Position numbers and translations under genes: made by a program. From Chryseobacterium indoltheticum (GTDB lineage Bacteria; Bacteroidota; Bacteroidia; Flavobacteriales; Weeksellaceae), in the NCBI RefSeq assembly GCF_003815915.1, contig NZ_CP033929.1, forward strand, positions 1,674,001-1,738,000: a stretch of 64,000 nt of DNA, read 5' to 3'. Positions 1 through 64,000 of this stretch are shown here, piece after piece. The notes beneath the pieces were generated by a model, which had not been told where the DNA came from, made no database searches, and worked only from the letters and a program-made list of their open reading frames with translations. Within the stretch, counting starts at the first letter, position 1, and each line of letters begins with the position of its first letter.

Positions 1-693
1 TGATTCGTACCGTCAAAAAACTGGAAAGAAACAATAAATTAAGGATTAGAGAAAAAAGAATTTTTTGCTGATATTTTTAGGTGAAATTTAACACAATTTG
101 GGCCACAAGCTTTCTATTAATTAATAATATGGAATTAAATCATGATGGACGATATATTTTTTAATGATCTGAGGAAAAAATTTTATTCGGAAAATAGACA
201 GAAGCGATACACTGAGGATATTTTAGGATTTAAAAAATGATTGATGAAAATTAAGGCCGAGTAAAATCTCATTCAATTCTAGATTCCGATTGGAAGGCGC
301 TCAGCGAGGTAGAAGTACTGAAAGTGTCATCAGTATTTTCATTATTCATATAAACAGGTATGCCAACGGATATTCGCATACTTCAATAGCCGTATCTAAG
401 TTCTCAACGCATGGCGATTTCGTTTATCTTATTAACATTCAAGCCTTTGGGAAAATGAAGATAATCGAGCTTATCAGTATGAATGTTCATGATGACTCAG
501 ATGGCGTGCAAGTAATTTCCAGACTTCAATCTAACGGGTAGGTAGCTATAGTCTGTGACACCTTCGTTGATTTATAAAATACCATCAAAATATCTTCGGA
601 AGGTAATCAAGATTTTTTACTCTGGGATTGGCGTGTTCGCAAAGTTTCCGGAGGATGTGGATGTTTTTTGTTGGATGATTTAACTTTAAAATA
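1..693. other. Gene-poor left edge of the window
   Basis: No convincing complete gene is seen here. Bases 3-71 on the plus strand could encode the last 22 residues of a basic protein whose body lies outside the window. Bases 142-240 form a 32-codon plus-strand reading frame starting MMDDIFFNDLRKKF, which is protein-like but too short to support. An 83-codon frame at 290-541 has no recognisable features and no promoter. The stretch sits beside the replication module of a mobile element, so it may be eroded element DNA; that is inference. Confidence 0.4.
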
Positions 694-1512
694 TTAGTTC
701 CTATTAACAAGAATAGGATTAAGTCTAGCTACTTTTTCGATACCCCATTCAAAATACTGTTTTTCTTCTTCATCAAATAAATTGTTTGATTCAAGATAAG
801 CTTTCCGCTCAGTTAAATAATTTTCCATCTTTTTTGCTCTGTCATATGATTCAGCATCAATAATTAATTGGTTTAATTTTTCCTGTTCTTTTTCTATCTC
901 TCTTTTCTTCTCTTGCTCTAGTTCTCTTATAATCGCATCCTTGCGCCATCTTTCCTCCAACTGCAAGTGATATTCTCGCGAATATTCTGCGAATAACTCT
1001 GTATAGGCGACGACTCTGATCAACTTTTCTTCGAGAGGAGAATAGGATGTGTCTTTCCATTCTTTGCGATTCCATGTGTCTTCGTAGATCTGAACACATA
1101 ACACATCTGTCATCACAAAATCTCTTGATCTGTATGATCCGTTATCATTATCCTGATATTTCCCAATATTCCTCATACTGATATGAATTTCACGTCCGGA
1201 CATCAGAATAACATCATGACCATTAATATCCTTTGTAAATAAGTGTCCTCTGTACTCGAAGAGCTTTACCAATAAGTCAACTATGTTTAATGCTCTTGAT
1301 AAAGATTTTTTGTCAATTGATAAATGAAAAACTATGTTGTCTTTTGATTTTCTTTCCCAATAATGATTAGATGATTCAAACCAATTCTTGGTATTGGCAG
1401 TGATTTCGTGAGGAGATGTCAGTCTTTTGGAAATTGAAATCGGAGCTTTCTTATCACATTCAATTGCTTTTATTCGATCTTCAACTTCCTGTTTAGGTAT
1501 GGCTGTTAGCAT
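694..1512 (-). CDS. Hypothetical protein with charged coiled-coil C-terminal half
   Basis: A 272-residue soluble protein with no signal peptide or membrane segment. The first ~170 residues look globular; residues ~175-215 are dense in Glu, Lys and Arg and should form a coiled coil. The tail carries a pattern of the kind RAKKMENYL followed by EWGIEKVARLNPIL. I recall a similar layout (charged helix, then W/A-type repeats ending in a Leu-Asn/Asp-Pro motif) in uncharacterised bacterial proteins often found with mobile DNA, but I cannot name the family. It is divergently oriented to the HTH gene at 1847 and separated by about 330 bases. The reading frame is intact. Function is unknown; a DNA-associated role on the element is only a guess. 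Confidence 0.7.
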   Translation of the reverse strand: MLTAIPKQEVEDRIKAIECDKKAPISISKRLTSPHEITANTKNWFESSNHYWERKSKDNIVFHLSIDKKSLSRALNIVDLLVKLFEYRGHLFTKDINGHDVILMSGREIHISMRNIGKYQDNDNGSYRSRDFVMTDVLCVQIYEDTWNRKEWKDTSYSPLEEKLIRVVAYTELFAEYSREYHLQLEERWRKDAIIRELEQEKKREIEKEQEKLNQLIIDAESYDRAKKMENYLTERKAYLESNNLFDEEEKQYFEWGIEKVARLNPILVNRN

Positions 1513-1846
1513 TGTGAAATTTATAGTAATTAAAGATAATTATTTTTAGAAGATGCATTTCAGGGTTTGGATATTTTAGGGTGAAAATCAGTCTACTCAA
1601 AAAAGATGTAGATAATATAATTCAAATAATGGCTAGTTGTTCATTTCATTTAATTTTGTCTTCGATGTTCGGTATATAGTTAGTTTAAATAATAAATTCA
1701 ATTAAAAACGTTTGAAGCGTGATACCTTTTAATTCTCATACTAGTTATCAATCTTTTTCATAACTATTTAAACTTTACTTGTTTACTTGTATTGTGTATG
1801 TTGTTTTTCATGTTGACTTTTGTCCTGTCAAATCAATAATGAATTT
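1513..1846. other. Divergent intergenic region
   Basis: AT-rich spacer between the minus-strand hypothetical gene and the plus-strand HTH gene. It must hold both promoters, but I see no exact TAnnTTTG box that I would commit to. No gene or strong hairpin is visible. Confidence 0.35.
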
Positions 1847-2128
1847 ATGGAAAACGACATTATTATCCAGAAACTAAATCGTATTGAGAAGTTTATTTTC
1901 GGTTTAAAAGAAATTTTAAATGTAGAGGAGCTATCGGATTACACCGGCTTCACCAGGTCTTACATTTACAAGTTGGTACATACATCTCAAATTCCCTATT
2001 CGAAACCGGGTGGAAAAGTATTGTTCTTCGAAAGGAAAAAGATTGATTTGTGGTTATTGCAAAACAGCAGCAAATCAAGTTCGGAAATAGAAGCCGAAGC
2101 CTTATTGCATGTACAGTCAAAAAAATAA
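1847..2128 (+). CDS. Excisionase-family HTH DNA-binding protein
   Basis: A 93-residue protein with a MerR/excisionase-type helix-turn-helix (HTH_17): the stretch LSDYTGFTRSYIYKLVHTSQ forms the two helices, followed by the wing IPYSKPGGKVLFFERKKIDLWL, which is the typical signature of small Bacteroidetes excisionase-like proteins. I start it at the ATG giving MENDIIIQKL; an upstream in-frame start would only add a short unconserved segment. Such proteins act either as directionality factors for integrases or as regulators of mobile-element modules. It is the first gene of a plus-strand series that continues with a DUF3853 protein and replication genes, which fits a mobile element. No integrase is present in the window. 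Confidence 0.75.
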   Translation: MENDIIIQKLNRIEKFIFGLKEILNVEELSDYTGFTRSYIYKLVHTSQIPYSKPGGKVLFFERKKIDLWLLQNSSKSSSEIEAEALLHVQSKK

Positions 2129-2224
2129 TAGAAACAGTTAAAAATACCTGCTTTATATCGAAGGTTAGACGAGTCTCTTTGTAAATACAGCTCCAGTTAT
2201 CTTTAAAAATATAAATATGATGTC

Positions 2225-2479
2225 ATGAAAAAAATTGATCCTCAAACTCCAATATGGAAACTGACCGTTGAAGAATTTCTTTTACTGACAAAAGAAATCA
2301 GTGCAGAAAAAAAGTACGAATACGGACTTAAAGGCTTGGCGAAAATTCTTGGTTGTTCGGTTTCGAAAGCTTCTGAGGTAAAATCATCGGGCTTACTCGA
2401 TAAAGCAATAATTCAAAACGGAAATATCATTATTATCGATAAGGAGTTGGCTTTGCAGTTATTTGGAAAAAAGAACTGA
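2225..2479 (+). CDS. DUF3853 family protein
   Basis: An 84-residue protein beginning MKKIDPQTPIWKLTVEEFL, the hallmark start of the DUF3853 family of Bacteroidetes mobile elements. The middle (GLKGLAKILGCSVSKASEVK) is a short helix-turn-helix-like segment, so a DNA-binding role is probable; the family has no established function that I know of. It sits between the excisionase-like gene and the replication genes with a gap of only nine bases to the next frame, suggesting one transcript. Length is as expected for the family. Confidence 0.8.
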   Translation: MKKIDPQTPIWKLTVEEFLLLTKEISAEKKYEYGLKGLAKILGCSVSKASEVKSSGLLDKAIIQNGNIIIIDKELALQLFGKKN

Positions 2480-2488
2480 TGTATTATC

Positions 2489-3199
2489 TTGAACTTTTGG
2501 ATAAGTAAGAAGTCAAAACTCGGAGCGAACGTTGCAGCGATGTACGTTTATCTGTTAAAGACAGGATATGAAAACGGTAGATATGATTTTAAAGTTTCGG
2601 ATTTAACTCTGAGCAGCGATTTGAACCTGACAAGAAAAACAGTAAAATCAATTAAACAAAAACTTTTTGACCATGGTTTAATTATGTTTGAAACCAGAAA
2701 CGGACATCCAAGTTTTTACCGTTTGCTGTTGAATTATTCGATTGATGAGTTTGAAAAAAAAGTTGTAACCGAAGATCGTATCTCCGAATATTCCTTTTTT
2801 ACAGACGAGACAAATAATCTCTCGTCACATGATCCGTCAATGCAATATGAAAAAGATTTCCTGTCTACTCAGAATGATAATCCGGTCGAAACTGTGACAG
2901 CAAATCAAAATATTAACGACTTCAAACGACCTACATTGGAAGAATTTATAGGCCATGCAAAAACGTTCGATATCTATACATCTCATTTAGACGAAGCCAG
3001 TATTCTTAAGTACAGAGACTGGCTGGAAAATGAATGGAGAAATGCCGCAGACAGGCCGATCGCAGACTGGAAGCTTTCGTTAAAAAGCATACTTCCATTT
3101 CTCGCAATTAAGATCAATAACAATGAGCTTTCGGCGAAAATTATCTCTTTCACTGAAGTCCATAAAAAAGATCAAAGCAGTGATGTACATCGTAAATAA
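2489..3199 (+). CDS. Putative replication-associated winged-helix protein
   Basis: A 236-residue protein. The N-terminal ~85 residues (FWISKKSKLGANVAAMYVYL, then SSDLNLTRKTVKSIKQKL) look like the winged-helix domain found at the start of plasmid and phage replication or primosome proteins that read 'fixed or free' helix-turn-helix. The middle is low in conservation; the C-terminal ~90 residues (FKRPTLEEFIGHAKTFDIY onward) resemble the short helical module that closes many phage/ICE replication accessory proteins. The start is a TTG directly after the DUF3853 gene; the next in-frame ATG would cut into the winged helix. It lies 90 bases upstream of the putative initiator. Role in element replication is inferred from context. 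Confidence 0.6.
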   Translation: MNFWISKKSKLGANVAAMYVYLLKTGYENGRYDFKVSDLTLSSDLNLTRKTVKSIKQKLFDHGLIMFETRNGHPSFYRLLLNYSIDEFEKKVVTEDRISEYSFFTDETNNLSSHDPSMQYEKDFLSTQNDNPVETVTANQNINDFKRPTLEEFIGHAKTFDIYTSHLDEASILKYRDWLENEWRNAADRPIADWKLSLKSILPFLAIKINNNELSAKIISFTEVHKKDQSSDVHRK

Positions 3200-3290
3200 T
3201 TTCCGGCGACATAAATAAGGTACGCATATGCCAAAATTTAAAGATTGTCGACAAGCAGAAATCAAATGATAAAAATCAAATTTGTACACT

Positions 3291-4391
3291 ATGTCTTTTT
3301 ATGATAAAGATCTGAAACTCATCAGGAAAAAGTTTGAAAGCAGGAATGATCGTATTCCCGAACAAATAAGGTTGGGCAATCATTTTGTGGATGATTTTAT
3401 TTTTGGAGATTCTGAAGCTGCAGATATTCCAATTAATGCCCTCAGAGTAATCTTCAATATTATCATCATTATTGCAAACGAACAGTTTCGTCCCGAAGAC
3501 AGACCCAAGCAACTGTATCTTTTTGATGAAGAATTTGAAACGGACAACAATATTTTTGCATGCATAAAGATAAGGAATAATAAAATTTCTCCCAGCGGTT
3601 CTACAAAACAGGTCATTGATGCCTATGAATTTTTGACCAGATTTAAGATGGGCTGGTATAAATCTATGAATTCAAAAGGTAGGGAAATAAAGACCTTTGG
3701 AGGTCTTATATCCTCACCGAGTTATGACGAAAGAGGATACACCACATTTTTGATAAGCAGTTACTGGCTGAAAAAATTACTGGTGATACCCGAATACAAT
3801 TATATACTCTACAACCTGGTGTATAATATTCGAAATAACAAACACGTGATTTTCGCAATCTGGCTTGCAAAAATACCCGATCACGGAACTACAGTCAGAC
3901 TTTCTACACTGAATAAAAAATTTGGACTCAATTACAAATCTGCAAATGATTTTTGTTTTAAATTTTTGAAACCTGCCAAGACAAGTCTTCACAATTTTAA
4001 CAATCTGTCATTCAATTTCAAATATGCAAATGATTTAATTTCCATCATTCCTTATCAGATCAGATTACCCGCAGATCAGACTCGGGTAGTGAAGGATTCG
4101 GTAAAGCAGTCTGATATTACCAACAGATTGCGTTATCTGCGAAAGAGATATAATCTTCTTGACCAGGAAATGCAGCAATTCGAGTATCAATACAAAATGA
4201 TACCTCAAACAAGAGAAATGATAGAGAGAGCTTTTTCAGAGTTTAAAAGAACGTCACGAGCAGGGAAGGAGAAAACGACAGATTATGAGGGGATCAAATT
4301 CTTATACAAAATTCAGGAATTGATTATCAAGTTGTATAGAGAAACAAAAATGGGGAAGCTGCTGCCCAATGGTTATCCGGTTATTATGTAG
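3291..4391 (+). CDS. Putative replication initiator (Rep)
   Basis: A 366-residue protein with no signal peptide, starting MSFYDKDLKLIRKKF; an in-frame TTG nine bases upstream is a weaker start. Two stretches look like winged-helix units, one around residues 40-190 and a second around 190-290 (TTVRLSTLNKKFGLNYKSAN is a helix-turn-helix-like segment), the architecture of Rep_3/RepB-type initiators that bind iterons. The C-terminal part contains a basic helix (ITNRLRYLRKRYNLLDQEMQ). I cannot confirm the family by similarity, but the gene ends exactly where a set of eight direct repeats with a DnaA box begins, and a primase gene follows. That arrangement strongly suggests an iteron-binding initiator of a plasmid-like element. 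Initiators of this class commonly autoregulate through iterons; here the iterons lie downstream. Confidence 0.6.
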   Translation: MSFYDKDLKLIRKKFESRNDRIPEQIRLGNHFVDDFIFGDSEAADIPINALRVIFNIIIIIANEQFRPEDRPKQLYLFDEEFETDNNIFACIKIRNNKISPSGSTKQVIDAYEFLTRFKMGWYKSMNSKGREIKTFGGLISSPSYDERGYTTFLISSYWLKKLLVIPEYNYILYNLVYNIRNNKHVIFAIWLAKIPDHGTTVRLSTLNKKFGLNYKSANDFCFKFLKPAKTSLHNFNNLSFNFKYANDLISIIPYQIRLPADQTRVVKDSVKQSDITNRLRYLRKRYNLLDQEMQQFEYQYKMIPQTREMIERAFSEFKRTSRAGKEKTTDYEGIKFLYKIQELIIKLYRETKMGKLLPNGYPVIM

Positions 4392-4666
4392 TCGGATTTG
4401 CGCTCATTCGCACTTCGGAATTGCACTCATCTCAATTTCGGATTTGCACTCGTTTAACTTACAAATAGGAAGGAGATATATCGTCAACGAATCTCTTTTC
4501 GGAATTGCGCTCATCTTTCATAAATAATAATATAAGTTGTGGATAAGTATTGCCCTTATTACATCATAATTCGGAATTGCTGTCATGTAAAAGAGACTGT
4601 TTTCTCGGAAAAGTACTCATGTTTTGTTCGGATTTTCGCTCATGTCGATTTCGGAATTACACTCGG
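4392..4666 (+). repeat. Eight iteron-like direct repeats: probable replication origin
   Basis: Eight copies of a 16-base unit close to TCGGAATTGCACTCAT start at 4392, 4415, 4438, 4499, 4571, 4605, 4628 and 4651, all on the plus strand. The first three are exactly 23 bases apart and the last three are exactly 23 bases apart; the two central copies are spaced irregularly. The invariant part is TCGGA at the left and CTC or GTC near the right end. A perfect DnaA box and an AT-rich segment lie in the central gap. The block fills the space between the putative rep gene and the primase gene. This is the layout of an iteron-type origin; that it is still functional is inference. Confidence 0.75.
4538..4546 (-). 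promoter_or_regulatory. DnaA box within the iteron region
   Basis: The plus strand reads TGTGGATAA, the exact reverse complement of the consensus DnaA box TTATCCACA. It lies between iterons 4 and 5, in AT-rich DNA, which is where a host DnaA site is expected in an iteron origin. Confidence 0.7.
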
Positions 4667-4794
4667 TCAAAAATGATAACTAAGCCCTCTTTAGCGTAGG
4701 TTTGGACATTTTGTAAAACATAACTAAAAAAAAGAATAAAGTCTTTTCTATTTTAAAGAAACAGCAGATTGAGTAATTGCTTAAAAAGAAAAAA

Positions 4795-5634
4795 ATGAAT
4801 TGTGAAGAAGCCAAACAAAGAATTTCCATCAGAATGCTTTTAGAGTCGTTTAGTCTTTTCCCGGCCAAGGAAAATGGCAAATCTGCATTTTATTTTGCTC
4901 TGGACAGAGAAGAAAGAACACCAAGCCTTTTCGTAGATTATGTGAAAAATACTGCATTTGATTTTGGAACAGGAGTAAGCTACGACATCATTTCTATAAC
5001 GAGACAAATCAACAAATGTTCTGTGTCCGATGCTTTGAATTTTCTGGAAAATATAAATAGAATTTTGATAAGTGAAAAGCATTCTGGTTCGGAACAAATG
5101 GCACCTCGTTACAATATTAATAAAGTTTCTGAGATCCAGCATCCCGCATTGATCCGGTATTTAAAATCCAGGAGGGTGTCGGAGCAGAGTCATTGGGTCA
5201 GAGAAGTACATTATCAAATTAAAAGTAGAGCATATTTCGGTATAGGTTTTCAAAACAATTCCGGAGGTTTCGAGATCCGAAGCCCATATGCGAAAATATG
5301 TCTGGGAAAAAAAGATATAACGCTGCATAAAAATATGCTGAACAGTGAAAATGAAATTGTAATCTTCGAAGGCTTTTTTGATTTTCTGACCTACAAAAAA
5401 ATGATGACTGATAAGCTGGATTATTCCGATTGTCTCATTTTGAATTCAGTGACCATGCTTTTTAAAGCCCAAAATTTATTATCGGATTACAGGAAAATTT
5501 CACTTTTTCTAGATAATGATACCGCAGGTGAAAAAGCCAAGAATATCATTAAAAACACTTATGAAAATGTTGAGGACTGCTCTTTTATCTACAGAAATGT
5601 TAATGATCTTAATGAGTGGATCTGCAGTGAATAA
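4795..5634 (+). CDS. Toprim-domain DNA primase of a mobile element
   Basis: A 279-residue protein of the short primase type carried by Bacteroidetes conjugative elements. The N-terminal ~95 residues (CEEAKQRISIRMLLESF, then PSLFVDYVKNTAFDFGTG and the DALNFLE helix) match the CHC2-like module but lack the usual zinc-binding cysteine set. The C-terminal half is a Toprim fold: EIVIFEGFFDFLTYKK gives the conserved Glu-Gly and Asp, and LFLDNDTAGEKAKNII gives the Asp-x-Asp pair that binds the metal. I start at the ATG giving MNCEEAK; a TTG six codons upstream is possible. It would synthesise primers for element replication beside the iteron origin. The gene is intact. Confidence 0.8.
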   Translation: MNCEEAKQRISIRMLLESFSLFPAKENGKSAFYFALDREERTPSLFVDYVKNTAFDFGTGVSYDIISITRQINKCSVSDALNFLENINRILISEKHSGSEQMAPRYNINKVSEIQHPALIRYLKSRRVSEQSHWVREVHYQIKSRAYFGIGFQNNSGGFEIRSPYAKICLGKKDITLHKNMLNSENEIVIFEGFFDFLTYKKMMTDKLDYSDCLILNSVTMLFKAQNLLSDYRKISLFLDNDTAGEKAKNIIKNTYENVEDCSFIYRNVNDLNEWICSE

Positions 5635-5831
5635 ACTATGAGAATTTGTATTGCTTATTTATTGATGAACATTAATACGTCTGTAACTTGTTTATCTATG
5701 TAGTAAGAAGATCAAGATGATTACATTTCAATTACATACTGATTAGTATGATAAGTGTCATAAAAGAAAACAAATAAAACCAACCGGTACGTATGTAAAT
5801 TGTTATAATTTTGTATCAATAATTTGGGCAT
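5635..5831. promoter_or_regulatory. Element/cco boundary spacer with a TAnnTTTG box
   Basis: Spacer between the primase gene and ccoI. A TAATTTTG box at 5806-5813 fits the Bacteroidetes minus-7 consensus and lies 18 bases before the ccoI ATG. No attachment-site repeat could be recognised, although this should be near the border between the mobile element and the chromosome. Confidence 0.45.
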
Positions 5832-8282
5832 ATGATTGAAAACTGTTTTCACTGCGGGCTGGATATTCAAAAGATACGCATACCTTTTGATGAAAAGATT
5901 TTTTGCTGCAACGGCTGCAGATCGGTCTACGAAATATTGAACACCAATAATCTCACAAATTTTTACGAGTTAAACAAAAAAGCGGGAATTCGTCCGAGCG
6001 ATGAAAATATTTCTCAATTTGATTATCTTGATACTCCCGAAATATTTGCCAGGATTACCGACTTCTCGGAAGGAAGTACAAGTCTTGTTACTTTTAAGAT
6101 TCCTGTCATCCACTGTTCTTCCTGTATATGGTTATTGGAAAGCCTTCATATTTTGAATAAGGATGTAAAGTATTCTCAGGTAAACTTTACCCGTAAAACC
6201 GTCAAGGTTTCATTCAATCACAATAATTTGAAATTAAGTGAATTGGCAAAGTTTTTAACCAATTTGGGCTATAAGCCGGCAATAACTCTGGAAACCGCCG
6301 ATAAAAATGAAGATCATTTGGACAAATCACTGCTCGTAAAGTTTGCCATTGCGGGATTCGGTTTTGGAAACGGAATGTTTCTCGCATTTCCCGAATATAT
6401 CGGAGGTGAAGATTTTTGGATAGAGCACTACAAAGGTCTGTTTCGATTTTTAATGTTTATCCTTGCACTTCCCGTCGTGCTCTATTCGGCTTCCGATTAT
6501 TACAAATCTGCCTGGTACGGTTTGAAAAATAAGATCGTCAATATTGACGTTCCCATTGTTCTCGGGATTTTTGTGTTATTTGGACGAAGTGTCTATGAGG
6601 TTTTAACAGATTACGGTGCAGGATACTTTGATACTTTATGTGGACTTCTCTTCTTCATGCTTATGGGTAAAATGTTTCAGAAAAGAACATATAGTTCTCT
6701 GTCTTATGATCGAGACTATAAATCATTTTATCCGATTGCTGTCACTAAGGTTGATTTTGGAGGAAAGCAGGAAAATATTTTGTTGTCTGAGGTTAAAATA
6801 GGAGACAGAATTCTGGTCAGAAATCAAGAAATCATACCGGTTGATGCGGTTTTGATCAATGGAAACGGTAATATTGACAACAGTTTTATTACGGGAGAAA
6901 GTGAGAGCATCAGCAAGCAGCCGGGTGATAAAATCTATGCGGGTGGGAAACAGATCGGATCGTCTCTGGAATTGGAGGTGATTAAAAATGTAGATCAGAG
7001 TTATCTGACTCAGCTCTGGAACAAAGAGGCTTTTAAGAAGCATGAGACGGGACTGGATACTCTGATCAACGAAATCAGTAAATACTTTACGCTCATCATT
7101 GTCGGCATTGCAAGTATTGCCGGAATTTACTGGTACTTTATTGATCTGGAGAAAATGTATCAAGTGGTATCTGCAATCTTAATCATCGCTTGTCCATGTG
7201 CATTGGCTCTTTCTTCACCTTTTACTTTTGGGCATGTGATGAGAATCTTAGGTAGGAATAAATTTTACGTAAAAGATACACTGACGATTGAGAAAATTGC
7301 AAAATTGGATGCTGTTGTTTTTGACAAAACAGGCACTATTACTGAAAGGAAAAAAAACATTATTAAGTTTGAAGGTGATGAAATTAATGAATTTGATTTG
7401 CTGAATATAAAGACTTTACTTAAAAATTCAAATCACCCTCTATCAAAATCTCTATATGAATTTATTGATTGTGATGATCATTATTTTCCTGTCGAAAATT
7501 TTTCTGAAATCTCAGGAAAGGGATATCAAGCGTACATTAGAGGGAAATTATACATGATAGGGTCTGCCAAATATATTGGACAACCGTCAAAACATCATGA
7601 GACTGCAGTTTACATAAGTATAAATGGAACATTTATAGGGAATTTCGTATTTAAAAACGAATATCGTGCGAATCTTAAAGACTTGTTCGCCAAATTAAAC
7701 CTTTACAAGATATTCATTTTGAGCGGAGATAACTCTTCCGAAAAAATTCAGCTGAAAACCATCATCCCGAATGTTAGTTCCATGGCTTTTAATCAAAGTC
7801 CCGAAGATAAACTCAATTATATTCAAAAACTTCAGAATGACGGAATGAGAGTTGCCATGCTCGGAGACGGGCTGAACGATGCCGGAGCTTTGAAACAAAG
7901 TAATGTAGGTATTGCAGTATCCGACGATACCAACAGTTTCACACCTTCTTCCGATGTTATCATGAACGGAGACAAGGTTACCAGGCTTGATGATTATCTT
8001 AATGTTTGCAAAGGTTCGATAACTGTTGTGAAAATGACTTTCGGTATCAGTATTCTTTATAATATTGTGGGGTTGAGTTTTGCTGTTACAGGAAATATTT
8101 CACCTCTTATTGCGGCTATTCTGATGCCTATGAGTTCGATCACGGTTATTTCTTTTACAACTCTTTCGACCTGGATTCTGGGGCGGAAATATTTTAATAA
8201 AAAGCAGGCAAGAAAGTATGAAGACAATAACTTTAGTGAAACTGAAATTGTTCACAAAACTTCCGAAGCAGTTATCTTATAA
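5832..8282 (+). CDS. ccoI: CcoI/FixI-type copper-transporting P-type ATPase
   Basis: An 816-residue P1B-type ATPase that delivers copper during cbb3 cytochrome oxidase assembly in the inner membrane. The N-terminus has the family's extra metal-binding cluster (CFHCG near residue 5 and CCNGC near residue 28). An HMA-like domain follows with a CSSC pair near residues 95-98. Eight membrane helices are expected; the CPC copper site is seen in IIACPCALALSS near residue 453, the phosphorylation motif DKTGT near 497, an NHPLS motif near 537 and the hinge GDGLND near 677. The neighbours ccoS and ccoH support the CcoI assignment over a general copper exporter. The oxidase structural genes that normally follow are missing, so its present substrate pathway in this strain is uncertain. 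Confidence 0.92.
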   Translation: MIENCFHCGLDIQKIRIPFDEKIFCCNGCRSVYEILNTNNLTNFYELNKKAGIRPSDENISQFDYLDTPEIFARITDFSEGSTSLVTFKIPVIHCSSCIWLLESLHILNKDVKYSQVNFTRKTVKVSFNHNNLKLSELAKFLTNLGYKPAITLETADKNEDHLDKSLLVKFAIAGFGFGNGMFLAFPEYIGGEDFWIEHYKGLFRFLMFILALPVVLYSASDYYKSAWYGLKNKIVNIDVPIVLGIFVLFGRSVYEVLTDYGAGYFDTLCGLLFFMLMGKMFQKRTYSSLSYDRDYKSFYPIAVTKVDFGGKQENILLSEVKIGDRILVRNQEIIPVDAVLINGNGNIDNSFITGESESISKQPGDKIYAGGKQIGSSLELEVIKNVDQSYLTQLWNKEAFKKHETGLDTLINEISKYFTLIIVGIASIAGIYWYFIDLEKMYQVVSAILIIACPCALALSSPFTFGHVMRILGRNKFYVKDTLTIEKIAKLDAVVFDKTGTITERKKNIIKFEGDEINEFDLLNIKTLLKNSNHPLSKSLYEFIDCDDHYFPVENFSEISGKGYQAYIRGKLYMIGSAKYIGQPSKHHETAVYISINGTFIGNFVFKNEYRANLKDLFAKLNLYKIFILSGDNSSEKIQLKTIIPNVSSMAFNQSPEDKLNYIQKLQNDGMRVAMLGDGLNDAGALKQSNVGIAVSDDTNSFTPSSDVIMNGDKVTRLDDYLNVCKGSITVVKMTFGISILYNIVGLSFAVTGNISPLIAAILMPMSSITVISFTTLSTWILGRKYFNKKQARKYEDNNFSETEIVHKTSEAVIL

Positions 8283-8333
8283 TCAAAATGATCGATATAA
8301 GTGAGTTGAAGATTTTATAAAAAATTATACAGT

Positions 8334-8483
8334 ATGGATATTTTATATTTGATGATCTTGTGCAGTGTCTCTTTAGCTGTTGTTTTCCTGATTATCTTTA
8401 TTGTCAATGCACGACGTGGACAGTTTGAAGATGATGAGTCTCCTGCAGTGCGGATACTTTTTGATGACGAAATGAAGGAGTAG
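8334..8483 (+). CDS. ccoS: CcoS, cbb3-type oxidase assembly protein
   Basis: A 49-residue protein: one membrane helix (MDILYLMILCSVSLAVVFL and on) followed by a short cytoplasmic tail, NARRGQFEDDESPAVRILFD, in which the Gln-Phe/Tyr-Asp-Asp-x-x-x-Pro-Ala-x-Arg-Ile-Leu-x-Asp pattern is diagnostic for CcoS. It is required for cofactor insertion in cbb3 oxidases. It starts 51 bases after ccoI and ends about 14 bases before the ccoG remnant. Intact. Confidence 0.93.
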   Translation: MDILYLMILCSVSLAVVFLIIFIVNARRGQFEDDESPAVRILFDDEMKE

Positions 8484-8496
8484 ATCTTTTTAGTGA

Positions 8497-8609
8497 GGAT
8501 ATGTTGATTTGTCTAAACAAAACGTTGCCATCGGAGTTTACGACATGAAGGAAAATTGGTCGACTCTTATCAAACCTATTTTGATGGTCTTTTTATATTA
8601 AAGTTTTAA
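8497..8609 (+). pseudogene. ccoG: Frameshifted C-terminal remnant of ccoG
   Basis: Just after ccoS the DNA encodes GYVDLSKQNVAIGVYDMKEN in one frame and then, after a one-base shift, GKLVDSYQTYFDG-like sequence (LVDSYQTYFDGLFILKF) ending in a stop at 8607-8609, eleven bases before ccoH. Joined, this is the beta-strand end of CcoG, the ferredoxin-like membrane protein that in Bacteroidetes sits immediately upstream of ccoH. Only about 37 of the usual ~470 residues remain. The fused ccoNO and ccoP genes normally found between ccoS and ccoG are absent. I read this as the right edge of a deletion that began just after ccoS. Confidence 0.75.
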
Positions 8610-8619
8610 ATTTTAAATT

Positions 8620-9072
8620 ATGAAAAATTTCACTTGGGGACACGCTATTGTTTTAGCCCTTGCCTCTTTTATTATATTTATTTTATCAATGTTATTTTTG
8701 TTTCCGAACGGGCAAAAAAACTCCGAACTGGTAACTGAACATTATTACGAAGAAGAACTTCAGTATCAGGATGTGATTGATGCTAAGAAACGTGCAGACA
8801 ATCTAGCAGAAAAGCCGGTTTATTCTCAGTCTGCGGACGGAATTACTCTGAGATTTCCTCAGGATATTAACAATACAAATTCTACGTTCAGTTTTGTTTT
8901 AAACAGAGCAGAGGACCAGAATTTAGACATCAAAAAAGCGATAAAATTAGATGGTAATCAGTCATTCACTATTCCTAAAGCAGTATTAAAAGCCGGAGGT
9001 TATACTTTAAGACTGAGCTGGACAAAAGATAAAACTGACTATAGAGTCGACTATGATGTGATATGGAAATAG
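8620..9072 (+). CDS. ccoH: CcoH/FixH family cbb3 oxidase assembly protein
   Basis: A 150-residue protein with an N-terminal membrane helix (residues ~8-28) and a periplasmic beta-sandwich domain, the FixH layout. The stretch TEHYYEEELQYQDVIDAKKR is typical of CcoH in Bacteroidetes. It helps assemble or stabilise the cbb3 oxidase. It is intact, but lies next to a destroyed ccoG and overlaps the start of a broken TauE/SafE-like gene. With no ccoN, ccoO or ccoP in the window, it may now be an orphan or may serve structural genes elsewhere in the genome. Confidence 0.88.
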   Translation: MKNFTWGHAIVLALASFIIFILSMLFLFPNGQKNSELVTEHYYEEELQYQDVIDAKKRADNLAEKPVYSQSADGITLRFPQDINNTNSTFSFVLNRAEDQNLDIKKAIKLDGNQSFTIPKAVLKAGGYTLRLSWTKDKTDYRVDYDVIWK

Positions 9073-9140
9073 CATTGATCATATCTGCAATTGGTTTAGG
9101 CTTGCATCCGGTTTTCACAGTATCGGAATGTTAGGTTCTT
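9063..9140 (+). pseudogene. Frameshifted N-terminal remnant of a TauE/SafE-type membrane protein
   Basis: An ATG overlapping the ccoH stop opens MEIALIISAIGLGL, the start of the sulfite-exporter TauE/SafE-like protein that usually closes flavobacterial cco operons. A one-base loss then shifts the frame; in the next frame the expected continuation LASGFHSIGM is readable. After that the resemblance ends and the rest (~230 residues in intact genes) is missing. The four-base overlapping arrangement with ccoH is still preserved. Confidence 0.65.
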
Positions 9141-9209
9141 ATTATTATAAAAATTTTATTTCAATAAGCAGTTTTGCAATAGACTATGTTATTTTTTACC
9201 AATTGTTAA

Positions 9210-9239
9210 TTGCTGAGTATTAATTGATTGGGAACTTTG
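9210..9239 (+). promoter_or_regulatory. Promoter of the SDR-Crp operon
   Basis: A TTG at 9210-9212 is followed after 19 bases by GAACTTTG at 9232-9239, a one-mismatch form of the Bacteroidetes minus-33/minus-7 promoter (TTG, then TAnnTTTG). The ATG of the reductase is 17 bases downstream. Confidence 0.55.
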
Positions 9240-9255
9240 TAAAAAGTTTTAGGAT

Positions 9256-10281
9256 ATGAGTAATAAAAAAGTATTATTAACAGGTGTCACAGGATTCTTA
9301 GGTTCTCACACAACTATTCAACTTTTAAATAAAGATTTCGATGTAATTGGAACATTGAGAAGTAGGGATCGAATTAGTTCTATTAGAGAAATAATAGGAA
9401 AGTACTCACCCAACATTAACAATCTAACTTTTGCAGAAGCGGATTTAAGCGATGAAGAAATCTGGCTTGATCTTACAAAAGGTGTAGATTATGTACTGCA
9501 CATTGCTTCACCTTTTCCTCGCGAGCTCCCTAAACACGAAAACGAGCTGATCGAACCAGCTAAAAGGGGGACGTTAAATATTTTGAAAGCCGCTACTGCA
9601 AACAGTGTAAAACGAGTAGTTATGGTTTCTGCTTTGGGCACCATAACCTACGGTAAAACAAAAGAGGAATTGAGTAATGTCTTTGATGAAGATGATTGGA
9701 CAGATGAATCTAATCTTAAAGATACAACAGCTTATTATAGAAGCAAAACTATTGCTGAAAAAGCTGCATGGGATTTTCTTGAAGAAGAAGAATCAAAGTT
9801 GGAATTCACTACTATTTGTCCTGCTGCTATTTTAGGACCCGTAATAGATAATGATTATGGCACATCTGCAAATATTATCATAGGCCTTCTTAATGGAAGC
9901 CTTCCTGCGTTACCTAAAATTGAGTTTGATATTGTAGATGTTCGATCTGTGGCTGATTTATTAATAAAAGCTATGGAAATGCCACAAGCTGTAAATAATA
10001 GATACATTGCATCTGCCGGACATTACAATTATAAAGAAATCGCACAAATCCTGAAACAGCAATATCCTGAAAGAACAATACCCACTTTTTTACTTCCTGA
10101 TTTCATTACAAAAATATTTTCTATTTTTCAACCATTATTGAAACCTGTATTGCTTGAAAATGTAACACGAAAGATTAATTCGGGCAAAGCCGCAAAAGAC
10201 CTAAATTGGCAACCGCTATCAGCGAAAGAAGCCATTCTTTCATGTGCTGAAAGCGTATTGGAAAGTAAAATTGTTATTTAA
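9256..10281 (+). CDS. Extended SDR reductase (dihydroflavonol-4-reductase-like)
   Basis: A 341-residue cytoplasmic NAD(P)-dependent oxidoreductase of the extended short-chain dehydrogenase family. The dinucleotide-binding motif is LLTGVTGFLGSH near residues 7-18; the catalytic pair is in TAYYRSKTIAEKAAW (YxxxK, near residue 161); MVSALGTITYG contains the active-site Ser. The substrate loop ICPAAILGP is typical of the dihydroflavonol/cinnamoyl-CoA/anthocyanidin reductase-like subgroup, so the substrate is probably a small carbonyl compound, unknown here. Length is normal. Its stop codon directly abuts the start of the Crp-type gene, so the two are almost certainly translated from one mRNA. Confidence 0.88.
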   Translation: MSNKKVLLTGVTGFLGSHTTIQLLNKDFDVIGTLRSRDRISSIREIIGKYSPNINNLTFAEADLSDEEIWLDLTKGVDYVLHIASPFPRELPKHENELIEPAKRGTLNILKAATANSVKRVVMVSALGTITYGKTKEELSNVFDEDDWTDESNLKDTTAYYRSKTIAEKAAWDFLEEEESKLEFTTICPAAILGPVIDNDYGTSANIIIGLLNGSLPALPKIEFDIVDVRSVADLLIKAMEMPQAVNNRYIASAGHYNYKEIAQILKQQYPERTIPTFLLPDFITKIFSIFQPLLKPVLLENVTRKINSGKAAKDLNWQPLSAKEAILSCAESVLESKIVI

Positions 10282-10854
10282 ATGGAAAAATTAGTACAAG
10301 CATTATCTTTCGGCGGTGTTCTTTCTGAAAGAGATATTGAAATTGTCGCAAATTCCTTCCGGATAAAAGAACTAAAATCAGGAGAATATTTTCAAGAATC
10401 CGGAAATCCGGCCGATAAAATTGTATTTGTAGAGAAGGGGATACTGAGGGTTTACCGCAGGGATGAAAAAGGTAATGACGTGACAAAATATTTCATAAGA
10501 GAAAACCGGTTCTTTGCAGATATGATAAGTTATTATTCTGCACAACCTGCTGCAGATTCCATTGAGTCTGTAATCTCTTCAAAAATATGTTGGATCTGCT
10601 CTAAAGTTTTTGAAAAACTAATGCATGAAATTCCCAATCTGCTTATTTTTTTCAAGAGTGTTTCAGAATCTACATTACTAAATAAATTGAAGGATAATGA
10701 TTTTTTAAATTTTGGAAGCGCAAAGACCAAATATCTTGAATTTGTTAAACGCTATCCCGAACTAAGTTTGCAAGTTCCGCAACAACATATCGCATCGTAT
10801 CTTAAAATAACGCCACAATCCTTGAGCAGAATCAGAAGTGAAATTTTGAAGTAA
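10282..10854 (+). CDS. Crp/Fnr family transcriptional regulator
   Basis: A 190-residue regulator with an N-terminal cyclic-nucleotide-binding-type beta barrel (residues ~15-125; SGNPADKIVFVEKGILRVY is the core) and a C-terminal helix-turn-helix (residues ~150-190; QQHIASYLKITPQSLSRIRS). It has the short length of the Bacteroidetes Crp-like group in which the effector is usually unknown. There is no Fnr-type cysteine cluster, so oxygen sensing by an iron-sulphur cluster is unlikely. It starts on the base after the reductase stop, implying translational coupling and probable control of that reductase. Confidence 0.9.
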   Translation: MEKLVQALSFGGVLSERDIEIVANSFRIKELKSGEYFQESGNPADKIVFVEKGILRVYRRDEKGNDVTKYFIRENRFFADMISYYSAQPAADSIESVISSKICWICSKVFEKLMHEIPNLLIFFKSVSESTLLNKLKDNDFLNFGSAKTKYLEFVKRYPELSLQVPQQHIASYLKITPQSLSRIRSEILK

Positions 10855-11684
10855 CAAAGCTGCTTATTTATCATTAAAATCCAATACACTTTATAATATT
10901 TTGCATGGTTAAAACGCTTATTTTATAGTGCTTTAGACTGAAATATCCATGTCTGAGATGACTTAAATATCATTTTACAAAATAATACATCATATTGATT
11001 GGTAATAAATAGTTTCTAAAATTAAAAAACTTCGCAATTAAAAATCATCAATCAATGCCAATGCTATTGCGATAAAAAGTTTTGTGTAGACTCTTTTATG
11101 AGAAGCTACTTATTTGTTTGATCTGGCATTCTCAATTTTGTCATTTCTAAATCGGCATTTAACATCGCCGTTTTTTCATTCAAGGCTGACTGACTATTTT
11201 TTACATAAAGGTTGATCGTTTATTGGAATCAGAATACTGTTTCAAAAAGTCCAACCTAATTACGATCAAACTATACCATTATGAATTAAGGATCAATGGA
11301 TCAAAAATAATGATTAAAGGCTGCCGGGCTATCAATGTTGTCCTTTCAGATTACCACAATAATAGTAAAATGATAATATCACTTTCAAAAGCCATAATGT
11401 CGAAGGAATGCTAATATGAACTTCCTGATTTCAAGATCAACGATGAGCTAAAATTTCAGCTCAACAGAAAAATACAACGCAACCACCCAAATTGTAAAAT
11501 GAGGTCAATCTGTTATCAGCAATGGAAAACGAAGTTTGACCATTAGGAAAATATGCAGTATATTTTATGAGCAATTACTTAGTCTTAATTTTTTGATGAA
11601 ACTTTAGGGTCTAATATTTCTTTACCAAATGAATACTTTGGGAAATTTTAACAAAATAAACAATTATAATTAATCAGAATTTTT
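10855..11684. other. Long non-coding or eroded stretch
   Basis: No intact gene is visible in 830 bases. On the minus strand, 11106-11219 reads as a stop-ended tail (INLYVKNSQSALNEKTAMLN, then DLEMTKLRMP), which looks protein-like and may be the end of a lost gene. A 63-codon plus-strand frame at 11223-11414 has no recognisable features. The region divides the reductase operon from the peptide locus. Confidence 0.4.
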
Positions 11685-12521
11685 TTATTTAAAATATATT
11701 CTGGTTGAACTTATATAGTAAGTTTCAGGGATTTTCTTTGGCCATGTTGTAGGTTTAAATTTCTTCTTAAGCCAAAAAAGGTGATACATTACTGCCTCAT
11801 ACTTATTTCTATATATAATCTTTCCTTTTTCAAATTTAAGATGCCCTTCAAATCCTTCCATTAAAATAAAATCAAAATAAGTTCTCACTGTTTTTTCTAA
11901 TTCAGCCTGCTTCATTAGATGTGTGAAACTTTCTATCTCTGTTTCTATATCGAAAATAGAAGAGCCATCCACTAAATAGTCCCAAGCGAAGCTACATTCG
12001 TCAAAACAATAGTGTTTTGATTCAGAAAAAACTTTTTTATAATCTTTACTTTTTTGAAAATAATTATTCATTAAGTCTATATTCCTATAAAGTCCAAAAC
12101 ATCCTGTCGTATAATCATGTCGCACACTTAAGTAATCGTAATTTTCAAGAAGTTCACTGGTGAAAAAAGATCTGATATCACCATAGATAATATCTAAATC
12201 ACAATGTCCCCAGAAATCATAGCCTTTAATTAATTCAGGAAACATAAAACCATAAGCGGGTTTGAAGTCGCAGAGTTTATAAGGATAATCTATATTAATG
12301 TTAAAGTTCAGCTTTTCCGATGTCGAAGAGATTATTTCCGGTAGGCTTTTTAAAATAATCTTCACATTTTCCGGAAGATTGGGAACTTCATCAGTATTGT
12401 CCGTAATTATTATAAAGTCTATGTTTGAATTATAACTGCAAGAATGCAGATAATATGGCAAATACCAAGGATATTCGCCATACCAGCATGTTATGAGTAT
12501 AATTTTATCGAATGCTCTCAT
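11685..12521 (-). CDS. DUF6625-like glycosyltransferase
   Basis: A 278-residue cytoplasmic protein starting MRAFDKIILITCWYGEYPWY. This start, the segment YPYKLCDFKPAYGFMFPELI and the acidic motif DFWGHCDLDIIYGDIRSFF are what I associate with DUF6625, a family of GT-A-like glycosyltransferases; the Asp-Leu-Asp would coordinate the metal and nucleotide sugar. Further conserved-looking residues lie in RHDYTTGCFGLYRN and DECSFAWDY. It is the last gene of the minus-strand peptide locus, 147 bases after the thioredoxin gene. Together with the Cys-rich peptide and two further transferase-like proteins it suggests peptide glycosylation, but an exopolysaccharide role cannot be excluded. Confidence 0.75.
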   Translation of the reverse strand: MRAFDKIILITCWYGEYPWYLPYYLHSCSYNSNIDFIIITDNTDEVPNLPENVKIILKSLPEIISSTSEKLNFNINIDYPYKLCDFKPAYGFMFPELIKGYDFWGHCDLDIIYGDIRSFFTSELLENYDYLSVRHDYTTGCFGLYRNIDLMNNYFQKSKDYKKVFSESKHYCFDECSFAWDYLVDGSSIFDIETEIESFTHLMKQAELEKTVRTYFDFILMEGFEGHLKFEKGKIIYRNKYEAVMYHLFWLKKKFKPTTWPKKIPETYYISSTRIYFK

Positions 12522-12668
12522 ATTCTATTCATTATGCTATGTCATATCGAAGATGATCGATATAAAAGTGTTGATTAAACTATTAAAAACCTGTAACGTG
12601 ATCCTGTTACATGTTGAGAAAAAATCTAAATCTTATTAAATCTATTAGAAATTAATTAAATCCTTCCG

Positions 12669-13739
12669 TTATTTTTGATCCAGTAAGCTTTTTAGCTCAT
12701 CAGGTGAAATATCTTTTGCAATGATTTTGCCGTGTGAATCAAGTAGAAAGTTGGTAGGAAATCTGGTGATGTTAAGATTTATCGCTTCTACACCATTTTC
12801 ATCCAAGACATTTAGCCATTTTAAATCGTAATTTTTAATTACTTTTTTCCAGTTTTGAATGTCCTGACTGCGGTCTGTTGATATACCGATATACTCAAAT
12901 CCGCTTTCATTATATTGGTTGTAAATGCTTTTGTATGCGGGTAAATCTTTCAGACATGGGGCACAATAAGAAAACCAAAAATCTATCAGAGTGTATTTTT
13001 TTCCATATCCTTTTTGAAGTTGTGTTTTGTCAATGGTTAGCGCTGGAAAGTCATTTCCCATTGTAAATTTTTTATCTCTCTTGATAGTAAGAATTAGATC
13101 TTCATAAAGCTTTGATTTTTTGATTTTATCTCCAAAAAATGTCAAATTTTCAGAAAATCCCTCATTAAATCCGATATATCGGTAATCAGAAATAATCATC
13201 CATAAGGCTACATATGAATTTGGATTTTCTTTAATGTATTTTCTTAAGAAATCATTTTTTTTTATGAAATTATCACTGTCAAAAGGCATAAGCTCTATAC
13301 CGTTGTCTTCCAACTGCTTAACAATAAGATTAAATTCTTCTTGTGACTTGCTATGAAGATCTATATGCTTGTATTTGATCAAGTCATTAACAGACATTTT
13401 ATAGTTGGTAGCACTATTATCAACAAAAAATGTTGCGAAATACACTCTATTTTCTTCTTTGTCATAGTAGCTAATCTCAAGAGCGTGTGGGAAATCATCA
13501 ATTATACCGTTAATTAAAAACTTGTTATTTATAACTTTTACTTTGTTATTAAGCAATTTTAGTTTGGCTGATGCGGTATCCTTAACATTTAATTGTATCG
13601 GATAAATGGAAAGTTCTTTATTATTATAAAATTTTGATGTTCCTTCAATTAAAAATTTATTTTGTGATGATAATAAAACAAACGAAAATGTTAAAAGTAT
13701 TGGTAAAAGAACTTTAAGTTTTAAGATAGTAATTTTCAT
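12669..13739 (-). CDS. TlpA-like thiol-disulfide oxidoreductase, exported
   Basis: A 356-residue protein starting MKITILKLKVLLPILL, a signal peptide that sends it to the periplasm. Residues ~20-110 form a beta-rich DUF4369-like domain, a helical linker follows, and residues ~220-356 are a thioredoxin fold with the active site YCAPCLKDLPAYKS and the cis-Pro in ITRFPTNFLLD. Enzymes of this type reduce or form disulfides outside the cytoplasm. It lies just downstream of a small Cys-rich peptide gene (107-base gap), so a role in setting the peptide's disulfides is plausible, as thiol oxidoreductases do in glycocin clusters. A general redox role is the alternative. I chose the inner ATG because it begins a proper signal sequence. 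Confidence 0.85.
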   Translation of the reverse strand: MKITILKLKVLLPILLTFSFVLLSSQNKFLIEGTSKFYNNKELSIYPIQLNVKDTASAKLKLLNNKVKVINNKFLINGIIDDFPHALEISYYDKEENRVYFATFFVDNSATNYKMSVNDLIKYKHIDLHSKSQEEFNLIVKQLEDNGIELMPFDSDNFIKKNDFLRKYIKENPNSYVALWMIISDYRYIGFNEGFSENLTFFGDKIKKSKLYEDLILTIKRDKKFTMGNDFPALTIDKTQLQKGYGKKYTLIDFWFSYCAPCLKDLPAYKSIYNQYNESGFEYIGISTDRSQDIQNWKKVIKNYDLKWLNVLDENGVEAINLNITRFPTNFLLDSHGKIIAKDISPDELKSLLDQK

Positions 13740-13846
13740 TATTTTTCCAATTTTAATTAAAAAAATAAATGTTATCAATCTATAGAATTTATATTATATA
13801 TAGACCAATAACATTTTAATTTATTTTTTAAATAATAAAATTAATC

Positions 13847-14026
13847 TTAGCAACAAGCAAAACCGTTACCAGGACCATTTACAAATCTGTGTTTTCCTGA
13901 CGGGCAAGCTGGATTTGTAAGGATGCATAGTGTACCACCACTACCTGCCATAATACCTTTCAATTCTTTCCTAGATAATTCGTTTTTTGCTACAGCAAAG
14001 CTCATTTTCTTTAGCTTTTTTTCCAT
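13847..14026 (-). CDS. Cys-rich peptide precursor with glycine-type leader (bacteriocin-like)
   Basis: A 59-residue peptide. The leader MEKKLKKMSFAVAKNELSRK, then ELKGIMAGSGG, matches the double-glycine leaders of Bacteroidetes natural-product precursors (the Leu-Ser-Arg-x-Glu-Leu-Lys box before Gly-Ser-Gly-Gly), which are cut by C39 peptidase transporters. The predicted 28-residue core after Gly31 carries four Cys at 34, 41, 58 and 59 plus several Gly, Pro, Ser and Thr residues. I start at the ATG giving MEKK rather than 17 codons upstream, because the leader box then sits at the usual place. It is flanked on the same strand by glycosyltransferase-like genes and a thioredoxin. No peptidase-ABC transporter is in the window. 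A modified, secreted peptide is the likely product. Confidence 0.8.
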   Translation of the reverse strand: MEKKLKKMSFAVAKNELSRKELKGIMAGSGGTLCILTNPACPSGKHRFVNGPGNGFACC

Positions 14027-14469
14027 AATAAATTTTGTTTGTTTAGTTATACCATTATTGGTTTTTAAATATGACAATAATGAGTGAATTAAAAAAGAAT
14101 TTTAACAATTATTAACATTTTAAATTTTAAAAGCAATAAAATATGGTCATGCTGGAGCTACAACAGTTAATTTTAACAACTCGTAATTATCCATCATAAA
14201 AGGTTTTAAAAAAATTAACTATAGTTTATGATTTGTTAACTTTTTTTATGAACTTTTATCAAGTGATAAAATGTTTAAAGTGTCCGAACAATTCGCTAAA
14301 CAAAAGCGAATTTATTCTATTAGCCAGTTCTACACAGATATTAGTGATTTAAATTTTCATTGATAATCCCCAGTATCGAAATTATATCATATTTTAAGCA
14401 AACCTCGGTCGAAAATGTTAACTCTATTTTAAACTTGCAAAATGAGGCGATATTTGTAGGTACAAATAT
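14027..14469. other. Upstream region of the peptide gene
   Basis: A 443-base AT-rich gap between the peptide start and the end of the GT25-like gene. It should contain the peptide promoter and upstream elements; I found no exact TAnnTTTG box and no gene. Its length suggests the peptide gene has its own promoter. Confidence 0.4.
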
Positions 14470-15141
14470 TTAGATGTTACTTTCTTTAATGAGCTCAAGA
14501 TATTTACGATGGTAAAATGATAATTCTTTATTTGCATTTTTAAAACATGTTTCAATGTCATCCTCATTATTATTCAGATTTTGGATATCAGAATATCCAA
14601 AACCTTTTTGAACAGATATAAATGGATACATCACCATTTTATTTAATGTAAGTTCTGAAAAAACATTATCTGCCCCATCTTCATCACCAAATTTCACATT
14701 TAAAATTTGTTCATAAAATTTTTGATAAATGACTACAAATTGAGTACACCAAAAATGATTAATCCAGAATCTGTTTTCGGTAATTGGAACCACATAGTTA
14801 AAACCACCTCCGATTCCACCTAATAAAAGATCTGCACCATTAGCATGGGCACCTATTATATTTGAAATGAAATATTCTTTAGAGTAAGTGTCTGTAAAAA
14901 CATGATCATCTTCTATTAATAAGATAACATCATCTTCATTAGTTTGCGCTAACTTGATAATCTTTACAATACTTTCCCACAGACCTACATTTCCATTTTG
15001 ATGTTCACAAGCTTCAATAATATGAATATCAAATTCATCTTTTCCATCAAATTCTTTTAAAACGCTTGTCAAACGATCTTCTCTTTTTTTAAGATTAATA
15101 ATGTAAGTGGGTATAATAATATCTTCAAACTGTTCATTCAT
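14470..15141 (-). CDS. GT25-like glycosyltransferase
   Basis: A 223-residue cytoplasmic protein. The start TYIINLKKREDRLTSVLKEF is the classic opening of glycosyltransferase family 25 (LPS galactosyltransferase-type), and LIEDDHVF carries the acidic Asp-Asp-His metal/donor motif. A second conserved block ADLLLGGIGGGFNY and MVMYPFISVQKGFGYSD recur in the neighbouring paralogue. Its ATG overlaps the stop of the upstream paralogue by four bases, so the two are co-translated. Linked to the Cys-rich peptide gene on the same strand. Peptide glycosylation is my inference; the acceptor cannot be told from sequence. Confidence 0.78.
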   Translation of the reverse strand: MNEQFEDIIIPTYIINLKKREDRLTSVLKEFDGKDEFDIHIIEACEHQNGNVGLWESIVKIIKLAQTNEDDVILLIEDDHVFTDTYSKEYFISNIIGAHANGADLLLGGIGGGFNYVVPITENRFWINHFWCTQFVVIYQKFYEQILNVKFGDEDGADNVFSELTLNKMVMYPFISVQKGFGYSDIQNLNNNEDDIETCFKNANKELSFYHRKYLELIKESNI

Positions 15142-15635
15142 GATCGATAAAATTTACGAATGTGTTTAAGGTCTTCAATAATAATATTAGATCGCTCATA
15201 ATGATCGACCCCAGAGGAGCTTGGTTCTAAAGTAATAAAAGGGTGCATAACAAAAATGTTTTCTGCAATTTCAGATATAAAATCCTCAAGATTAACATTG
15301 TTGAGATGTTTATTCTTAATGATTTTATAGAATATCTTGTTAAACAAAACTATGAAATTGAATCCATGAAACTTTTCAATACAAAATAGATTTTCATCAA
15401 TCTGTAATATCTTATGAAAATTTTGTACTCCTCCTAAAAGTATATCTGCACTTTTTTCTTGAGCTTTACTGATACAGGTATTTATATATTTATTCAGTGA
15501 GATATTATTATTTTTTTTTGATGTGTTGCATATAATGACAAAAGCACTATCTATATTTTTAATTAATATATCAGCAATCTTTTGTAAATGATCCTTGGTT
15601 TCACAGAAATAAATAATATTATCCATACTTTCCAC
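15138..15635 (-). CDS. Degenerate paralogue of the GT25-like protein
   Basis: A 165-residue protein related to the gene that follows it: ADILLGGVQNFHKILQIDEN aligns with ADLLLGGIGGGFNYVVPITE, FIVLFNKIFYKII with FVVIYQKFYEQIL, and FVMHPFITLE with MVMYPFISVQ. It lacks the INLKKREDR opening and the EDDHVF acidic motif, so it probably is not a catalyst by itself; it may form a heterodimer with the active paralogue. The start could be the first or fourth codon (MESMDN). It overlaps the next gene by four bases. Intact frame. Confidence 0.7.
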   Translation of the reverse strand: MESMDNIIYFCETKDHLQKIADILIKNIDSAFVIICNTSKKNNNISLNKYINTCISKAQEKSADILLGGVQNFHKILQIDENLFCIEKFHGFNFIVLFNKIFYKIIKNKHLNNVNLEDFISEIAENIFVMHPFITLEPSSSGVDHYERSNIIIEDLKHIRKFYRS

Positions 15636-15670
15636 AAATTAATGTCTTTATTAAAAATAAATATATAGTA

Positions 15671-15723
15671 AATATAGCAATTAAAAAAAATTAGCTATTC
15701 TTATTTTTTTTAATTGCTATATT
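15671..15723 (-). terminator. Perfect 20-base-pair AT-rich hairpin upstream of the GT pair
   Basis: Bases 15671-15690 and 15704-15723 are exact inverted repeats (AATATAGCAATTAAAAAAAA and its complement) around a 13-base loop. The loop holds the stop codon of the 31-residue frame at 15691-15786. It lies between that frame and the GT gene that starts at 15635, so it may attenuate read-through or protect an mRNA end. The A and T runs inside the stem make it act as a terminator in either direction. Confidence 0.6.
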
Positions 15724-15786
15724 TTTTATTTCTTCATACTTATCGTTTGTTGAAACAGTGAATCCAATTAGGGGTAAATTTTCCAT
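15691..15786 (-). CDS. Possible 31-residue small protein
   Basis: An ATG-started frame MENLPLIGFTVSTNDKYEEI, then KNIAIKKNKNS, whose stop lies in the loop of a perfect hairpin. The sequence is protein-like (alternating hydrophobic start, charged helix) and could be a short peptide of the locus or the start of a decayed longer gene. It has no glycine leader and no cysteine. Too short to be sure. Confidence 0.35.
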   Translation of the reverse strand: MENLPLIGFTVSTNDKYEEIKNIAIKKNKNS

Positions 15787-16401
15787 GTTCAAAATTTAAC
15801 ATTTTTAATATCCGCAATTATTCTGATCCATATGGCCCAAATGTTTTTTTGATAAGCGAGTAACCTTTGAACCTTAGTCAATAGATCACTAATAGCTAAA
15901 AAAGGAAAAAACAAATATCTGAAATGAAGATCTTCCGCTTTATACAGATTTACATCCAATCTAATTTCAGTTTTTTTCTATCATATTAAAATAAAGAGAT
16001 TTCGTTAGGCTAATAACTGTGCACAAAGTTAAAGCAATGGCATTAATGCCAAATGATTAATCAGTATACAAATATGGCTCTCCGAAACAATGAACTTTGA
16101 ATGAGAGTCCGTGTACGAATTTCTTTCCTTCATCAAACTTATTGCTGATTTTTAAAGTTCCCTATTGTATTTGAAATTATTTTTTATGAAGAACCTTCAC
16201 TTAAAAATAATTTAATTTTCAGAATAGGATTTTAGTAATGCCCGTTTTCAAATAAATATCTTCTGCAATAACCATATGAAATAAGTGGATTCTCTAAAGT
16301 AATAAATTTATATATATGTTCATTATTGAGTAGTAGTGGTTTTTTGAGATTGATTAGAAGTTATATTGCAAGTTTAGTTGGTAAAATATTAAATTCCAAT
16401 G
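15787..16401. other. Non-coding stretch
   Basis: About 615 AT-rich bases between the small frame and the 90-residue gene. I see no gene, RNA gene or repeat here. Confidence 0.4.
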
Positions 16402-16674
16402 CTAATTGATTTCGTCTTCCTTTCCTTGCATAGCACTATTTAGAATCTGCTCAGCTTCTGAGAAAAATATGTTAATCGATATTTCAAATCCATTTTGCAT
16501 AAAAAAAGTAACTTGCCCATCATTATTGTGACTTAGAAAAACAATATTGCATGCGTTTATCAAAACTGGCTTGCCTAAAACTTTTGCTCCTTCAAGAGAA
16601 TTAGGTCTTTTAATACCTAAAATTACTTTTTGGCTGATATAAATCAAACTGTTACTATTGCATTTTAACCTCAT
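16402..16674 (-). CDS. Hypothetical 90-residue protein
   Basis: A small soluble protein beginning MRLKCNSNSLIYISQKVILG. It is rich in beta-strand-forming residues in the first 70 positions (AKVLGKPVLINACNIVFLSH) and ends in a short acidic helix (AEQILNSAMQGKEDEIN). No known family is recognised. It stands alone, transcribed away from the secreted-protein operon at 16903, so the 228-base gap between them must hold two divergent promoters. The Leu-rich beta pattern resembles a small regulator or immunity-like fold, but that is speculation. Confidence 0.55.
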   Translation of the reverse strand: MRLKCNSNSLIYISQKVILGIKRPNSLEGAKVLGKPVLINACNIVFLSHNNDGQVTFFMQNGFEISINIFFSEAEQILNSAMQGKEDEIN

Positions 16675-16869
16675 GATACAAATTTAATGTTTTAATATTC
16701 ACGCCGAATTAAATAGGTTTAATTTTAACTAACCGAAAAATTTGTACCGTTTTATTGCAATAAAATCACGTCACGTTTTGTCGTGATAGGTAATTATGTT
16801 TGCGAAATCAATATGAATCTTATCATATTAATTCTCATTAAAGAATGACTTATTGCGTTAAATAAAAGT

Positions 16870-16877
16870 TAAATTTG
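16870..16877 (+). promoter_or_regulatory. Minus-7 box before the T9SS/RHS operon
   Basis: TAAATTTG is an exact TAnnTTTG match and lies 25 bases before the ATG at 16903. The four following genes are nearly contiguous on the same strand, so this is probably the promoter of the whole toxin operon. Confidence 0.55.
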
Positions 16878-16902
16878 CACATCGTTAAAACAAACTCAAA
16901 TC

Positions 16903-18501
16903 ATGAAAAAGCTCTACATGAGTGCATTTTTCGTATGCACAACAGCTGTATTGTATGCACAGGATGTGATATGGCAGAAAGATATTAAATCTTCTACTCA
17001 GGATTTTCTTTCACAAGTCACCACAACAATAGACCAACAATATCTTATAACAGGAAGCTCTATTCAATCTAAAAAAATAACTTCTGAAAGCAAACAAAAT
17101 AATGGCTACGATTTTCATCTTGTTAAATTGAATCAACAGGGAGAGGAAGTCTGGGAAAAGTATTTCTCGGGACAAAATCATGATTTTCTTTCGGCAACCA
17201 TTTCCACACAGGAAGGAGGATTTCTTTTAGCTGGAACTTCTTTTTCAGGAAAAGGCTTGGATAAAAAAGACGCTTCAAGAGGAGGATCTGATATCTGGCT
17301 GATCAGAATCAACGAATTCGGAGATGAATTATGGCAGAAAACTTTAGGAACCTCTCAGGATGAAGAAGCAAGATCTGTGATTCAAACCGCTGATTTAGGT
17401 TTTATGGTCGCAGGAAATGTGCAGAACGCAGCCAATGGCTTTGGTTCTAAAGATGTGACGGTAACAAGGATTGATAAAAACGGAAAAGTTCTTTCAGAAA
17501 TAACTTTAGGCGGAAGAGGTCTGGATGAGGTTGAAAAGATGATTCCTACACCTGACGGAGGAGCTTTGCTGGGTGTTTACTCAAGAAGTCATTCAACAAC
17601 AGGAAATAAAACGGTAAAGAGTGATGATAAAGAAAATCCTGTTACAACACAGTTTACTGCGAAAACAACAGAAAATTTCGGAGAAGGTGATTACTGGATC
17701 ATCAAACTAAGCAAAGACAATAAAGTAGAATGGGAAAAGAATTTCGGAGGTAAGGGTGATGATCATTTGAGAACGATGGTTTTTACTTCTTCGGGATATA
17801 TTATTGGCGGAGAATCGAGATCTGAGAAATCAGGAAACAAGACCGTAGGAATTGAAGAAGGAACCGATGTTTGGTTGATCTCTTTAAACACTAAAGGAGA
17901 AGAACAGTGGCAGAAATCTTACAGCTTTAAGAATCGTGATATCCTGATGGGTATGAATGTGATCAACACAGGTGACGGGAAGAACTCGAAAGGTGTTTTA
18001 CTCGGAGGATATACTCAGGCTGAAGGAAGAATTGAAGCGGATGATGAAACTTTCTGGATGCTGTATATCGATAATAATGGAAACGAACAGTGGCGAAAAC
18101 ATGTAAAAGGTGAATCGAGAAAGAAGGAGGAAAGACTTTCGGATCTGAAAATGAATAAGGATGGTTCTATTGTTTTGGCGGGAACAAGTGCAGAGGAGTT
18201 GGGTAAAGAGAACTGGAAGATTGTAAAGCTTGGAGACGAGCAAATCGATCAGTTAATCGAGAAACAGAATATGAAAATCTATCCGAATCCTGTTTCAGAT
18301 TATTGTTATGTCGAAATAGGGTTTGATTTTAAAGAAGCGGATATTACTTTGTATGATATGGGTGGAAGACAGCTTCAAAGCTTAAAAACAAAGAATAAAG
18401 TGACTAAAATAAATACGCAGAATTTAATTCAGGGAGCGTATCTGATTGTAGTAAAAACTGATACCGAAAAAACTGCGAATGCTAAATTGATTAAAAAGTA
18501 A
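16903..18501 (+). CDS. Secreted repeat protein with type IX sorting domain
   Basis: A 532-residue protein with a signal peptide (MKKLYMSAFFVCTTAVLYAQ). Residues ~20-440 contain repeated blades of the form DxWLIxxNxxGDExWQKxxG (for example RGGSDIWLIRINEFGDELWQ and EGTDVWLISLNTKGEEQWQK), the bacterial beta-propeller seen in cell-surface flavobacterial proteins. Residues ~455-532 are a type A T9SS sorting domain: MKIYPNPVSDYCYVEI, then LYDMGGRQL and the final AKLIKK. It should be exported and attached to or released from the outer surface. Only two bases separate it from the RHS partner gene, so it may be a carrier or surface partner for the RHS proteins. Confidence 0.9.
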   Translation: MKKLYMSAFFVCTTAVLYAQDVIWQKDIKSSTQDFLSQVTTTIDQQYLITGSSIQSKKITSESKQNNGYDFHLVKLNQQGEEVWEKYFSGQNHDFLSATISTQEGGFLLAGTSFSGKGLDKKDASRGGSDIWLIRINEFGDELWQKTLGTSQDEEARSVIQTADLGFMVAGNVQNAANGFGSKDVTVTRIDKNGKVLSEITLGGRGLDEVEKMIPTPDGGALLGVYSRSHSTTGNKTVKSDDKENPVTTQFTAKTTENFGEGDYWIIKLSKDNKVEWEKNFGGKGDDHLRTMVFTSSGYIIGGESRSEKSGNKTVGIEEGTDVWLISLNTKGEEQWQKSYSFKNRDILMGMNVINTGDGKNSKGVLLGGYTQAEGRIEADDETFWMLYIDNNGNEQWRKHVKGESRKKEERLSDLKMNKDGSIVLAGTSAEELGKENWKIVKLGDEQIDQLIEKQNMKIYPNPVSDYCYVEIGFDFKEADITLYDMGGRQLQSLKTKNKVTKINTQNLIQGAYLIVVKTDTEKTANAKLIKK

Positions 18502-18503
18502 AC

Positions 18504-21500
18504 ATGATGAAGAAACAAATTTTATTATTTTATATATTATTATGTGGGATTATATATGGACAATCAGCAAATAACTATGCTCCAATAACATATCCAACAT
18601 CACCTGATGTAACTAAAATGCAAACTTATGGGCAGGTTCCTGTAACACCTTATTCTGGCCTGGCAAATGTTTCCATTCCAATATACACTATTAAAGAAGG
18701 TGATTTTGAATTTCCCATTTCTTTAGACTACAATTCCAGAGGTATAAAAGTACAGGAGGAAGCATCGAGAGTGGGCTTAGGATGGTCATTAGGATTCCCT
18801 GGATTAATTAGCAGGTCAATTAACGGTCAAGATGATTTTATAGGTGGATACGGACAACTAAATGGTAAATACTTTAATTCTAAGGCAAATGATGGAGCAA
18901 GTTATGTTCCGGACTTAATTGGATATTATGCAATTCCTACTGATTATTTAAAATTAGGATTAGACACCAGATTGTGGCCAACTGATTATAAACTTGAAAA
19001 TTACATTCAAGCAGACAGAATAAAAGATAATACTGATTTTCAGCCAGATGACTATTTTTATAATTTGCCTAATTATTCAGGTCGTTTTATTTTTAAACGA
19101 AATAAAACAGCTGTACTAGAAAAGATTCAAGATAATTTAAAAATTGAGATTCTTGATTCTTTAAATAATGTAGGCCAGCCCACAATGAAGAAAATGAAGG
19201 TGACTGATAAGCAAGGAAATATATATACATTCAACGATTTTGAATCTTTAACATTTCAAGGCTCAAATATAACAAAAACTGACAATGCATGGTATGTTTC
19301 TAAAATTAAAACAAAAGAAGGTAAAGAAATAAAATTCACTTATGAAACTCTTCAATCATCACCGAGTTATAATTTGTATGACTATGCAGGGATGCCAATT
19401 GATTTTTATGATGGTAACTACGTCAATACTACATTTCCATTTGGCGAACTAAAAGTGTATGAAGGCTTAAAATGGTTTACCTGTAAACTAATTAAGAAAA
19501 TAGTTTTCCCATCAGGATATATCATCTTTACTTATGATACAAGAACCGATATTTATAATGACAAAAAAATAGTAGAAATTAGTATTTATGATTTGAACAA
19601 CAAATTAATCAATAAGATAAAACTAAATCAGGATTATTTTAATACAAATTTTACCTCGATACTTACAGATTTAGGTGAATGGCAACAAAATCAGGTTGGG
19701 TTTTCAAATAGACAAGATTATTTAAATAAGAGATTAAAATTTACATCAATTGACTTTTTGGATAAAGATAATCATATTATAAATACACAGCAGTTTCAAT
19801 ACAATGATGAGTATATACCTGCAAAGAACTCCACGGCAATAGATTATTGGGGTTACTTTAACGGTGTTGCAACTAATCAAAATCTTTTTCCTGCCTTTTC
19901 TATAACAGTACCGGAAGCTGAAGGTAGTGCAATTGGATATGCTTTCCCTCAAAACAATATTTTCCGAACGGGATCAGAAATTCTGTTATCAATACCAGGA
20001 GCAAATAGAGATGTTAATCCGCTTTATACTAATGCATTAACATTGAAAAAGATAGTTTATCCTACAAAAGGATCCACTACTTTACAATATGAAAATAATA
20101 CCTATAATCCAAAAAAATCTTTTGTCAATGATTATAATGCAAGTAAATATTCGATTTATCAAAACAATAATATAAATGGTAATCTATATAATTACATAGG
20201 AGGTCTAAGGATAAAGACAATTTTAACAGATGACAGTAATGGAGGGATTTACAAAAAGGATTTTAATTATCATTATTTAGAAGATACTAATAATGATGGT
20301 ATTGCTGAGAATCACTCGTCTGGGTATTTATTAAAAAGACCTAGTTTATTCGATTTCAGAAAGAAAAGGTCTTTGGAATATTTTCAAGCGGGAAATGGCC
20401 CCAGCAATCCTGATCTAAATGGAATGAATGGATATGCACTAATTAGAAATATGGCATTATATGAAAATGATTATATCGGATATGAAAATGTTGAGGAAGT
20501 GGATGAAAATCTGATAACCTCAGAAAAGATAAAAAAAACGTATAGTTATTATATATCTCCAACTCTTGTATATAACGTTTATGCATTGGGCAAGGGCATT
20601 AAGCCACCTAAGCCAAATTTTCAGGAACCGATGAATTTCCCAATGTTAAGTGCTTTTAGTAATATGAATTCATTTAGCATTAAACCACACAAGACAATTA
20701 ATAATAGGGCATACTTCAGAGACTATACTTTTGACTATAAACCCTTTGAAGTTAAGGATGAAGTAGGTGTTAAAAATGGTTTACTAAAAGCGATTTTATA
20801 CTATTCATACAATAACACTTTTTCCCTTGTATCAGAAGAAAATTATGATTATCAAATTGCTCAAAAAGATTTAATGTGGGGTTGTATATATGATCATACA
20901 ATGACTGAAGGATATATTGGACAGATGAATAATACTAGTTCATTGAACCCCGTAAGTAATTATTATTTCCAATATTTTAATCCGCTTCCTTTTATAAACC
21001 CTTACACCAATGGAGTTCAGAATACAGCAGGTTATCCCTTTTCAATTTATAACTTAATTTACAGAACAATTTATCCTACTTATAACCCAGGAGCTTCGGT
21101 AATTATAAAAAAACAATATTTAAATGGCCAAGTTTTATCTTCAAAAACAGAAAATGAATATGTTTCTGCTTTTGATAATAATATTGGCAGAGGAAATTTA
21201 TTAACCTCAAAAGTTTCGTATCCTGATGCCTCTATAACTGAAACGAGATATAAATATTCGTTTGAAAAAAATAACATACCATTAATTAATGCTAATATTG
21301 TTGGTATTCCACTGGAAACAGTGGTGGTTAAGAAGAGGAACGATTTAGATGCGGGAAAAATACTCTCTCAAACAGAAACGAAATATGATAATCCTTCAAA
21401 CTTATTTCCAACCTCAATATTATCCTCAGATCTTCAAAATCCTACAGTTTCTTCTACGGAAGCTACTTATGATCAATACGACTCTAAAGGCAATATTTTG

Positions 21501-21887
21501 CAGTACACGACAAAAGATGGTGTTGTAACATCTATTATCTGGGGTTACAATTCTACCCAGCCTATCGCAAAAGTAACAGGTGTATCATATTCTGTAGCAA
21601 GCGCATTGGCAACAGATATTATTTCGGCTTCAAATGGTGACATTGATACAGGTACTGAGCAGACTTTAATAGGAAAATTAGATACTTTCAGAAAACTTCC
21701 TGCATTGCAAAATGCACAAATATCTACCTATACCTATGATCCACTGATTGGAGTGACGAGCATTACTCCTCCTTCTGGAATTAGAGAAGTTTACTTGTAC
21801 GACTTAGCCAACAGACTCAATGAAATCAGGGAATATAATGTCACAGGTAAAATCATAAAAGAATTCAAGTACAACTACAAACCATAA
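18504..21887 (+). CDS. Large secreted RHS partner protein (SpvB/YD-like shell)
   Basis: A 1127-residue protein with a signal peptide (KKQILLFYILLCGIIYGQS). The opening YAPITYPTSPDVTKMQTYGQ, then VPVTPYSGLANVSIPIYTI, DFEFPISLDYNSRGIKVQEE and RVGLGWSLGFPG, is the beta-shell entry motif shared by SpvB/TcB-type and Bacteroidetes RHS-pair proteins (VxLGWxL). The C-terminal ~250 residues contain YD-like pieces (YRYKYSFEKNN-type and EATYDQYDSKGNILQYTT). Such proteins always precede the RHS core gene in flavobacteria; the two probably form one hollow shell enclosing the toxin tip. The gene is followed by a nine-base gap and the RHS core gene. Role inferred from family knowledge. Confidence 0.8.
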   Translation: MMKKQILLFYILLCGIIYGQSANNYAPITYPTSPDVTKMQTYGQVPVTPYSGLANVSIPIYTIKEGDFEFPISLDYNSRGIKVQEEASRVGLGWSLGFPGLISRSINGQDDFIGGYGQLNGKYFNSKANDGASYVPDLIGYYAIPTDYLKLGLDTRLWPTDYKLENYIQADRIKDNTDFQPDDYFYNLPNYSGRFIFKRNKTAVLEKIQDNLKIEILDSLNNVGQPTMKKMKVTDKQGNIYTFNDFESLTFQGSNITKTDNAWYVSKIKTKEGKEIKFTYETLQSSPSYNLYDYAGMPIDFYDGNYVNTTFPFGELKVYEGLKWFTCKLIKKIVFPSGYIIFTYDTRTDIYNDKKIVEISIYDLNNKLINKIKLNQDYFNTNFTSILTDLGEWQQNQVGFSNRQDYLNKRLKFTSIDFLDKDNHIINTQQFQYNDEYIPAKNSTAIDYWGYFNGVATNQNLFPAFSITVPEAEGSAIGYAFPQNNIFRTGSEILLSIPGANRDVNPLYTNALTLKKIVYPTKGSTTLQYENNTYNPKKSFVNDYNASKYSIYQNNNINGNLYNYIGGLRIKTILTDDSNGGIYKKDFNYHYLEDTNNDGIAENHSSGYLLKRPSLFDFRKKRSLEYFQAGNGPSNPDLNGMNGYALIRNMALYENDYIGYENVEEVDENLITSEKIKKTYSYYISPTLVYNVYALGKGIKPPKPNFQEPMNFPMLSAFSNMNSFSIKPHKTINNRAYFRDYTFDYKPFEVKDEVGVKNGLLKAILYYSYNNTFSLVSEENYDYQIAQKDLMWGCIYDHTMTEGYIGQMNNTSSLNPVSNYYFQYFNPLPFINPYTNGVQNTAGYPFSIYNLIYRTIYPTYNPGASVIIKKQYLNGQVLSSKTENEYVSAFDNNIGRGNLLTSKVSYPDASITETRYKYSFEKNNIPLINANIVGIPLETVVVKKRNDLDAGKILSQTETKYDNPSNLFPTSILSSDLQNPTVSSTEATYDQYDSKGNILQYTTKDGVVTSIIWGYNSTQPIAKVTGVSYSVASALATDIISASNGDIDTGTEQTLIGKLDTFRKLPALQNAQISTYTYDPLIGVTSITPPSGIREVYLYDLANRLNEIREYNVTGKIIKEFKYNYKP

Positions 21888-21896
21888 AACATAAAT

Positions 21897-24800
21897 ATGA
21901 AAAAAATACTTATCCCCATAGGAACTTTACTGTTGTCAGGTTTAGTTTACGGACAATTGAGTCCTACAGAAAATTATGTTTACACAAAAACATATCTGGA
22001 TTATAATGGGACTACAGCTTCTAAGACTTCGGAAACGGTTCAGTATTTCGATGGTTTAGGCAGACCTAAACAGATTGTTAATATCAAAGCATCCCCACTT
22101 GGAAAAGATGTGGTTACTCCGATTATTTATGATGGATTTGGAAGACAAACAAGAGATTATCTGCCTGTTCCTCAGCTATCGACAAGCAACGGGGCAATAT
22201 ATACTCAAGCTTCAGTATTGGTAGATTTTCCCGTAGGAGATCCTGCAAATACTTATACCAATGAGAAGGCATTTGCCGAAAAGCAATTGGAAAACTCTCC
22301 TTTAGACAGAATTCATCAACAGATTCAGGTGGGAAATGACTGGGCAAGTAAACCTGTAAAGTTTAATTATGAGGCGAATGAGGTAAATGATCGTGTCGGG
22401 AATTTTGGTACAACGACAACCTGGGTGGAGAATGCTACAAAAACGATAGTAAAAACAGGAAATAATCTCTTTTATGCAACTGCACAACTTTATAAAAGCA
22501 CAGTCACAGATGAAGATGGTAATAAAACCATAGAATTTAAAAACGGACAGGGACAAATAATATTGGTTAGAAAAGTATTGAGTGCAACCGAGAATGCGGA
22601 TACTTATTACATTTATAACGAATACAATCAGTTAGCCATAGTCGTACCACCTAAAGCCGCTTTTTCATTTTTTGAGGAATATGGCGCTGGGAGTGATGAT
22701 GAAATACCAAATGATATTTTAAACAACCTCTGCTATCAGTACAAATATGATGGCAGAAACCGTTTAGTAGAAAAAAAACTTCCGGGGAAAGGCTGGGAAT
22801 ATATGGTGTATGATAAAGCAGACCATCTTGTGGCCACACAAGATGCCAATTTAAGGCAAACCTCAACATGGCTCGTTACCAAATATGACAGATTCGGACG
22901 AGTGATCTATACAGGATTAATGCCTCTTTCCAATGAAACCAGGGGAAGTTTGCAAGGAATGACCAACCCTCATGTAATTGTTGAATCTAGCAACAATACT
23001 GGATTTACGAAAAATGGAATGCAAATCTATTATACAAATAATTTGTACAGTCAGATAGAAACCGTATTATCTGTCAATTATTATGATACCTATCCTGCAG
23101 GAACTCCTGCAATACCAACTCAAATTTTAGGACAGAGTATTCTTTCACAAGATGCCCAGAACTCCAATATGAGTACAAAAAGTTTACCTACAGCTTCTTA
23201 TATGAAAAATATTGAAGATGATAACTGGACAAAAAACTATACGTGGTACGACCAAAAAGAAAGATCAATCGGAAGTCATTCTATCAATCACTTAGGGGGC
23301 TATACCAAAACAGAATCTCTTCTTGATTTTTCAGGAACTCCAAAGATGACTATTACCAAACATAAAAGACTTGATAGTGATACCGAAAGAGTGATTACTG
23401 AAAACTTTACTTATGATCACCAAAACAGATTATTAACCCATACCCATCAGGTTGATAACAATGCTGTGGAATATCTTGCTCAAAATAAGTATAATGAATT
23501 ATCTCAGTTAGAGTATAAAAAAGTTGGTGGAATGAATTTGGGTCAAGGTTTACAACAAGTAGATTACAAATACAACATCCGAGGCTGGATGACGCAGGTT
23601 AATAATCCTACAAATTTAGGAAGTGATTTGTTTGGTTATAAAATCAAATATAATCAGGTAGAAGGTGAACAGACTCCTAATAATGATTTCTTAGCACTTC
23701 AGGTAAAACCAAAATTCAACGGTAACATTGCAGAAGTAGACTGGAAAACCTCCACTCAGGAAAACGAGCCTCTTAAAAGATATGGCTATGTATATGATGG
23801 ATTAAACAGGTTATTAGCAGGTTTTTATCAAAACGAAATCAATCCTACAGCTAAAGAATATTTTGAAAAAATAGATTACGACTTAAGCGGAAACATTATG
23901 AGACTCCAACGTTCCGCAGAGCTCATGACAGGAAATACTGCAGCGTTTAAGATTGATAATCTTAAATATGATTATTTAGGAAATAGGCTTACAAAAGTTA
24001 CTGAAGAACAGATTGGAGGCAATAATGGCTATCCTTATCTGGCAAGTCACAATACGATTGAGTATGACAATAATCTGGCTAACGGAAATGGTAACATGAC
24101 CAAACATTTAGATAAAGGTATTTCATCAATTCAGTATAATTTTCTAAATTTACCAAAGCAGATTACTCAGAATGCACAGGTAACCAATTATGTTTATCGG
24201 GCAGACGGAGTAAAAGTAAAGAAGCTCTTTGGAGATATAGAAACCAATTATCTGGATGGTTTTCAGTATAAAAGTACAATGCCATCAGAGAGTGGAAATG
24301 GTGGAGGTGGTATTGGGGTTATAGATCCGAATGAGGTTGCTGTTATGAAGCTGAGAATTATTCCGACTTCGGAGGGATATTTTGATGCTTTGAGCAATCA
24401 GTATATTTATAATTATACCGATCATCTAGGAAACGTAAGACTAAGTTATAGTGATACGAACAAGGATGGTATTGTTCAACCAAGGAGATATTTTTGGCAA
24501 CAATGTGATGGACCATGGGATCCTTTTAATCCACCTAATTGTATTGATGGTTGGAGACCTGGCGAGATTGTAGAAGTAAACAATTATTATCCTTTTGGAT
24601 TGATGCATAATTATACGGCTACCACGCAGAATGCTTATCAGTATAAGTATAATGGAAAGGAACTGCAAGAGACAGGAATGTACGACTATGGTGCAAGATT
24701 CTATATGCCGGATATTGGAAGATGGGGTGTAATAGATCCGTTGGCGGAAAAATACCAACCTTTTAATGCCTATAATTATGTTTTGAATAATCCAATTAGT

Positions 24801-25469
24801 AATATTGATCCCGATGGGATGGATGTTATCGAAAATTCAACAAGCGTTACATATACCGGATCTGATGCACAATCAGCTTTTAAAAATCTTATTGCTAATA
24901 CGTCGTCAGATAGTGGAGATGATAAAAAAAATCCACGAAAAGCAGGATCTATTCCTAAAGGTATGACAGAAGCTGAATCATTAATAGAAGTGGTTAAAAT
25001 TGATGGAAAGAAATACCATAAAAATACAACTAATCAGTTCGCCGTACTTTTAAATAAAATAAATAGCAGCCTTAACGGCGATGATGATTATTTCGTAGAA
25101 CATAAAGAATATGATCCTGTGTTAGCTAAACAACTTCAAACAGGAGCGAATGTAGGTTCATATTTCATAGGAGGAAGCGTAGCAAAAACAGGAATAAGAG
25201 TAGTATCTGAGAAAATTTTTGTAAATAATTTAAAAAAATTAGGATTTAAGGAATTACAGGTTGTAGTTAAAGGTTATCATCCTGAAATGAATACTTTTTT
25301 CCGATCGGGTGGAAAAGAAGCCGTTAGTAGTAAAGCTTTACAAGCCTATAAAGAATTAGCGACAAGAATAGTTAATGGAACTGGAGGTGCTCCAGCCAGT
25401 AAAGCCACTGAAACTGCTCTGAGAGTACAAATTCAAAGAATTGAAATGATTAATAAAGCTTTAAAATAA
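21897..25469 (+). CDS. RHS repeat protein with variable C-terminal toxin tip
   Basis: A 1190-residue exported protein. After a signal peptide (MKKILIPIGTLLLSGLVYGQ) comes a DUF6443-like start (YVYTKTYLDYNGTTASKTSE, VQYFDGLGRPKQIV), many YD repeats (YVYDGLNRLLAGFYQ), and the RHS core near residues 840-978 ([42 protein letters not shown], then DPLAEKYQPFNAYNYVLNNP and NIDPDGMD). The last ~210 residues are the tip: a Ser/Asp-rich linker, a Gly-rich hydrophobic stretch (NVGSYFIGGSVAKTGIR) and a C-terminal module (ELQVVVKGYHPEMNTFFRSG, then SSKALQAYKELATRIVNGTG and ATETALRVQIQRIEMINKAL). I do not recognise this tip. An SUKH immunity gene follows after three bases, which marks the tip as a toxin. 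Confidence 0.9.
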   Translation: MKKILIPIGTLLLSGLVYGQLSPTENYVYTKTYLDYNGTTASKTSETVQYFDGLGRPKQIVNIKASPLGKDVVTPIIYDGFGRQTRDYLPVPQLSTSNGAIYTQASVLVDFPVGDPANTYTNEKAFAEKQLENSPLDRIHQQIQVGNDWASKPVKFNYEANEVNDRVGNFGTTTTWVENATKTIVKTGNNLFYATAQLYKSTVTDEDGNKTIEFKNGQGQIILVRKVLSATENADTYYIYNEYNQLAIVVPPKAAFSFFEEYGAGSDDEIPNDILNNLCYQYKYDGRNRLVEKKLPGKGWEYMVYDKADHLVATQDANLRQTSTWLVTKYDRFGRVIYTGLMPLSNETRGSLQGMTNPHVIVESSNNTGFTKNGMQIYYTNNLYSQIETVLSVNYYDTYPAGTPAIPTQILGQSILSQDAQNSNMSTKSLPTASYMKNIEDDNWTKNYTWYDQKERSIGSHSINHLGGYTKTESLLDFSGTPKMTITKHKRLDSDTERVITENFTYDHQNRLLTHTHQVDNNAVEYLAQNKYNELSQLEYKKVGGMNLGQGLQQVDYKYNIRGWMTQVNNPTNLGSDLFGYKIKYNQVEGEQTPNNDFLALQVKPKFNGNIAEVDWKTSTQENEPLKRYGYVYDGLNRLLAGFYQNEINPTAKEYFEKIDYDLSGNIMRLQRSAELMTGNTAAFKIDNLKYDYLGNRLTKVTEEQIGGNNGYPYLASHNTIEYDNNLANGNGNMTKHLDKGISSIQYNFLNLPKQITQNAQVTNYVYRADGVKVKKLFGDIETNYLDGFQYKSTMPSESGNGGGGIGVIDPNEVAVMKLRIIPTSEGYFDALSNQYIYNYTDHLGNVRLSYSDTNKDGIVQPRRYFWQQCDGPWDPFNPPNCIDGWRPGEIVEVNNYYPFGLMHNYTATTQNAYQYKYNGKELQETGMYDYGARFYMPDIGRWGVIDPLAEKYQPFNAYNYVLNNPISNIDPDGMDVIENSTSVTYTGSDAQSAFKNLIANTSSDSGDDKKNPRKAGSIPKGMTEAESLIEVVKIDGKKYHKNTTNQFAVLLNKINSSLNGDDDYFVEHKEYDPVLAKQLQTGANVGSYFIGGSVAKTGIRVVSEKIFVNNLKKLGFKELQVVVKGYHPEMNTFFRSGGKEAVSSKALQAYKELATRIVNGTGGAPASKATETALRVQIQRIEMINKALK

Positions 25470-25472
25470 ATT

Positions 25473-25952
25473 ATGGAGGAAAAAGAACAAAGTCAATTAA
25501 TTTTATTAAAAAATAATTTTGTAAATGAGGGGGTAATTAATTTCATGACCGTTAATGATTTAAAAATAAATGAATTTCAAAATAATAATAAAATATTAAT
25601 TCCATCAGATCTTAAACAATATTTTTTATTAATAAATGGGAGCAATGATATGCCATTAGATAATTTATATGAATTTTATAACATTAATAGAATCACTAAA
25701 ATATTTAATGAATTTAAAGATTGGAACGGAGTACCAGACTATAACAAATTAGAGTTTCAACAATTTGAAAATGTTTTTATTTTTGGAAACTATGAATTTA
25801 ATTTTTACTCTTTTGGAATAGAATTATCCAATACATTATCTTCTATAAATAGAATTTTTATCTTTTGCGGAAGTGAATATAGAATTATTGCTAATAGTTT
25901 TAGTGAATTTATAGATTTGTATCTGGATAATCCCGAAGAAATATATGTATAG
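25473..25952 (+). CDS. SMI1/KNR4 (SUKH) family immunity protein
   Basis: A 159-residue cytoplasmic protein with the SUKH fold: a segment DLKQYFLLINGSNDMP near the start (the usual PxDYKxFLxxxNGG motif), LEFQQFENVFIFGNYEFNFY in the middle, and a closing SFSEFIDLYLDNPEEIY. SUKH proteins neutralise many unrelated polymorphic toxins. It starts three bases after the RHS gene and is therefore the cognate antidote of the RHS tip. It is followed at once by a strong terminator, which ends the operon. Confidence 0.85.
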   Translation: MEEKEQSQLILLKNNFVNEGVINFMTVNDLKINEFQNNNKILIPSDLKQYFLLINGSNDMPLDNLYEFYNINRITKIFNEFKDWNGVPDYNKLEFQQFENVFIFGNYEFNFYSFGIELSNTLSSINRIFIFCGSEYRIIANSFSEFIDLYLDNPEEIYV

Positions 25953-25992
25953 TCTTTCCCACACTGGTACGAGGGTCACGCTCGTTCCTTAG

Positions 25993-26029
25993 ATAAAAGC
26001 CTCGCAAATTGCGAGGCTTTTATTTTTAT
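25993..26029 (+). terminator. Intrinsic terminator of the RHS operon
   Basis: A perfect inverted repeat, ATAAAAGCCTCGCAA (25993-26007) and its complement (26009-26023), with a GC core and followed by TTTTT. It lies 40 bases after the immunity gene. Confidence 0.85.
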
Positions 26030-26843
26030 AGTGTAGTAGAAACTAATGATATTGATCTGGATATGCAAATAAAAATTCCAGTATAAGTTTAAGTTAAGCT
26101 ATATTTTTATAGATTCTGTTTTAATTTTTAAGTTCTTCTTTGCCTGCAATTTGGAATTTCTGAGGAATTTCCAAACAGTGTACGATATCTGAAAAGTTGG
26201 TCAGGATCAATGCGGGAAGATCGAGTCGCAAAATACGCAGTGCATTTGCAGGGTCTAAAAGAGGAAAGAAATTTCTAGAAAATTTACAGTAGTTTTTGCG
26301 GTTACTATTATAAGTGCAAATCCTGACAGATCAAAAACTGTTGATAGGGAGGAAGGTTACAGAAGACTCTTCTTTAATGTTAATAGGCTGAATTCAGTAT
26401 GTTTTCAATGTAGGATTTAAACAAGGTTTGTAAATACCTTCAAAACATTCTATCAACAAACGGCATTTTGTCGATTATTTGCCTTGAATTTTTTTAGGAA
26501 ATATTGTAGATATTTCCTACAAAACTTGGTTGAAAAGTAGGTCGGGTAAAAATGCAATTCCTTTCGCCGGTCGGAAACGCATTTTTGCAAAAGAGGAGCA
26601 ATCCATTCAAAACATTCCGGACTCGGCAATTCTTTGTTTTGAAAAGTTTGCGGGGTTTGTGTTTTTCTCAATAAGTTTAATATTTGTATTCAATAAGCAT
26701 AATAGAGCATCAGTAATAAGCATGCGATTACAAATGTATTTGTATTACTTTTGTTTTTTTAGTATTTCCAATATAATATGATACAGCAGCAATAAAAATG
26801 TCTGTCGGAGACACAATCAAATTGCGGTTCGTACTATAAACTT
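26030..26843. other. Spacer between toxin cassettes
   Basis: About 810 bases without a supported gene. Two overlapping frames on opposite strands (26453-26781) lack any protein family signature. The stretch may contain decayed RHS DNA, but I could not match any part to the RHS core. Confidence 0.4.
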
Positions 26844-27005
26844 ATGAGTAGTAACTTCATATTGTCAAGAACTCCTAGTAGAACATACAGTAATAGTAAC
26901 CAAGTATTATTAAAAGATGAGGTGTCATTTAAAAACAAAACAACAGGTGAAGTGACATCATTTGGAACTTATCAGGGTATTTATAAAAAATCTCAAAAAA
27001 AATGA
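26844..27005 (+). CDS. Possible orphan toxin-tip fragment, 53 residues
   Basis: Frame MSSNFILSRTPSRTYSNSNQ, VLLKDEVSFKNKTTGEVTSF, ending GIYKKSQKK. Its TGA overlaps the ATG of the next gene (ATGA), a coupling arrangement common for toxin/immunity pairs. The frame is open upstream to 26796, before the first ATG, so this could be the end of a longer, decayed tip. No family recognised. It may be the last part of an RHS toxin whose body was lost. Confidence 0.4.
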   Translation: MSSNFILSRTPSRTYSNSNQVLLKDEVSFKNKTTGEVTSFGTYQGIYKKSQKK

Positions 27006-27373
27006 AATTAGTAAAACTGTTTTTTCTATTATTTATAATTAATTATGGTTCTCAAAAAACCAAAGATTATGATATTGTAAATGCTGCTGTTAAAAATATA
27101 GAAACAACGTCAAGTAGTTATATATTGTATTTACAAAATGATAACAGTAAGTTTATAGTTCCTGTTTCTAAGTATTGTGAAAAAAAAGGAAAAAAAAGAA
27201 TTGAAGTTGGAGGTAAATATTCTTTTCATCTTAAAAAGGATATAAGTATTGGTAATATTGAGGAAGAAATTTTTAGTCAAAAAGTTGATGATAAAGTTGT
27301 TTGGACTGCTGATATGAAGAATACGATTTATTATGATCAATGTGAAAATGCCTGCGGATTATATATACAATAG
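27002..27373 (+). CDS. Hypothetical exported protein, candidate immunity protein
   Basis: A 123-residue protein with an N-terminal hydrophobic signal (MKLVKLFFLLFIINYGSQ), then a beta-rich domain (SSYILYLQNDNSKFIVPVSK, RIEVGGKYSFHLKKDI) and a Cys-containing end (YDQCENACGLYIQ). It overlaps the preceding small frame by four bases and is followed by its own terminator, so the pair forms a self-contained cassette inserted between the RHS operon and the orphan RHS tip. Periplasmic immunity protein is the likely role by context; sequence alone does not show it. Confidence 0.55.
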   Translation: MKLVKLFFLLFIINYGSQKTKDYDIVNAAVKNIETTSSSYILYLQNDNSKFIVPVSKYCEKKGKKRIEVGGKYSFHLKKDISIGNIEEEIFSQKVDDKVVWTADMKNTIYYDQCENACGLYIQ

Positions 27374-27452
27374 TTCTTCCTCTAGGTAACGGTTCAAATA
27401 TGGAATGATTAAATTACCTCCCGCTCCTGCATGATTATATCGGGTGGCATAT

Positions 27453-27487
27453 AATAGGTGACCTCCTAAAATACGAGGTTACCTATT
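27453..27487 (+). terminator. Hairpin after the 27.0 kb cassette
   Basis: AATAGGTGACCTC (27453-27465) pairs with GAGGTTACCTATT (27475-27487) with one G-T pair around a nine-base loop. RHS-core homology begins on the very next bases, so this hairpin also marks a recombination joint. Confidence 0.6.
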
Positions 27488-27525
27488 AGTATAAGTGCAA
27501 CGGAAAAGAACTTCAAGAGACCGGA

Positions 27526-28326
27526 ATGTATGATTATGGCGCAAGATTCTATATACCGGATATTGGTAGATGTGGCGTTGTAGACCCGCTGGCGGAGAAA
27601 ATGACTCGTCATAGTCCTTACAATTATACTTTTAATAACCCGATTAGGTTTATTGATCCAGATGATAGAGAACCTCAGCATATTGATCCGAGTAAAATTT
27701 TTGATAAAAATAAAGATGGTTCTTATAAAAATCCCAAATTAGTACAAGCATGGAATCAATTTGCAACTTCTAAAGAAGGACAGAATTTTTTAAAAGATTA
27801 TGCAAGCCCTGGGCAAGTTGTAACAGGGCACAAGTATTCTGATGCAGGTGGCAAATATGATAAAGCTGGCATCGATTTAAGTTTCGATAACGGTAAAGCA
27901 CTTACCACTCGTAATTCAGATAGAACAGTTACTCCGGCAAACGGTATTACAACTATAAAAGAAGAAAATGGAAGAATGAATTTTCAAGTAAGTATTATGG
28001 ATGGAGCATTTATAGATAGAACAATAGAGACAGTCACTCATGAGTTAGGGGTCCATGTAAAATTAGGCGCAGCAGATTATTTTGACAATAGAAAATTCGA
28101 TTTTTCTACTGGCTACGAATCAATAGCAAAAGATGGATATACGCAATCTTATCTGAATAAATATTACGGTCCAAATTCAGGTAGAAGTACAAATACTCCA
28201 GACCACTTAGTTAATAAAAAAACAGATCAGGCATATAAATTAGGCTCGCCAATTATAAAAGCCCTTTATCAAAAATATAATATAAACAGAACTGATGCAC
28301 AAATTAAAAACCTTTATAATAACTAG
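27526..28326 (+). CDS. Orphan RHS tip with HELGVH metal-binding-like motif
   Basis: A displaced C-terminal piece of an RHS gene. Homology to the RHS core starts at about 27489 ([20 protein letters not shown]) right after an in-frame stop, so the first usable ATG lies inside the core. The core shows decay: [10 protein letters not shown] for the usual [10 protein letters not shown], and PDDREP for PDGREP. Residues ~50-266 are a tip unrelated to that of the main RHS gene ([20 protein letters not shown], then [16 protein letters not shown]). It contains [18 protein letters not shown], a His-Glu-x-x-x-His pattern that could bind metal. The following gene overlaps its end by 32 bases, as expected for toxin and immunity. 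It could be silent and be recombined onto the intact RHS gene. Confidence 0.75.
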
Positions 28327-28990
28327 TACTTGTTTACTATCATTAATTGACTGTAATGATAATAAAATACCTATTTCGGGTATTTATGCAAATAATAATC
28401 AATTTGTAATTATTGAAAATAATAAATTATTATATCCCTTTGAATCTAGAATTAAATTTCAAAATGATAATGTAATTCTTAATAATCAGGAATACAAAAA
28501 ATTATCAATTAATGAAAATATTGCTAATTTTGATAGTTTAGAGGTTTCATACAATACTGACAATTATGAACATAAAGGAATTAAAGAGTTTGATGCTAAA
28601 ATATTTCAGAATTCAATCATATTTTATGATGTTGAAAATAATATTACAAAAAAAATTAAATTAGATAAAGAATTTAAAAAATGGTTCAATTTTTCTTTAC
28701 AGGAAAGAAAAATGGACACAAAAAACATTAATAAGACAAACAATTTTATTATTTGTCTTATTAAATATAAAAATAAAGACACTAAAATTATTTATGCAAA
28801 TGCATTTAATGATAAAAATGATTTACGATTATTTATGACATTACTTGTTACTTATATTTCAAGCAATAGAGAAAAAGCAACCACTATTGAAAAAATGAAT
28901 TTCAAAAGTTTAGATTCATTGGAAAATTATATAGATAAAACTAAAGGTGGCTTAAAAAGAGTACCATTACCACCTAAACCCGATGCCTAA
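28295..28990 (+). CDS. Lipoprotein-like candidate immunity protein
   Basis: A 231-residue protein with a signal peptide and a lipobox-like LIDC ([20 protein letters not shown]), so the mature form may be anchored by lipid. The rest is Asn/Lys/Ile-rich with beta strands and a final helix-rich part; it ends [12 protein letters not shown]. No family recognised. Its start overlaps the orphan tip gene by 32 bases, which argues for translational coupling and for an immunity role against that tip. Base composition is even more AT-rich than neighbouring genes, suggesting recent transfer. Confidence 0.6.
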
Positions 28991-29016
28991 AGTTTTCTGA
29001 CTTTGAGCAAATAAAT

Positions 29017-29050
29017 AAAAAACCCTCGCAACTTGCTAGGGTTTTGTGTT
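29017..29050 (+). terminator. Terminator of the orphan RHS cassette
   Basis: AAAACCCT (29019-29026) pairs with AGGGTTTT (29038-29045) across an 11-base loop and continues into GTGTTTT. It lies ~30 bases after the immunity gene. Confidence 0.65.
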
Positions 29051-29211
29051 TTATAGCATAACAATATTTTTCTAGGACTACATTTTTTTGACTATATAAT
29101 CTCTAATCGTAAGCTTGTAACCAAAGCTTTATCTTCTTCGTGTAAGTCTCCCTAAAAACCAGACATTTTATAACCCTAAAATTATTAACAAAAAACGATT
29201 AATTTTAGGTT

Positions 29212-29530
29212 ATAAGAAAAAGCAAATTTAAAGACAGCCAAATTTTGGCTATTTTAAAGGAATATGAGTTAGGACAAACAGCAAAAGAATTGTCTCGGAA
29301 ATATGGTTTTCATTATCAGACTTTGCACGATTTGAAAAAGAAATTCAGGGGGATTAATTCTCCCAAAGTACTGGCAAAAATTAATTAACCGGAATTAGAG
29401 AATAATCGCTTGAAGAAGATGTTTGCAACCTTAGTTTGGAACTTGAAGCATTGAAAGACGCACTCTCAAAAAAGTGGTAAAGTCTGCACAAAACAGGAAG
29501 TGGTTGCTTATCTGGTTTGAGAATATCCGA
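29212..29530 (+). mobile_element. Eroded IS3-family transposase remnant
   Basis: In one frame the DNA reads RKSKFKDSQILAILKEYELG, then QTAKELSRKYGFHYQTLHDL and KKKFRG, which is the helix-turn-helix start of an IS3-family OrfA (usual MRKSKFTESQI...). After stops and small changes come NRLKKMFATLVWNLKH (the NRxLKKMxADLxLE leucine-zipper part) and KQEVVAYLV, EYPMNIRQECKS (the start of OrfB). The initiator is ATA instead of ATG and at least four stops interrupt it. Terminal repeats were not identified. A short inverted repeat (29171-29212) precedes it. It is a dead insertion sequence at the end of the toxin locus. Confidence 0.75.
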
Positions 29531-29886
29531 TGAACATTCGGCAGGAGTGTAAATCGTAATAGCATACTGATTGGTCGCATTGTCCAATCTTAAATTGTGT
29601 TATGGAGAGATAATAGTGTCCGGCATTCCATAATAATATGAAATTTTAAAGAAAATTTAGTTTTTATTCTGCATTAGAAATTCAGATGAATTAAATAATT
29701 TAATCAAAAACTTTGATTTTATACTTTATTTGGATTTTTGAAAACAAATTTTCAATAAATTAAATGTACATAGAAGGAATCTATAATTATTATCGTTTTG
29801 GCATATAGTTTGTATATAAGGAAATACCAACATTCATCACTATGTTAATTGAAAATGAAAATCCTCAGCTTTACGTTGAGGATTTT
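29531..29886. other. Spacer with bidirectional terminator
   Basis: No gene is visible. At the right end AAAATCCTCA (29858-29867) pairs with TGAGGATTTT (29877-29886), flanked by A and T runs, so it can stop transcription from both sides. It directly follows the minus-strand gene at 29887. Confidence 0.55.
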
Positions 29887-30354
29887 TTAATTTTTACTGA
29901 TGGCTTTTCTTTGTATGGGATTTAAATTTTGTATATCTGCAACTTCTTGGGAATTCAAGTTGAAATCTAAAATCTCCGGGTTATACAGAGGGTTGTCGAT
30001 TCCCTTTAAATGATCATCGATAAATGATTCAAAATGTAAAACCCTGAATTCTTTTTTATATAACGTCGCTAATAAGGTGTTGACATCAACAATCAAGATT
30101 TTCTGTTTTCTATTTTCGATCCATATCGGTAAAGCAACTTTTTGACTATTATCACTCCATAACACAGGTCCCGCTGTCCAGTCATTAATTGTTACTATTT
30201 TGTCTTTGAAAGTTAAGTATGAAATTCCACCAAGAGGTGCGCCCATTGCAATTTCATTCAGTATTCCATATTCAATTCTATATTCTTTGTTTGGAGATAA
30301 AAGGTTTTTATCTGTATTGGAAAAATTCCAGGCTGTAATGATTTTGTCAGTCAT
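29887..30354 (-). CDS. Hypothetical protein with a decayed copy at 52.5 kb
   Basis: A 155-residue soluble protein (MTDKIITAWNFSNTDKNLLS; KIVTINDWTAGPVLWSDNSQ; ESFIDDHLKGIDNPLYNPEI). No signal peptide, no membrane segment. The pattern of a short beta-rich protein with Trp/Gly loops resembles proteins that accompany toxin or immunity arrays, but I cannot name a family. A related sequence at 52535-52833 shares long near-identical blocks but is broken. Located downstream of the toxin locus, opposite strand. Confidence 0.6.
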   Translation of the reverse strand: MTDKIITAWNFSNTDKNLLSPNKEYRIEYGILNEIAMGAPLGGISYLTFKDKIVTINDWTAGPVLWSDNSQKVALPIWIENRKQKILIVDVNTLLATLYKKEFRVLHFESFIDDHLKGIDNPLYNPEILDFNLNSQEVADIQNLNPIQRKAISKN

Positions 30355-30608
30355 AAGTTGAGTGGTTTGATCAGTTACTCATTTTATACATTATCGCATG
30401 CTCTCAAATATAATTTATTATAATATTGGATTGGTCTACACATAGATTTTAACCTTTATTTTTTATGAATGATTTGGTGAGGGTTTTAAATCGTACAGTT
30501 TTTTTGACAATTTGTATAATGATTAATACCTCGGGTTAAGTTACACTCTTTAAAATGCAGAATATTGATCTTCACAAATTGGATAACTATAGCTTAATAC
30601 TTGGTATT

Positions 30609-30692
30609 TTTTTAAAATTGGTACATCACAAATGTTTTTTCTTAAGATTATTTTTAAAATTGGTACATCACAAATGTTTTTTCTTAAGATTA
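30609..30692 (+). repeat. Perfect 42-base tandem duplication
   Basis: Two exact adjacent copies (30609-30650 and 30651-30692) of a 42-base AT-rich unit that contains TTGGTACATCACAAATG and CTTAAGATTA. It lies in the intergenic region between two minus-strand hypothetical genes. No further copies were seen nearby. The identity of the copies suggests a recent duplication. Confidence 0.8.
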
Positions 30693-30781
30693 AACTCTCA
30701 AGGTTGTTGCCAATCCAATTTTGTAATTAATTCGAAAAAATTACACAATTTGTAAGGGTGGTACATAGTATGGTTTTATTG

Positions 30782-31255
30782 CTAAACTATGCGTTGCAAG
30801 AATTTTTTATTTATTTCTTCCTTTATATAATTTTCATCTTCTTGATTTAGAAAACCTAAAGGTGCATATTCCGTATATTTCTTTTTGAAATTTTCGACCA
30901 ATTTATCATATACTTTATCCTTTTCAACATATGGGGAATGATAATGGTCAATTTTTTCAAATTCTCTTTCTACATCATTGAAAAATATTTGAAAGTAGAT
31001 TCTGTCATTAATTTCTCTTTTCCAGTTTAGAAGCCAATTAATCTGACTTGCTATGGTGTTTGTATTTTCAGGATATCTCAAGTCTTGTTTTAAGAAAAAA
31101 CGAGGATGACCGTTTGTAAACTTACAAACAAGATCATAATCTTTATCCATTCTTTTATTGAAATCTGAAAGATTGAGCTGAGCCATTTTTAAATTTTCTG
31201 CGTTTTTATCGATTGTTTCCTGAGGGATATCGTTTTCAAAAGAAATTATATTCAC
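30782..31255 (-). CDS. Hypothetical protein, paralogue of the 59.7 kb gene
   Basis: A 157-residue soluble protein (NAENLKMAQLNLSDFNKRMD; DLRYPENTNTIASQINWLLN; YAPLGFLNQEDENYIKEEIN). About two thirds of its positions match the protein at 59687-60184, including the entire ENTNTIASQINWLL block. It is helical, rich in charged residues and aromatic residues, with no signal or membrane segment. Family not recognised; the number of copies suggests an accessory family such as immunity or contact-dependent elements. Intact. Confidence 0.65.
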   Translation of the reverse strand: MNIISFENDIPQETIDKNAENLKMAQLNLSDFNKRMDKDYDLVCKFTNGHPRFFLKQDLRYPENTNTIASQINWLLNWKREINDRIYFQIFFNDVEREFEKIDHYHSPYVEKDKVYDKLVENFKKKYTEYAPLGFLNQEDENYIKEEINKKFLQRIV

Positions 31256-31759
31256 TGCTAAATATTTTAAATAATGTACTGAGCAAATTGTAGTCCGTTA
31301 GCTTTTTACTTTATAAGCTAATAACAAAATTTTTATTAAACAGTTGCCTTTGAGGCTATCTGATTTTCTATAGCAAATATATTCCGTTGTCTCTGCGGAA
31401 AAAAATCTTTTTGGGTATCCGTAATCGGAGATTACAAACCCTCCGCAAAAATATTTCAAGCTTTATCAATGGTCTTTCTTATTGTTTTCATGGAATTGAT
31501 TGCAGTTTTCCTTGTGCCTGCCTGAATGGTAATCTGCATAGAAAAGTCAGAAACCTCACAAGATGCAACAAATGCAGTTCATTGAAATTTATATACTTAT
31601 TAATCATCTTTATAAAACTCATCTTATTTGCAGGTATCACAATAATACCGACTATATCTTTTAGAAAAATCATTTAATTGACATTCTCTAATCTCTGCAT
31701 AAAATGGGTTTTTTAAACAATTTTAAAATGATTAAATGGGTAATGGTTTGGAAAAGGCT
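31256..31759. other. Intergenic region with a possible repeat element
   Basis: No supported gene. Around 31420-31450 the sequence ATCGGAGATTACAAACCCTCCG forms a small stem (CGGAG/CTCCG), and the minus strand at about 31490-31530 encodes LPFRQAQGKLQSIP-like sequence, a peptide pattern I associate with dispersed repeats of Bacteroidetes genomes. This may be a decayed REP-like or small mobile repeat. The frames at 31387-31677 (plus) and 31488-31673 (minus) are probably by-products of it. Confidence 0.35.
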
Positions 31760-32035
31760 TTAATCCTTCTTTCCATATGGAGAATTAATTTCTACAGCTT
31801 TATCGCAGAGAAGATAGGTAAAATATGATTTGTTTCCGGATTTTTCATCGGTGTAGATTTCACTGTCCCATTTGATAACCATTTCCCAGCTGTCCCACTT
31901 TCTCATTTTATGGACAAAAGGATTGAATGAACATTTGACCTCATAATGCTTTTTATTTTGATCACCTTCAAAACTGACAATTACTGAATTGTCATTCGGA
32001 TCGGTTTCTTCAACGATGGTAGCTTTTAGTTTCAT
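31760..32035 (-). CDS. Hypothetical 91-residue protein after the polymerase operon
   Basis: A small soluble beta-rich protein (MKLKATIVEETDPNDNSVIV; SWEMVIKWDSEIYTDEKSGN; KSYFTYLLCDKAVEINSPYG). No family recognised. It starts 32 bases after the end of the DnaE-type polymerase gene on the same strand, so it is probably part of that damage-response transcript. Its acidic, Trp-containing surface could be an accessory protein; this is speculative. Intact. Confidence 0.55.
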   Translation of the reverse strand: MKLKATIVEETDPNDNSVIVSFEGDQNKKHYEVKCSFNPFVHKMRKWDSWEMVIKWDSEIYTDEKSGNKSYFTYLLCDKAVEINSPYGKKD

Positions 32036-32067
32036 TTGAAAGTTTTTTGTTTACAGTTAATTTTTAT

Positions 32068-35000
32068 TTATTGCATTTTTTGTCTTGGCAGTCCAATTTC
32101 GTGCTCTTGAGGATAGGGCTTTCTTTGCGTCATGCTGACATCTTCATGCAGTGTTCTGGCTGCTTCCAAGGATTTTTCTTTATCCATAGAATATCTTGGA
32201 TCGGGTACAAACGGCATCTTTGCCATTTTGTGAATGGTAATCGTCGGAAAGTGAAAATCCACCTCAACGGTACCCAACAATAAGTAGCAGCCTCCGCCCT
32301 GAAATGGATACTCTTGGAGACAATTGGGAAAATGTGCTGTATCAAAATATTCGCCTTCTGCATCAATCCAGGTTCCGAAAAACATGGCTCCTCTTTTCGT
32401 GGGGACGTGTTTCCTGGAAATAAGGTAAGCGAGCATTTTGATCTGCTTCTTGTGATTTTTAACGAGATCTTTCGCCATTACCGTTCCCCTGTATTTGGTC
32501 TGTAACAGATCAAAAGGACTGAAAGAAACAGGAAAACCCAGAATCTCAATTTCATCAAATGCATCTTCAAAAGGATTTTTGATAATGACCGGAAGCTTGT
32601 ATTCTTTTTGTGGTTCATCCAATAAGGTTGGATGTCTGAATGTTGATTCGTCATTCCCAAACAGGAACCTTGCCTGAATCAAAAGCTCATGCTTCTGTTT
32701 TCCTGTAAACCTGAAAGCACCGATAAAGATGAGGATCTGCAGGGTTTCAATTCCAATCGGTATCCTTTTGACGAAATTTTCCAGAGAAGTATATTCGCCG
32801 CTATTTCTTCTTTCTTCGGGAATCAGCATGGCGGTTTTTCCTTCTACTTTTTCAATGTGCATGAGTCCTAAATAAACATCTGTTCCATACACTGTTGTTT
32901 GACATTCGCTGAGGTTGACACAAGGGTTGTTGATGGTGGCTCCCGACATTTTCGCTTCATGAACATAAACTTCGGTTCTGTAAAATCCACCTCCATTGTT
33001 GATGGCACAGACCATAAACTCAATAGGGTAGTAGACTTTCAGATATAAACTCTGATAGCTTTCTACCGCATAAGAAGCCGAGTGAGCCTTACAGAAAGAA
33101 TAACCTGCAAAGGATTCGATCTGCCGATAGACTTCTTTAGACAGTTGCTCAGGATGCCCGAGTTCTTGACAGGATTCAAAAAAATGGTCTTTTACCTTTT
33201 GCAATGCAGATAACGATCTTCCTTTACCGCTCATCGCTCTTCTCAGAACATCACCGTCCGCCGCTGACAAACCTCCGAAATGCAGTGCGATTTTAATCAC
33301 GTCTTCCTGATAGACCATAATTCCATAGGTTTCGCCAAGTTCCTTTTTAAATACATCATGGAAGTATTCGAACTTTGTAGGGTTGTTGTGCCTGAAAATA
33401 TACTCTTTCATCATTCCACTCTGCGCAACTCCTGGACGGATAATAGATGAAGCAGCGACAAGAGTCTTGTAGTCTTCACATTTCAGTCTTCTGAGCAGAC
33501 CACGCATTGCAGGACTCTCAATATAAAAACAGCCGATGGTTTTTCCAATACTCAGATAACTATTGCATTTCTTCTCATTTTTTGAAATCGTCGTGTCTTT
33601 AATATCCACTGTAACCCCTCTTTTTTCTTTGATGAGTTCAACAGTATCTTTTATGGTTCCGAGTCCTCTTTGAGATAAAATATCAAACTTTTCAAAACCG
33701 ATTTCTTCAGCTGTATGCATATCAAACTGGACAATCGGAAAACCTTTGGGTGGCATCTCCAATGCTGTAAAATTGGTAATGGGTTCTTCCGAAATTAAAA
33801 TGCCGCAGGAGTGCATGCTTCTCTGATTCGGAAACTTTTCCAAAAGCTTGCCGTATTTATGCACCAATTTAAAAACTGAATTGTCGTCATGCTGATCCAT
33901 TGACTTCGTAGCCAAAATATCCAATTCTTCTTTCGGTAAACCAAAAGCTTTTCCGACTTCCCTGAAAATGGACCGGTACTTAAATTCTACATTTGTTCCG
34001 CAAAATGCGACGTGTTCTTTGCCGTATTTATTGAAAATATATTCCAAAATGGTGTCTCTATTCCGCCAACTCCAGTCTAAATCAAAATCGGGTGGAGTCT
34101 TCCTGTTGAGGTTGAGGAATCTTTCAAAATACAGATCGAGTTCCAAAGGACAGATATCTGTAATTCCCAAACAGTAACTGACAATGGAATTAGCACCACT
34201 TCCTCTTCCGACATGCATAAAACCCATGTTGTTGCTGTACTGAACAATATCCCAGGTGATGAGGAAATAAGCACTGAATTTTAGGAATTCGATGACTTTT
34301 AATTCTTTCTCTACTCTTGCCTTGGCTTCCGAATGTTCTTTACCATATCTGGTTTCCAATCCCTCGTAAGCGAGTTTTGTCAACAGTCTAAAATCGCTCT
34401 CCCGGTTGCCTGTGTAATACTGCTTGTTTTTAGGGGTAGAAAAATCATAATCAAAACTACACTGGTCAATAATATCCGCTGTGTTCTGTATGATTTGAGG
34501 ACAGTAACGGTATTGATTCAGCAGGTGTTTTTTATTGATAAATGTTTCGTTATCTCTGCAACAATCGTTATCAGTCAATTTACTGATCAGCGTATTGTTG
34601 TCAATCGCTCGTAAGATTTTGTGTAGATTATAATCCAGTTGGGTTGTGAATGTGACAGGATGCAGGATGACCATTTTGTGAATCAGCTTTTTCAAATCAG
34701 GCTTTACAAGATGATTCAATTCCTCAGGTCTGATTCCGACAAACTCATATTCCTGCAAAACTTCAGGAATGTTATGCAAAGGGTAAATGACAAAGGTATT
34801 TTCAAAAACTGGATTGTGTTTTGGAATTGCGATTCCGTCACAATTATAATGGGTCAACAAGCGGTTAATCTCTCCGACACTTTTTTGGTTTTTTGCTAAA
34901 CAGATATAATAGAATTCGCTTTCGACTCTGATTTCAACACCAACAATCGGTTTAATATCATTGTCATTACAAAGTTTGAAAAAATCGTAGATTCCTGTAA

Positions 35001-35121
35001 TGGTATTGATATCTGTAAGAGCCAAAGTTCTGACTTGATGATCGACGGCCTGCTGTACCAAATCCTGAAGAGAAATGGTTCCGTAACGAAGGCTGTGATA
35101 GGAGTGACAATTGAGAAACAT
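32068..35121 (-). CDS. dnaE2: DNA polymerase III alpha-type subunit, error-prone DnaE2-like
   Basis: A 1017-residue C-family polymerase, shorter than replicative DnaE (~1150-1500). The PHP domain begins FLNCHSYHSLRYGTISLQDL; the usual TDH is TDINTITG, so one metal-binding His is missing. The catalytic palm shows PDFDLDWSW (Asp pair) near residue 350 after GRGSGANSIVSYCLGI. The fingers and thumb region contains SFAGYSFCKAHSASYA; an HhH region (IPIGIETLQILIFIGAF) and a C-terminal OB fold (KMLAYLISRKHVPTKRGAMF) follow. It lies 13 bases after dinB on the same strand, the usual damage-inducible pair in Bacteroidetes. Expected to copy damaged DNA with a Y-family partner. A spare replicative copy is less likely because of size and context. 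Confidence 0.87.
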   Translation of the reverse strand: MFLNCHSYHSLRYGTISLQDLVQQAVDHQVRTLALTDINTITGIYDFFKLCNDNDIKPIVGVEIRVESEFYYICLAKNQKSVGEINRLLTHYNCDGIAIPKHNPVFENTFVIYPLHNIPEVLQEYEFVGIRPEELNHLVKPDLKKLIHKMVILHPVTFTTQLDYNLHKILRAIDNNTLISKLTDNDCCRDNETFINKKHLLNQYRYCPQIIQNTADIIDQCSFDYDFSTPKNKQYYTGNRESDFRLLTKLAYEGLETRYGKEHSEAKARVEKELKVIEFLKFSAYFLITWDIVQYSNNMGFMHVGRGSGANSIVSYCLGITDICPLELDLYFERFLNLNRKTPPDFDLDWSWRNRDTILEYIFNKYGKEHVAFCGTNVEFKYRSIFREVGKAFGLPKEELDILATKSMDQHDDNSVFKLVHKYGKLLEKFPNQRSMHSCGILISEEPITNFTALEMPPKGFPIVQFDMHTAEEIGFEKFDILSQRGLGTIKDTVELIKEKRGVTVDIKDTTISKNEKKCNSYLSIGKTIGCFYIESPAMRGLLRRLKCEDYKTLVAASSIIRPGVAQSGMMKEYIFRHNNPTKFEYFHDVFKKELGETYGIMVYQEDVIKIALHFGGLSAADGDVLRRAMSGKGRSLSALQKVKDHFFESCQELGHPEQLSKEVYRQIESFAGYSFCKAHSASYAVESYQSLYLKVYYPIEFMVCAINNGGGFYRTEVYVHEAKMSGATINNPCVNLSECQTTVYGTDVYLGLMHIEKVEGKTAMLIPEERRNSGEYTSLENFVKRIPIGIETLQILIFIGAFRFTGKQKHELLIQARFLFGNDESTFRHPTLLDEPQKEYKLPVIIKNPFEDAFDEIEILGFPVSFSPFDLLQTKYRGTVMAKDLVKNHKKQIKMLAYLISRKHVPTKRGAMFFGTWIDAEGEYFDTAHFPNCLQEYPFQGGGCYLLLGTVEVDFHFPTITIHKMAKMPFVPDPRYSMDKEKSLEAARTLHEDVSMTQRKPYPQEHEIGLPRQKMQ

Positions 35122-35134
35122 AATCCTGTGTTTA

Positions 35135-36277
35135 TTATCTTAAGAGTCCGGACGCTCTGCCCACACTTCCGGTTCCAAATCTGTTTTTGATCTTATCCAT
35201 GGTCTGATACAAAGAGATCAATTCCTCTGTATCCTCAAACAAATCCATCTGATGACAACCGTGGACTAATCCTGTGAATTTGATCCCGATAAGTCGTATT
35301 CGCATTCTTCTTGTATAGACTTTTTTAAAAAGTTCGAGCACGTATTTAAGCAGAGTATGGTCTGCTGAGGTATAAGGAATTCTACACTGCTTGGTCTCTG
35401 TATCGAAATTGGAATAGCGGATTTTAACCGAGATCGTTGAAGTCAGCCATTTTTCCTGACGTAGCTGGAAAGCCAATTGCTCAACCATTCCCGATAAAAC
35501 ACTTCTCAGGTTCTGTACATCGATGGTGTCCTGAGAAAATGTATTTTCTGTGGATATTGATTTTCTTTCTGAATAGGGAACAATCGGAGTATCATCAATT
35601 CCATTGGCTTTTTTCCAAAGTTCAGTTCCGTTCTTACCGATCAGCTGATGTAAAACTTCAACCGGAGTTTCAGATAAAGTCTGAATGGTTCTTACTCCTA
35701 ATCTTGACAATAGCTGAAAAGTCACATTTCCAACCATTGGAATTTTTTTGATGGAAAGGGGATTTAAAAATGGTTTAATATTCTGTTCCTGAATTTCCAA
35801 TCTGCCGATCGGCTTGGATTCTCCGGTGCCGATCTTTGCTACGGTTTTATTGGTGGATAAAGCAAAACTTATAGGTAAACCGGTATTTTTTGTAACTGCA
35901 TCCACGATTTCATTCGTCCACTGGTAGCACCCGAAAAATTTATCCATTCCGGACAAATCCAGATAAAATTCATCGATGCTCGCTTTTTCCAAAACGGGTA
36001 CTTTTTCCTGAATTACTTCGGTTACCATATGCGACATTTTGGAGTACATATCCATGTCACCTTTGATGACTCTTGCTTCGGGACATAATCTTAATGCCAT
36101 TTTGATAGGCATGGCACTTCGTACACCGAAAAATCTTGTTTCGTAAGAGCAGGATGCCACTACACCACGGTCTCCACCTCCTATGATCACAGGCTTTTTC
36201 TCCAATTCGGAGTTTTTCAACCGTTCACAGGAAACAAAAAACGTATCCAGATCCATATGCACTATCGCTCTTTCCAT
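35135..36277 (-). CDS. dinB: Y-family DNA polymerase (DinB/Pol IV type)
   Basis: A 380-residue translesion polymerase. Motif I is MDLDTFFVSCERL (metal-binding Asp near residue 8), then GVVASCSYETRFFGVRSAMP in the fingers, and motif III SIDEFYLDLSG with the catalytic Asp-Glu near residue 102. The HhH-like thumb includes IKKIPMVGNVTFQLLSRLGV, and the little finger domain covers ~240-350. It is the first gene of the dinB-dnaE2 transcript and is divergent to the S24 regulator with only 61 bases between starts. Regulation by that repressor is likely. Intact and of normal length. Confidence 0.93.
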   Translation of the reverse strand: MERAIVHMDLDTFFVSCERLKNSELEKKPVIIGGGDRGVVASCSYETRFFGVRSAMPIKMALRLCPEARVIKGDMDMYSKMSHMVTEVIQEKVPVLEKASIDEFYLDLSGMDKFFGCYQWTNEIVDAVTKNTGLPISFALSTNKTVAKIGTGESKPIGRLEIQEQNIKPFLNPLSIKKIPMVGNVTFQLLSRLGVRTIQTLSETPVEVLHQLIGKNGTELWKKANGIDDTPIVPYSERKSISTENTFSQDTIDVQNLRSVLSGMVEQLAFQLRQEKWLTSTISVKIRYSNFDTETKQCRIPYTSADHTLLKYVLELFKKVYTRRMRIRLIGIKFTGLVHGCHQMDLFEDTEELISLYQTMDKIKNRFGTGSVGRASGLLR

Positions 36278-36312
36278 GGTGTAAAATTATTACGTTTTAT
36301 AACAAAATATCG

Positions 36313-36339
36313 TATATTTGTTGCTATAATTTATAGCAA
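36313..36339 (+). promoter_or_regulatory. Promoter and palindromic operator of the S24 regulator
   Basis: TATATTTG at 36313-36320 is an exact TAnnTTTG box. Directly after it, at 36321-36339, TTGCTATAATTTATAGCAA is a perfect 9-base inverted repeat around one T and touches the regulator's ATG. A second half-site-like TTATAACAAA lies toward dinB. The repressor bound here would block both its own promoter start and, because the gap is 61 bases, probably dinB. The mRNA leader would be only about ten bases. Confidence 0.7.
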
Positions 36340-37100
36340 TGTCAATTTTTTCAGAAAACATCAGGTTTTTAAGAGACAAAATGAAGGCATCCCAACAAAA
36401 GGTAGGAGATGAAATTTCGATCACGCGCGGAAGGTATGCGACTTATGAAGACGGAAGATCGGAACCGCCTATCGAACTGTTGGTCAAGCTTTCCAAATAC
36501 TATAAAGTAAGTATTGATTTACTGCTGACCGTTGATTTGCGGAAGTATCCGCTGGATGATGTAGTCAACCTTCCCAACAACAGAATTTTGTTGCCGATGA
36601 AAGTTGATCATACAGGAGAAAACATAATTGAAATCGTTCCTCAAAAAGCAAGTATGGGATACCTCAGCGGATATAATGATCCTGAGTTTGTGGAGGGACT
36701 GCAGCATCTCTCGCTCCCTTTTTTAAGAAACGGAAAATTTCGGGCTTTTCCTGCCGATGGGGATTCCATGCCACCTTATAATGACGGAACGTATATCGTC
36801 GGAAAATATCTTGAGGATAAAAAGGATCTGAAAAAAGGTAAAACGTACATTTTCATTACAAAAGATGGTATTGTTTATAAAAGGTACTCCAAGCAAAATG
36901 ATTTCGGAAGTTTCGTAAGTTCTGATAATTCTTTTTATGAACCATATGAAATCAAATGGTCTGAAGTTTACGAAATATGGGAATTTGCCTGCAGCATCAA
37001 TACGAAAGAGCTGAAAGTGGAAAATATGGAATATCAGGAGATTAAAAATATGTTTGAGCAGTTAAGGTCTGAGATACGAAATTCAAAAACTAAAAGTTAA
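36339..37100 (+). CDS. XRE-family regulator with S24 (LexA-like) peptidase domain
   Basis: A 253-residue protein. Residues 1-65 are an XRE helix-turn-helix (ENIRFLRDKMKASQQKVGDE, ITRGRYATYEDGRSEPPIEL). Residues ~100-215 are an S24 fold: the Ser in FPADGDSMPPYNDG near 143 and the Lys in GIVYKRYS near 180 make the Ser-Lys dyad. The region expected to contain the self-cleavage bond reads KASMGYLSGYND, so Met-Gly stands where LexA-like proteins have Ala-Gly. It probably represses the divergent dinB-dnaE2 genes until DNA damage, like LexA, which many Bacteroidetes lack. A terminator-like hairpin follows. Confidence 0.88.
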   Translation: MSIFSENIRFLRDKMKASQQKVGDEISITRGRYATYEDGRSEPPIELLVKLSKYYKVSIDLLLTVDLRKYPLDDVVNLPNNRILLPMKVDHTGENIIEIVPQKASMGYLSGYNDPEFVEGLQHLSLPFLRNGKFRAFPADGDSMPPYNDGTYIVGKYLEDKKDLKKGKTYIFITKDGIVYKRYSKQNDFGSFVSSDNSFYEPYEIKWSEVYEIWEFACSINTKELKVENMEYQEIKNMFEQLRSEIRNSKTKS

Positions 37101-37117
37101 TTTAAATATAAACACAA

Positions 37118-37140
37118 AAGCTTTCCCGTTGGGAAAGCTT
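37118..37140. terminator. Hairpin between the S24 regulator and alkB
   Basis: AAGCTTTCCC (37118-37127) and GGGAAAGCTT (37131-37140) form a perfect stem with a three-base loop. No long T run follows on the plus strand, so it may only partly terminate or may stabilise the mRNA. Confidence 0.6.
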
Positions 37141-37210
37141 AAAAACACAAATGATGATGAAAGTCCCATTGTGGGATAGGATAAAGTTAATAAAAAAAGT
37201 TTATAAAACA

Positions 37211-37825
37211 ATGGGGCAACTCAGTTTATTCAGCGCAGAAGAATTCTATACTTTTCCAAAAGATCTGTTGGAGTTCAGAGAACATTTTTTAACATTAAAA
37301 GAGTCAGACGTGCTGTTCTCTCACCTTTTGGGCAATACTCCATGGAAGCAGAGAACTCAGACGATGTATGATAAGAAGGTATTGACCCCTCGTCTTACAG
37401 CTTGGTACGGAGACAGTGAGAAATCATATAAACTTGGAGGCAGTGAATTTGAAGTCAATGCATGGACACCGGAGTTGCTTTCTTTGAAGAAAAAGATTGA
37501 GCAGGTATTTGGCTACGAATTCAATTCTGTTCTTTTAAATCTATATCGGGATCATAACGATTCCGTAGCATGGCATAGAGATAAAGAAAGCAGATATGGT
37601 AACCGTCCGGTCATTGCATCTTTAAGTCTTGGAGAGACCCGGAAATTTGATTTCAGGAAATTAAATCACCATAACAGAAAACATAGCATTCCATTACCAC
37701 ACGGATCTTTACTCATAATGAAAGGTGATCTTCAGGAAAATTGGGAACACCGTATTGCCAAGTCAAGTTTGTTGATGAAAGAACGTATTAATTTGACTTT
37801 TCGCTTGGTGAGTGAAATTGCTTAA
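37211..37825 (+). CDS. alkB: AlkB-type 2-oxoglutarate/Fe(II) dioxygenase
   Basis: A 204-residue DNA/RNA repair enzyme that removes alkyl groups from bases by oxidation. Iron ligands are the His-x-Asp in AWHRDKESRYG near residue 121 and the His in ENWEHRIAK near 180; the 2-oxoglutarate-binding Arg pair is in RINLTFRLV. The substrate-lid and nucleotide-recognition segment TPRLTAWYGD (PR-TAWYGD) is typical of the family's small bacterial group. I start at MGQLSLFSAEEFY, the ordinary N-terminus; an in-frame ATG 20 codons upstream adds an unconserved extension. It lies just after the S24 regulator, in keeping with a DNA-damage island. Confidence 0.88.
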   Translation: MGQLSLFSAEEFYTFPKDLLEFREHFLTLKESDVLFSHLLGNTPWKQRTQTMYDKKVLTPRLTAWYGDSEKSYKLGGSEFEVNAWTPELLSLKKKIEQVFGYEFNSVLLNLYRDHNDSVAWHRDKESRYGNRPVIASLSLGETRKFDFRKLNHHNRKHSIPLPHGSLLIMKGDLQENWEHRIAKSSLLMKERINLTFRLVSEIA

Positions 37826-38057
37826 TATTGCTGTTCATAAATCAGATATTTGATGATATGATATATTTATGAACTCAAATGAATTACTAACGTCCGTTTG
37901 ATATTGTAAGATTTTATTTCGCAGGTATAGAAGAGTATTTAGGAAAAATGATATATTTAAAACATCAATTCGTCATCACCGAAAATGTTGAGTCTTAAAT
38001 ATCATTTTTTTTTCTGATATAGTTTGAAGATATCTATTATTAAATATTAGGATAACA

Positions 38058-38684
38058 TTAGAACTTTTCACAAACCATCGTATAAAATAAATTGCTGGCA
38101 TTCATATTTCTTGCTAAAAAGGTTACTCGATATAAATTAGTGTCACCAGGATAAGTAATATAATATTCTCCTAATGAATTATTAGTATATACAGTGTCCA
38201 GTGTTATCCAGTTATTGGCTGTGGTAAATACTGCTGTTAGATTTGATGAGACACTATTTGGTGTTGTAAAACTGTTAACATTACTATTTGCTCTTAGAAT
38301 TCTTGTATAATATAATGTAGTGTTAGCTGGAGTAAGTAAACGCATTTGAGGCAGAGGTCCAGTTTCATATCTAAATTCCATTTTTCCACAATTCATAACA
38401 CTTCCAATATTGGGTGAATTAGAAAAATAAACAATCTTTTTATTTTCTACCGCTAATTCTTGAATAGTAGCAAGGAGACTATTTTTATCCCAAGCATCAA
38501 GCTGACCATTTGCATCAGCAACAATTACTTTATTATAATTGCTGTCAGTACTCTTATCTGTTGTTGTACGAACTCTCAAGTCTCCATTAACATCTAATGT
38601 TCTACTAGGACTCGCAGTAGCAATACCAACTTGGGCATTAAAGATTGCACTAAAAAATATTGAAGACAAAATTAATTTTTTCAT
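38058..38684 (-). CDS. Secreted protein of a tandem triplicate, copy 3
   Basis: A 208-residue exported protein. After a signal peptide (MKKLILSSIFFSAIFNAQ) comes the motif VGIATASPSRTLDVNGDLRV, which opens many flavobacterial surface and tail-fibre-like beta-helical proteins, and VIVADANGQLDAWDKNSL. The remainder is a beta-rich domain that ends in CEKF, like its two neighbours. Its start overlaps the stop of copy 2 by four bases (ATGA). Function unknown; the shared head with different bodies suggests trimeric or fibre-like surface proteins. Confidence 0.7.
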   Translation of the reverse strand: MKKLILSSIFFSAIFNAQVGIATASPSRTLDVNGDLRVRTTTDKSTDSNYNKVIVADANGQLDAWDKNSLLATIQELAVENKKIVYFSNSPNIGSVMNCGKMEFRYETGPLPQMRLLTPANTTLYYTRILRANSNVNSFTTPNSVSSNLTAVFTTANNWITLDTVYTNNSLGEYYITYPGDTNLYRVTFLARNMNASNLFYTMVCEKF

Positions 38685-39352
38685 ATTGACTGAACATAAA
38701 ATTTTTCACAGATTAAACTGTATGTAAATAATGTACTAGTATTACTAACTCGAGTGAGTGTAATTCTATAAAGACTATTTTGTTTCGGTGGCACTATTGT
38801 ATAAATTCTTACTGAACCGCTAGCAGAAGAAAAAAGTGTAGTATCCAAAGTTTGATAGGTAGAAAAGTTAGCATTAGTAAAAATAACATTTCTATTAACA
38901 AAATTATATGTATTATCTACCCAGCGTTTAATTCCGTATCCTATATTAATTGATGTTGCATTAGAATTAGTAACAAACATGGTCGATGAATTAAATTTAA
39001 ATTCTGCGGTATTTGAATTATTTATTCTAAATGTTATATCTCCACACGAGCATTCTTTTGTATTATCCGGTACAGCAGCATTGTATATTGATCGTCTAAC
39101 TTCAACATTGTTAGTACTGGTCTGAGGAACAGAATGTATATTAATGTAATCTACATCTCCTGTAGTATTGTTAACGGCCACAATTCGATCATATGATGTT
39201 GAATTGGTAACATTATTTGCAGTTGTAACTCTCAAATTACCATTTACATCAAGTTTTCGAGTGGGATTTTCAGTATCAATTCCAATATTTTGATTTTGTG
39301 CCGAAATAGAAGCAAAACAAATTGAAAATATAAATAAAAAAATATTTTTCAT
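38681..39352 (-). CDS. Secreted protein of a tandem triplicate, copy 2
   Basis: A 223-residue exported protein, the middle of three. Signal peptide KNIFLFIFSICFASISAQ, then IGIDTENPTRKLDVNGNLRV and IVAVNNTTGDVDYINI. The beta-rich body ends CEKFYVQSI, slightly longer than the other copies. There is a two-base gap to copy 1 upstream and a four-base overlap with copy 3. The body differs substantially from its neighbours while the head is conserved, so each copy probably recognises something different. Confidence 0.7.
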   Translation of the reverse strand: MKNIFLFIFSICFASISAQNQNIGIDTENPTRKLDVNGNLRVTTANNVTNSTSYDRIVAVNNTTGDVDYINIHSVPQTSTNNVEVRRSIYNAAVPDNTKECSCGDITFRINNSNTAEFKFNSSTMFVTNSNATSINIGYGIKRWVDNTYNFVNRNVIFTNANFSTYQTLDTTLFSSASGSVRIYTIVPPKQNSLYRITLTRVSNTSTLFTYSLICEKFYVQSI

Positions 39353-39354
39353 AA

Positions 39355-40029
39355 TTAAAATTTTTCACATGCAGCCGCAAAATCCCATGAATCAACTCCT
39401 GTATTCTGCTTTACTCGATAAATGGTTAATCTGTAAAAATCTGCATCATTAGGGTATTGGAAATGCATTATATTCTGTTCATAATCAGCTAAATTTGCAC
39501 TTGCAAATTCTTGATTAACATTCCAAGTTGACGTAGTAAAGGTAAATGGTACATTAGCAGCCTCTGTGGGTGTCTTACCTTGATAAAATTGATATCCATT
39601 TACAGTATAGTTCTGCTCCATACTCATATAAATATCAACTGTAGCATTGGGATTTTCTGCTAATCGGAAACTAATTCTTGATTCCGCCGTATTACCAAAA
39701 AGAAATAAAAACTTTCCACATTTTAAAGTTTTTGTCGGATCTCCATTTCCAGTTGGCATATTATACAATAAACTATATGTCTCTTTATTAGAACTACCTG
39801 GTGTAACACCTGGTTGTAAACTAGCTTTTGTTGTATAATCTATATTTCCATTACTATCACTTACTAAAATTCGATCATATGATGAAGTTTCTGACTTATT
39901 GATCAATCCTCTTACACGCAAATTACCAGAAACATGTAGCTTTCTTGTTGGTAAATTAGTATTAATACCTACTTGGGCACTAATAAAATTAGATAATAAA
40001 AAAAATAAAATAAAATATTTGAATGACAT
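39355..40029 (-). CDS. Secreted protein of a tandem triplicate, copy 1
   Basis: A 224-residue exported protein and first gene of the three. Signal peptide SFKYFILFFLLSNFISAQ, then VGINTNLPTRKLHVSGNLRV and ILVSDSNGNIDYTTKASL. The beta-rich body ends AAACEKF. A TAAGTTTG minus-7 box (40043-40050, minus strand) lies 14 bases before the start, and no other promoter is obvious for the two following genes, so all three are probably one transcript. Function unknown. Confidence 0.72.
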   Translation of the reverse strand: MSFKYFILFFLLSNFISAQVGINTNLPTRKLHVSGNLRVRGLINKSETSSYDRILVSDSNGNIDYTTKASLQPGVTPGSSNKETYSLLYNMPTGNGDPTKTLKCGKFLFLFGNTAESRISFRLAENPNATVDIYMSMEQNYTVNGYQFYQGKTPTEAANVPFTFTTSTWNVNQEFASANLADYEQNIMHFQYPNDADFYRLTIYRVKQNTGVDSWDFAAACEKF

Positions 40030-40347
40030 AAAATTATTTTTGCAAACTTAGTATTATTTTAGTAATTATAAAGAATTTATATTAAAATTAATAAAACAAC
40101 ATAATTTTCATTAGAAAATCGAGTTTTTTTTAAGATTATTTTTAAGTGATTCGTCGTATTTCTGACTCTGCAGGATTATTGCTTTCAATTCTCAGCTTAA
40201 AAAATTTCACATATTCAGTTCTGATAGATACTTATTCCCGAATTTTGAATTTTCTCTATATCGTTATTAATACTTACAAAATCAAAGGCCTCCTTTAAGA
40301 AGCCTTCGAACACCAAATCACAAAATATTAATATGAAAAAAAAAATA
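40030..40347. other. Spacer with promoter of the triplicate and terminator
   Basis: TAAGTTTG on the minus strand (40043-40050) is an exact minus-7 box for the triplicate operon. At 40285-40306 an imperfect stem (AAGGC/GCCTT plus an inner TCTT/AGGA) can terminate the minus-strand gene that ends at 40348. Confidence 0.55.
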
Positions 40348-40893
40348 TTATAAAGCAGTCGCTGTATACGTAACTGTTTGCGTATAAGTTCCTGCTGGTT
40401 TACCTAAGATATCTGAAGATGATGATTTCGCTGCAGGAATTGTATAATCCAAATTCAATGTTAATGCACTCCCAAGCGGAGCATTTGTAACTAAATTTTG
40501 ATCAGTTGCAGATAAAACGATAGTGTTTTTTGTTCCGCCCATTGTTCCGGCAGCTGAAGCAGCTTTGATTGTTAAAACATTTACAGGGATCAAGTTGGTT
40601 CCATTCATGAAATTAGCACCTCCTGCTTTTACTTTTACATTAAAATTCTTTGTTGAAGTAACTTTTAAAGAATTTGCTTTATTAATTGTTTGATCAGAGT
40701 TATAGTCTGCTGCAGTAGTATAGTTAAAGTCAACAGTATTACCAATTGCAGTACTTCCTGCATCGATAGAAATTACATCGTTCAGGGTAATGTTTACTGT
40801 TGTGGTAGCGGTTGTATTTTGAGCCTGAACATTGTTAGTTCCTAATATGATTGCTGCGATAGTTAAGACTGCGGTTGCTATTTGTTTTGTCAT
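40348..40893 (-). CDS. Secreted beta-sandwich protein (DUF4402/WxL-like)
   Basis: A 181-residue exported protein with signal peptide MTKQIATAVLTIAAIILGTN and cleavage after VQAQ. The mature part is Thr/Asn/Ala-rich with beta strands (TTTVNITLNDVISIDAGSTA; DFNYTTAADYNSDQ; KSLKV-like repeats; PLGSALTLNLDYTIPAAK) and ends PAGTYTQTVTYTATAL, the closing strand pattern seen in DUF4402 and WxL-type surface proteins. I expect a pilus-like or surface-attached role, but the family call is by pattern only. A TAGATTTG box (40947-40954, minus strand) provides the promoter. Confidence 0.65.
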   Translation of the reverse strand: MTKQIATAVLTIAAIILGTNNVQAQNTTATTTVNITLNDVISIDAGSTAIGNTVDFNYTTAADYNSDQTINKANSLKVTSTKNFNVKVKAGGANFMNGTNLIPVNVLTIKAASAAGTMGGTKNTIVLSATDQNLVTNAPLGSALTLNLDYTIPAAKSSSSDILGKPAGTYTQTVTYTATAL

Positions 40894-40946
40894 GATCGTA
40901 TTTTTTATTTTTTTATTCTTACTTAGTTATCCTCTTTTGAACAATA

Positions 40947-40954
40947 CAAATCTA
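40947..40954 (-). promoter_or_regulatory. Minus-7 box of the DUF4402-like gene
   Basis: The minus strand reads TAGATTTG, an exact TAnnTTTG match, 54 bases before the start codon at 40893. Confidence 0.5.
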
Positions 40955-41032
40955 CGGCAGTGATAAATGTTTCTTTGTAGTGAAAAATGGAACTTCATGT
41001 AGTAAAATAACTACAAGGATTAATTATTTGGT

Positions 41033-41428
41033 TTAAATAGAAAAGCCCTCAACACTTTCAAAGTGTTGAGGGCGTATTTCAATTCCCAGACGGGTAAGAG
41101 AATAGTTGACAAAATTCTTTATTGCAACGGGACGTAAATCTAATCCTATCCACTGACCATTGTGAAAGATAGCACCGAATTTTACACTGATAAAAGCATC
41201 GTCACGTCTTCCTTTGATGGCTTTGCCAATTAGCATTTCGTTGTGACCGGCGCCGTAAAAGTCTCCTATATTTAGAAAATTAATCCCATTATCCAAAGCT
41301 TCATTGATTGTAGCGATACTTTCTGTTTCGTCAGGTGTGGGACCGCCCCAGATTGAGGACATTCTCATGCAGCCTAAACCAAGACTGGAAACCAAAGGAC
41401 CGTTTTGTCCCAGATGAATTTTTTTAAT
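41033..41428 (-). pseudogene. Truncated aldo/keto reductase without a start codon
   Basis: The N-terminal third of an aldo/keto reductase: after a codon ATT where ATG is expected (41426-41428) it reads KKIHLGQNGPLVSSLGLGCM, then NEALDNGINFLNIGDFYGAG, with the catalytic Asp and Tyr, and DDAFISVKFG with the Lys. The protein stops after ~130 of ~325 residues. The last codons run into a terminator hairpin, giving the unrelated tail HFESVEGFSI. Loss of the start codon and of most of the barrel makes it non-functional. A full but different reductase lies at 60434-61423. Confidence 0.8.
41045..41073 (-). terminator. Strong terminator inside the end of the broken reductase
   Basis: GCCCTCAACACTT (41045-41057) and its complement AAGTGTTGAGGGC (41061-41073) form a 13-base-pair stem with loop TCA; on the minus strand it is followed by TTTT. 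Its right arm is read as the last codons of the truncated reductase, showing that a deletion fused coding DNA to a terminator. Confidence 0.8.
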
Positions 41429-41822
41429 TGATGATATTTGATTTGTTTTTAATTATGATACAAAGATCAATGTTTATTTAGGTTAATACTTTCGTGTACG
41501 GCTCAAATTACTTGTCTGTATAGCTCATTTGTTTTATCAAAAGATTATTAATGGAACACCTGTATTGAAATGAAACGATTTAGAAATCAATTATAGAAAA
41601 AGCGAAAGAAAAGATATCTATCACAAATCTTTGATGTTCGTAAATAGCTTATGAACTGGGATCTGAATATTCGCAATCATTTAGCAAATTGTTCAATACC
41701 AAAACAAAAATTTTGCCTTTGGAATCCTAGGGTCTTTTAATTGATTGTTACAAATTATATGATGTAATCCCCAATAAGCAATATCTTTGTATCCGATCTT
41801 GATCTAAATGATCATCTTATCA
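41429..41822. other. Spacer and promoter of the XseA-like gene
   Basis: About 390 bases without a gene. TATCTTTG at 41782-41789 is an exact TAnnTTTG box placed 18-33 bases before the two possible starts of the XseA-like gene. No matching TTG at the usual distance was found. Confidence 0.5.
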
Positions 41823-43166
41823 ATGGAGGACAACGAAGTAACTTATCCGGTCTATTCGCCGGCATCAGTAATAGGTATCTTCAGTAATGCACTGAAGCTG
41901 AATGCAACGGTCAATTTGATCTATCTGAAGGGTAGATATGCTTATGGTGGTGGCAAATCCTACGGGAACTATTATTATGACCTTTTGTTCTCAGAAGGTG
42001 ATAACACTTCGATAGGGATTCGTATTTCTTCTTTGTTCAGGAGTAAGATCACCAATAATGAAGTGTATACGCTCAGAGGCTTTATTGAGAAGAGCATTAA
42101 GAATTCTTCGATTGAACTGCGTTTTGTCGTTGATGAAATTGTTCAGCAGGAAGAAAGGTCAATTTCTGAAGAAGAACTCCAAAGATATGGGCTGATTCAG
42201 AAAAAACTGGAGACAGGATCAAAAGACCCTGAAACCCTTATCAGGGATAAGATGCTCAAAGATGAAAAGGTCAGGGTCGCTAACATTTATGGAAATAATG
42301 CGATTGTCCAGAAGGATTTTTTTGAAGGACTGGATGTTTCAAGAAAATATTTTGATATTTCAGATCATAGTTGCAATATCACTTCTTCCACGGCGATCAT
42401 ATCCAAATTGAAGGAAATTTCAGCATTGGATTATGATATTGTTGCATTGGTAAGGGGAGGAGGTGACAGACAGAGTATGGAAACTTTTAATGACCTGAGC
42501 TTATCCGAATTATTTATTTCTATGAAACCGATTACGGTTACTGCCATCGGTCATACGGTAGATGAAACATTATTGGATAAACTGGCAGACAAGCGTTTTC
42601 ATTTACCACATGATTATGGTGCAGGATTGCATACCATTGCTGAAAAATTATCCCACGAAAGATCCAATTCAAGGGCCCTCCTCATTGATGAGGTCAAAAA
42701 AGATGTCACCAAGCAGTTTTCGGAACAGGTAGAAACTTTAGAAAAACAGTTGAAGAAGAAGAATGAAGAATTCACTGAAGCTCAGAAAACTTATAAAGAG
42801 CAGGTAGACAACCATAACAAAACCTTTACAGACCAACTGAAAGTTAGAAACGAGGAATTCCAAAAGCTTCAGGTGACTTCAGGCAAACAACTGGAAGATA
42901 TTCAGAAGAATTTTCAGGAGCAGCAGAAACAACGCCAGGCAGAAATGGAAAGCTACAAAAAAGAGATTGCTGCGTTGCACGAAAAAAATGTCCAGTTGGC
43001 CATCAATGAAAGGACTGCTTCTTTAAAGGTTGATCTGGAAACCTTAAAAAAGGAAAATATAAGACTGAATCAGGAAATCCTAGGCAGCAAAACCGATTAT
43101 GTCAAGATTATTATTGTATTTGTTCTTGCATTGATTATCGGATTTATATTAGCAAAGGTCTTTTAA
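41823..43166 (+). CDS. Exonuclease VII large-subunit-like protein with membrane anchor
   Basis: A 447-residue protein related to XseA. Residues ~1-115 form an OB-like domain (VIGIFSNALKLNATVNLIYL, NYYYDLLFSEGDNTSIGIRI). The nuclease core contains DIVALVRGGGDRQSMETFND near residue 210 and ITVTAIGHTVDETLLDKLAD near 241, matching the RGGGS...FND and GHxxDxTLxDxxAD signatures of XseA, including Arg, His and Asp known to matter for activity in that family. Residues ~280-420 are one long coiled coil, and residues ~425-447 are a membrane helix (KIIIVFVLALIIGFILAKVF). Normal XseA ends without a membrane anchor and works with XseB; no xseB is near. I start at MEDNEVTYP; an ATG five codons upstream is possible. 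It stands alone. A defence role is possible but unproven. Confidence 0.75.
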   Translation: MEDNEVTYPVYSPASVIGIFSNALKLNATVNLIYLKGRYAYGGGKSYGNYYYDLLFSEGDNTSIGIRISSLFRSKITNNEVYTLRGFIEKSIKNSSIELRFVVDEIVQQEERSISEEELQRYGLIQKKLETGSKDPETLIRDKMLKDEKVRVANIYGNNAIVQKDFFEGLDVSRKYFDISDHSCNITSSTAIISKLKEISALDYDIVALVRGGGDRQSMETFNDLSLSELFISMKPITVTAIGHTVDETLLDKLADKRFHLPHDYGAGLHTIAEKLSHERSNSRALLIDEVKKDVTKQFSEQVETLEKQLKKKNEEFTEAQKTYKEQVDNHNKTFTDQLKVRNEEFQKLQVTSGKQLEDIQKNFQEQQKQRQAEMESYKKEIAALHEKNVQLAINERTASLKVDLETLKKENIRLNQEILGSKTDYVKIIIVFVLALIIGFILAKVF

Positions 43167-43172
43167 TAGCTC

Positions 43173-43191
43173 ACCGTATCTTGGATACGGT
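43173..43191 (+). terminator. Hairpin after the XseA-like gene
   Basis: ACCGTATC (43173-43180) and GATACGGT (43184-43191) pair perfectly around a three-base loop, seven bases after the stop codon. No T run follows, so termination would need Rho or a weak slip. Confidence 0.5.
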
Positions 43192-43231
43192 TGTCCGTGG
43201 AACGAAAAATCCCAAAGTCTGATGGTATAAA

Positions 43232-44025
43232 TTATTCCGGCTGAATAATGACAAAATGAACCAATGGAAATTCTCTTTTTATATTTTCACGAATACGCTT
43301 TATGGCCTCGGTGATCTCTTCCGTATCAAGATGGTCTTCAAAATCAATGATGAGCATCAGTACAACTTCCTCCGGTGACTGATAGGTAGATAGGATACTT
43401 TTTGTTTTGACCACAGCGATATCTTTCTCAGCCAGTTTCGCGATCTTTTCTCTCGTTTCGGGTGCTATCCCTTCACCCATTAATAAGCTTCTGCTTTCTC
43501 TGGCAAGAATAAAAGAGACAAATACTAGGATCAATCCTACAATGACTGATGCAAGCCCATCCAATTCCGGAATCTGAAATGAATGGCTAAGCCCCATCAA
43601 TACCATCACCACGAGAAGACCTGCCACTGCCGCACCGTCTTCAAAAACAACGAGAAAGCTTGCAGGATCTTTACTTTTGATGATGGCATCCCACCATTTC
43701 ATACCATTACGGGTCTTATTAAATTCTTTGACGGCGATAAACAGGGAAGTTCCTTCAAAAATAAGGGAGAGCACTAAAACGAGGTAGTTCCAGAACGGAT
43801 TTTTCATCACTTCAGGTTCTATGATGTGCGAAATTCCCTGATAGATAGACAGAGCCCCACTAGGACCAAATATCAATATATAAACGACAACGACCAGAAA
43901 TAGAACTCCTTGCCATAGCCGAAAGGATGCGATTGATTTGCCGGTTTCATGCTCCTTTTCAATCCATACAATAATAACAGCTCGTTCTTGACTGTTTCTG
44001 CAATATAAAATGCTCGTTCTAACAT
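43232..44025 (-). pseudogene. Frameshifted CDF cation transporter
   Basis: The open part (43232-43876) encodes a cation-diffusion-facilitator body: FGPSGALSIYQGISHIIEPE, several membrane helices, and the cytoplasmic C-terminal domain (IDFEDHLDTEEITEAIKRIR). Upstream, in another frame, is NELLLLYGLKRSMKPANQSH, then PFGYGKEFYFWS, the conserved region between helices 2 and 3. The two pieces are joined by a one-base frameshift near 43895, and the first membrane helices and the ATG region (MLERAFYIAETVKNE) are degraded. The metal-binding Asp residues of helix 2 are not readable. It is likely a dead gene. Confidence 0.75.
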
Positions 44026-44392
44026 CTTTTTACCTTTGTAAGAAGACTAATGTGATGATATCAGATAATTTGTGCAAGTGACACTTGCACAAATTGTATT
44101 TCAGATCTTGCAAGCGGCACTTGCACGATTGGAAATTGGGGATATGCTTCTGTAAAGCTTTTCATATATTTAAGGTTACGCACCTAAAATCCTTTACTAA
44201 CAGGAAAATTAATTCTTAAATCTCCAGCTAAAAGATCTATAACTTTGCTGCCCAACCATTTCCTGTTGTTTTTCAATGATTGAATTTCCGATCTCCCAAT
44301 ATAGGGTAAGCATTTCGGAATTAACCTTTAAAGCAAAATAAAAAAACAAAACACATCGAATTTTGCCTTTAGTATCAATATATGAATTGATG
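44026..44392. other. Spacer with two palindromic repeats
   Basis: Two near-identical palindromes: TGCAAGTGACACTTGCA (44073-44089, extending to a 14-base perfect inverted repeat at 44067-44080 / 44082-44095) and TGCAAGCGGCACTTGCA (44109-44125). Starts are 36 bases apart. They lie downstream of the hypothetical membrane gene and upstream of the broken CDF gene. They could be a binding site pair or a small interspersed repeat. No gene. Confidence 0.6.
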
Positions 44393-44800
44393 TTATTTTA
44401 TTTTATCATAGATAAATTTGGTGACAAGAGCACCGAAAAGATAGTAACCAATTGTCAAAGCTTTCTTTTTATTGGTTCCTGCAACAGGTTTTTCATTAAG
44501 ACCCATTTTTTTTGGAAGCAGAATAGCTCCGGCACCCGCTAATAGCCCAGATGTCAGATCATTTTTTGTTGCTGTGGTAGCGTAATACACTCCATTGCTT
44601 ACAATATCACTAACTAGAGTGGCGGCATATAGACTTTTTTCTGCGGTAAAATTAATCGGAGTGTTATTCGTAAATTTTAAGAGTGCTTCCTCTCCCACTT
44701 CATTGATTTTCGGAACGTTGTCGAAGTTTTTTCTGATGGTTTCGTGGAGGATATTCAGTGCTATTGCTCCGCCTAATCCTGCTAATATTTTCTTATACAT
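44393..44800 (-). CDS. Hypothetical small membrane protein
   Basis: A 135-residue protein with an N-terminal hydrophobic helix (MYKKILAGLGGAIALNILHE), a second in LYAATLVSDIVSNGVYY, a Gly/Ala-rich helix (SGLLAGAGAILLP) and a last one near TIGYYLFGALVTKFIY, so three or four membrane segments. I begin at MYKK, the ordinary start with hydrophobic N-terminus; an ATG 11 codons upstream is possible. Family not recognised; such proteins occur in flavobacteria near stress genes such as catalase. Intact. Confidence 0.6.
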   Translation of the reverse strand: MYKKILAGLGGAIALNILHETIRKNFDNVPKINEVGEEALLKFTNNTPINFTAEKSLYAATLVSDIVSNGVYYATTATKNDLTSGLLAGAGAILLPKKMGLNEKPVAGTNKKKALTIGYYLFGALVTKFIYDKIK

Positions 44801-44986
44801 ATTATTGAATTTTATAATTGTAGTGTTTAGCATAATTTACAAGAATTGTGCCTATACAATTGTTTTTGTTAGAGTATTTTTTAAATAATAATGCGACTCA
44901 TTCAAATCATATAGAATTATATAAACTAATCATAAATAGGCATTATGTTTGTTATAACTTTGATAAATCACCAAATTATCCGTTAT

Positions 44987-45200
44987 ATGAAATTATTAAT
45001 TACTTCTTCCTTAGCTGCAGGATTTACGCTTTTTGGAGTTGCAAAAACGAGTCGAAGACAACTTCAACAAACACTGATACAATCAATACGGCGGAGAATA
45101 TGGATGAAATACCAACTCCAGCTCCTGTAGATACTTAGTGGCGGCTCCAAAATTCGACACAGCTTTTATGAAAAACGATTCTGCAAAGACAGTCAGATAA
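44987..45200 (+). pseudogene. Broken small lipoprotein gene
   Basis: Frame 1 gives a signal peptide MKLLITSSLAAGFTLFG. A one-base shift is needed to reach CKNESKTTSTNTDTINTAEN, then MDEIPTPAPVDT, which would place a lipobox Cys right after the signal. After a stop a further shift gives VAAPKFDTAFMKNDSAKTVR. All three pieces fit one small Thr/Asp-rich lipoprotein. Two frameshifts mean it is not expressed as such, unless there are sequencing errors. Confidence 0.6.
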
Positions 45201-45359
45201 ATTCAGATCGTTTTAATTATAATTTTTCTCAGTTTTAAATTTCTTCTGAAATAAACTATTAATATTTCGAATATGATTGATTCGGAAAATTTATTGTCCG
45301 ATAAAGTTTGTTAGGTTTTAAGGTATTTGTAATCTTTTAAAATTATCAATTACAAAATT

Positions 45360-45944
45360 GATATTCAGGATTTGGTTCCTGTCAATAAACAAGGTTCAGA
45401 AAATGATGTTTCTGCATTTTTGATTTGTGAATCGGAGACGGAAGAATTTGATCAGTTCAAAAAGCTTTCAAATAATCTTTTGAATATCAATGATTGGAAT
45501 GTAATAGCGGGAAAAAATCCTGTTGAATCTTATATTGATAATAAAAATCAGTCTCAATTGATACAGGAAAATGATTTGGCCAAAATTAAAATTCCCAAAA
45601 AGGAAAATAAAATGAGAAATGGTTTTGCTTGGGTGCAAGTACAAAAAATTCAAATAATAGAAACTGAAGATCTGAAAATAATTGTACTTCAGATGAAACC
45701 ACATTCTTGACCGGAAAATTCAGAGAAAAGTACCGCACATTTTTATATAGAAGGGACAAGCACTTTTATTATCACTAAAAAAGACAAGATTATACAATTC
45801 AGCATTCATGGAAGAAATGAAATTCCTAATGAGAAAAGGTGGTATTCTTCAACGCTTTGCGAAATCTTTTGTAACCGGCGGAGGAATATTCGGAGGAAGG
45901 AAGTACAATTGCAGGATTTCGCAGAAGAATTTATTAAACATTAA
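45360..45944 (+). pseudogene. Decayed hypothetical gene upstream of katE
   Basis: The frame 45372-45710 encodes DLVPVNKQGSENDVSAFLIC, then DWNVIAGKNPVESYIDNKNQ and IETEDLKIIVLQMKPHS. After a stop the same protein continues in the other frames: PENSEKSTAHFYIEGTSTFI, ITKKDKIIQFSIHGRNEIPN, and near the end VTGGGIFGGKEVQLQDFAEE-like sequence followed by FIKH and a stop at 45944. No start codon is seen. It is a fragmentary beta-rich protein of unknown function, immediately before the catalase gene. Confidence 0.6.
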
Positions 45945-45968
45945 ATTAAAATAAACCAATAATATAAT

Positions 45969-48110
45969 ATGGATAAGAAAAATTTACAAAACAATGGCAA
46001 GCTCGATCAGCTTCAAGATCACACCACTGATAATCAGGATACAAAACTGACCACCAATCAGGGATTAAAAGTAAATAACAATCAGGATTCTTTAAAAACA
46101 GATGAAAGAGGTGCAACTTTGCTCGAAGATTTTATTCTGAGAGAAAAAATCACCCATTTTGACCACGAAAGAATTCCTGAAAGAATAGTTCACGCAAGAG
46201 GTTCTGGTGCGCACGGAGTTTTCAAACTGAATAAAAGTTTAGCAAAATATACAAAAGCAAAATTTTTAAATGAAGTTGGAAAAGAAACACCTGTTTTTGT
46301 GAGATTTTCTACCGTTGCAGGTGGCGCAGGAAGTACCGATTTGGCAAGAGATGTAAGAGGTTTTGCCGTGAAATTTTATACCGAGGAAGGAAATTACGAT
46401 TTGGTTGGAAATAATATTCCCGTATTCTTTATTCAGGATGCAATGAAATTTCCGGATTTGGTACATGCCGTAAAACCAGAACCCGATAATGCAATTCCGC
46501 AAGCGGCTTCTGCACACGATACTTTTTGGGATTTTATTTCTTTAATGCCCGAAAGTATGCACATGATTATGTGGGCAATGAGTGATCGTGCAATACCGAG
46601 AAGCTACAGAATGATGGAAGGTTTTGGTGTGCATTCATTTAAATTTGTTAACAGTGACGGAGCGGTTCATTTTGTTAAATTCCATTTTAAACCGAAATTG
46701 GGAGTGCATTCGGTAGCTTGGACGGAAGCACAGAAAATCTCTGGAACAGATCCTGATTTTCACAGAAGAGATCTTTGGGAATCTATTGAAAATGGTGCAT
46801 TTCCTGAATGGGATTTTGGTGTGCAGATAGTTCCTGAAGAAAACGAATTTGATTTTGATTTTGACCTTCTTGATCCCACAAAGATTATTCCCGAAGAGTT
46901 GGTTCCTGTAGAACTTGTAGGAACTTTAACTTTAAACCGAAATCCGGATAACTTTTTTGCAGAAACAGAGCAGGTTGCATTTCATCCTGGACATTTGGTT
47001 CCGGGAATCGATTTTTCGAATGACCCGCTTTTACAGGGAAGATTATTTTCTTATACAGATACCCAATTGTCAAGATTAGGTTCGCCAAATTTCCATGAAA
47101 TTCCAATCAACAGATCAATTAATGAGGTTCATAATAATCAGCGCGACGGTCATATGAGACAACAGATCGTGAAAGGAAAGGTGAGTTATGAACCCAATTC
47201 TATCGGTGGAGGCTGTCCTTTTCAGGCTATGATGAAAGATGGAGGATTTACCACGAACAACGAGCGGGTAAACGGTCAGAAAATAAGAGCGAGAAGTAAG
47301 AGTTTTGTAGATCATTATTCTCAGGCAAAATTATTTTTTAACAGTCAGTCTGAACCTGAAAAAACACACCTTCAGAATGCACTTGTTTTTGAGCTTTCAA
47401 AGGTTACAATTCCTGAAATTAGAGAAAGAGTAGTCGGACAGTTGAATTTTATTGATAAAAACTTAGCTTCTCATGTTGCTGAAAAAGTTGGAGTTAAGGT
47501 TAAAAAATTAAATAATCCAAATGGAAGTATTCCTGCAGATGCAGATCCTGCAAGCTTGCAAAGTGAAGAAAGAGAGCCTTCAACGAAAAGCTCAGAAGCT
47601 TTAAGCATGGAAAATACGGTGAAAGATACTATTGAAAGTAGGATTATCGGTTTCATTATGGCAAACGGAGTAAATACTCAAGCAGTAAAATCACTGAAAA
47701 ATAAACTGGAAAGCAAAGGTGCTGTTGTACAATTTATTGCTCCAAGTGTGGCTCCGGTTGTTGCAGATGATAAAACTTCATTCGAACCGAAACATTCTAT
47801 TTCGAGTGTTGCAAGCGTAAGTTTCGATGCATTATTTATTTGCTCAGGAGAAAAATCTGCACAACAATTGATGCAGCCGGATTTGAAACCTATTCTTACA
47901 GAATTTATCAACGAAGCGTATAAACATTGTAAGGCGATTTATTTTGGGAAGGATACTGATGATATTTACAATGCAACCAACATTGCCAAAAAGAAACACG
48001 AAGATCGAGCGATTGTAAATTCAGGAAAAGATTCTGACGATCAGTTTATCTCAGCAATTGCTGCTCACAGAGTTTGGGATCTTGAAAAAGACCGTAATTC
48101 TATGGCATAA
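45969..48110 (+). CDS. katE: Large-subunit (clade 2) catalase
   Basis: A 713-residue haem catalase of the HPII type. The distal His is in RIVHARGSGAHGVFKLNKSL near residue 76; the conserved distal Asn is in GNNIPVFFIQDAMKFPDLVH near 148; the proximal Tyr lies in GRLFSYTDTQLSRLG near 365. Residues ~560-713 are the extra flavodoxin/GATase1-like C-terminal domain characteristic of large catalases. It removes hydrogen peroxide in the cytoplasm. The start MDKKNLQNNGKLDQLQDH gives the usual disordered N-terminal arm. It is followed after 42 bases by an alcohol dehydrogenase gene and one terminator, so the two are probably co-expressed. Confidence 0.95.
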   Translation: MDKKNLQNNGKLDQLQDHTTDNQDTKLTTNQGLKVNNNQDSLKTDERGATLLEDFILREKITHFDHERIPERIVHARGSGAHGVFKLNKSLAKYTKAKFLNEVGKETPVFVRFSTVAGGAGSTDLARDVRGFAVKFYTEEGNYDLVGNNIPVFFIQDAMKFPDLVHAVKPEPDNAIPQAASAHDTFWDFISLMPESMHMIMWAMSDRAIPRSYRMMEGFGVHSFKFVNSDGAVHFVKFHFKPKLGVHSVAWTEAQKISGTDPDFHRRDLWESIENGAFPEWDFGVQIVPEENEFDFDFDLLDPTKIIPEELVPVELVGTLTLNRNPDNFFAETEQVAFHPGHLVPGIDFSNDPLLQGRLFSYTDTQLSRLGSPNFHEIPINRSINEVHNNQRDGHMRQQIVKGKVSYEPNSIGGGCPFQAMMKDGGFTTNNERVNGQKIRARSKSFVDHYSQAKLFFNSQSEPEKTHLQNALVFELSKVTIPEIRERVVGQLNFIDKNLASHVAEKVGVKVKKLNNPNGSIPADADPASLQSEEREPSTKSSEALSMENTVKDTIESRIIGFIMANGVNTQAVKSLKNKLESKGAVVQFIAPSVAPVVADDKTSFEPKHSISSVASVSFDALFICSGEKSAQQLMQPDLKPILTEFINEAYKHCKAIYFGKDTDDIYNATNIAKKKHEDRAIVNSGKDSDDQFISAIAAHRVWDLEKDRNSMA

Positions 48111-48152
48111 GTTTAGATATTATTTTATAAAACCAAAATCAAATTATATTTT

Positions 48153-49319
48153 ATGAAAGCAGCAGTTTTTCACTCACCGGGCAAAATCACTTGTGACACA
48201 ATTGATGATCCGAAAATAGAAGATCAGAACGATATTATTTTAAAAGTCACTTCCACAGCAATCTGTGGGAGTGATCTTCATATGTATTCCGGCGGAATTC
48301 CTCAGGCTCGTCCGATGGTTATGGGACATGAGTTTATGGGAGTCATTGAAGATGTGGGCAAAAATATTACCCATTTAAAAGTTGGCGACAGAGTAGTTGT
48401 ACCATTTCCGATTGCTTGTGGAGGATGTTATTTCTGTAATCACGATCTTCCGGGAGCTTGTGAAAATTCAAACCCGGATCATTATGGTCCCGAAGGTGGG
48501 ATTTTAACAGAAAAGGGAGGCGGAATGTTCGGTTACAGCGATCTTTACGGAGGTTATAATGGCGGGCAGGCGCAATATGTACGAGTTCCTTACGCCAATT
48601 TCGGACCGAGAAAAGTTTCTGAAAGTCTTACTGATGATCAGGCTTTATTCTTAACAGATATTTTTCCGACAGGATATACCGGAGTAATGTGGGCTGATTT
48701 AAAAGGCGGAGAAACGGTAGCAATTTTCGGAGCAGGACCCGTTGGATCTATGGCTGCTAAAAGTGCAATTCTTCATAATGCTAAAAAAGTGATTGTGATC
48801 GATACGCTTCAATACAGATTGGATCAGATTAAAAAATTGACAGGTTGTGAAACAATTTTATGGAAAGATGCTGAACAAACCGTTGACGAAATTAGACAAA
48901 TGACTGATGGAAGAGGTGCCGATGTTTGCATCGATGCAGTTGGTTTTGAACCGGATCGTAATTTATTAGATAAAGCAAAAGCAGTGGTTAATTTTGAAAA
49001 GGGTTCCATAAAAGTTTTAGATGCTTGTATGAGCGGAGTAAAACGTGGCGGATTTGTCTCTATTCTCGGAGTTTATCCTATGAATTATGACAATTTCAGA
49101 GTCGGGCAAATGTTTGACAAGGGAATCACTTTAAAAGCCGGGCAGTCACCTGTACACGCAATCATTGATAAACTAATGAAATATGTTGAGACAGGTCAGG
49201 TAAAATTGGATGATATTATCACACACCGACTTTCTTTGGATGAAGTCTCAAAAGGATATGAGATTTTTGATAAAAAAGAAGATGGATGTGTAAAAGTTGT
49301 ATTAGATCCTTGGAAATAG
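48153..49319 (+). CDS. Zinc-dependent alcohol dehydrogenase (formaldehyde dehydrogenase-like)
   Basis: A 388-residue MDR-family enzyme. The catalytic zinc is bound by Cys in TAICGSDLHMYSG and His in VMGHEFMG; the structural zinc cysteines are in CGGCYFCNHDLPGACENSNP; the NAD-binding motif is AIFGAGPVGSMAAKSA near residue 190. The sequence group (glutathione-independent formaldehyde/threonine-dehydrogenase-like, with the long insert GPEGGILTEKGGGMFGYSDL) is common next to katE in flavobacteria. Substrate not determinable. Same strand as katE, 42 bases downstream. A strong terminator follows. Length is normal. Confidence 0.9.
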   Translation: MKAAVFHSPGKITCDTIDDPKIEDQNDIILKVTSTAICGSDLHMYSGGIPQARPMVMGHEFMGVIEDVGKNITHLKVGDRVVVPFPIACGGCYFCNHDLPGACENSNPDHYGPEGGILTEKGGGMFGYSDLYGGYNGGQAQYVRVPYANFGPRKVSESLTDDQALFLTDIFPTGYTGVMWADLKGGETVAIFGAGPVGSMAAKSAILHNAKKVIVIDTLQYRLDQIKKLTGCETILWKDAEQTVDEIRQMTDGRGADVCIDAVGFEPDRNLLDKAKAVVNFEKGSIKVLDACMSGVKRGGFVSILGVYPMNYDNFRVGQMFDKGITLKAGQSPVHAIIDKLMKYVETGQVKLDDIITHRLSLDEVSKGYEIFDKKEDGCVKVVLDPWK

Positions 49320-49340
49320 GATAATACACTATTAAATTCT

Positions 49341-49395
49341 AATGTATCTGTATATTGACATTCTAAAAAACATCAATGCACAGATACATTTTTTA
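49341..49395 (+). terminator. Terminator of the katE-ADH operon
   Basis: AATGTATCTGT (49341-49351) pairs with ACAGATACATT (49380-49390), with an inner ATTGA/TCAAT pair, and T residues follow. It lies 21 bases after the dehydrogenase stop. Confidence 0.75.
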
Positions 49396-49561
49396 TGCAA
49401 CATATTATTGCTCTATAAATACTGATGCGATTCTGTGGTTAAGCGTATCACTCCAACTTCACAACCAGACCTTCTCAACCTTTATAATCACAAACTTATC
49501 AAAAAATCCCTTCTTCTCCCAAGGCGGATTTTCGAAGAATTGTTATTGGAGAATCAAAAAA

Positions 49562-51235
49562 TTAAGCGATGACTAACGGTAAAGAAAAAACAAAATCAGA
49601 ACCTTTACCCTCTTCGCTGTAAACTGTAATGGTTTATTGATGGCTGATGATTTCTGAACATATATAAAGCCCTATACCAAAACAGGACACTGAATTCCTA
49701 ATATCACGTTCTGCTCTGTAATATAGTTCAAAAATTTGCTTTGCATCTTCTGCCTCAATGCCTATACCATTATCTTTTACGCTGAAATGCACAAATTCGT
49801 TTTATAAAATAGAGGAGACCGTTATGGTGCTCCCTTGAGGAGAATATTTTATGGCGTTACCAATCAGATTTTGAATCACTTGACTGATCTTATTTCTTTC
49901 AGTACTTATTTTCACGGATTCAATAGGATGAAAAATAAGATGGTGGCTGTTATTTGTCGTGTTGAATTCTTCTTCAACTTCTTTTACCAAGATAGATAAA
50001 TCAAAACGTTTCCCTGTGAATATGTATCTTTCCTGCTTATAGCCTAGAAATGTACAAAAACCCATTAATCATGGCCGTCATTTTTGTAATCTGTTGATCG
50101 GTTTTATCTAACATATTCGAAACAACATCTTCATTGGTTTTTTCGAATTTTCGATGCATTAATTGGATATAGGCCTTAATCGAAGTAAGAGGTGTTTTCA
50201 ATTCATGACTGACCATAGATATAAAATCATTTTTACGCATTTCATCCGGTTTTTTCTCGGTAATCTCGTGGAAAACGCCTGTAAAATAATTTTTACCATC
50301 TCGTTGATGAACTTCACCAATGGCACGTACCCACTTTATCTTCCAATCATGGTACTCAATAATCTGATGTTCCATATCAAAACGAGTTCCTTCACAAAAT
50401 GCACGCTTGACTTGATTGACTACGAACTGGCGAAAATCGGGATGTATTTGATTGATTGCCGATTGGTAGGGCATAGGCTCGTCTGGATAAAAGCCAAAAA
50501 ATTCCTCTAGTTTTGGTGATGCGCTAAATGTTCGGTCGTCAGCAGTAATTTGAAATGTTCCTAATCCAGCTGCATCAACTGCCATTCTTAAATGCTCTTC
50601 TGCACGTTTGATCTTCGCACTTGCAAGATACTGATCAGTAATATCCATAACAACCCCTATGAAAGCTAAAAAATCCCCTGAAGGATCTGCCCGAAGATTA
50701 CCTATCGCATGTAGCCATCGAAGACGTTTATCATGATGTCCGATAACAGGATAAGTGACATTGATTCTTTCTCATGCATTTATGCGTACCATGGCTCATA
50801 TCCATTATCCAACAATCTTCTTCCGATTGCCTCCTCCCATGACTTACCCCACATACGGTAATCAAGATCAAATACGTACAGAAGATCAGGCGTCGTCGAA
50901 GTGTTTCATATAATCTTCTCTGCTGATCAGAGTTAATTTTTTCTATTAATAAAGCATCTTCTTTACTTTGGATAATATCCTTTGCCAGTCCGATCAATAA
51001 GATTATTGCTAGTATCCAATATGGGTATCGCCTTGGAATAGGTCCAGCCAGGGGTACCATCTGCTCTCAATACCCTGTGCTCGAGCTCAAATATTTTTTT
51101 CTCAGGTATACATTCTTCAATTGTAGCATTTACCAATGTAAGGTCATCAGGATACACATTATCCGATCTCCAATCTGTTTTGGGAGCATCTGCATCTTTT
51201 TAAAAAGCCTCTTCCGTCTTTTTTTATATGTATAG
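49562..51235 (-). pseudogene. Decayed PAS-domain sensor histidine kinase
   Basis: Read on the minus strand, the pieces of one gene are spread over all frames: a PAS/PAC start (DADAPKTDWRSDNVYPDDLT; FELEHRVLRADGTPGWTYS) with a stop before it, a second PAS module (GLGTFQITADDRTFSASPKL; EYHDWKIKWVRAIGEVHQRD), the HisKA box (FISMVSHELKTPLTSIKAYI, phospho-His present), then a frameshift at GFLYISRL, the ATPase N box (ISQVIQNLIGNAIKYSPQGS), a stop, and the G boxes (VKDNGIGIEAEDAKQIF; FGIGLYICSEII). At least four stops or shifts separate them. An intact response regulator lies just upstream on the same strand and is its probable former partner. Confidence 0.85.
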
Positions 51236-51259
51236 CGCATTAAGTTCTGAAAAATGATA

Positions 51260-51622
51260 TTATGATAAATATTTGTTCACAATAGTTTCAAGATCATCAA
51301 TATCAAAGGGCTTTCTAAGATAATCATTTGCTCCAGATGTATTTTTAATTTTAGCAATATTTGTAGTGGCACTAACTAAAATCACTGGAACTTTATTGAA
51401 TTTTTGATTGTTTCGTAATGTTTTTATTGCTTCTGCACCTCCAATTTCTGGAATTAAATAATCCATCAATATAAGATCAGGTTGAAAAGTACTTACACAT
51501 TCTACAACATTATTTGATGACTGAGATACTTCCACCTCATATCCTCCTTCTGTAAAGATAATTTGCAAGACATCAAGAAGCGGAACGTCATCATCAAAAA
51601 TAAGTATTCTTTTTCTGTCCAT
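51260..51622 (-). CDS. CheY-like response regulator (receiver only)
   Basis: A 120-residue single-domain receiver. The acidic pair is in ILIFDDDVPLLDVLQ (Asp near residues 9-11), the phospho-acceptor Asp in LILMDYLIPEIGG near 53, the switch Thr/Ser in VILVSATTN near 83 and the Lys in YLRKPFDIDDL near 103. With no output domain it works by protein contact. The neighbouring kinase is broken, so another kinase must phosphorylate it, if it is still used. Reading frame intact. Confidence 0.9.
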   Translation of the reverse strand: MDRKRILIFDDDVPLLDVLQIIFTEGGYEVEVSQSSNNVVECVSTFQPDLILMDYLIPEIGGAEAIKTLRNNQKFNKVPVILVSATTNIAKIKNTSGANDYLRKPFDIDDLETIVNKYLS

Positions 51623-52015
51623 AGAGAAATAGATTTGAAAGTTATTAGAAAAATCTTTATATAGAACTTTAATGATTTAAAATTATTAAAGTTTTTAACA
51701 ATTTTCTTTTGTTTCAGATAACTATTTTAAAGTTATAGTAATCATTCATAAATTTTTACATTTACTATCATAAAGTCAATGATGATAATAACTTTCGGAA
51801 AGTATCTTGTGGTAATTTGTAAGAAATATTAATTAAAGAAAATTACAGTTTGTTGTGGGGTATTTCTGAATAGATATATTTCCTTACGCTTGAATTTGGA
51901 AAAATAATTAGTTACGCTTTATATAAAAACTCACCAAATCTATGATTTTAGTGAGTTTTGGATTTTTGAAACAACAATTGCTCTCATGATTTACAAGAAT
52001 GAATCTAAAATGATT
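51623..52015. other. Spacer with terminator
   Basis: About 390 bases without a gene. AAAACTCAC (51926-51934) pairs with GTGAGTTTT (51951-51959) around a 16-base loop and probably terminates the minus-strand SpoIIAA-like gene. The part before 51800 is AT-rich and must hold the promoter of the response-regulator gene; no exact minus-7 box was found. Confidence 0.5.
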
Positions 52016-52417
52016 TTAAAATTCTGAATATTCAGGCTCATTGCCGTTGTTGCACCAGTATAAAGCATGATACACTTTATCTTTTGGAAATATTTTGACA
52101 TTTTCGGAAGCAGATAGTATATTGATTTTCTGTATTCCTGCATCATCACTTACGATGGCTGCACGATTACAGTGCTTTTTCTTATCAAAATGTGAAAGTG
52201 ATCGAGTAAGCCATGCTACATCTGTTTGTGTTACATCATCATTAATGTATAACATATAGTTCAGCTCATCGAATCTTGCAAGTTTATTAGCAACATGTGG
52301 AGTAACAATGTTATTGAAATCTTGCGGATTGATTTCTCCGGTGGCATTAAATGCGGCAACATTGTCTGGTGCATCGTTGAGTAGGGTGATCATAAGATTT
52401 ATTTTTGGTGTAGACAT
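52016..52417 (-). CDS. SpoIIAA-like (STAS) family protein
   Basis: A 133-residue cytoplasmic protein of the SpoIIAA-like/DUF3478 group: ATGEINPQDFNNIVTPHVAN, KLARFDELNYMLYINDDVTQ, SLSHFDKKKHCNRAAIVSDD and the final DKVYHALYWCNNG match the family's beta-alpha pattern (MIxITGxxxxxDY...L..HF). Members occur in stress-related bacteria and have a STAS-like fold; a lipid- or protein-binding regulator is suspected. Start at MSTPKINLM. It stands alone, with catalase and a PRC-type stress gene cluster nearby. Intact. Confidence 0.7.
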   Translation of the reverse strand: MSTPKINLMITLLNDAPDNVAAFNATGEINPQDFNNIVTPHVANKLARFDELNYMLYINDDVTQTDVAWLTRSLSHFDKKKHCNRAAIVSDDAGIQKINILSASENVKIFPKDKVYHALYWCNNGNEPEYSEF

Positions 52418-52534
52418 GTGCTAACAAATACTAAACCAAATAAAATGTTATTTTTCTTTGATTTTTATTAATAGGGATGTCACAATAAAATCTTGTAATC
52501 GAAAATCTGATTTTGGTTCTGCAATTAATATTTT

Positions 52535-52833
52535 CTTTCTCTGCTATTTAAATTTTGTATTTCTGCAACTTCTTGGGAATTTATTTTGAAATCTAAAATG
52601 TCGGGCTTGTTCCCTTTAAATGATCATTGATAAATAATTCAAAAATATAAAACCCTGAATTCTTTTTGATATAATGTCGCTGTTAAGGTGTTGACATCAA
52701 TAATCAAGATTTTCTGTTTTCTGGTTCGCTCCATATTGGCAAAGCAACTTTTTGACTATTATCACTCCATACCACAGATCCCGCTGTCCAGTCATTAATT
52801 GTTACTATTTTGTCTTTGAAAGTTAAGTATGAT
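52535..52833 (-). pseudogene. Broken duplicate of the hypothetical gene at 29887-30354
   Basis: The DNA from about 52540 to 52833 matches bases 29920-30223 almost exactly over long blocks (for example CTGTCCAGTCATTAATTG and TGACTATTATCACTCCATA are shared). The copy lacks the start and end, has deleted the GLRINDNPLYN-type segment and contains frameshifts. It is a decayed relative, not a gene. It shows that both loci share an accessory family. Confidence 0.8.
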
Positions 52834-52940
52834 TAACTTAACATTTAGATTGTCAAAATAGTAGCAGTAATTTTAGGTTTTTTTAATTTGTTTCTGCAAA
52901 TATAAATCCGACCTTTACAGTCGGATTGGAGAAGTGTTTT

Positions 52941-53318
52941 TTAGGATGAAATCTCTTTGCTGTCTATTAATTTATTTCCATCTAGCTTTTTCTGATGATT
53001 AATTCCCCAATCTTTCAAAGCATCAATTACCGGAGTAAGGCTCTTGGCATAATCATCAAGAGTGTAAGAAATCTTTATTGGATAACTTTCAACGATAAGC
53101 CTCTTAATTAACATATGATGTTCAAGATCTTTTAGCTCTTTGGCTAATGCTCTCGGAGTTATCCCTGGTATACTTTCCTGAATATCCGTAAACCTGCAAT
53201 TTCCAACGCTTATTGATATAATAATGAGTAATTTCCATTTCCCACTGATTACATCCAAAGCATCTCTGACGGGTTTAACAGTATTTAAACAATCTAAATG
53301 TTCCTTCTTTTTTGTCAT
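52941..53318 (-). CDS. HxlR-family transcriptional regulator
   Basis: A 125-residue winged-helix protein: the opening CLNTVKPVRDALDVISGKWK, LLIIISISVGNCRFTDIQES, IPGITPRALAKELKDLEHHM and YTLDDYAKSLTPVIDALKDW are all family signatures (a Cys near the start, the GKW motif and the wing). HxlR proteins respond to reactive compounds and regulate reductases or monooxygenases. It lies 37 bases after the LLM oxidoreductase gene on the same strand, presumably one operon and autoregulated through the palindrome before that gene. Intact. Confidence 0.9.
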   Translation of the reverse strand: MTKKKEHLDCLNTVKPVRDALDVISGKWKLLIIISISVGNCRFTDIQESIPGITPRALAKELKDLEHHMLIKRLIVESYPIKISYTLDDYAKSLTPVIDALKDWGINHQKKLDGNKLIDSKEISS

Positions 53319-53355
53319 TTTACATTTAAACTTTCAACAATCATTGATACAAGTA

Positions 53356-54366
53356 CTATTTTCTATCCAAATTTATTTCGTCCATAAGCTCAGCAAAAAG
53401 ATGAATTGACTTAAGGCGGTCCTCAATATCAAAAATTGTTGAAACCGTCATTAATTCATCTATATTAGTTTGATCAATAAAGTCAAGTAGTTCACGTTTT
53501 ACTTTTTCTTTACTCCCGACAAATGAATATTTTAGCATTTGATGTAAGCTAGGGTGCTTTATAATATCCTTGAGATCATCGGTCATTTCTGTCGGCGGAT
53601 GCAGAGGCTGGGAATTTCCCGTCAGTACTCCGAAAAACATTCTTACTAAAGAGGTAAATAAACGCTCTGCTTCCTCATCAGTGTTAGCCATTATAATGTT
53701 TACACCTGCCATGATATATGGTTGATCCAATGATTCTGATGCTTGAAACTCCTCTCGGTAAATATGTAACGCAGAAATAAGGTTTGCAGAAGCAAAATGA
53801 CTTGCAAATGCATATGGAAGACCTTTTTGGGCAGCAAGATGAGCACTGTCTGTACTTGATCCCAAGATATAAACCGGAACGCCGGTACCTTCTGCAATGG
53901 GTGTACGGATACTTGAGGATTTGTTATCAGTAGAAAAGTATTTTTGAATTTTATTGACCTCATCAGGGAAAGAATGAGCAGCTTTCATAAAATCCGAACG
54001 GATTGCCATTGCGGTTGGGGTATCGGTGCCGGGAGCACGTCCTAATCCAAGATCGATTCTTCCTGGATACAATTGCGCCAGAGTTCCAAACTGCTCAGAG
54101 ATAATAAGAGGTGAGTGGTTGGGAAGCATTATTCCTCCGGAACCAACCTTTATTTTATCGGTATTCTCAGCGACATATCCGATTAAAACTGATGTTGCAC
54201 TGCTTCCTACAGATTCTGAATTATGATGTTCAGCAAACCAATATCTTATATAATTGTGCTCTTCTGCGACCTGTGCCAATCTGAGAGAATTATTTAAAGT
54301 CTCTTTATAGCTGCTGTTTTGAGATACAATAGCCAGTTCAAGAATAGAATATGATATATTTTTCAT
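53356..54366 (-). CDS. LLM-class flavin-dependent oxidoreductase
   Basis: A 336-residue luciferase-like monooxygenase. It begins MKNISYSILELAIVSQNSSY, then YWFAEHHNSESVGSSATSVL, KVGSGGIMLPNHSPLIISEQ, and LGRAPGTDTPTAMAIR, the typical LLM TIM-barrel with the FMN-phosphate-binding part. It uses FMNH2 or F420 analogues on an unknown substrate. The ATG I choose lies 7 bases after a perfect TATATTTG box, so the mRNA is almost leaderless; an alternative upstream start would lie within the box. It is the first gene of the operon with the HxlR regulator. Confidence 0.9.
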   Translation of the reverse strand: MKNISYSILELAIVSQNSSYKETLNNSLRLAQVAEEHNYIRYWFAEHHNSESVGSSATSVLIGYVAENTDKIKVGSGGIMLPNHSPLIISEQFGTLAQLYPGRIDLGLGRAPGTDTPTAMAIRSDFMKAAHSFPDEVNKIQKYFSTDNKSSSIRTPIAEGTGVPVYILGSSTDSAHLAAQKGLPYAFASHFASANLISALHIYREEFQASESLDQPYIMAGVNIIMANTDEEAERLFTSLVRMFFGVLTGNSQPLHPPTEMTDDLKDIIKHPSLHQMLKYSFVGSKEKVKRELLDFIDQTNIDELMTVSTIFDIEDRLKSIHLFAELMDEINLDRK

Positions 54367-54372
54367 GTAGTA

Positions 54373-54410
54373 CAAATATACGTGAAAATCACTATAGAAA
54401 GTATAGCGAT
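54373..54410 (-). promoter_or_regulatory. Leaderless promoter and palindrome of the LLM-HxlR operon
   Basis: On the minus strand the box TATATTTG (54373-54380) is an exact TAnnTTTG match ending only 6 bases before the ATG (54364-54366). Just upstream, ATCACTATA (54388-54396) and TATAGCGAT (54402-54410) form an inverted repeat with one mismatch around GAAAG. The palindrome covers the expected minus-33 region, which fits an HxlR operator. Confidence 0.6.
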
Positions 54411-54614
54411 TATAATTTGTATAGTTTTATATCCTGTCAATTTTTGATTTTCAATTCTAATTGTTATCGAGGATGTATCAGGTTTTAAAAAGAATAACCG
54501 AAAGAAGTATGGTGAAAATTAGTAATAGCAAGCTTTATTTATAAATTTAAAATCCCATGGCATTTTATTTGTTCAATTATTGCTTCCAAATATATTAACG
54601 TATAAAATATTACT

Positions 54615-54881
54615 ATGAATTTTATTGAATTTACAAAAGAACACCTTTCTTTCAACGAGGAACAACAAGAATATTGGATTGAAATACCCAAAGAGCAAAT
54701 TGATACTAAGATTGAATTGGTTCAGATTGTTAACGAAGATGGATCTTTCTCGGAAGCTGATGTCGAAATAGGGGAAGATGACCTTACATATACTGTTTCA
54801 CTGCAATTTCCTGCTAATTTGAGAGTTAATTTTTCTGAAAATATTGAACAGAGTGAAGCGAGCAATTTAGCAACAGAATAA
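54615..54881 (+). CDS. Hypothetical acidic 88-residue protein
   Basis: A small soluble protein, strongly acidic (MNFIEFTKEHLSFNEEQQEY; GSFSEADVEIGEDDLTYTVS). It probably forms a small beta barrel and ends in a Ser/Glu-rich tail (ENIEQSEASNLATE). No family recognised. It is transcribed in the same direction as the DUF421 gene that follows after 35 bases, so the two may be linked. Start is the first ATG. Intact. Confidence 0.5.
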   Translation: MNFIEFTKEHLSFNEEQQEYWIEIPKEQIDTKIELVQIVNEDGSFSEADVEIGEDDLTYTVSLQFPANLRVNFSENIEQSEASNLATE

Positions 54882-54916
54882 TTGTTCCCAAATAATCGAT
54901 TAATCATATAAAAATT

Positions 54917-55603
54917 ATGAGCTTAAATTGGAGTGAAATATTTATCGGTGATCTGGATGGAAATTATGTACTGGAAATTTCTCTAAGGACAATCCTAATG
55001 TTTGTTATGGTATTGGTTATCTTAAGATTGTCGGGCAAAAAAGGAGTTAGGCAGCTGTCACTTTTTGAAGTTGCTATCATTATTGCATTGGGATCTGCAG
55101 CCGGAGATCCAATGTTTCACAGGGATATGCCAATTATTCCTTCACTCCTCGTATTTGCCATCATAATCATTATCTATAGAACTATTACTTATTTCGCAAG
55201 TAAAAGTGAAAAGTTTGAGGATGTAATTGAAGGTGAACCGCTATATGTGATTGAAGATGGACAATTTGTATTAGGTGTCAAAAATGATCATACTTTTGCA
55301 AAGGATGAATTCTTTGCCGAAATGAGACAGGAATCGATTGAACATGTCGGTCAGGTAAAGACTGCAATTCTGGAAACCACAGGCAATATCAGTTTTTATT
55401 TCTACAGGGATGAAGAAGTTCATTTCGGATTGCCTGTACTTCCAAAAATTTATAACAAAAAAGTAACGACCATTGAGAAGGAAGACATTTATGCCTGTAC
55501 TTACTGCGGTTATTCCGCATACTTGGAAAGATCTGTAAAGGTTTGTGAACGTTGTGAGAGAAAAGAGTGGGTTAAGGCAATTAAAACTTTGAGACTTACC
55601 TGA
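54917..55603 (+). CDS. DUF421 membrane protein (YetF-like)
   Basis: A 228-residue inner-membrane protein. Three helices occupy residues ~15-90 (LRTILMFVMVLVILRLSGKK; EVAIIIALGSAAGDPMF; IIPSLLVFAIIIIIYRTI), with the family motif GKKGVRQLSLFEVAIIIALG. The cytoplasmic part contains GEPLYVIEDGQFV and QESIEHVGQVKTAILETTGN, the conserved RExxI..L.A.LE module. A zinc-ribbon-like ending is present (ACTYCGYSA and VCERCERKEW), which is an addition in the Bacteroidetes group. Function unknown; members are stress- or germination-associated. Intact. Confidence 0.88.
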   Translation: MSLNWSEIFIGDLDGNYVLEISLRTILMFVMVLVILRLSGKKGVRQLSLFEVAIIIALGSAAGDPMFHRDMPIIPSLLVFAIIIIIYRTITYFASKSEKFEDVIEGEPLYVIEDGQFVLGVKNDHTFAKDEFFAEMRQESIEHVGQVKTAILETTGNISFYFYRDEEVHFGLPVLPKIYNKKVTTIEKEDIYACTYCGYSAYLERSVKVCERCERKEWVKAIKTLRLT

Positions 55604-55712
55604 TGTAGATTGGTCTATTTATTACCTCAAAATCTTTGGCAGACAAATTGTTATTTGTAGCACAAAGCAAATAATAAAAATGCTTTTAATTTTAACCAAC
55701 CAAATAATTATT

Positions 55713-56330
55713 ATGAAAAATTCAATTCTTACATTGTTGGCAGTTGCTGCCATGGTATCTTGCAACAAAAAGGATTCTGTTTCTACAAACAGTTCCGTAG
55801 ATTCAACGGATATGTCTTCAACAGCTCCAATGGATTCCTCACAGACTCTTAATGATTCGGCTACAGTTTCAAGTACAGTTCCTGATGCAAAAGCATTAAG
55901 TACTCAAGACAAAACTTTTGTTGATGCTGCTGCTAAAGGGGGAATGATGGAAGTTATGATGGGAGAACTTGCTGCTGCAAATGCTACCAATGCTTCTGTG
56001 AAATCTTTAGGGCAAATGATTGCAAAAGATCATAAAGCTGCCAACGAAGAACTAAAAAAATGGGCGGGAAGTGTAAATTATTCCTTACCGGCATCCTTAG
56101 ATGCTTCACAACAAAAGATGCATGATGATCTAAAAGCAAAGAAAGGAGCCGATTTTGACAAGGCTTATGTCGACATGATGGTTAACGATCATAAAAAAGA
56201 TATTGCAGCATTTAAAAAGGAGTCAACAGATGGTACAGATGCTAACGTAAAAGCATTTGCAACTAAAACACTTCCGACTTTGGAAAACCATTTGAAGGAG
56301 TCTGAGAAAGTGAAGTCTGCTCTGAAATAA
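55713..56330 (+). CDS. DUF4142 lipoprotein (four-helix, ferritin-like)
   Basis: A 205-residue exported protein. The start MKNSILTLLAVAAMVSCNKK gives a lipoprotein signal with the lipobox AMVSC; I reject an ATG 11 codons upstream. A Ser/Thr-rich linker (~25-65) is followed by the DUF4142 domain: DKTFVDAAAKGGMMEVMMGE, KSLGQMIAKDHKAANEELKK, and MVNDHKKDIAAFKKES, with the His residues that are conserved in this family. The fold is a helical bundle resembling ferritins; members are found in envelope stress responses. Followed directly by a strong terminator. Confidence 0.9.
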   Translation: MKNSILTLLAVAAMVSCNKKDSVSTNSSVDSTDMSSTAPMDSSQTLNDSATVSSTVPDAKALSTQDKTFVDAAAKGGMMEVMMGELAAANATNASVKSLGQMIAKDHKAANEELKKWAGSVNYSLPASLDASQQKMHDDLKAKKGADFDKAYVDMMVNDHKKDIAAFKKESTDGTDANVKAFATKTLPTLENHLKESEKVKSALK

Positions 56331-56343
56331 TTAAAATTTATTT

Positions 56344-56389
56344 AGCAATAAAAGTAAGCTGTCAAAAATGACAGCTTACTTTTATTGCT
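56344..56389 (+). terminator. Perfect 21-base-pair terminator
   Basis: Bases 56344-56364 and 56369-56389 are exact inverted repeats (core AAGCTGTCA / TGACAGCTT) around AAAA. Transcription from either side would be stopped; the plus strand gives TTTTATT within the right arm. Confidence 0.85.
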
Positions 56390-56496
56390 TGTAAACATTA
56401 TGATAATTTAAATGGCAGAACTTGTCATTAATCTTAATCATATTTAATTGAAAGAGTTCTCTTTGTATATTGCACCACGAAGTAAAAATAAAAAGA

Positions 56497-57168
56497 ATGT
56501 CAATAAATCAATCGCCGCCGGACGGAGGGATGTTCTATAAGGAAACAGATATGAGTCAGCTTTTTCCTGAGCCTTTAAATGCAGTTACTGCGATGTTTTT
56601 TCTCATCACAGCTATTTTTTGGACTATTAGAATCAAAGATAATTTTAAAGAGTATCCATTTTTAGTTTATTGCTTGATATTATTATACATTGGTGCTATT
56701 GGTGGAACGTTTTATCACTCATTCCGACAATGGTCGGTATTTATTGTGATGGATTGGCTACCTATTATGTTGCTATGCTTGTCTGCAGGATTTTACTTTA
56801 TAGCGAAGAGCACCAAATTGTTTTATGCTGTCTTTGTAGTTCTTGTATATATAATTCTCATGTTTGCTTTAAGAAACTGGATTTTGCTAGATAATACATC
56901 TCTTTTTATCAATTTAAATTATGGAATGATGGCATCATTTGTTCTCTTCTCGGTTTTACGATATTTAATTTATACGCAATGGAAAGCCGGGAAATGGGTG
57001 GGATTTGCATTACTGTCATTTGCTTTTGCACTTACTTTTCGTATCGCTGATAAGTGGGAGTGGCTCAATATCGGAACACATTTTTTATGGCATACTTTCG
57101 GGGTAATAGCGACATTTTGTATGTTTAATTATATCTATCTTACGCAGAAAATTGCAAATAGAGCTTAA
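56497..57168 (+). CDS. CREST-like/ceramidase-like seven-helix membrane protein
   Basis: A 223-residue membrane protein with about seven helices. Conserved-looking residues are GGTFYHSFR near residue 70 (His), VMDWLPIMLL near 85 (Asp), and GTHFLWHTFGVIATF near 200 (two His). This Ser/His-His-Asp-His-His arrangement is what defines the CREST superfamily (alkaline ceramidases, PAQR receptors, Per1, TMEM8), proposed metal-dependent membrane hydrolases. I start at MSINQSPPDGG; an ATG nine codons upstream is less convincing. No substrate is suggested by neighbours. A simple membrane protein of unknown function is the alternative. Confidence 0.65.
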   Translation: MSINQSPPDGGMFYKETDMSQLFPEPLNAVTAMFFLITAIFWTIRIKDNFKEYPFLVYCLILLYIGAIGGTFYHSFRQWSVFIVMDWLPIMLLCLSAGFYFIAKSTKLFYAVFVVLVYIILMFALRNWILLDNTSLFINLNYGMMASFVLFSVLRYLIYTQWKAGKWVGFALLSFAFALTFRIADKWEWLNIGTHFLWHTFGVIATFCMFNYIYLTQKIANRA

Positions 57169-57194
57169 CTCCTTAACTTTTAGCTTCTGGTAAT

Positions 57195-57395
57195 TTAAAT
57201 CTTTTTTAGTGCGGAAGCTTTATGGGCTGCTTTCTTTCCAGTTTTTTCGCTGATGACTTCATACTGTGGCTCAGCCTCAGATGCCCGTCTTTGTCTATTC
57301 ATGAAAACAAAATCTTTGGTATGAACTGTAGTTATAATACCGTGTGTTTCACCATTCTGAAACCTCCACTTTACATGGTCTCCTTTTTTTAACAT
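57195..57395 (-). CDS. DUF2945 (HVA1-type TUDOR) protein
   Basis: A 66-residue protein: MLKKGDHVKWRFQNGETHGI, ITTVHTKDFVFMNRQRRASE and SEKTGKKAAHKASALKKI match the DUF2945/hypervirulence-associated TUDOR family (KGDxVxW...G.V..VHT...A..DEPQY.V...KTGK.A.HK...L). Such small beta-barrel proteins are found in many bacteria and fungi; function unknown, possibly nucleic-acid binding. Convergent with the CREST-like gene. Intact and of normal length. Confidence 0.85.
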   Translation of the reverse strand: MLKKGDHVKWRFQNGETHGIITTVHTKDFVFMNRQRRASEAEPQYEVISEKTGKKAAHKASALKKI

Positions 57396-57534
57396 AATTG
57401 CTGTATTTTCTTAATATGGTTTAGATATATCAAAAGACATACTAAAATAATTACTTCATCATCGACTTCCCGCAAAAGGATCAAGAGAGCTGATTATTAT
57501 TCTAATCTCTTTAAATGAACTTAGATTTTAAAAT

Positions 57535-58002
57535 TTACCCTAGATTTTTCTTTTCGTCTTCCCAATATTTATCCATAATTCTTTTTGTCTCTGAATGACT
57601 TTTCAGCATTACGATCTCACCAGTTTCATCAACGGTATAATGGTCTTTAAACGCATCAGGCATTGCATCGTATTGAATGTTTACCTGCTCCAAAGTTTCT
57701 TTTTCTTCAATAAATTGTGAAAGTCCCCGCAAAGCGTAAATTTTCATATCCAGATAGCGCTCTTTTTTGTAGGAGCTGAGAAAGAATTCCTTTAAGGCAG
57801 AAAAGTTAAAATCATACAACAATTTTAATATTTTATTTCGGATGTCGAGATGTTTTGTGGACTGGTAAATGGTTGTAAGGAATTCTGCATTGTTATCGGT
57901 GATTATGTTCTTGTCCAAATTGAATAACGCATTTCGAAATTCGATGTCCTTCTCATTATATTTTTCTTTTGTTAAAATCTCCGGTAATTTATTAATCATC
58001 AT
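57535..58002 (-). CDS. Hypothetical helical protein
   Basis: A 155-residue soluble protein made mostly of helices (NALFNLDKNIITDNNAEFLT; LDIRNKILKLLYDFNFSALK; RYLDMKIYALRGLSQFIEEK), resembling HEAT/ARM-like repeats. It ends with DETGEIVMLKSHSETKRIMD. No signal peptide or membrane segment. No family recognised. Two start codons are adjacent (MMINKL). It is the first of several unlinked minus-strand genes and stands alone. Confidence 0.6.
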   Translation of the reverse strand: MMINKLPEILTKEKYNEKDIEFRNALFNLDKNIITDNNAEFLTTIYQSTKHLDIRNKILKLLYDFNFSALKEFFLSSYKKERYLDMKIYALRGLSQFIEEKETLEQVNIQYDAMPDAFKDHYTVDETGEIVMLKSHSETKRIMDKYWEDEKKNLG

Positions 58003-58143
58003 GTATGAATAAGTTTGAAATTTTTGATAGCATTATACACTTTGAATTTGAAACAATTAGTTTATTAAGTTTCGTATAGGAGTAGTAAGATCAAATTAAA
58101 GATTTTAAAAACAAAAAAAAATAAAGTATGTAAAGGCAATGAC

Positions 58144-58557
58144 CTATAAACTGCTGATGCTCCAGTAATTACTATCTTTATTTTTGTTAAATCTTGTTCG
58201 GCCATCTATTGCAAAACCTGTGTTTTTAACTGTGTCAGCATCAGCTTTTCTATCGAAATCACTTTTCCAGATTTTAAAAAGACTATCAAAAGTTCCACTG
58301 ACTCTGACTATATCAAACCCATCAGCTCTTCGTTCAAATCTGATTGTAAACAGATCTTTTTCATTTTTAGGATTAACAAATTGGTAATTGTTGTAACCCC
58401 AGTCAAAACTATTTTTATCTGCCACATAGTTAACTTCGGTTAACCAGATAAAGCTTTCCACATGTTTGATCAATTTAGCTGAATCTAATTTGATAAATCG
58501 GCTTTGAGCATTTGATATAAAAGATGCGAATGCAAAAAATATAATTAGCTTTTTCAT
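58144..58557 (-). CDS. Hypothetical exported protein
   Basis: A 137-residue protein with a signal peptide (MKKLIIFFAFASFISNAQS). The mature part is beta-rich (VESFIWLTEVNYVADKNSFD; RFERRADGFDIVRVSGTFDS) and ends TRFNKNKDSNYWSISSL. No lipobox, so it should be soluble in the periplasm. No family recognised. It is followed downstream by the 57.5 kb gene after a gap of 140 bases. Confidence 0.6.
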   Translation of the reverse strand: MKKLIIFFAFASFISNAQSRFIKLDSAKLIKHVESFIWLTEVNYVADKNSFDWGYNNYQFVNPKNEKDLFTIRFERRADGFDIVRVSGTFDSLFKIWKSDFDRKADADTVKNTGFAIDGRTRFNKNKDSNYWSISSL

Positions 58558-58603
58558 AGACCTCTGTTTTTAATGATGCCTGATTATATGTAGGATCATA
58601 GTA

Positions 58604-58807
58604 TTAGATGATGTTTTCGTTTTTTAGAATGACTGCTAATTGGAAAAGCGTTTTTGCCTGAAACTTTGTTCTTAATGCTTTTAGTCTTTTTTCAATGAGA
58701 CTCTTGCTGACCTTAATTGAATGCTCTGTCATTAACTTTTGACTTATTTCGGTGGTTTTAAATCCTTTTGAAAGGTATTCAATAATTAAAAGATCTCGTT
58801 TTTCCAT
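58604..58807 (-). CDS. Small LuxR-type HTH protein
   Basis: A 67-residue protein consisting of one helix-turn-helix: MEKRDLLIIEYLSKGFKTTE, ISQKLMTEHSIKVSKSLIEK, RLKALRTKFQAKTLFQLAVI. The order (Leu/Gly-rich first helix, TTEISQKL, then SKSLIEKRL) follows GerE/LuxR C-terminal domains. There is no receiver domain; it is either a stand-alone regulator or the surviving end of a response regulator. The frame is complete, with its own ATG. Confidence 0.7.
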   Translation of the reverse strand: MEKRDLLIIEYLSKGFKTTEISQKLMTEHSIKVSKSLIEKRLKALRTKFQAKTLFQLAVILKNENII

Positions 58808-58878
58808 ATTTTAAAAATAAGGTTTTTAAATTATGTAACGGCATTTTTTAAGATTTAAAAAATAAAAGATAGGAATTT

Positions 58879-59613
58879 TTATTTTGAGAATATTTGAATG
58901 AACATCCATATCACATAAATAAAAAATAGTAGGATGATACACAGAACAATATTAAATACAATTTTAAAGATCTTATCACTCTTTTTTTGCTTTTCAGTCA
59001 GTGCGCCTGGTGATATTATTTTGAAGTGTATTGCCGTATGATAATGTATTTTAATATCAGGACGAAATATTTGTACTCCTCTCAGGAAATGTTGATAAAG
59101 CTCGTAATTATTTTTTAGTGCATAAAAGTCCTTCTGAAACCTGAGATTGTATTTTGTGACTTCATTTAACTCTGTTTTTTTATAAATGATAAACCATTGT
59201 TTGTTTAATTTCCTGTTGAATTCTAAACTAATATCTGAATCATACTTTTCTGTTGTGGCGTGTAAATCAGTATAAAGAATCTGTTCTGAAATTTTACCAT
59301 AGCGATCAAATATAAAAGCTCCCTGGTCATTTACCGATACAGTATATTTATTGTACTTTTTGGTTAAAAGATAACGTGCAAGAAAGAAACTCGTTGCTGC
59401 TGATAAAACTATGATGATAATTGATGCTGAAAAATCTAGAATGTTGTTTCTGTAATATTCAAGAAAATCGGGGCGTATTAATTGGTCTGCCCAGATCATG
59501 GCAAGACCGGCAAATAATGCAACAATAATCCATACCAAAACAGCTGCAAAATTAGTAGCTCTGAGATTGATCTCCGATTCCAATGCTGAAAATTTTTCTT
59601 TAGCTATTGTCAT
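58879..59613 (-). CDS. Hypothetical membrane protein
   Basis: A 244-residue protein with two N-terminal membrane helices (AAVLVWIIVALFAGLAMIWA; ASIIIIVLSAATSFFLARYL), a cytoplasmic beta-rich part of ~120 residues (KYTVSVNDQGAFIFDRYGKI) and a C-terminal helix (IFKIVFNIVLCIILLFFIYV). No family recognised; the middle resembles PH-like domains that follow two helices in other bacterial membrane proteins. It follows the 59.7 kb gene on the same strand. Start at MTIAKEKFSAL. Confidence 0.6.
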   Translation of the reverse strand: MTIAKEKFSALESEINLRATNFAAVLVWIIVALFAGLAMIWADQLIRPDFLEYYRNNILDFSASIIIIVLSAATSFFLARYLLTKKYNKYTVSVNDQGAFIFDRYGKISEQILYTDLHATTEKYDSDISLEFNRKLNKQWFIIYKKTELNEVTKYNLRFQKDFYALKNNYELYQHFLRGVQIFRPDIKIHYHTAIHFKIISPGALTEKQKKSDKIFKIVFNIVLCIILLFFIYVIWMFIQIFSK

Positions 59614-59686
59614 AAATTAAGATGATGATATAGTACTTCTATAAGTTGCAAATGGAACTACAAGTAATAAAAATAAGATTTTAATT

Positions 59687-60184
59687 TCAATTGATTTTTT
59701 GTAAGAATTTTTTGTTGATTTCTTCTTTTATGTATTTTTCGTCATCTTCGCTTAAAAATCCTAAAGGAGCGTAATCTGTATACTTTCTTTTAAAATCGTC
59801 AACCATTTTATAGTATACGTTATCCTTCTGTACGTATGGGGAATCATATCGATTGATTTCTTCAAATTCCCGTGCAATATCGTTGAAGAATATTTTAAAG
59901 TAGACTCTGTCGCTGATTTCCCTTTTCCACATTAGGAGCCAATTAATTTGGCTGGCGATGGTGTTTGTATTTTCAGGATATCTTAATTCCTGTTTTAGAA
60001 AAAAACGGGTATTCTCATTCGTAAATTTGCATATGAGATCATAGTTTGTACCCATTCTTTCATTAAAATCTGAGAGATTAAGCTGAGCAATATTCAGGTT
60101 TTCTGCATTTTTGTTGATGGTTTCCTGAGAAACATCTTTGTCAAATAAAATAATATTCACATTTCTGTATTTTAAATATTCCAT
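59687..60184 (-). CDS. Hypothetical protein, paralogue of the 30.8 kb gene
   Basis: A 165-residue protein closely related to the one at 30782-31255 (NAENLNIAQLNLSDFNERMG; ENTNTIASQINWLLMWKREI; YAPLGFLSEDDEKYIKEEIN), with an N-terminal extension MEYLKYRNVNIILFDKDV. It is soluble and helix-rich. Upstream is a 250-base gap to the aldo/keto reductase gene. Two copies ~29 kb apart, with different neighbours, suggest a dispersed accessory family. Function unknown. Confidence 0.65.
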   Translation of the reverse strand: MEYLKYRNVNIILFDKDVSQETINKNAENLNIAQLNLSDFNERMGTNYDLICKFTNENTRFFLKQELRYPENTNTIASQINWLLMWKREISDRVYFKIFFNDIAREFEEINRYDSPYVQKDNVYYKMVDDFKRKYTDYAPLGFLSEDDEKYIKEEINKKFLQKIN

Positions 60185-60433
60185 TTAAGATTCCTGATTT
60201 TCAGTCATCTTTATTATATGTTTTTTTTCTGCATTGAGATTATTGCTCTTGCAATTCTATTACGATAAGTTTAGGTGAACTGGTTACCAACTGCGTACCA
60301 ATTTGAAAGACAATTGAAAAAGTCAGTATTACATTTAGATATTTGAAAGAGCTATCTTCCAACTCTATTACTACTCGGACTAACGTATAGTTTGCATCAT
60401 CTTTGTACTAACACTAATAATTAATGAGTTAAT

Positions 60434-61423
60434 ATGAAAAATGAAATTTTAGAAAAAAAACATCAGATTGGATTGGGAGGGGTTGCTATAGGAACAGCTT
60501 TTAATGATATTTCGGATAATGAAGCGCGGGATATCTTATCATCCGCCTGGGATGAAGGTATCAGATATTTTGATACATCGCCATGGTATGGATTGACCAA
60601 AAGTGAAAAGAGGTTTGGGGAATATCTCCGGTCTCAAAAAAGGGAAGATTATGTATTCTCCACAAAAGTTGGTCGCCTGTTCAAGGAGGTTCCAAAGGAT
60701 CAGGTACCGCCTACCATGTGGAAAAATCCGTTTCATTATGATTTTAAACACGATTATACGGCTGATGGTATCAAAAGATCTATTGAGGACAGTCTGGAAA
60801 GAACAGGCTTACCATATTTTGATATCATTTACGTTCATGACCTGTCGGAAGATCAAGTGGGAGACCGTTATCCATATTTTTTAAAACAAGCTCAAAACGG
60901 TGCATTCAAAGTTCTATCCGCTTTGCGGGATGAAGGTGTCATCAAAGCATGGGGAATGGGGGTCAATAAAATTGAACCAATTTTAGACTGCCTTGATTCT
61001 GCAGATCCTGATATATGTCTCTCTGCAACACGATATTCCATATTGGAGCACGAAGATGCTGTCGACAGGCTTCTTCCGGCAGTAAAAAAAGCGGGTGTCC
61101 AATTGGTATCAGGTGCGGGTTTTAATTCAGGATATATAGCCGGAAGAAAACGATATAATTATAAGGATCAGATACCGAAAGATATTGCTGAGAAATATAA
61201 AAAGTTACAAATTATTGCTGAAAGGCATCAGGTCAATCTTGTAGATGCTTCAATTCAATTTGTTTTGGCTGCAGAAGAGTTTGTATCGATCATTCCCGGA
61301 GCTGGAAAACCAGAGCAGGCTATTGCTAATGCCAAAGCTTTAGAGGTTGATATACCTTCGGAGTTCTGGAACGAATTAAAGAACGAATCAATAATCTATG
61401 ATAAGGCATCCACCCCAAAATAA
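60434..61423 (+). CDS. Aldo/keto reductase (D-threo-aldose 1-dehydrogenase-like)
   Basis: A 329-residue TIM-barrel oxidoreductase. The opening GLGGVAIGTAFNDISDNEAR, then GIRYFDTSPWYGLTKSEKRF with the catalytic Asp and Tyr, DYVFSTKVGRLF with the Lys, and YFDIIYVHDLSEDQ with the His fill the tetrad. ISATRYSILEHEDAV and FVSIIPGAGKPEQ (the NADP-binding end) follow. The closest type is the L-fucose/D-threo-aldose dehydrogenase group. No sugar genes are near, so the substrate is unknown. It starts a plus-strand block with two flavin-linked reductase genes. A terminator follows. Confidence 0.9.
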   Translation: MKNEILEKKHQIGLGGVAIGTAFNDISDNEARDILSSAWDEGIRYFDTSPWYGLTKSEKRFGEYLRSQKREDYVFSTKVGRLFKEVPKDQVPPTMWKNPFHYDFKHDYTADGIKRSIEDSLERTGLPYFDIIYVHDLSEDQVGDRYPYFLKQAQNGAFKVLSALRDEGVIKAWGMGVNKIEPILDCLDSADPDICLSATRYSILEHEDAVDRLLPAVKKAGVQLVSGAGFNSGYIAGRKRYNYKDQIPKDIAEKYKKLQIIAERHQVNLVDASIQFVLAAEEFVSIIPGAGKPEQAIANAKALEVDIPSEFWNELKNESIIYDKASTPK

Positions 61424-61445
61424 CAAATTAGTGATTGAAATAGAG

Positions 61446-61475
61446 GAGAGCTCTGAATGAAGCTCTCTTTTTATT
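61446..61475 (+). terminator. Terminator of the aldo/keto reductase gene
   Basis: GAGAGCT (61446-61452) pairs with AGCTCTC (61461-61467) around an eight-base loop, followed by TTTTTATTT. It lies 23 bases after the stop. Confidence 0.7.
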
Positions 61476-61571
61476 TCATCATATATTAATTTAATCAATG
61501 TAAAAGTAGATTGGAAATAAATATATTTCGAATGGCGTAGTTATTGAACCAACGACATAAATCATTGATCA

Positions 61572-62132
61572 ATGGAAAATAAAATTGGTATTATAGTAGG
61601 CAGTCTTCGTAAAGAATCTTTTTCTAAAAAAATTGCGAATGCTGTGGCAGATATCCAGCTCGGAGGATTTGAATTTGAAATCGTGTCCATCGATAACCTT
61701 CCTGTTTATAATCAGGATTTTGACGACTTTAACAATGTTCCTGAAGAATACACTGTTTTCAGAAATAAAATTAAAGGATTAAACGCATTTATTTTTATTA
61801 CCCCGGAATATAACCGATCGATACCGGGATGTTTAAAAAATGCAGTAGATATTGGCTCAAGACCATCTGATCAAAATGTATGGGATAATAAGCCGGCTGC
61901 AGTATTCAGCAGTTCACCCGGAAATATTGCTGCATTTGGAGCTAATCATCATCTCCGCCAGTGTTTTGTTTTTCTAAATTTATTAGTGATGCAGCAACCT
62001 GAAGTTTATATTGCAAATATATCTGAATGGTTTGACGATGAAGGTAAAATCAAAAAAGAAGAAAACAGAAAGTTTTTACAATCAGCCGTTGAAGCTTTCA
62101 CTCAATGGATTGCAAGAATTAATAAAGATTAA
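61572..62132 (+). CDS. NADPH-dependent FMN reductase family protein
   Basis: A 186-residue flavodoxin-like protein. GIIVGSLRKESFSKKIANAV is the phosphate/FMN-binding loop (GSxRxxSxxxxLA), LPVYNQDFDD the second loop, and FITPEYNRSIPGCLKNAVDI the conserved TPEYNxSxPGxLKNxxDW motif. It ends in a helical segment FLQSAVEAFTQWIARI. Such enzymes reduce FMN, quinones or azo compounds in the cytoplasm. It is followed after 41 bases by a flavin reductase-like gene, so the two probably work together. Normal length. Confidence 0.92.
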   Translation: MENKIGIIVGSLRKESFSKKIANAVADIQLGGFEFEIVSIDNLPVYNQDFDDFNNVPEEYTVFRNKIKGLNAFIFITPEYNRSIPGCLKNAVDIGSRPSDQNVWDNKPAAVFSSSPGNIAAFGANHHLRQCFVFLNLLVMQQPEVYIANISEWFDDEGKIKKEENRKFLQSAVEAFTQWIARINKD

Positions 62133-62173
62133 ATTGACTTGTTTGAAATGACCGTAATGGAGCAAACTATATC

Positions 62174-62716
62174 ATGAAAAAATATAAAAAAGTAAATTAT
62201 CCTATCGAGGATGTTCGTCATTATCTGGAACCAAGTCCTACGGTTCTTTTAACATCTGCATTCAAAGAGGAAAGAAATGTAATGACTTTAGGATGGTACA
62301 CTATTATGGAATTTGTTCCCTCATTAATTGGATGCATGATTTCTGGTGGAAATCATAGTTTCGAATTAATAAGAAAAAGTAATGAATGTGTAATCAACCT
62401 ACCAACATTGGAGTTGTCCAAGACAGTGGTTTCAATAGGAAATTGCAGTGGTACGGAAATCGATAAATTTGAAGAGTTTAACTTGAATACAGCCGAAGGA
62501 GAAATGGTAAATGCACCATTGTTGGTTAACTGTTATGCCAATTTCGAATGTCGTTTATATGACTGTAAGCTGGTCAATGATTATAATTTTTTTATTTTTG
62601 AGATTGTAAAAGCTCATGTGGCAAAAGTTCCAAAATATCCTAAAACAATCCACTACCGAGGAAACAGTCACTTTGTACAATCCGGGAAAAATATTATCAT
62701 TCCATCAGCCAAATAA
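62174..62716 (+). CDS. Flavin reductase (FMN-binding split barrel) family protein
   Basis: A 180-residue protein. The start VNYPIEDVRHYLEPSPTVLL, then ERNVMTLGWYTIMEFVPSLI, GCMISGGNHSFELIRKSNEC and VINLPTLELSKTVVSIGNCS are the hallmarks of the flavin-reductase-like FMN-binding split-barrel family. It ends KTIHYRGNSHFVQSGKNI. Members reduce free flavins or act as flavoenzymes of unknown substrate. It lies 41 bases after the FMN reductase and is probably the second gene of that operon. Intact and of usual length. Confidence 0.9.
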   Translation: MKKYKKVNYPIEDVRHYLEPSPTVLLTSAFKEERNVMTLGWYTIMEFVPSLIGCMISGGNHSFELIRKSNECVINLPTLELSKTVVSIGNCSGTEIDKFEEFNLNTAEGEMVNAPLLVNCYANFECRLYDCKLVNDYNFFIFEIVKAHVAKVPKYPKTIHYRGNSHFVQSGKNIIIPSAK

Positions 62717-62911
62717 TTCATTATATAATTCTGGTTAGGAAATATCTTACTGTGATCTTATCAGATGGTGAGTGGAACTGACGAAAGAATAGTCTTAAGA
62801 TTTATCCTTAAAAATAATTGTACCTTTTTATTATTGCCTATTGTTTTTTATCTAATTTTAAAGAAGTTAGGAAATAATATTTAGTTTTAAGATCGATACC
62901 AATTCAATACT
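62717..62911. other. Spacer before the last gene
   Basis: About 195 AT-rich bases with no gene and no confident promoter box. Confidence 0.35.
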
Positions 62912-64000
62912 ATGCAACAACGTCTGAATCCAATAGTTTCTTTCCCATTTATTTTGTGTTTAGGATTATTGATTCTGAATGATTTTTATCTTAAAACAAC
63001 TTATCATAATCACGTTACCGGAAAACTGTCAGATTTGTGCGGGCTTTTTATATTTCCTATTTTTTGGTCTGTTTTGCTTCCGAGATACAGATCTGCAATT
63101 TTCATTGCAACAGCATTATTTTTTGTTTATTGGAAAAGTGCTTATTCCCAGCCGTTTATCGATTTTTTTAGTGAAACATTTTTTGTTATTGAAAGAACGG
63201 TTGATCTGACGGATCTTTTTGTTCTACCCGTTTTATTTGCAGCATGGATTAGTCTGAACAAAAATCAGCAGAGATCTGAACTTTCATTATGGCAGAAGAG
63301 AACTAATCCTTACATCATCGGAGCAATTGCGATTTTCTCATTTTATTCTACAAGCAAACCTAGATATACACAAAGATTTGATCAGCCGCAATATGTACTT
63401 TTGAAGTCTAACAAACTTATTGACATCATTGATTACGAGCATTTGCAGTACTACAGATTTGATTCATTACTGGTCGTCAAAATCGAAGAGCTTGATTTGT
63501 CAAAACAGCCAATAAAATATGATGACTACAATAAGAACGATGCCATTAAAAATTTGGATTATTCCGTCTCGCTGATGCTTGGCAATGGAGTACAATTAGT
63601 TAAGCCTGGAACAATCACTTATTTAAACATAAGAACACCTGAAGGAGTGGATTCTGTACAATTCAATGGTGGGCGTTTGGATGGAAAATTTATTAGGAAA
63701 AAGGATGGGAGAGTAGTTAGTACAGGATTATATAAAAAGGGTATTGAAGATTCTGTCTGGACTTTTCAAAATAACAATGGTAAGTTTTCAAGTAAAGTAA
63801 CGTTTGTTAACGGTGAGCGTACAAAAAAACAGCTGTTTGAAAATGAAATCGTTATAAAAACGGATTATGTTAATACGAGAGAAGATGTTGTTCAATACAA
63901 ATTGATCCAGATTGCAATACTTATTCTGTTATTTATTGTGATTGCATTTCTGCTTATCAAAAATTATCGTCAGGTAGCAGAAAAACTGCATATGAAAAAA
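62912..64000 (+). CDS. Hypothetical membrane protein, cut by the window end
   Basis: An open frame of 363 codons from an ATG (MQQRLNPIVSFPFILCLGLL) to the last base, with no stop, so the 3' end is missing. The N-terminal ~145 residues contain four hydrophobic segments (FPFILCLGLLILNDFYL; LCGLFIFPIFWSVLL; FIATALFFVYW; LFVLPVLFAAWI) with a conserved-looking HNHVTGKLSDLCGLFIF stretch. A hydrophilic beta-rich domain follows (residues ~175-335, with short repeats of FNGGRLDGKF type reminiscent of MORN/toxin-antitoxin YwqK repeats), and the last helix is near 350 (IQIAILILLFIVIAFLLIKN). Function unknown. Confidence 0.7.
   Translation, partial: MQQRLNPIVSFPFILCLGLLILNDFYLKTTYHNHVTGKLSDLCGLFIFPIFWSVLLPRYRSAIFIATALFFVYWKSAYSQPFIDFFSETFFVIERTVDLTDLFVLPVLFAAWISLNKNQQRSELSLWQKRTNPYIIGAIAIFSFYSTSKPRYTQRFDQPQYVLLKSNKLIDIIDYEHLQYYRFDSLLVVKIEELDLSKQPIKYDDYNKNDAIKNLDYSVSLMLGNGVQLVKPGTITYLNIRTPEGVDSVQFNGGRLDGKFIRKKDGRVVSTGLYKKGIEDSVWTFQNNNGKFSSKVTFVNGERTKKQLFENEIVIKTDYVNTREDVVQYKLIQIAILILLFIVIAFLLIKNYRQVAEKLHMKK

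What the first reader, a model, noticed from the sequence alone, without database searches (positions are those of the whole stretch)
11685..15786. Glycocin-like peptide locus: leader peptide, thioredoxin and three glycosyltransferase-like proteins
On one strand lie a 59-residue precursor with a glycine-type leader and four core Cys, a periplasmic CxxC thioredoxin-like protein with CAPC, a DUF6625-like transferase and a GT25-like pair. Known glycocins (for example sublancin) combine exactly a Cys-rich leader peptide, a thiol oxidoreductase and a glycosyltransferase. I know of no described glycocin of this enzyme set in flavobacteria. The peptidase transporter would have to be elsewhere.
Basis: inference. 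Interest (0 to 1): 0.85.

Follow-up and report, generated by a model that had tools for sequence, protein, structure and literature searches.

The report
Sugar-decorated secreted peptide gene cluster
A bacterium of the flavobacterium group carries a small gene cluster that probably makes a secreted, disulfide-bonded peptide decorated with sugars, using candidate sugar-attaching enzymes not known to do this job, and the same set recurs in related bacteria.

Summary
In detail: on the minus strand lie a 59-residue precursor with a double-glycine-type leader and four core Cys, a TlpA-like thioredoxin, a DUF6625 protein and an overlapping GT25-like pair. The set recurs. Of 148 sampled genomes of the genus, 9 have the precursor; all 9 have DUF6625 within a few kb and 8 the GT25 pair. 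Of 25 DUF6625 genes in that sample, 23 lie at peptide loci and 2 beside an NRPS. Outside the genus it is 6 of 12 genomes, with 3 in polysaccharide-type clusters. The 'missing' C39 transporter and a VKOR-DsbA protein lie elsewhere in the same genome. The second 'GT25' lacks the EDDH motif. Listed relatives of the precursor mostly have six Cys. Best reading: a RiPP locus making a disulfide-rich, probably O-glycosylated, exported peptide. It may work like a glycocin but fails two glycocin traits (transferase family, Cys number), so I do not file it as one.

The parts
13847..14026 (-). precursor peptide gene, 59 aa (P0001)
   Evidence: matches in 9 of 148 genus genomes, own included; 713 database proteins at E<=0.01 with alignment A7
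13943..14026 (-). leader, 28 aa ending E(-8)LKGI(-4)MAG, double-glycine (AG) type
   Evidence: AG at the site in 119 and Ser at +1 in 118 of the 120 listed proteins (chosen by leader similarity); cleavage site inferred from the C39 leader rule (recalled)
13850..13942 (-). core, 31 aa, four Cys, C-terminal CC
   Evidence: of 120 listed proteins 117 have an even number of core Cys (one of these has none), 100 have six, 10 have four
12669..13736 (-). TlpA/ResA-like thioredoxin with signal-peptide-like N-terminus, CAPC motif
   Evidence: PF13905 1.2e-14, PF08534, PF00578; thioredoxins of this kind lie near leader peptides in L052, L075 and L007
11685..12521 (-). DUF6625 protein, candidate glycosyltransferase (invariant D-x-D at residues 108 and 110)
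   Evidence: PF20330 1.2e-58; D108 and D110 invariant in 48 of 48 aligned members
14470..15141 (-). GT25-like protein, EDDH motif intact, candidate glycosyltransferase
   Evidence: 51 of 51 aligned members match PF01755 at E<=1, best 1.6e-7; EDDH invariant; below the family cut-off itself
15138..15626 (-). degenerate GT25 paralogue (pseudo-transferase partner), overlapping the GT25 start by ATGA
   Evidence: lacks the N-terminal motif and EDDH; a second, weaker match adjoins the strong one in 9 of 9 GT25-positive genus genomes
13738..13849 (-). hairpin region between precursor and thioredoxin gene, possible attenuator/terminator
   Evidence: RNA fold -21.0 kcal/mol, z -3.95, 0 of 200 shuffles as stable

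Best explanation
A RiPP locus for a secreted, disulfide-bonded, glycosylated peptide. The precursor (leader ending AG, core of 31 aa) is made in the cytoplasm. There the GT25-like enzyme, working with its pseudo-transferase partner encoded in the overlapping gene (proposed to hold the leader or acceptor), and the DUF6625 enzyme add one or more sugars to the core, more likely on hydroxyl residues than on Cys. A C39 peptidase-ABC transporter encoded elsewhere in the genome (G000:C1:2144336-2146531, with an HlyD-type partner) cuts after AG and exports the peptide. In the periplasm the VKOR-DsbA fusion beside that transporter and the TlpA-like thioredoxin of this locus form and shuffle two disulfides. 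The product is probably a bacteriocin. Shown: gene content, recurrence, pairing, presence of transporter and oxidase in the genome. Inferred: transferase activity, peptide as acceptor, residue, sugar, export in trans, antibacterial role.
For: Gene set. Precursor in 9 of 148 genus genomes, all with DUF6625 close by, 8 with the GT25 pair; the remaining GT25-positive genome (G033) holds a related precursor between GT25 and DUF6625. At least four different surroundings (window, L002 type, L050, L052); L052 has precursor, TlpA, VKOR, DUF6625 and the GT25 pair together. DUF6625 in 25 places in the sampled genus: 11 with Cys-rich leader peptides, 9 in class I lanthipeptide-type clusters, 3 at other C39, LanC-like or leader-peptide loci, 2 beside an NRPS. 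L075 has two six-Cys precursors, TlpA, VKOR, DUF6625 and C39, plus an HlyD-type gene by eye. GT25 homologues sit with a leader peptide and C39 in Chitinophaga L007, and with a leader peptide, LanB and C39 in Dyadobacter L010. GT25-GT25 tandem fusions in L007 and L009 suggest that paired domains work together. In the genus, 13 of 16 places matching an AGSG-leader DNA pattern lie beside DUF6625, the other 3 fall in or opposite larger ORFs; reversed pattern 0. C39 and VKOR in the same genome.
Against: No experiment and no structure. DUF6625 has no sequence match to a solved glycosyltransferase and GT25 only very weak ones (E 0.2-0.3); the window GT25 is below the PF01755 cut-off. Of 12 DUF6625-bearing genomes outside the genus 6 have it at peptide loci, 3 in polysaccharide-type clusters, 3 in unclear settings. 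DUF6625 accompanies unrelated products (six-Cys peptides, lanthipeptides, NRPS), which also fits a role not on the peptide. G138 has precursor + DUF6625 but no GT25. In the phylum sample a GT25 relative in G500 (L082) shows no leader peptide or C39 nearby, and two weak ones (G283, G487) were not examined; L009 shows no C39. In the tandem fusions both halves keep EDDH, so they do not themselves show a pseudo-subunit. C39 is in 145 of 148 genus genomes, so its presence is weak evidence. AGSG-leader peptides occur in genomes without DUF6625.
Confidence: 0.6

Rival explanations
1. The peptide is an unglycosylated disulfide-rich bacteriocin; DUF6625 and the GT25 pair decorate a cell-surface glycan or lipid, for example to make the producer immune.
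For: DUF6625 sits in polysaccharide-type clusters in 3 of 12 non-genus genomes (L070, L076, L081, by eye). It accompanies unrelated product types including NRPS, as an immunity factor might. Pfam describes GT25 as an LPS biosynthesis family. Sugar-type genes exist a few kb away: an epimerase-family protein at window 9256-10281 and, by eye, a mannose-1-phosphate guanylyltransferase-like ORF at L002 15026-16108.
Against: No run of surface-glycan genes was seen in the window locus or beside the genus peptide loci (ORF lists, read by eye); in the genus sample the GT25 pair occurs only at precursor loci (9 of 9); GT25 sits in C39 or lanthipeptide-type clusters in Chitinophaga and Dyadobacter.
Confidence: 0.2
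2. A true S-linked glycocin with a new transferase: one or two core Cys carry sugars and the rest form disulfides.
For: Thioredoxin-like gene and Cys-rich core as in glycocins; orniglycocin has eight Cys with GlcNAc on two Cys (PMC12457901, abstract and passages seen), so an even Cys number does not exclude it.
Against: Core Cys even in 117 of 120 listed relatives and six in 100 of 120, most simply all in disulfides; no GT2 match.
Confidence: 0.1
3. A radical-SAM-modified RiPP, as public names for some relatives say (TIGR04149).
For: One of the relative precursors scanned passes TIGR04149 (26.1 bits against 25); source names.
Against: The window precursor has no TIGR04149 match at E<=1; none of the 12 window proteins scanned between 5832 and 25466 has a radical SAM domain.
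Confidence: 0.02

Closest known systems
Glycocins (sublancin, glycocin F, thermoglycocin, orniglycocin)
   Same: Cys-rich core behind a leader, thioredoxin-like protein(s), transferase gene, C39 peptidase transporter
   Different: Transferase candidates are DUF6625 and a GT25 pair rather than SunS-type (recalled); four core Cys (relatives mostly six) rather than five, seven or eight; C39 in trans; Gram-negative Bacteroidota
Chryseobacterium 'bacteriocin-like' leader peptides (NF047798)
   Same: Double-glycine-type leaders and Cys-rich cores; ten leader peptides stand at the transporter locus of this genome (L069), and the one tested matches the model
   Different: Here the leader ends AG followed by Ser, the window precursor does not match the model, and candidate transferases are present
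TIGR04149 leader peptides (Bacteroidetes, radical SAM associated)
   Same: Leader resemblance; one relative passes the model
   Different: No radical SAM domain in the window proteins scanned
Bacteroidales RiPP clusters with glycosyltransferases (BGC3 and BGC9 of PMC10352776; passages and section 3.2 seen)
   Same: Leader peptides and glycosyltransferases in Bacteroidota clusters
   Different: Built round radical SAM/LanC-like or LanM; the text seen names neither DUF6625 nor GT25
Class I lanthipeptide-type clusters carrying DUF6625 (L056-L063, L065)
   Same: DUF6625 as an apparent tailoring gene
   Different: LanB/LanC chemistry, longer DUF6625 form, no GT25 in those genomes

Membership tests
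Glycocin | S- or O-linked sugar on the core peptide | not testable with these tools
   needs mass spectrometry
Glycocin | SunS-like (GT2) peptide glycosyltransferase (feature recalled) | tested here: not met
   the five locus proteins match DUF6625, thioredoxin families, PF01755 weakly, or nothing; no GT2 match at E<=1
Glycocin | five core Cys (seven or eight in thermoglycocin/orniglycocin; PMC12457901 passages) | tested here: not met
   four in the window core; of 120 listed relatives 100 have six, 10 four, 5 eight, 2 seven, 1 five, 1 ten, 1 none
Glycocin | thioredoxin-like protein in the locus | tested here: met
   12669-13736, PF13905/PF08534
Glycocin | C39 peptidase-ABC transporter | tested here: inconclusive
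   none in the locus; one in the genome 456 kb away; in the cluster in L075 and L007; but C39 is in 145 of 148 genus genomes
Double-glycine leader peptide | E(-8), hydrophobic (-7, -4), G/A/S(-2) G/A/S(-1) before the core (rule recalled) | tested here: met
   ELKGIMAG by inspection; AG in 119 of 120 listed relatives
TIGR04149 radical SAM RiPP | leader passes the model and a radical SAM gene is near | tested here: not met
   no match of P0001; no radical SAM domain in the 12 scanned window proteins
GT25 (PF01755) | profile match over cut-off and conserved acidic motif, for 14470-15141 | tested here: inconclusive
   17.6 bits against 24; all 51 aligned members match at E<=1, best 1.6e-7; EDDH invariant
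GT25 (PF01755) | same, for the partner 15138-15626 | tested here: not met
   no match at E<=1; motif absent, though homologous to GT25
DUF6625 (PF20330) | profile match over cut-off | tested here: met
   199.5 bits against 27

The most novel reading that the evidence does not exclude
A widespread, unrecognised class of glycosylated, mostly three-disulfide RiPPs in Bacteroidota (leader ending AG|S), made by a split GT25 enzyme (active subunit + pseudo-transferase that presents the peptide) together with DUF6625. DUF6625 itself would be a general natural-product glycosyltransferase family, also decorating class I lanthipeptides and NRPS products, recruited from polysaccharide synthesis.
Probability: 0.4. 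Interest if true: 0.78.

Novelty: new variant of a known kind. Interest (0 to 1): 0.62.

Why it matters
Experimentally identified glycocins are few (ten, in Bacillota, by PMC9576775, passage seen) and rest on one type of transferase as far as I recall. A glycosylated-peptide class in Bacteroidota with two other transferase families and a pseudo-enzyme partner would widen the tools for peptide glycosylation. It would give a function to DUF6625, a Pfam family of unknown function whose name occurs in no paper of the held library, and the loci are small enough to be tested by co-expression.

Tried and rejected
Sequence searches of solved structures gave no transferase for DUF6625 and only weak hits for GT25, to collagen galactosyltransferases and R655 among others. 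hhalign of A3/A4 against single transferase sequences and controls did not separate the two. Pfam scans of 48 DUF6625 members gave no link to a known transferase family. The flavobacterial promoter consensus (recalled) has no match just upstream of any locus gene; one match lies about 430 bp upstream of the GT pair, at 16052. An empty-site test failed: the flanking gene has only partial matches in 3 of 24 other relatives. No GT25 match in plasmids. Considered and rejected: radical SAM RiPP; chance ORF; Ser(+1) as the sugar site (also there in AGSG peptides of genomes without DUF6625: L085, L086, L087, L089, though the search pattern favoured Ser there); Cys parity as proof against S-linkage (orniglycocin is a counter-example). 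Leader pattern in the phylum sample: 22 places in 19 of 395 genomes, reversed-pattern control 3; 7 places beside DUF6625; 6 fetched without DUF6625 (4 with a leader-like ORF, 1 inside a larger ORF, 1 with none seen); 9 not examined. The pattern also misses some real precursors (G004).
Full report
What is there. The minus strand of 11685-15626 encodes, in order of transcription, a partner protein (15138-15626), a GT25-like protein (14470-15141, overlapping the partner by ATGA), the precursor (13847-14026), a TlpA-like thioredoxin (12669-13736) and a DUF6625 protein (11685-12521). Pfam: DUF6625 1.2e-58; thioredoxin families 1e-14 to 1e-11; GT25 only E 0.0037, below the cut-off; nothing for partner and precursor. 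No meaningful NCBIfam match for precursor, DUF6625, GT25 or partner. Seven flanking proteins scanned are a P-type ATPase, a FixH protein, an epimerase-family protein, a cNMP-binding protein, a protein with a T9SS sorting domain, one without match and one with DUF6443; no radical SAM domain. The locus is 28.0% G+C against 33-35% around it, which fits acquisition from outside but proves nothing. The genus is taken as Chryseobacterium because the closest named DUF6625 protein (97%) and the closest GT25 loci are from it.

The precursor. The leader ends ELKGIMAG, a double-glycine leader with AG at the cleavage site, followed by a 31-residue core with four Cys. An alignment of 11 precursors (A7) finds 713 proteins at E<=0.01 among 2375 candidates. 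Of the 120 listed, 119 have AG at the site, 118 have Ser at +1, 117 have an even number of core Cys (one has none), 100 have six and 10 have four. These 120 were ranked by similarity to the profile, so the leader figures are partly built in; the Cys figures are less so. I first read Cys parity as excluding S-glycosylation; orniglycocin (eight Cys, two sugar-bearing; PMC12457901) shows that it only makes it less likely.

Recurrence. In 148 sampled genomes of the genus the precursor matches 9, DUF6625 24 (25 places), GT25 9, each with one strong and one weak match. All 9 precursor genomes carry DUF6625 within a few kb; 8 carry GT25. G138 has precursor and DUF6625 only. G033 has GT25 and DUF6625, and a related precursor lies between them (L050). 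Several genomes share one syntenic locus (L002-L006 type), so these are not nine independent events; at least four different surroundings are seen. P under independence 1.8e-8; crude P for four loci 7e-4. A DNA pattern for the AGSG leader matched 16 places in 12 of 148 genomes: 13 beside DUF6625, 3 in or opposite larger ORFs; reversed pattern 0. In the phylum sample it matched 22 places, reversed pattern 3; 7 places are beside DUF6625, 6 fetched ones are not, 9 were not examined. Among database lists, 13 longest-contig lengths of 3 kb or more are shared between the 120 precursors and the 120 DUF6625 proteins listed, and 5 between precursors and GT25; equal length suggests, but does not prove, the same contig.

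What DUF6625 keeps company with. In the genus sample all 25 places were looked at: 11 with Cys-rich leader peptides; 9 in class I lanthipeptide-type clusters (LanB, LanC and luciferase-like confirmed by Pfam in one, L056; the others by matching ORF lengths and starts); 2 beside a C39-type transporter (by eye); 1 with a short leader peptide and a LanC-like protein (L067); 2 beside an NRPS (Pfam in L054 only). In a phylum sample of 395 genomes 15 have it, 12 of them outside the genus. Of these 12, 6 are at peptide loci: L071, L073, L074, L075 and L077 (C39, LanC-like or LanB by Pfam) and L080 (by eye). Three are in polysaccharide-type clusters by eye (L070, L076, L081) and 3 are unclear (L072, L078, L079). 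L075 is the clearest: two six-Cys precursors, TlpA, VKOR, DUF6625 and C39, with an HlyD-type gene by eye; its contig length equals that given for Flavobacterium endoglycinae proteins. DUF6625 has D108 and D110 invariant in 48 of 48 aligned members. Its presence in polysaccharide-type clusters supports its being a transferase and at the same time warns that its acceptor need not be the peptide.

The GT25 pair. The GT25-like protein keeps the N-terminal motif and EDDH (EDDH invariant in 51 of 51), and all 51 match PF01755 at E<=1. The partner is homologous (24% identity; E 4e-18 against L007) but lacks both motifs. In Chitinophaga L007 and the MAG locus L009 two GT25 domains are fused in tandem, both with EDDH; in Dyadobacter L010 a degenerate GT25 is fused to a domain that looks like GT2 by eye. 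I read the partner as a non-catalytic subunit, by inference. Context of the nine GT25 loci: five Chryseobacterium with precursors; L007 (leader peptide, TlpA, Branch, GT25-GT25, GT92 and C39, the domains by Pfam apart from GT25-GT25; HlyD and VKOR types by eye); L010 (leader peptide; LanB and C39 by Pfam); L008 (C39 and HlyD types by eye); L009 no C39 seen. Against: of 395 phylum genomes 5 match GT25 (two in the genus); G500, fetched as L082, shows no leader peptide or C39, and the weak matches G283 and G487 were not examined.

Export and oxidation. The genome has one C39 match, in a transporter gene at C1:2144336-2146531, with a VKOR-DsbA-type fusion, an HlyD-type protein (by eye) and ten leader peptides around it. 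C39 is in 145 of 148 genus genomes and VKOR in 12 of 12 tested, so export in trans is plausible but not special. The window thioredoxin resembles those near precursors in L052 and L075.

Literature. Ten searches of the held open-access library, some with capped lists (15 of 85 papers; 12 of 10,587). DUF6625 is named in 0 papers. No title listed was about a GT25 or DUF6625 peptide locus in Chryseobacterium or Flavobacterium. Nearest: PMC10352776 (Bacteroidales RiPP mining; passages and section 3.2 seen), which reports glycosyltransferases in two clusters and S-glycosyltransferase-domain hits; PMC12457901 (passages); PMC9576775 (passages). A paper on glycocin clusters beyond Firmicutes (Singh and Rao 2021) was seen only as a reference; it could hold related clusters.

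Verdict. A real and recurring RiPP-type locus (about 0.9). That the transferases act on the peptide: 0.6 to 0.7. Filing it as a glycocin is not warranted, since transferase family and Cys number do not fit; it may well work like one.

Noticed in passing
L069 (G000:C1:2136000-2155000): C39 transporter locus of the same genome with ten leader peptides, mostly Cys-rich, a VKOR-DsbA-type fusion and an HlyD-type protein; the one peptide tested matches NF047798.
   Followed up: partly
L056-L063, L065: Class I lanthipeptide-type clusters in nine genus genomes with luciferase-like protein, LanC, LanB, a longer DUF6625 and a 122-124 aa protein (no Pfam match for the one tested).
   Followed up: partly
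L054, L055: DUF6625 followed by a small protein beside an NRPS.
   Followed up: no
L007 7320-8681; L009 7344-9191: Tandem GT25-GT25 fusions, both halves with EDDH.
   Followed up: partly
window 15655-15735: Very strong A+T-rich hairpin upstream of the GT25 pair (z -6.69), perhaps a terminator or a mobile-element trace.
   Followed up: partly
L073 11013-11662: Two AG-leader peptides with hydrophobic, glycine-rich, two-Cys cores beside DUF6625 and C39, resembling two-peptide bacteriocins by eye.
   Followed up: no
L071 897-1748, 3335-4690: Very long (283 and 451 aa) leader-bearing proteins with three DUF6625 matches and C39.
   Followed up: no
L085-L089: AGSG-leader peptides among many lipoprotein-like genes (by eye), with C39-type genes by eye in L085 and L086, in genomes without DUF6625.
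   Followed up: no
L074 6434-8662: C39 domain and ABC transporter appear as two separate ORFs (153 and 575 aa); not examined further.
   Followed up: no
window 18504-25469: Two very large proteins downstream; the second has DUF6443 and looks RHS/YD-repeat-like by eye.
   Followed up: no
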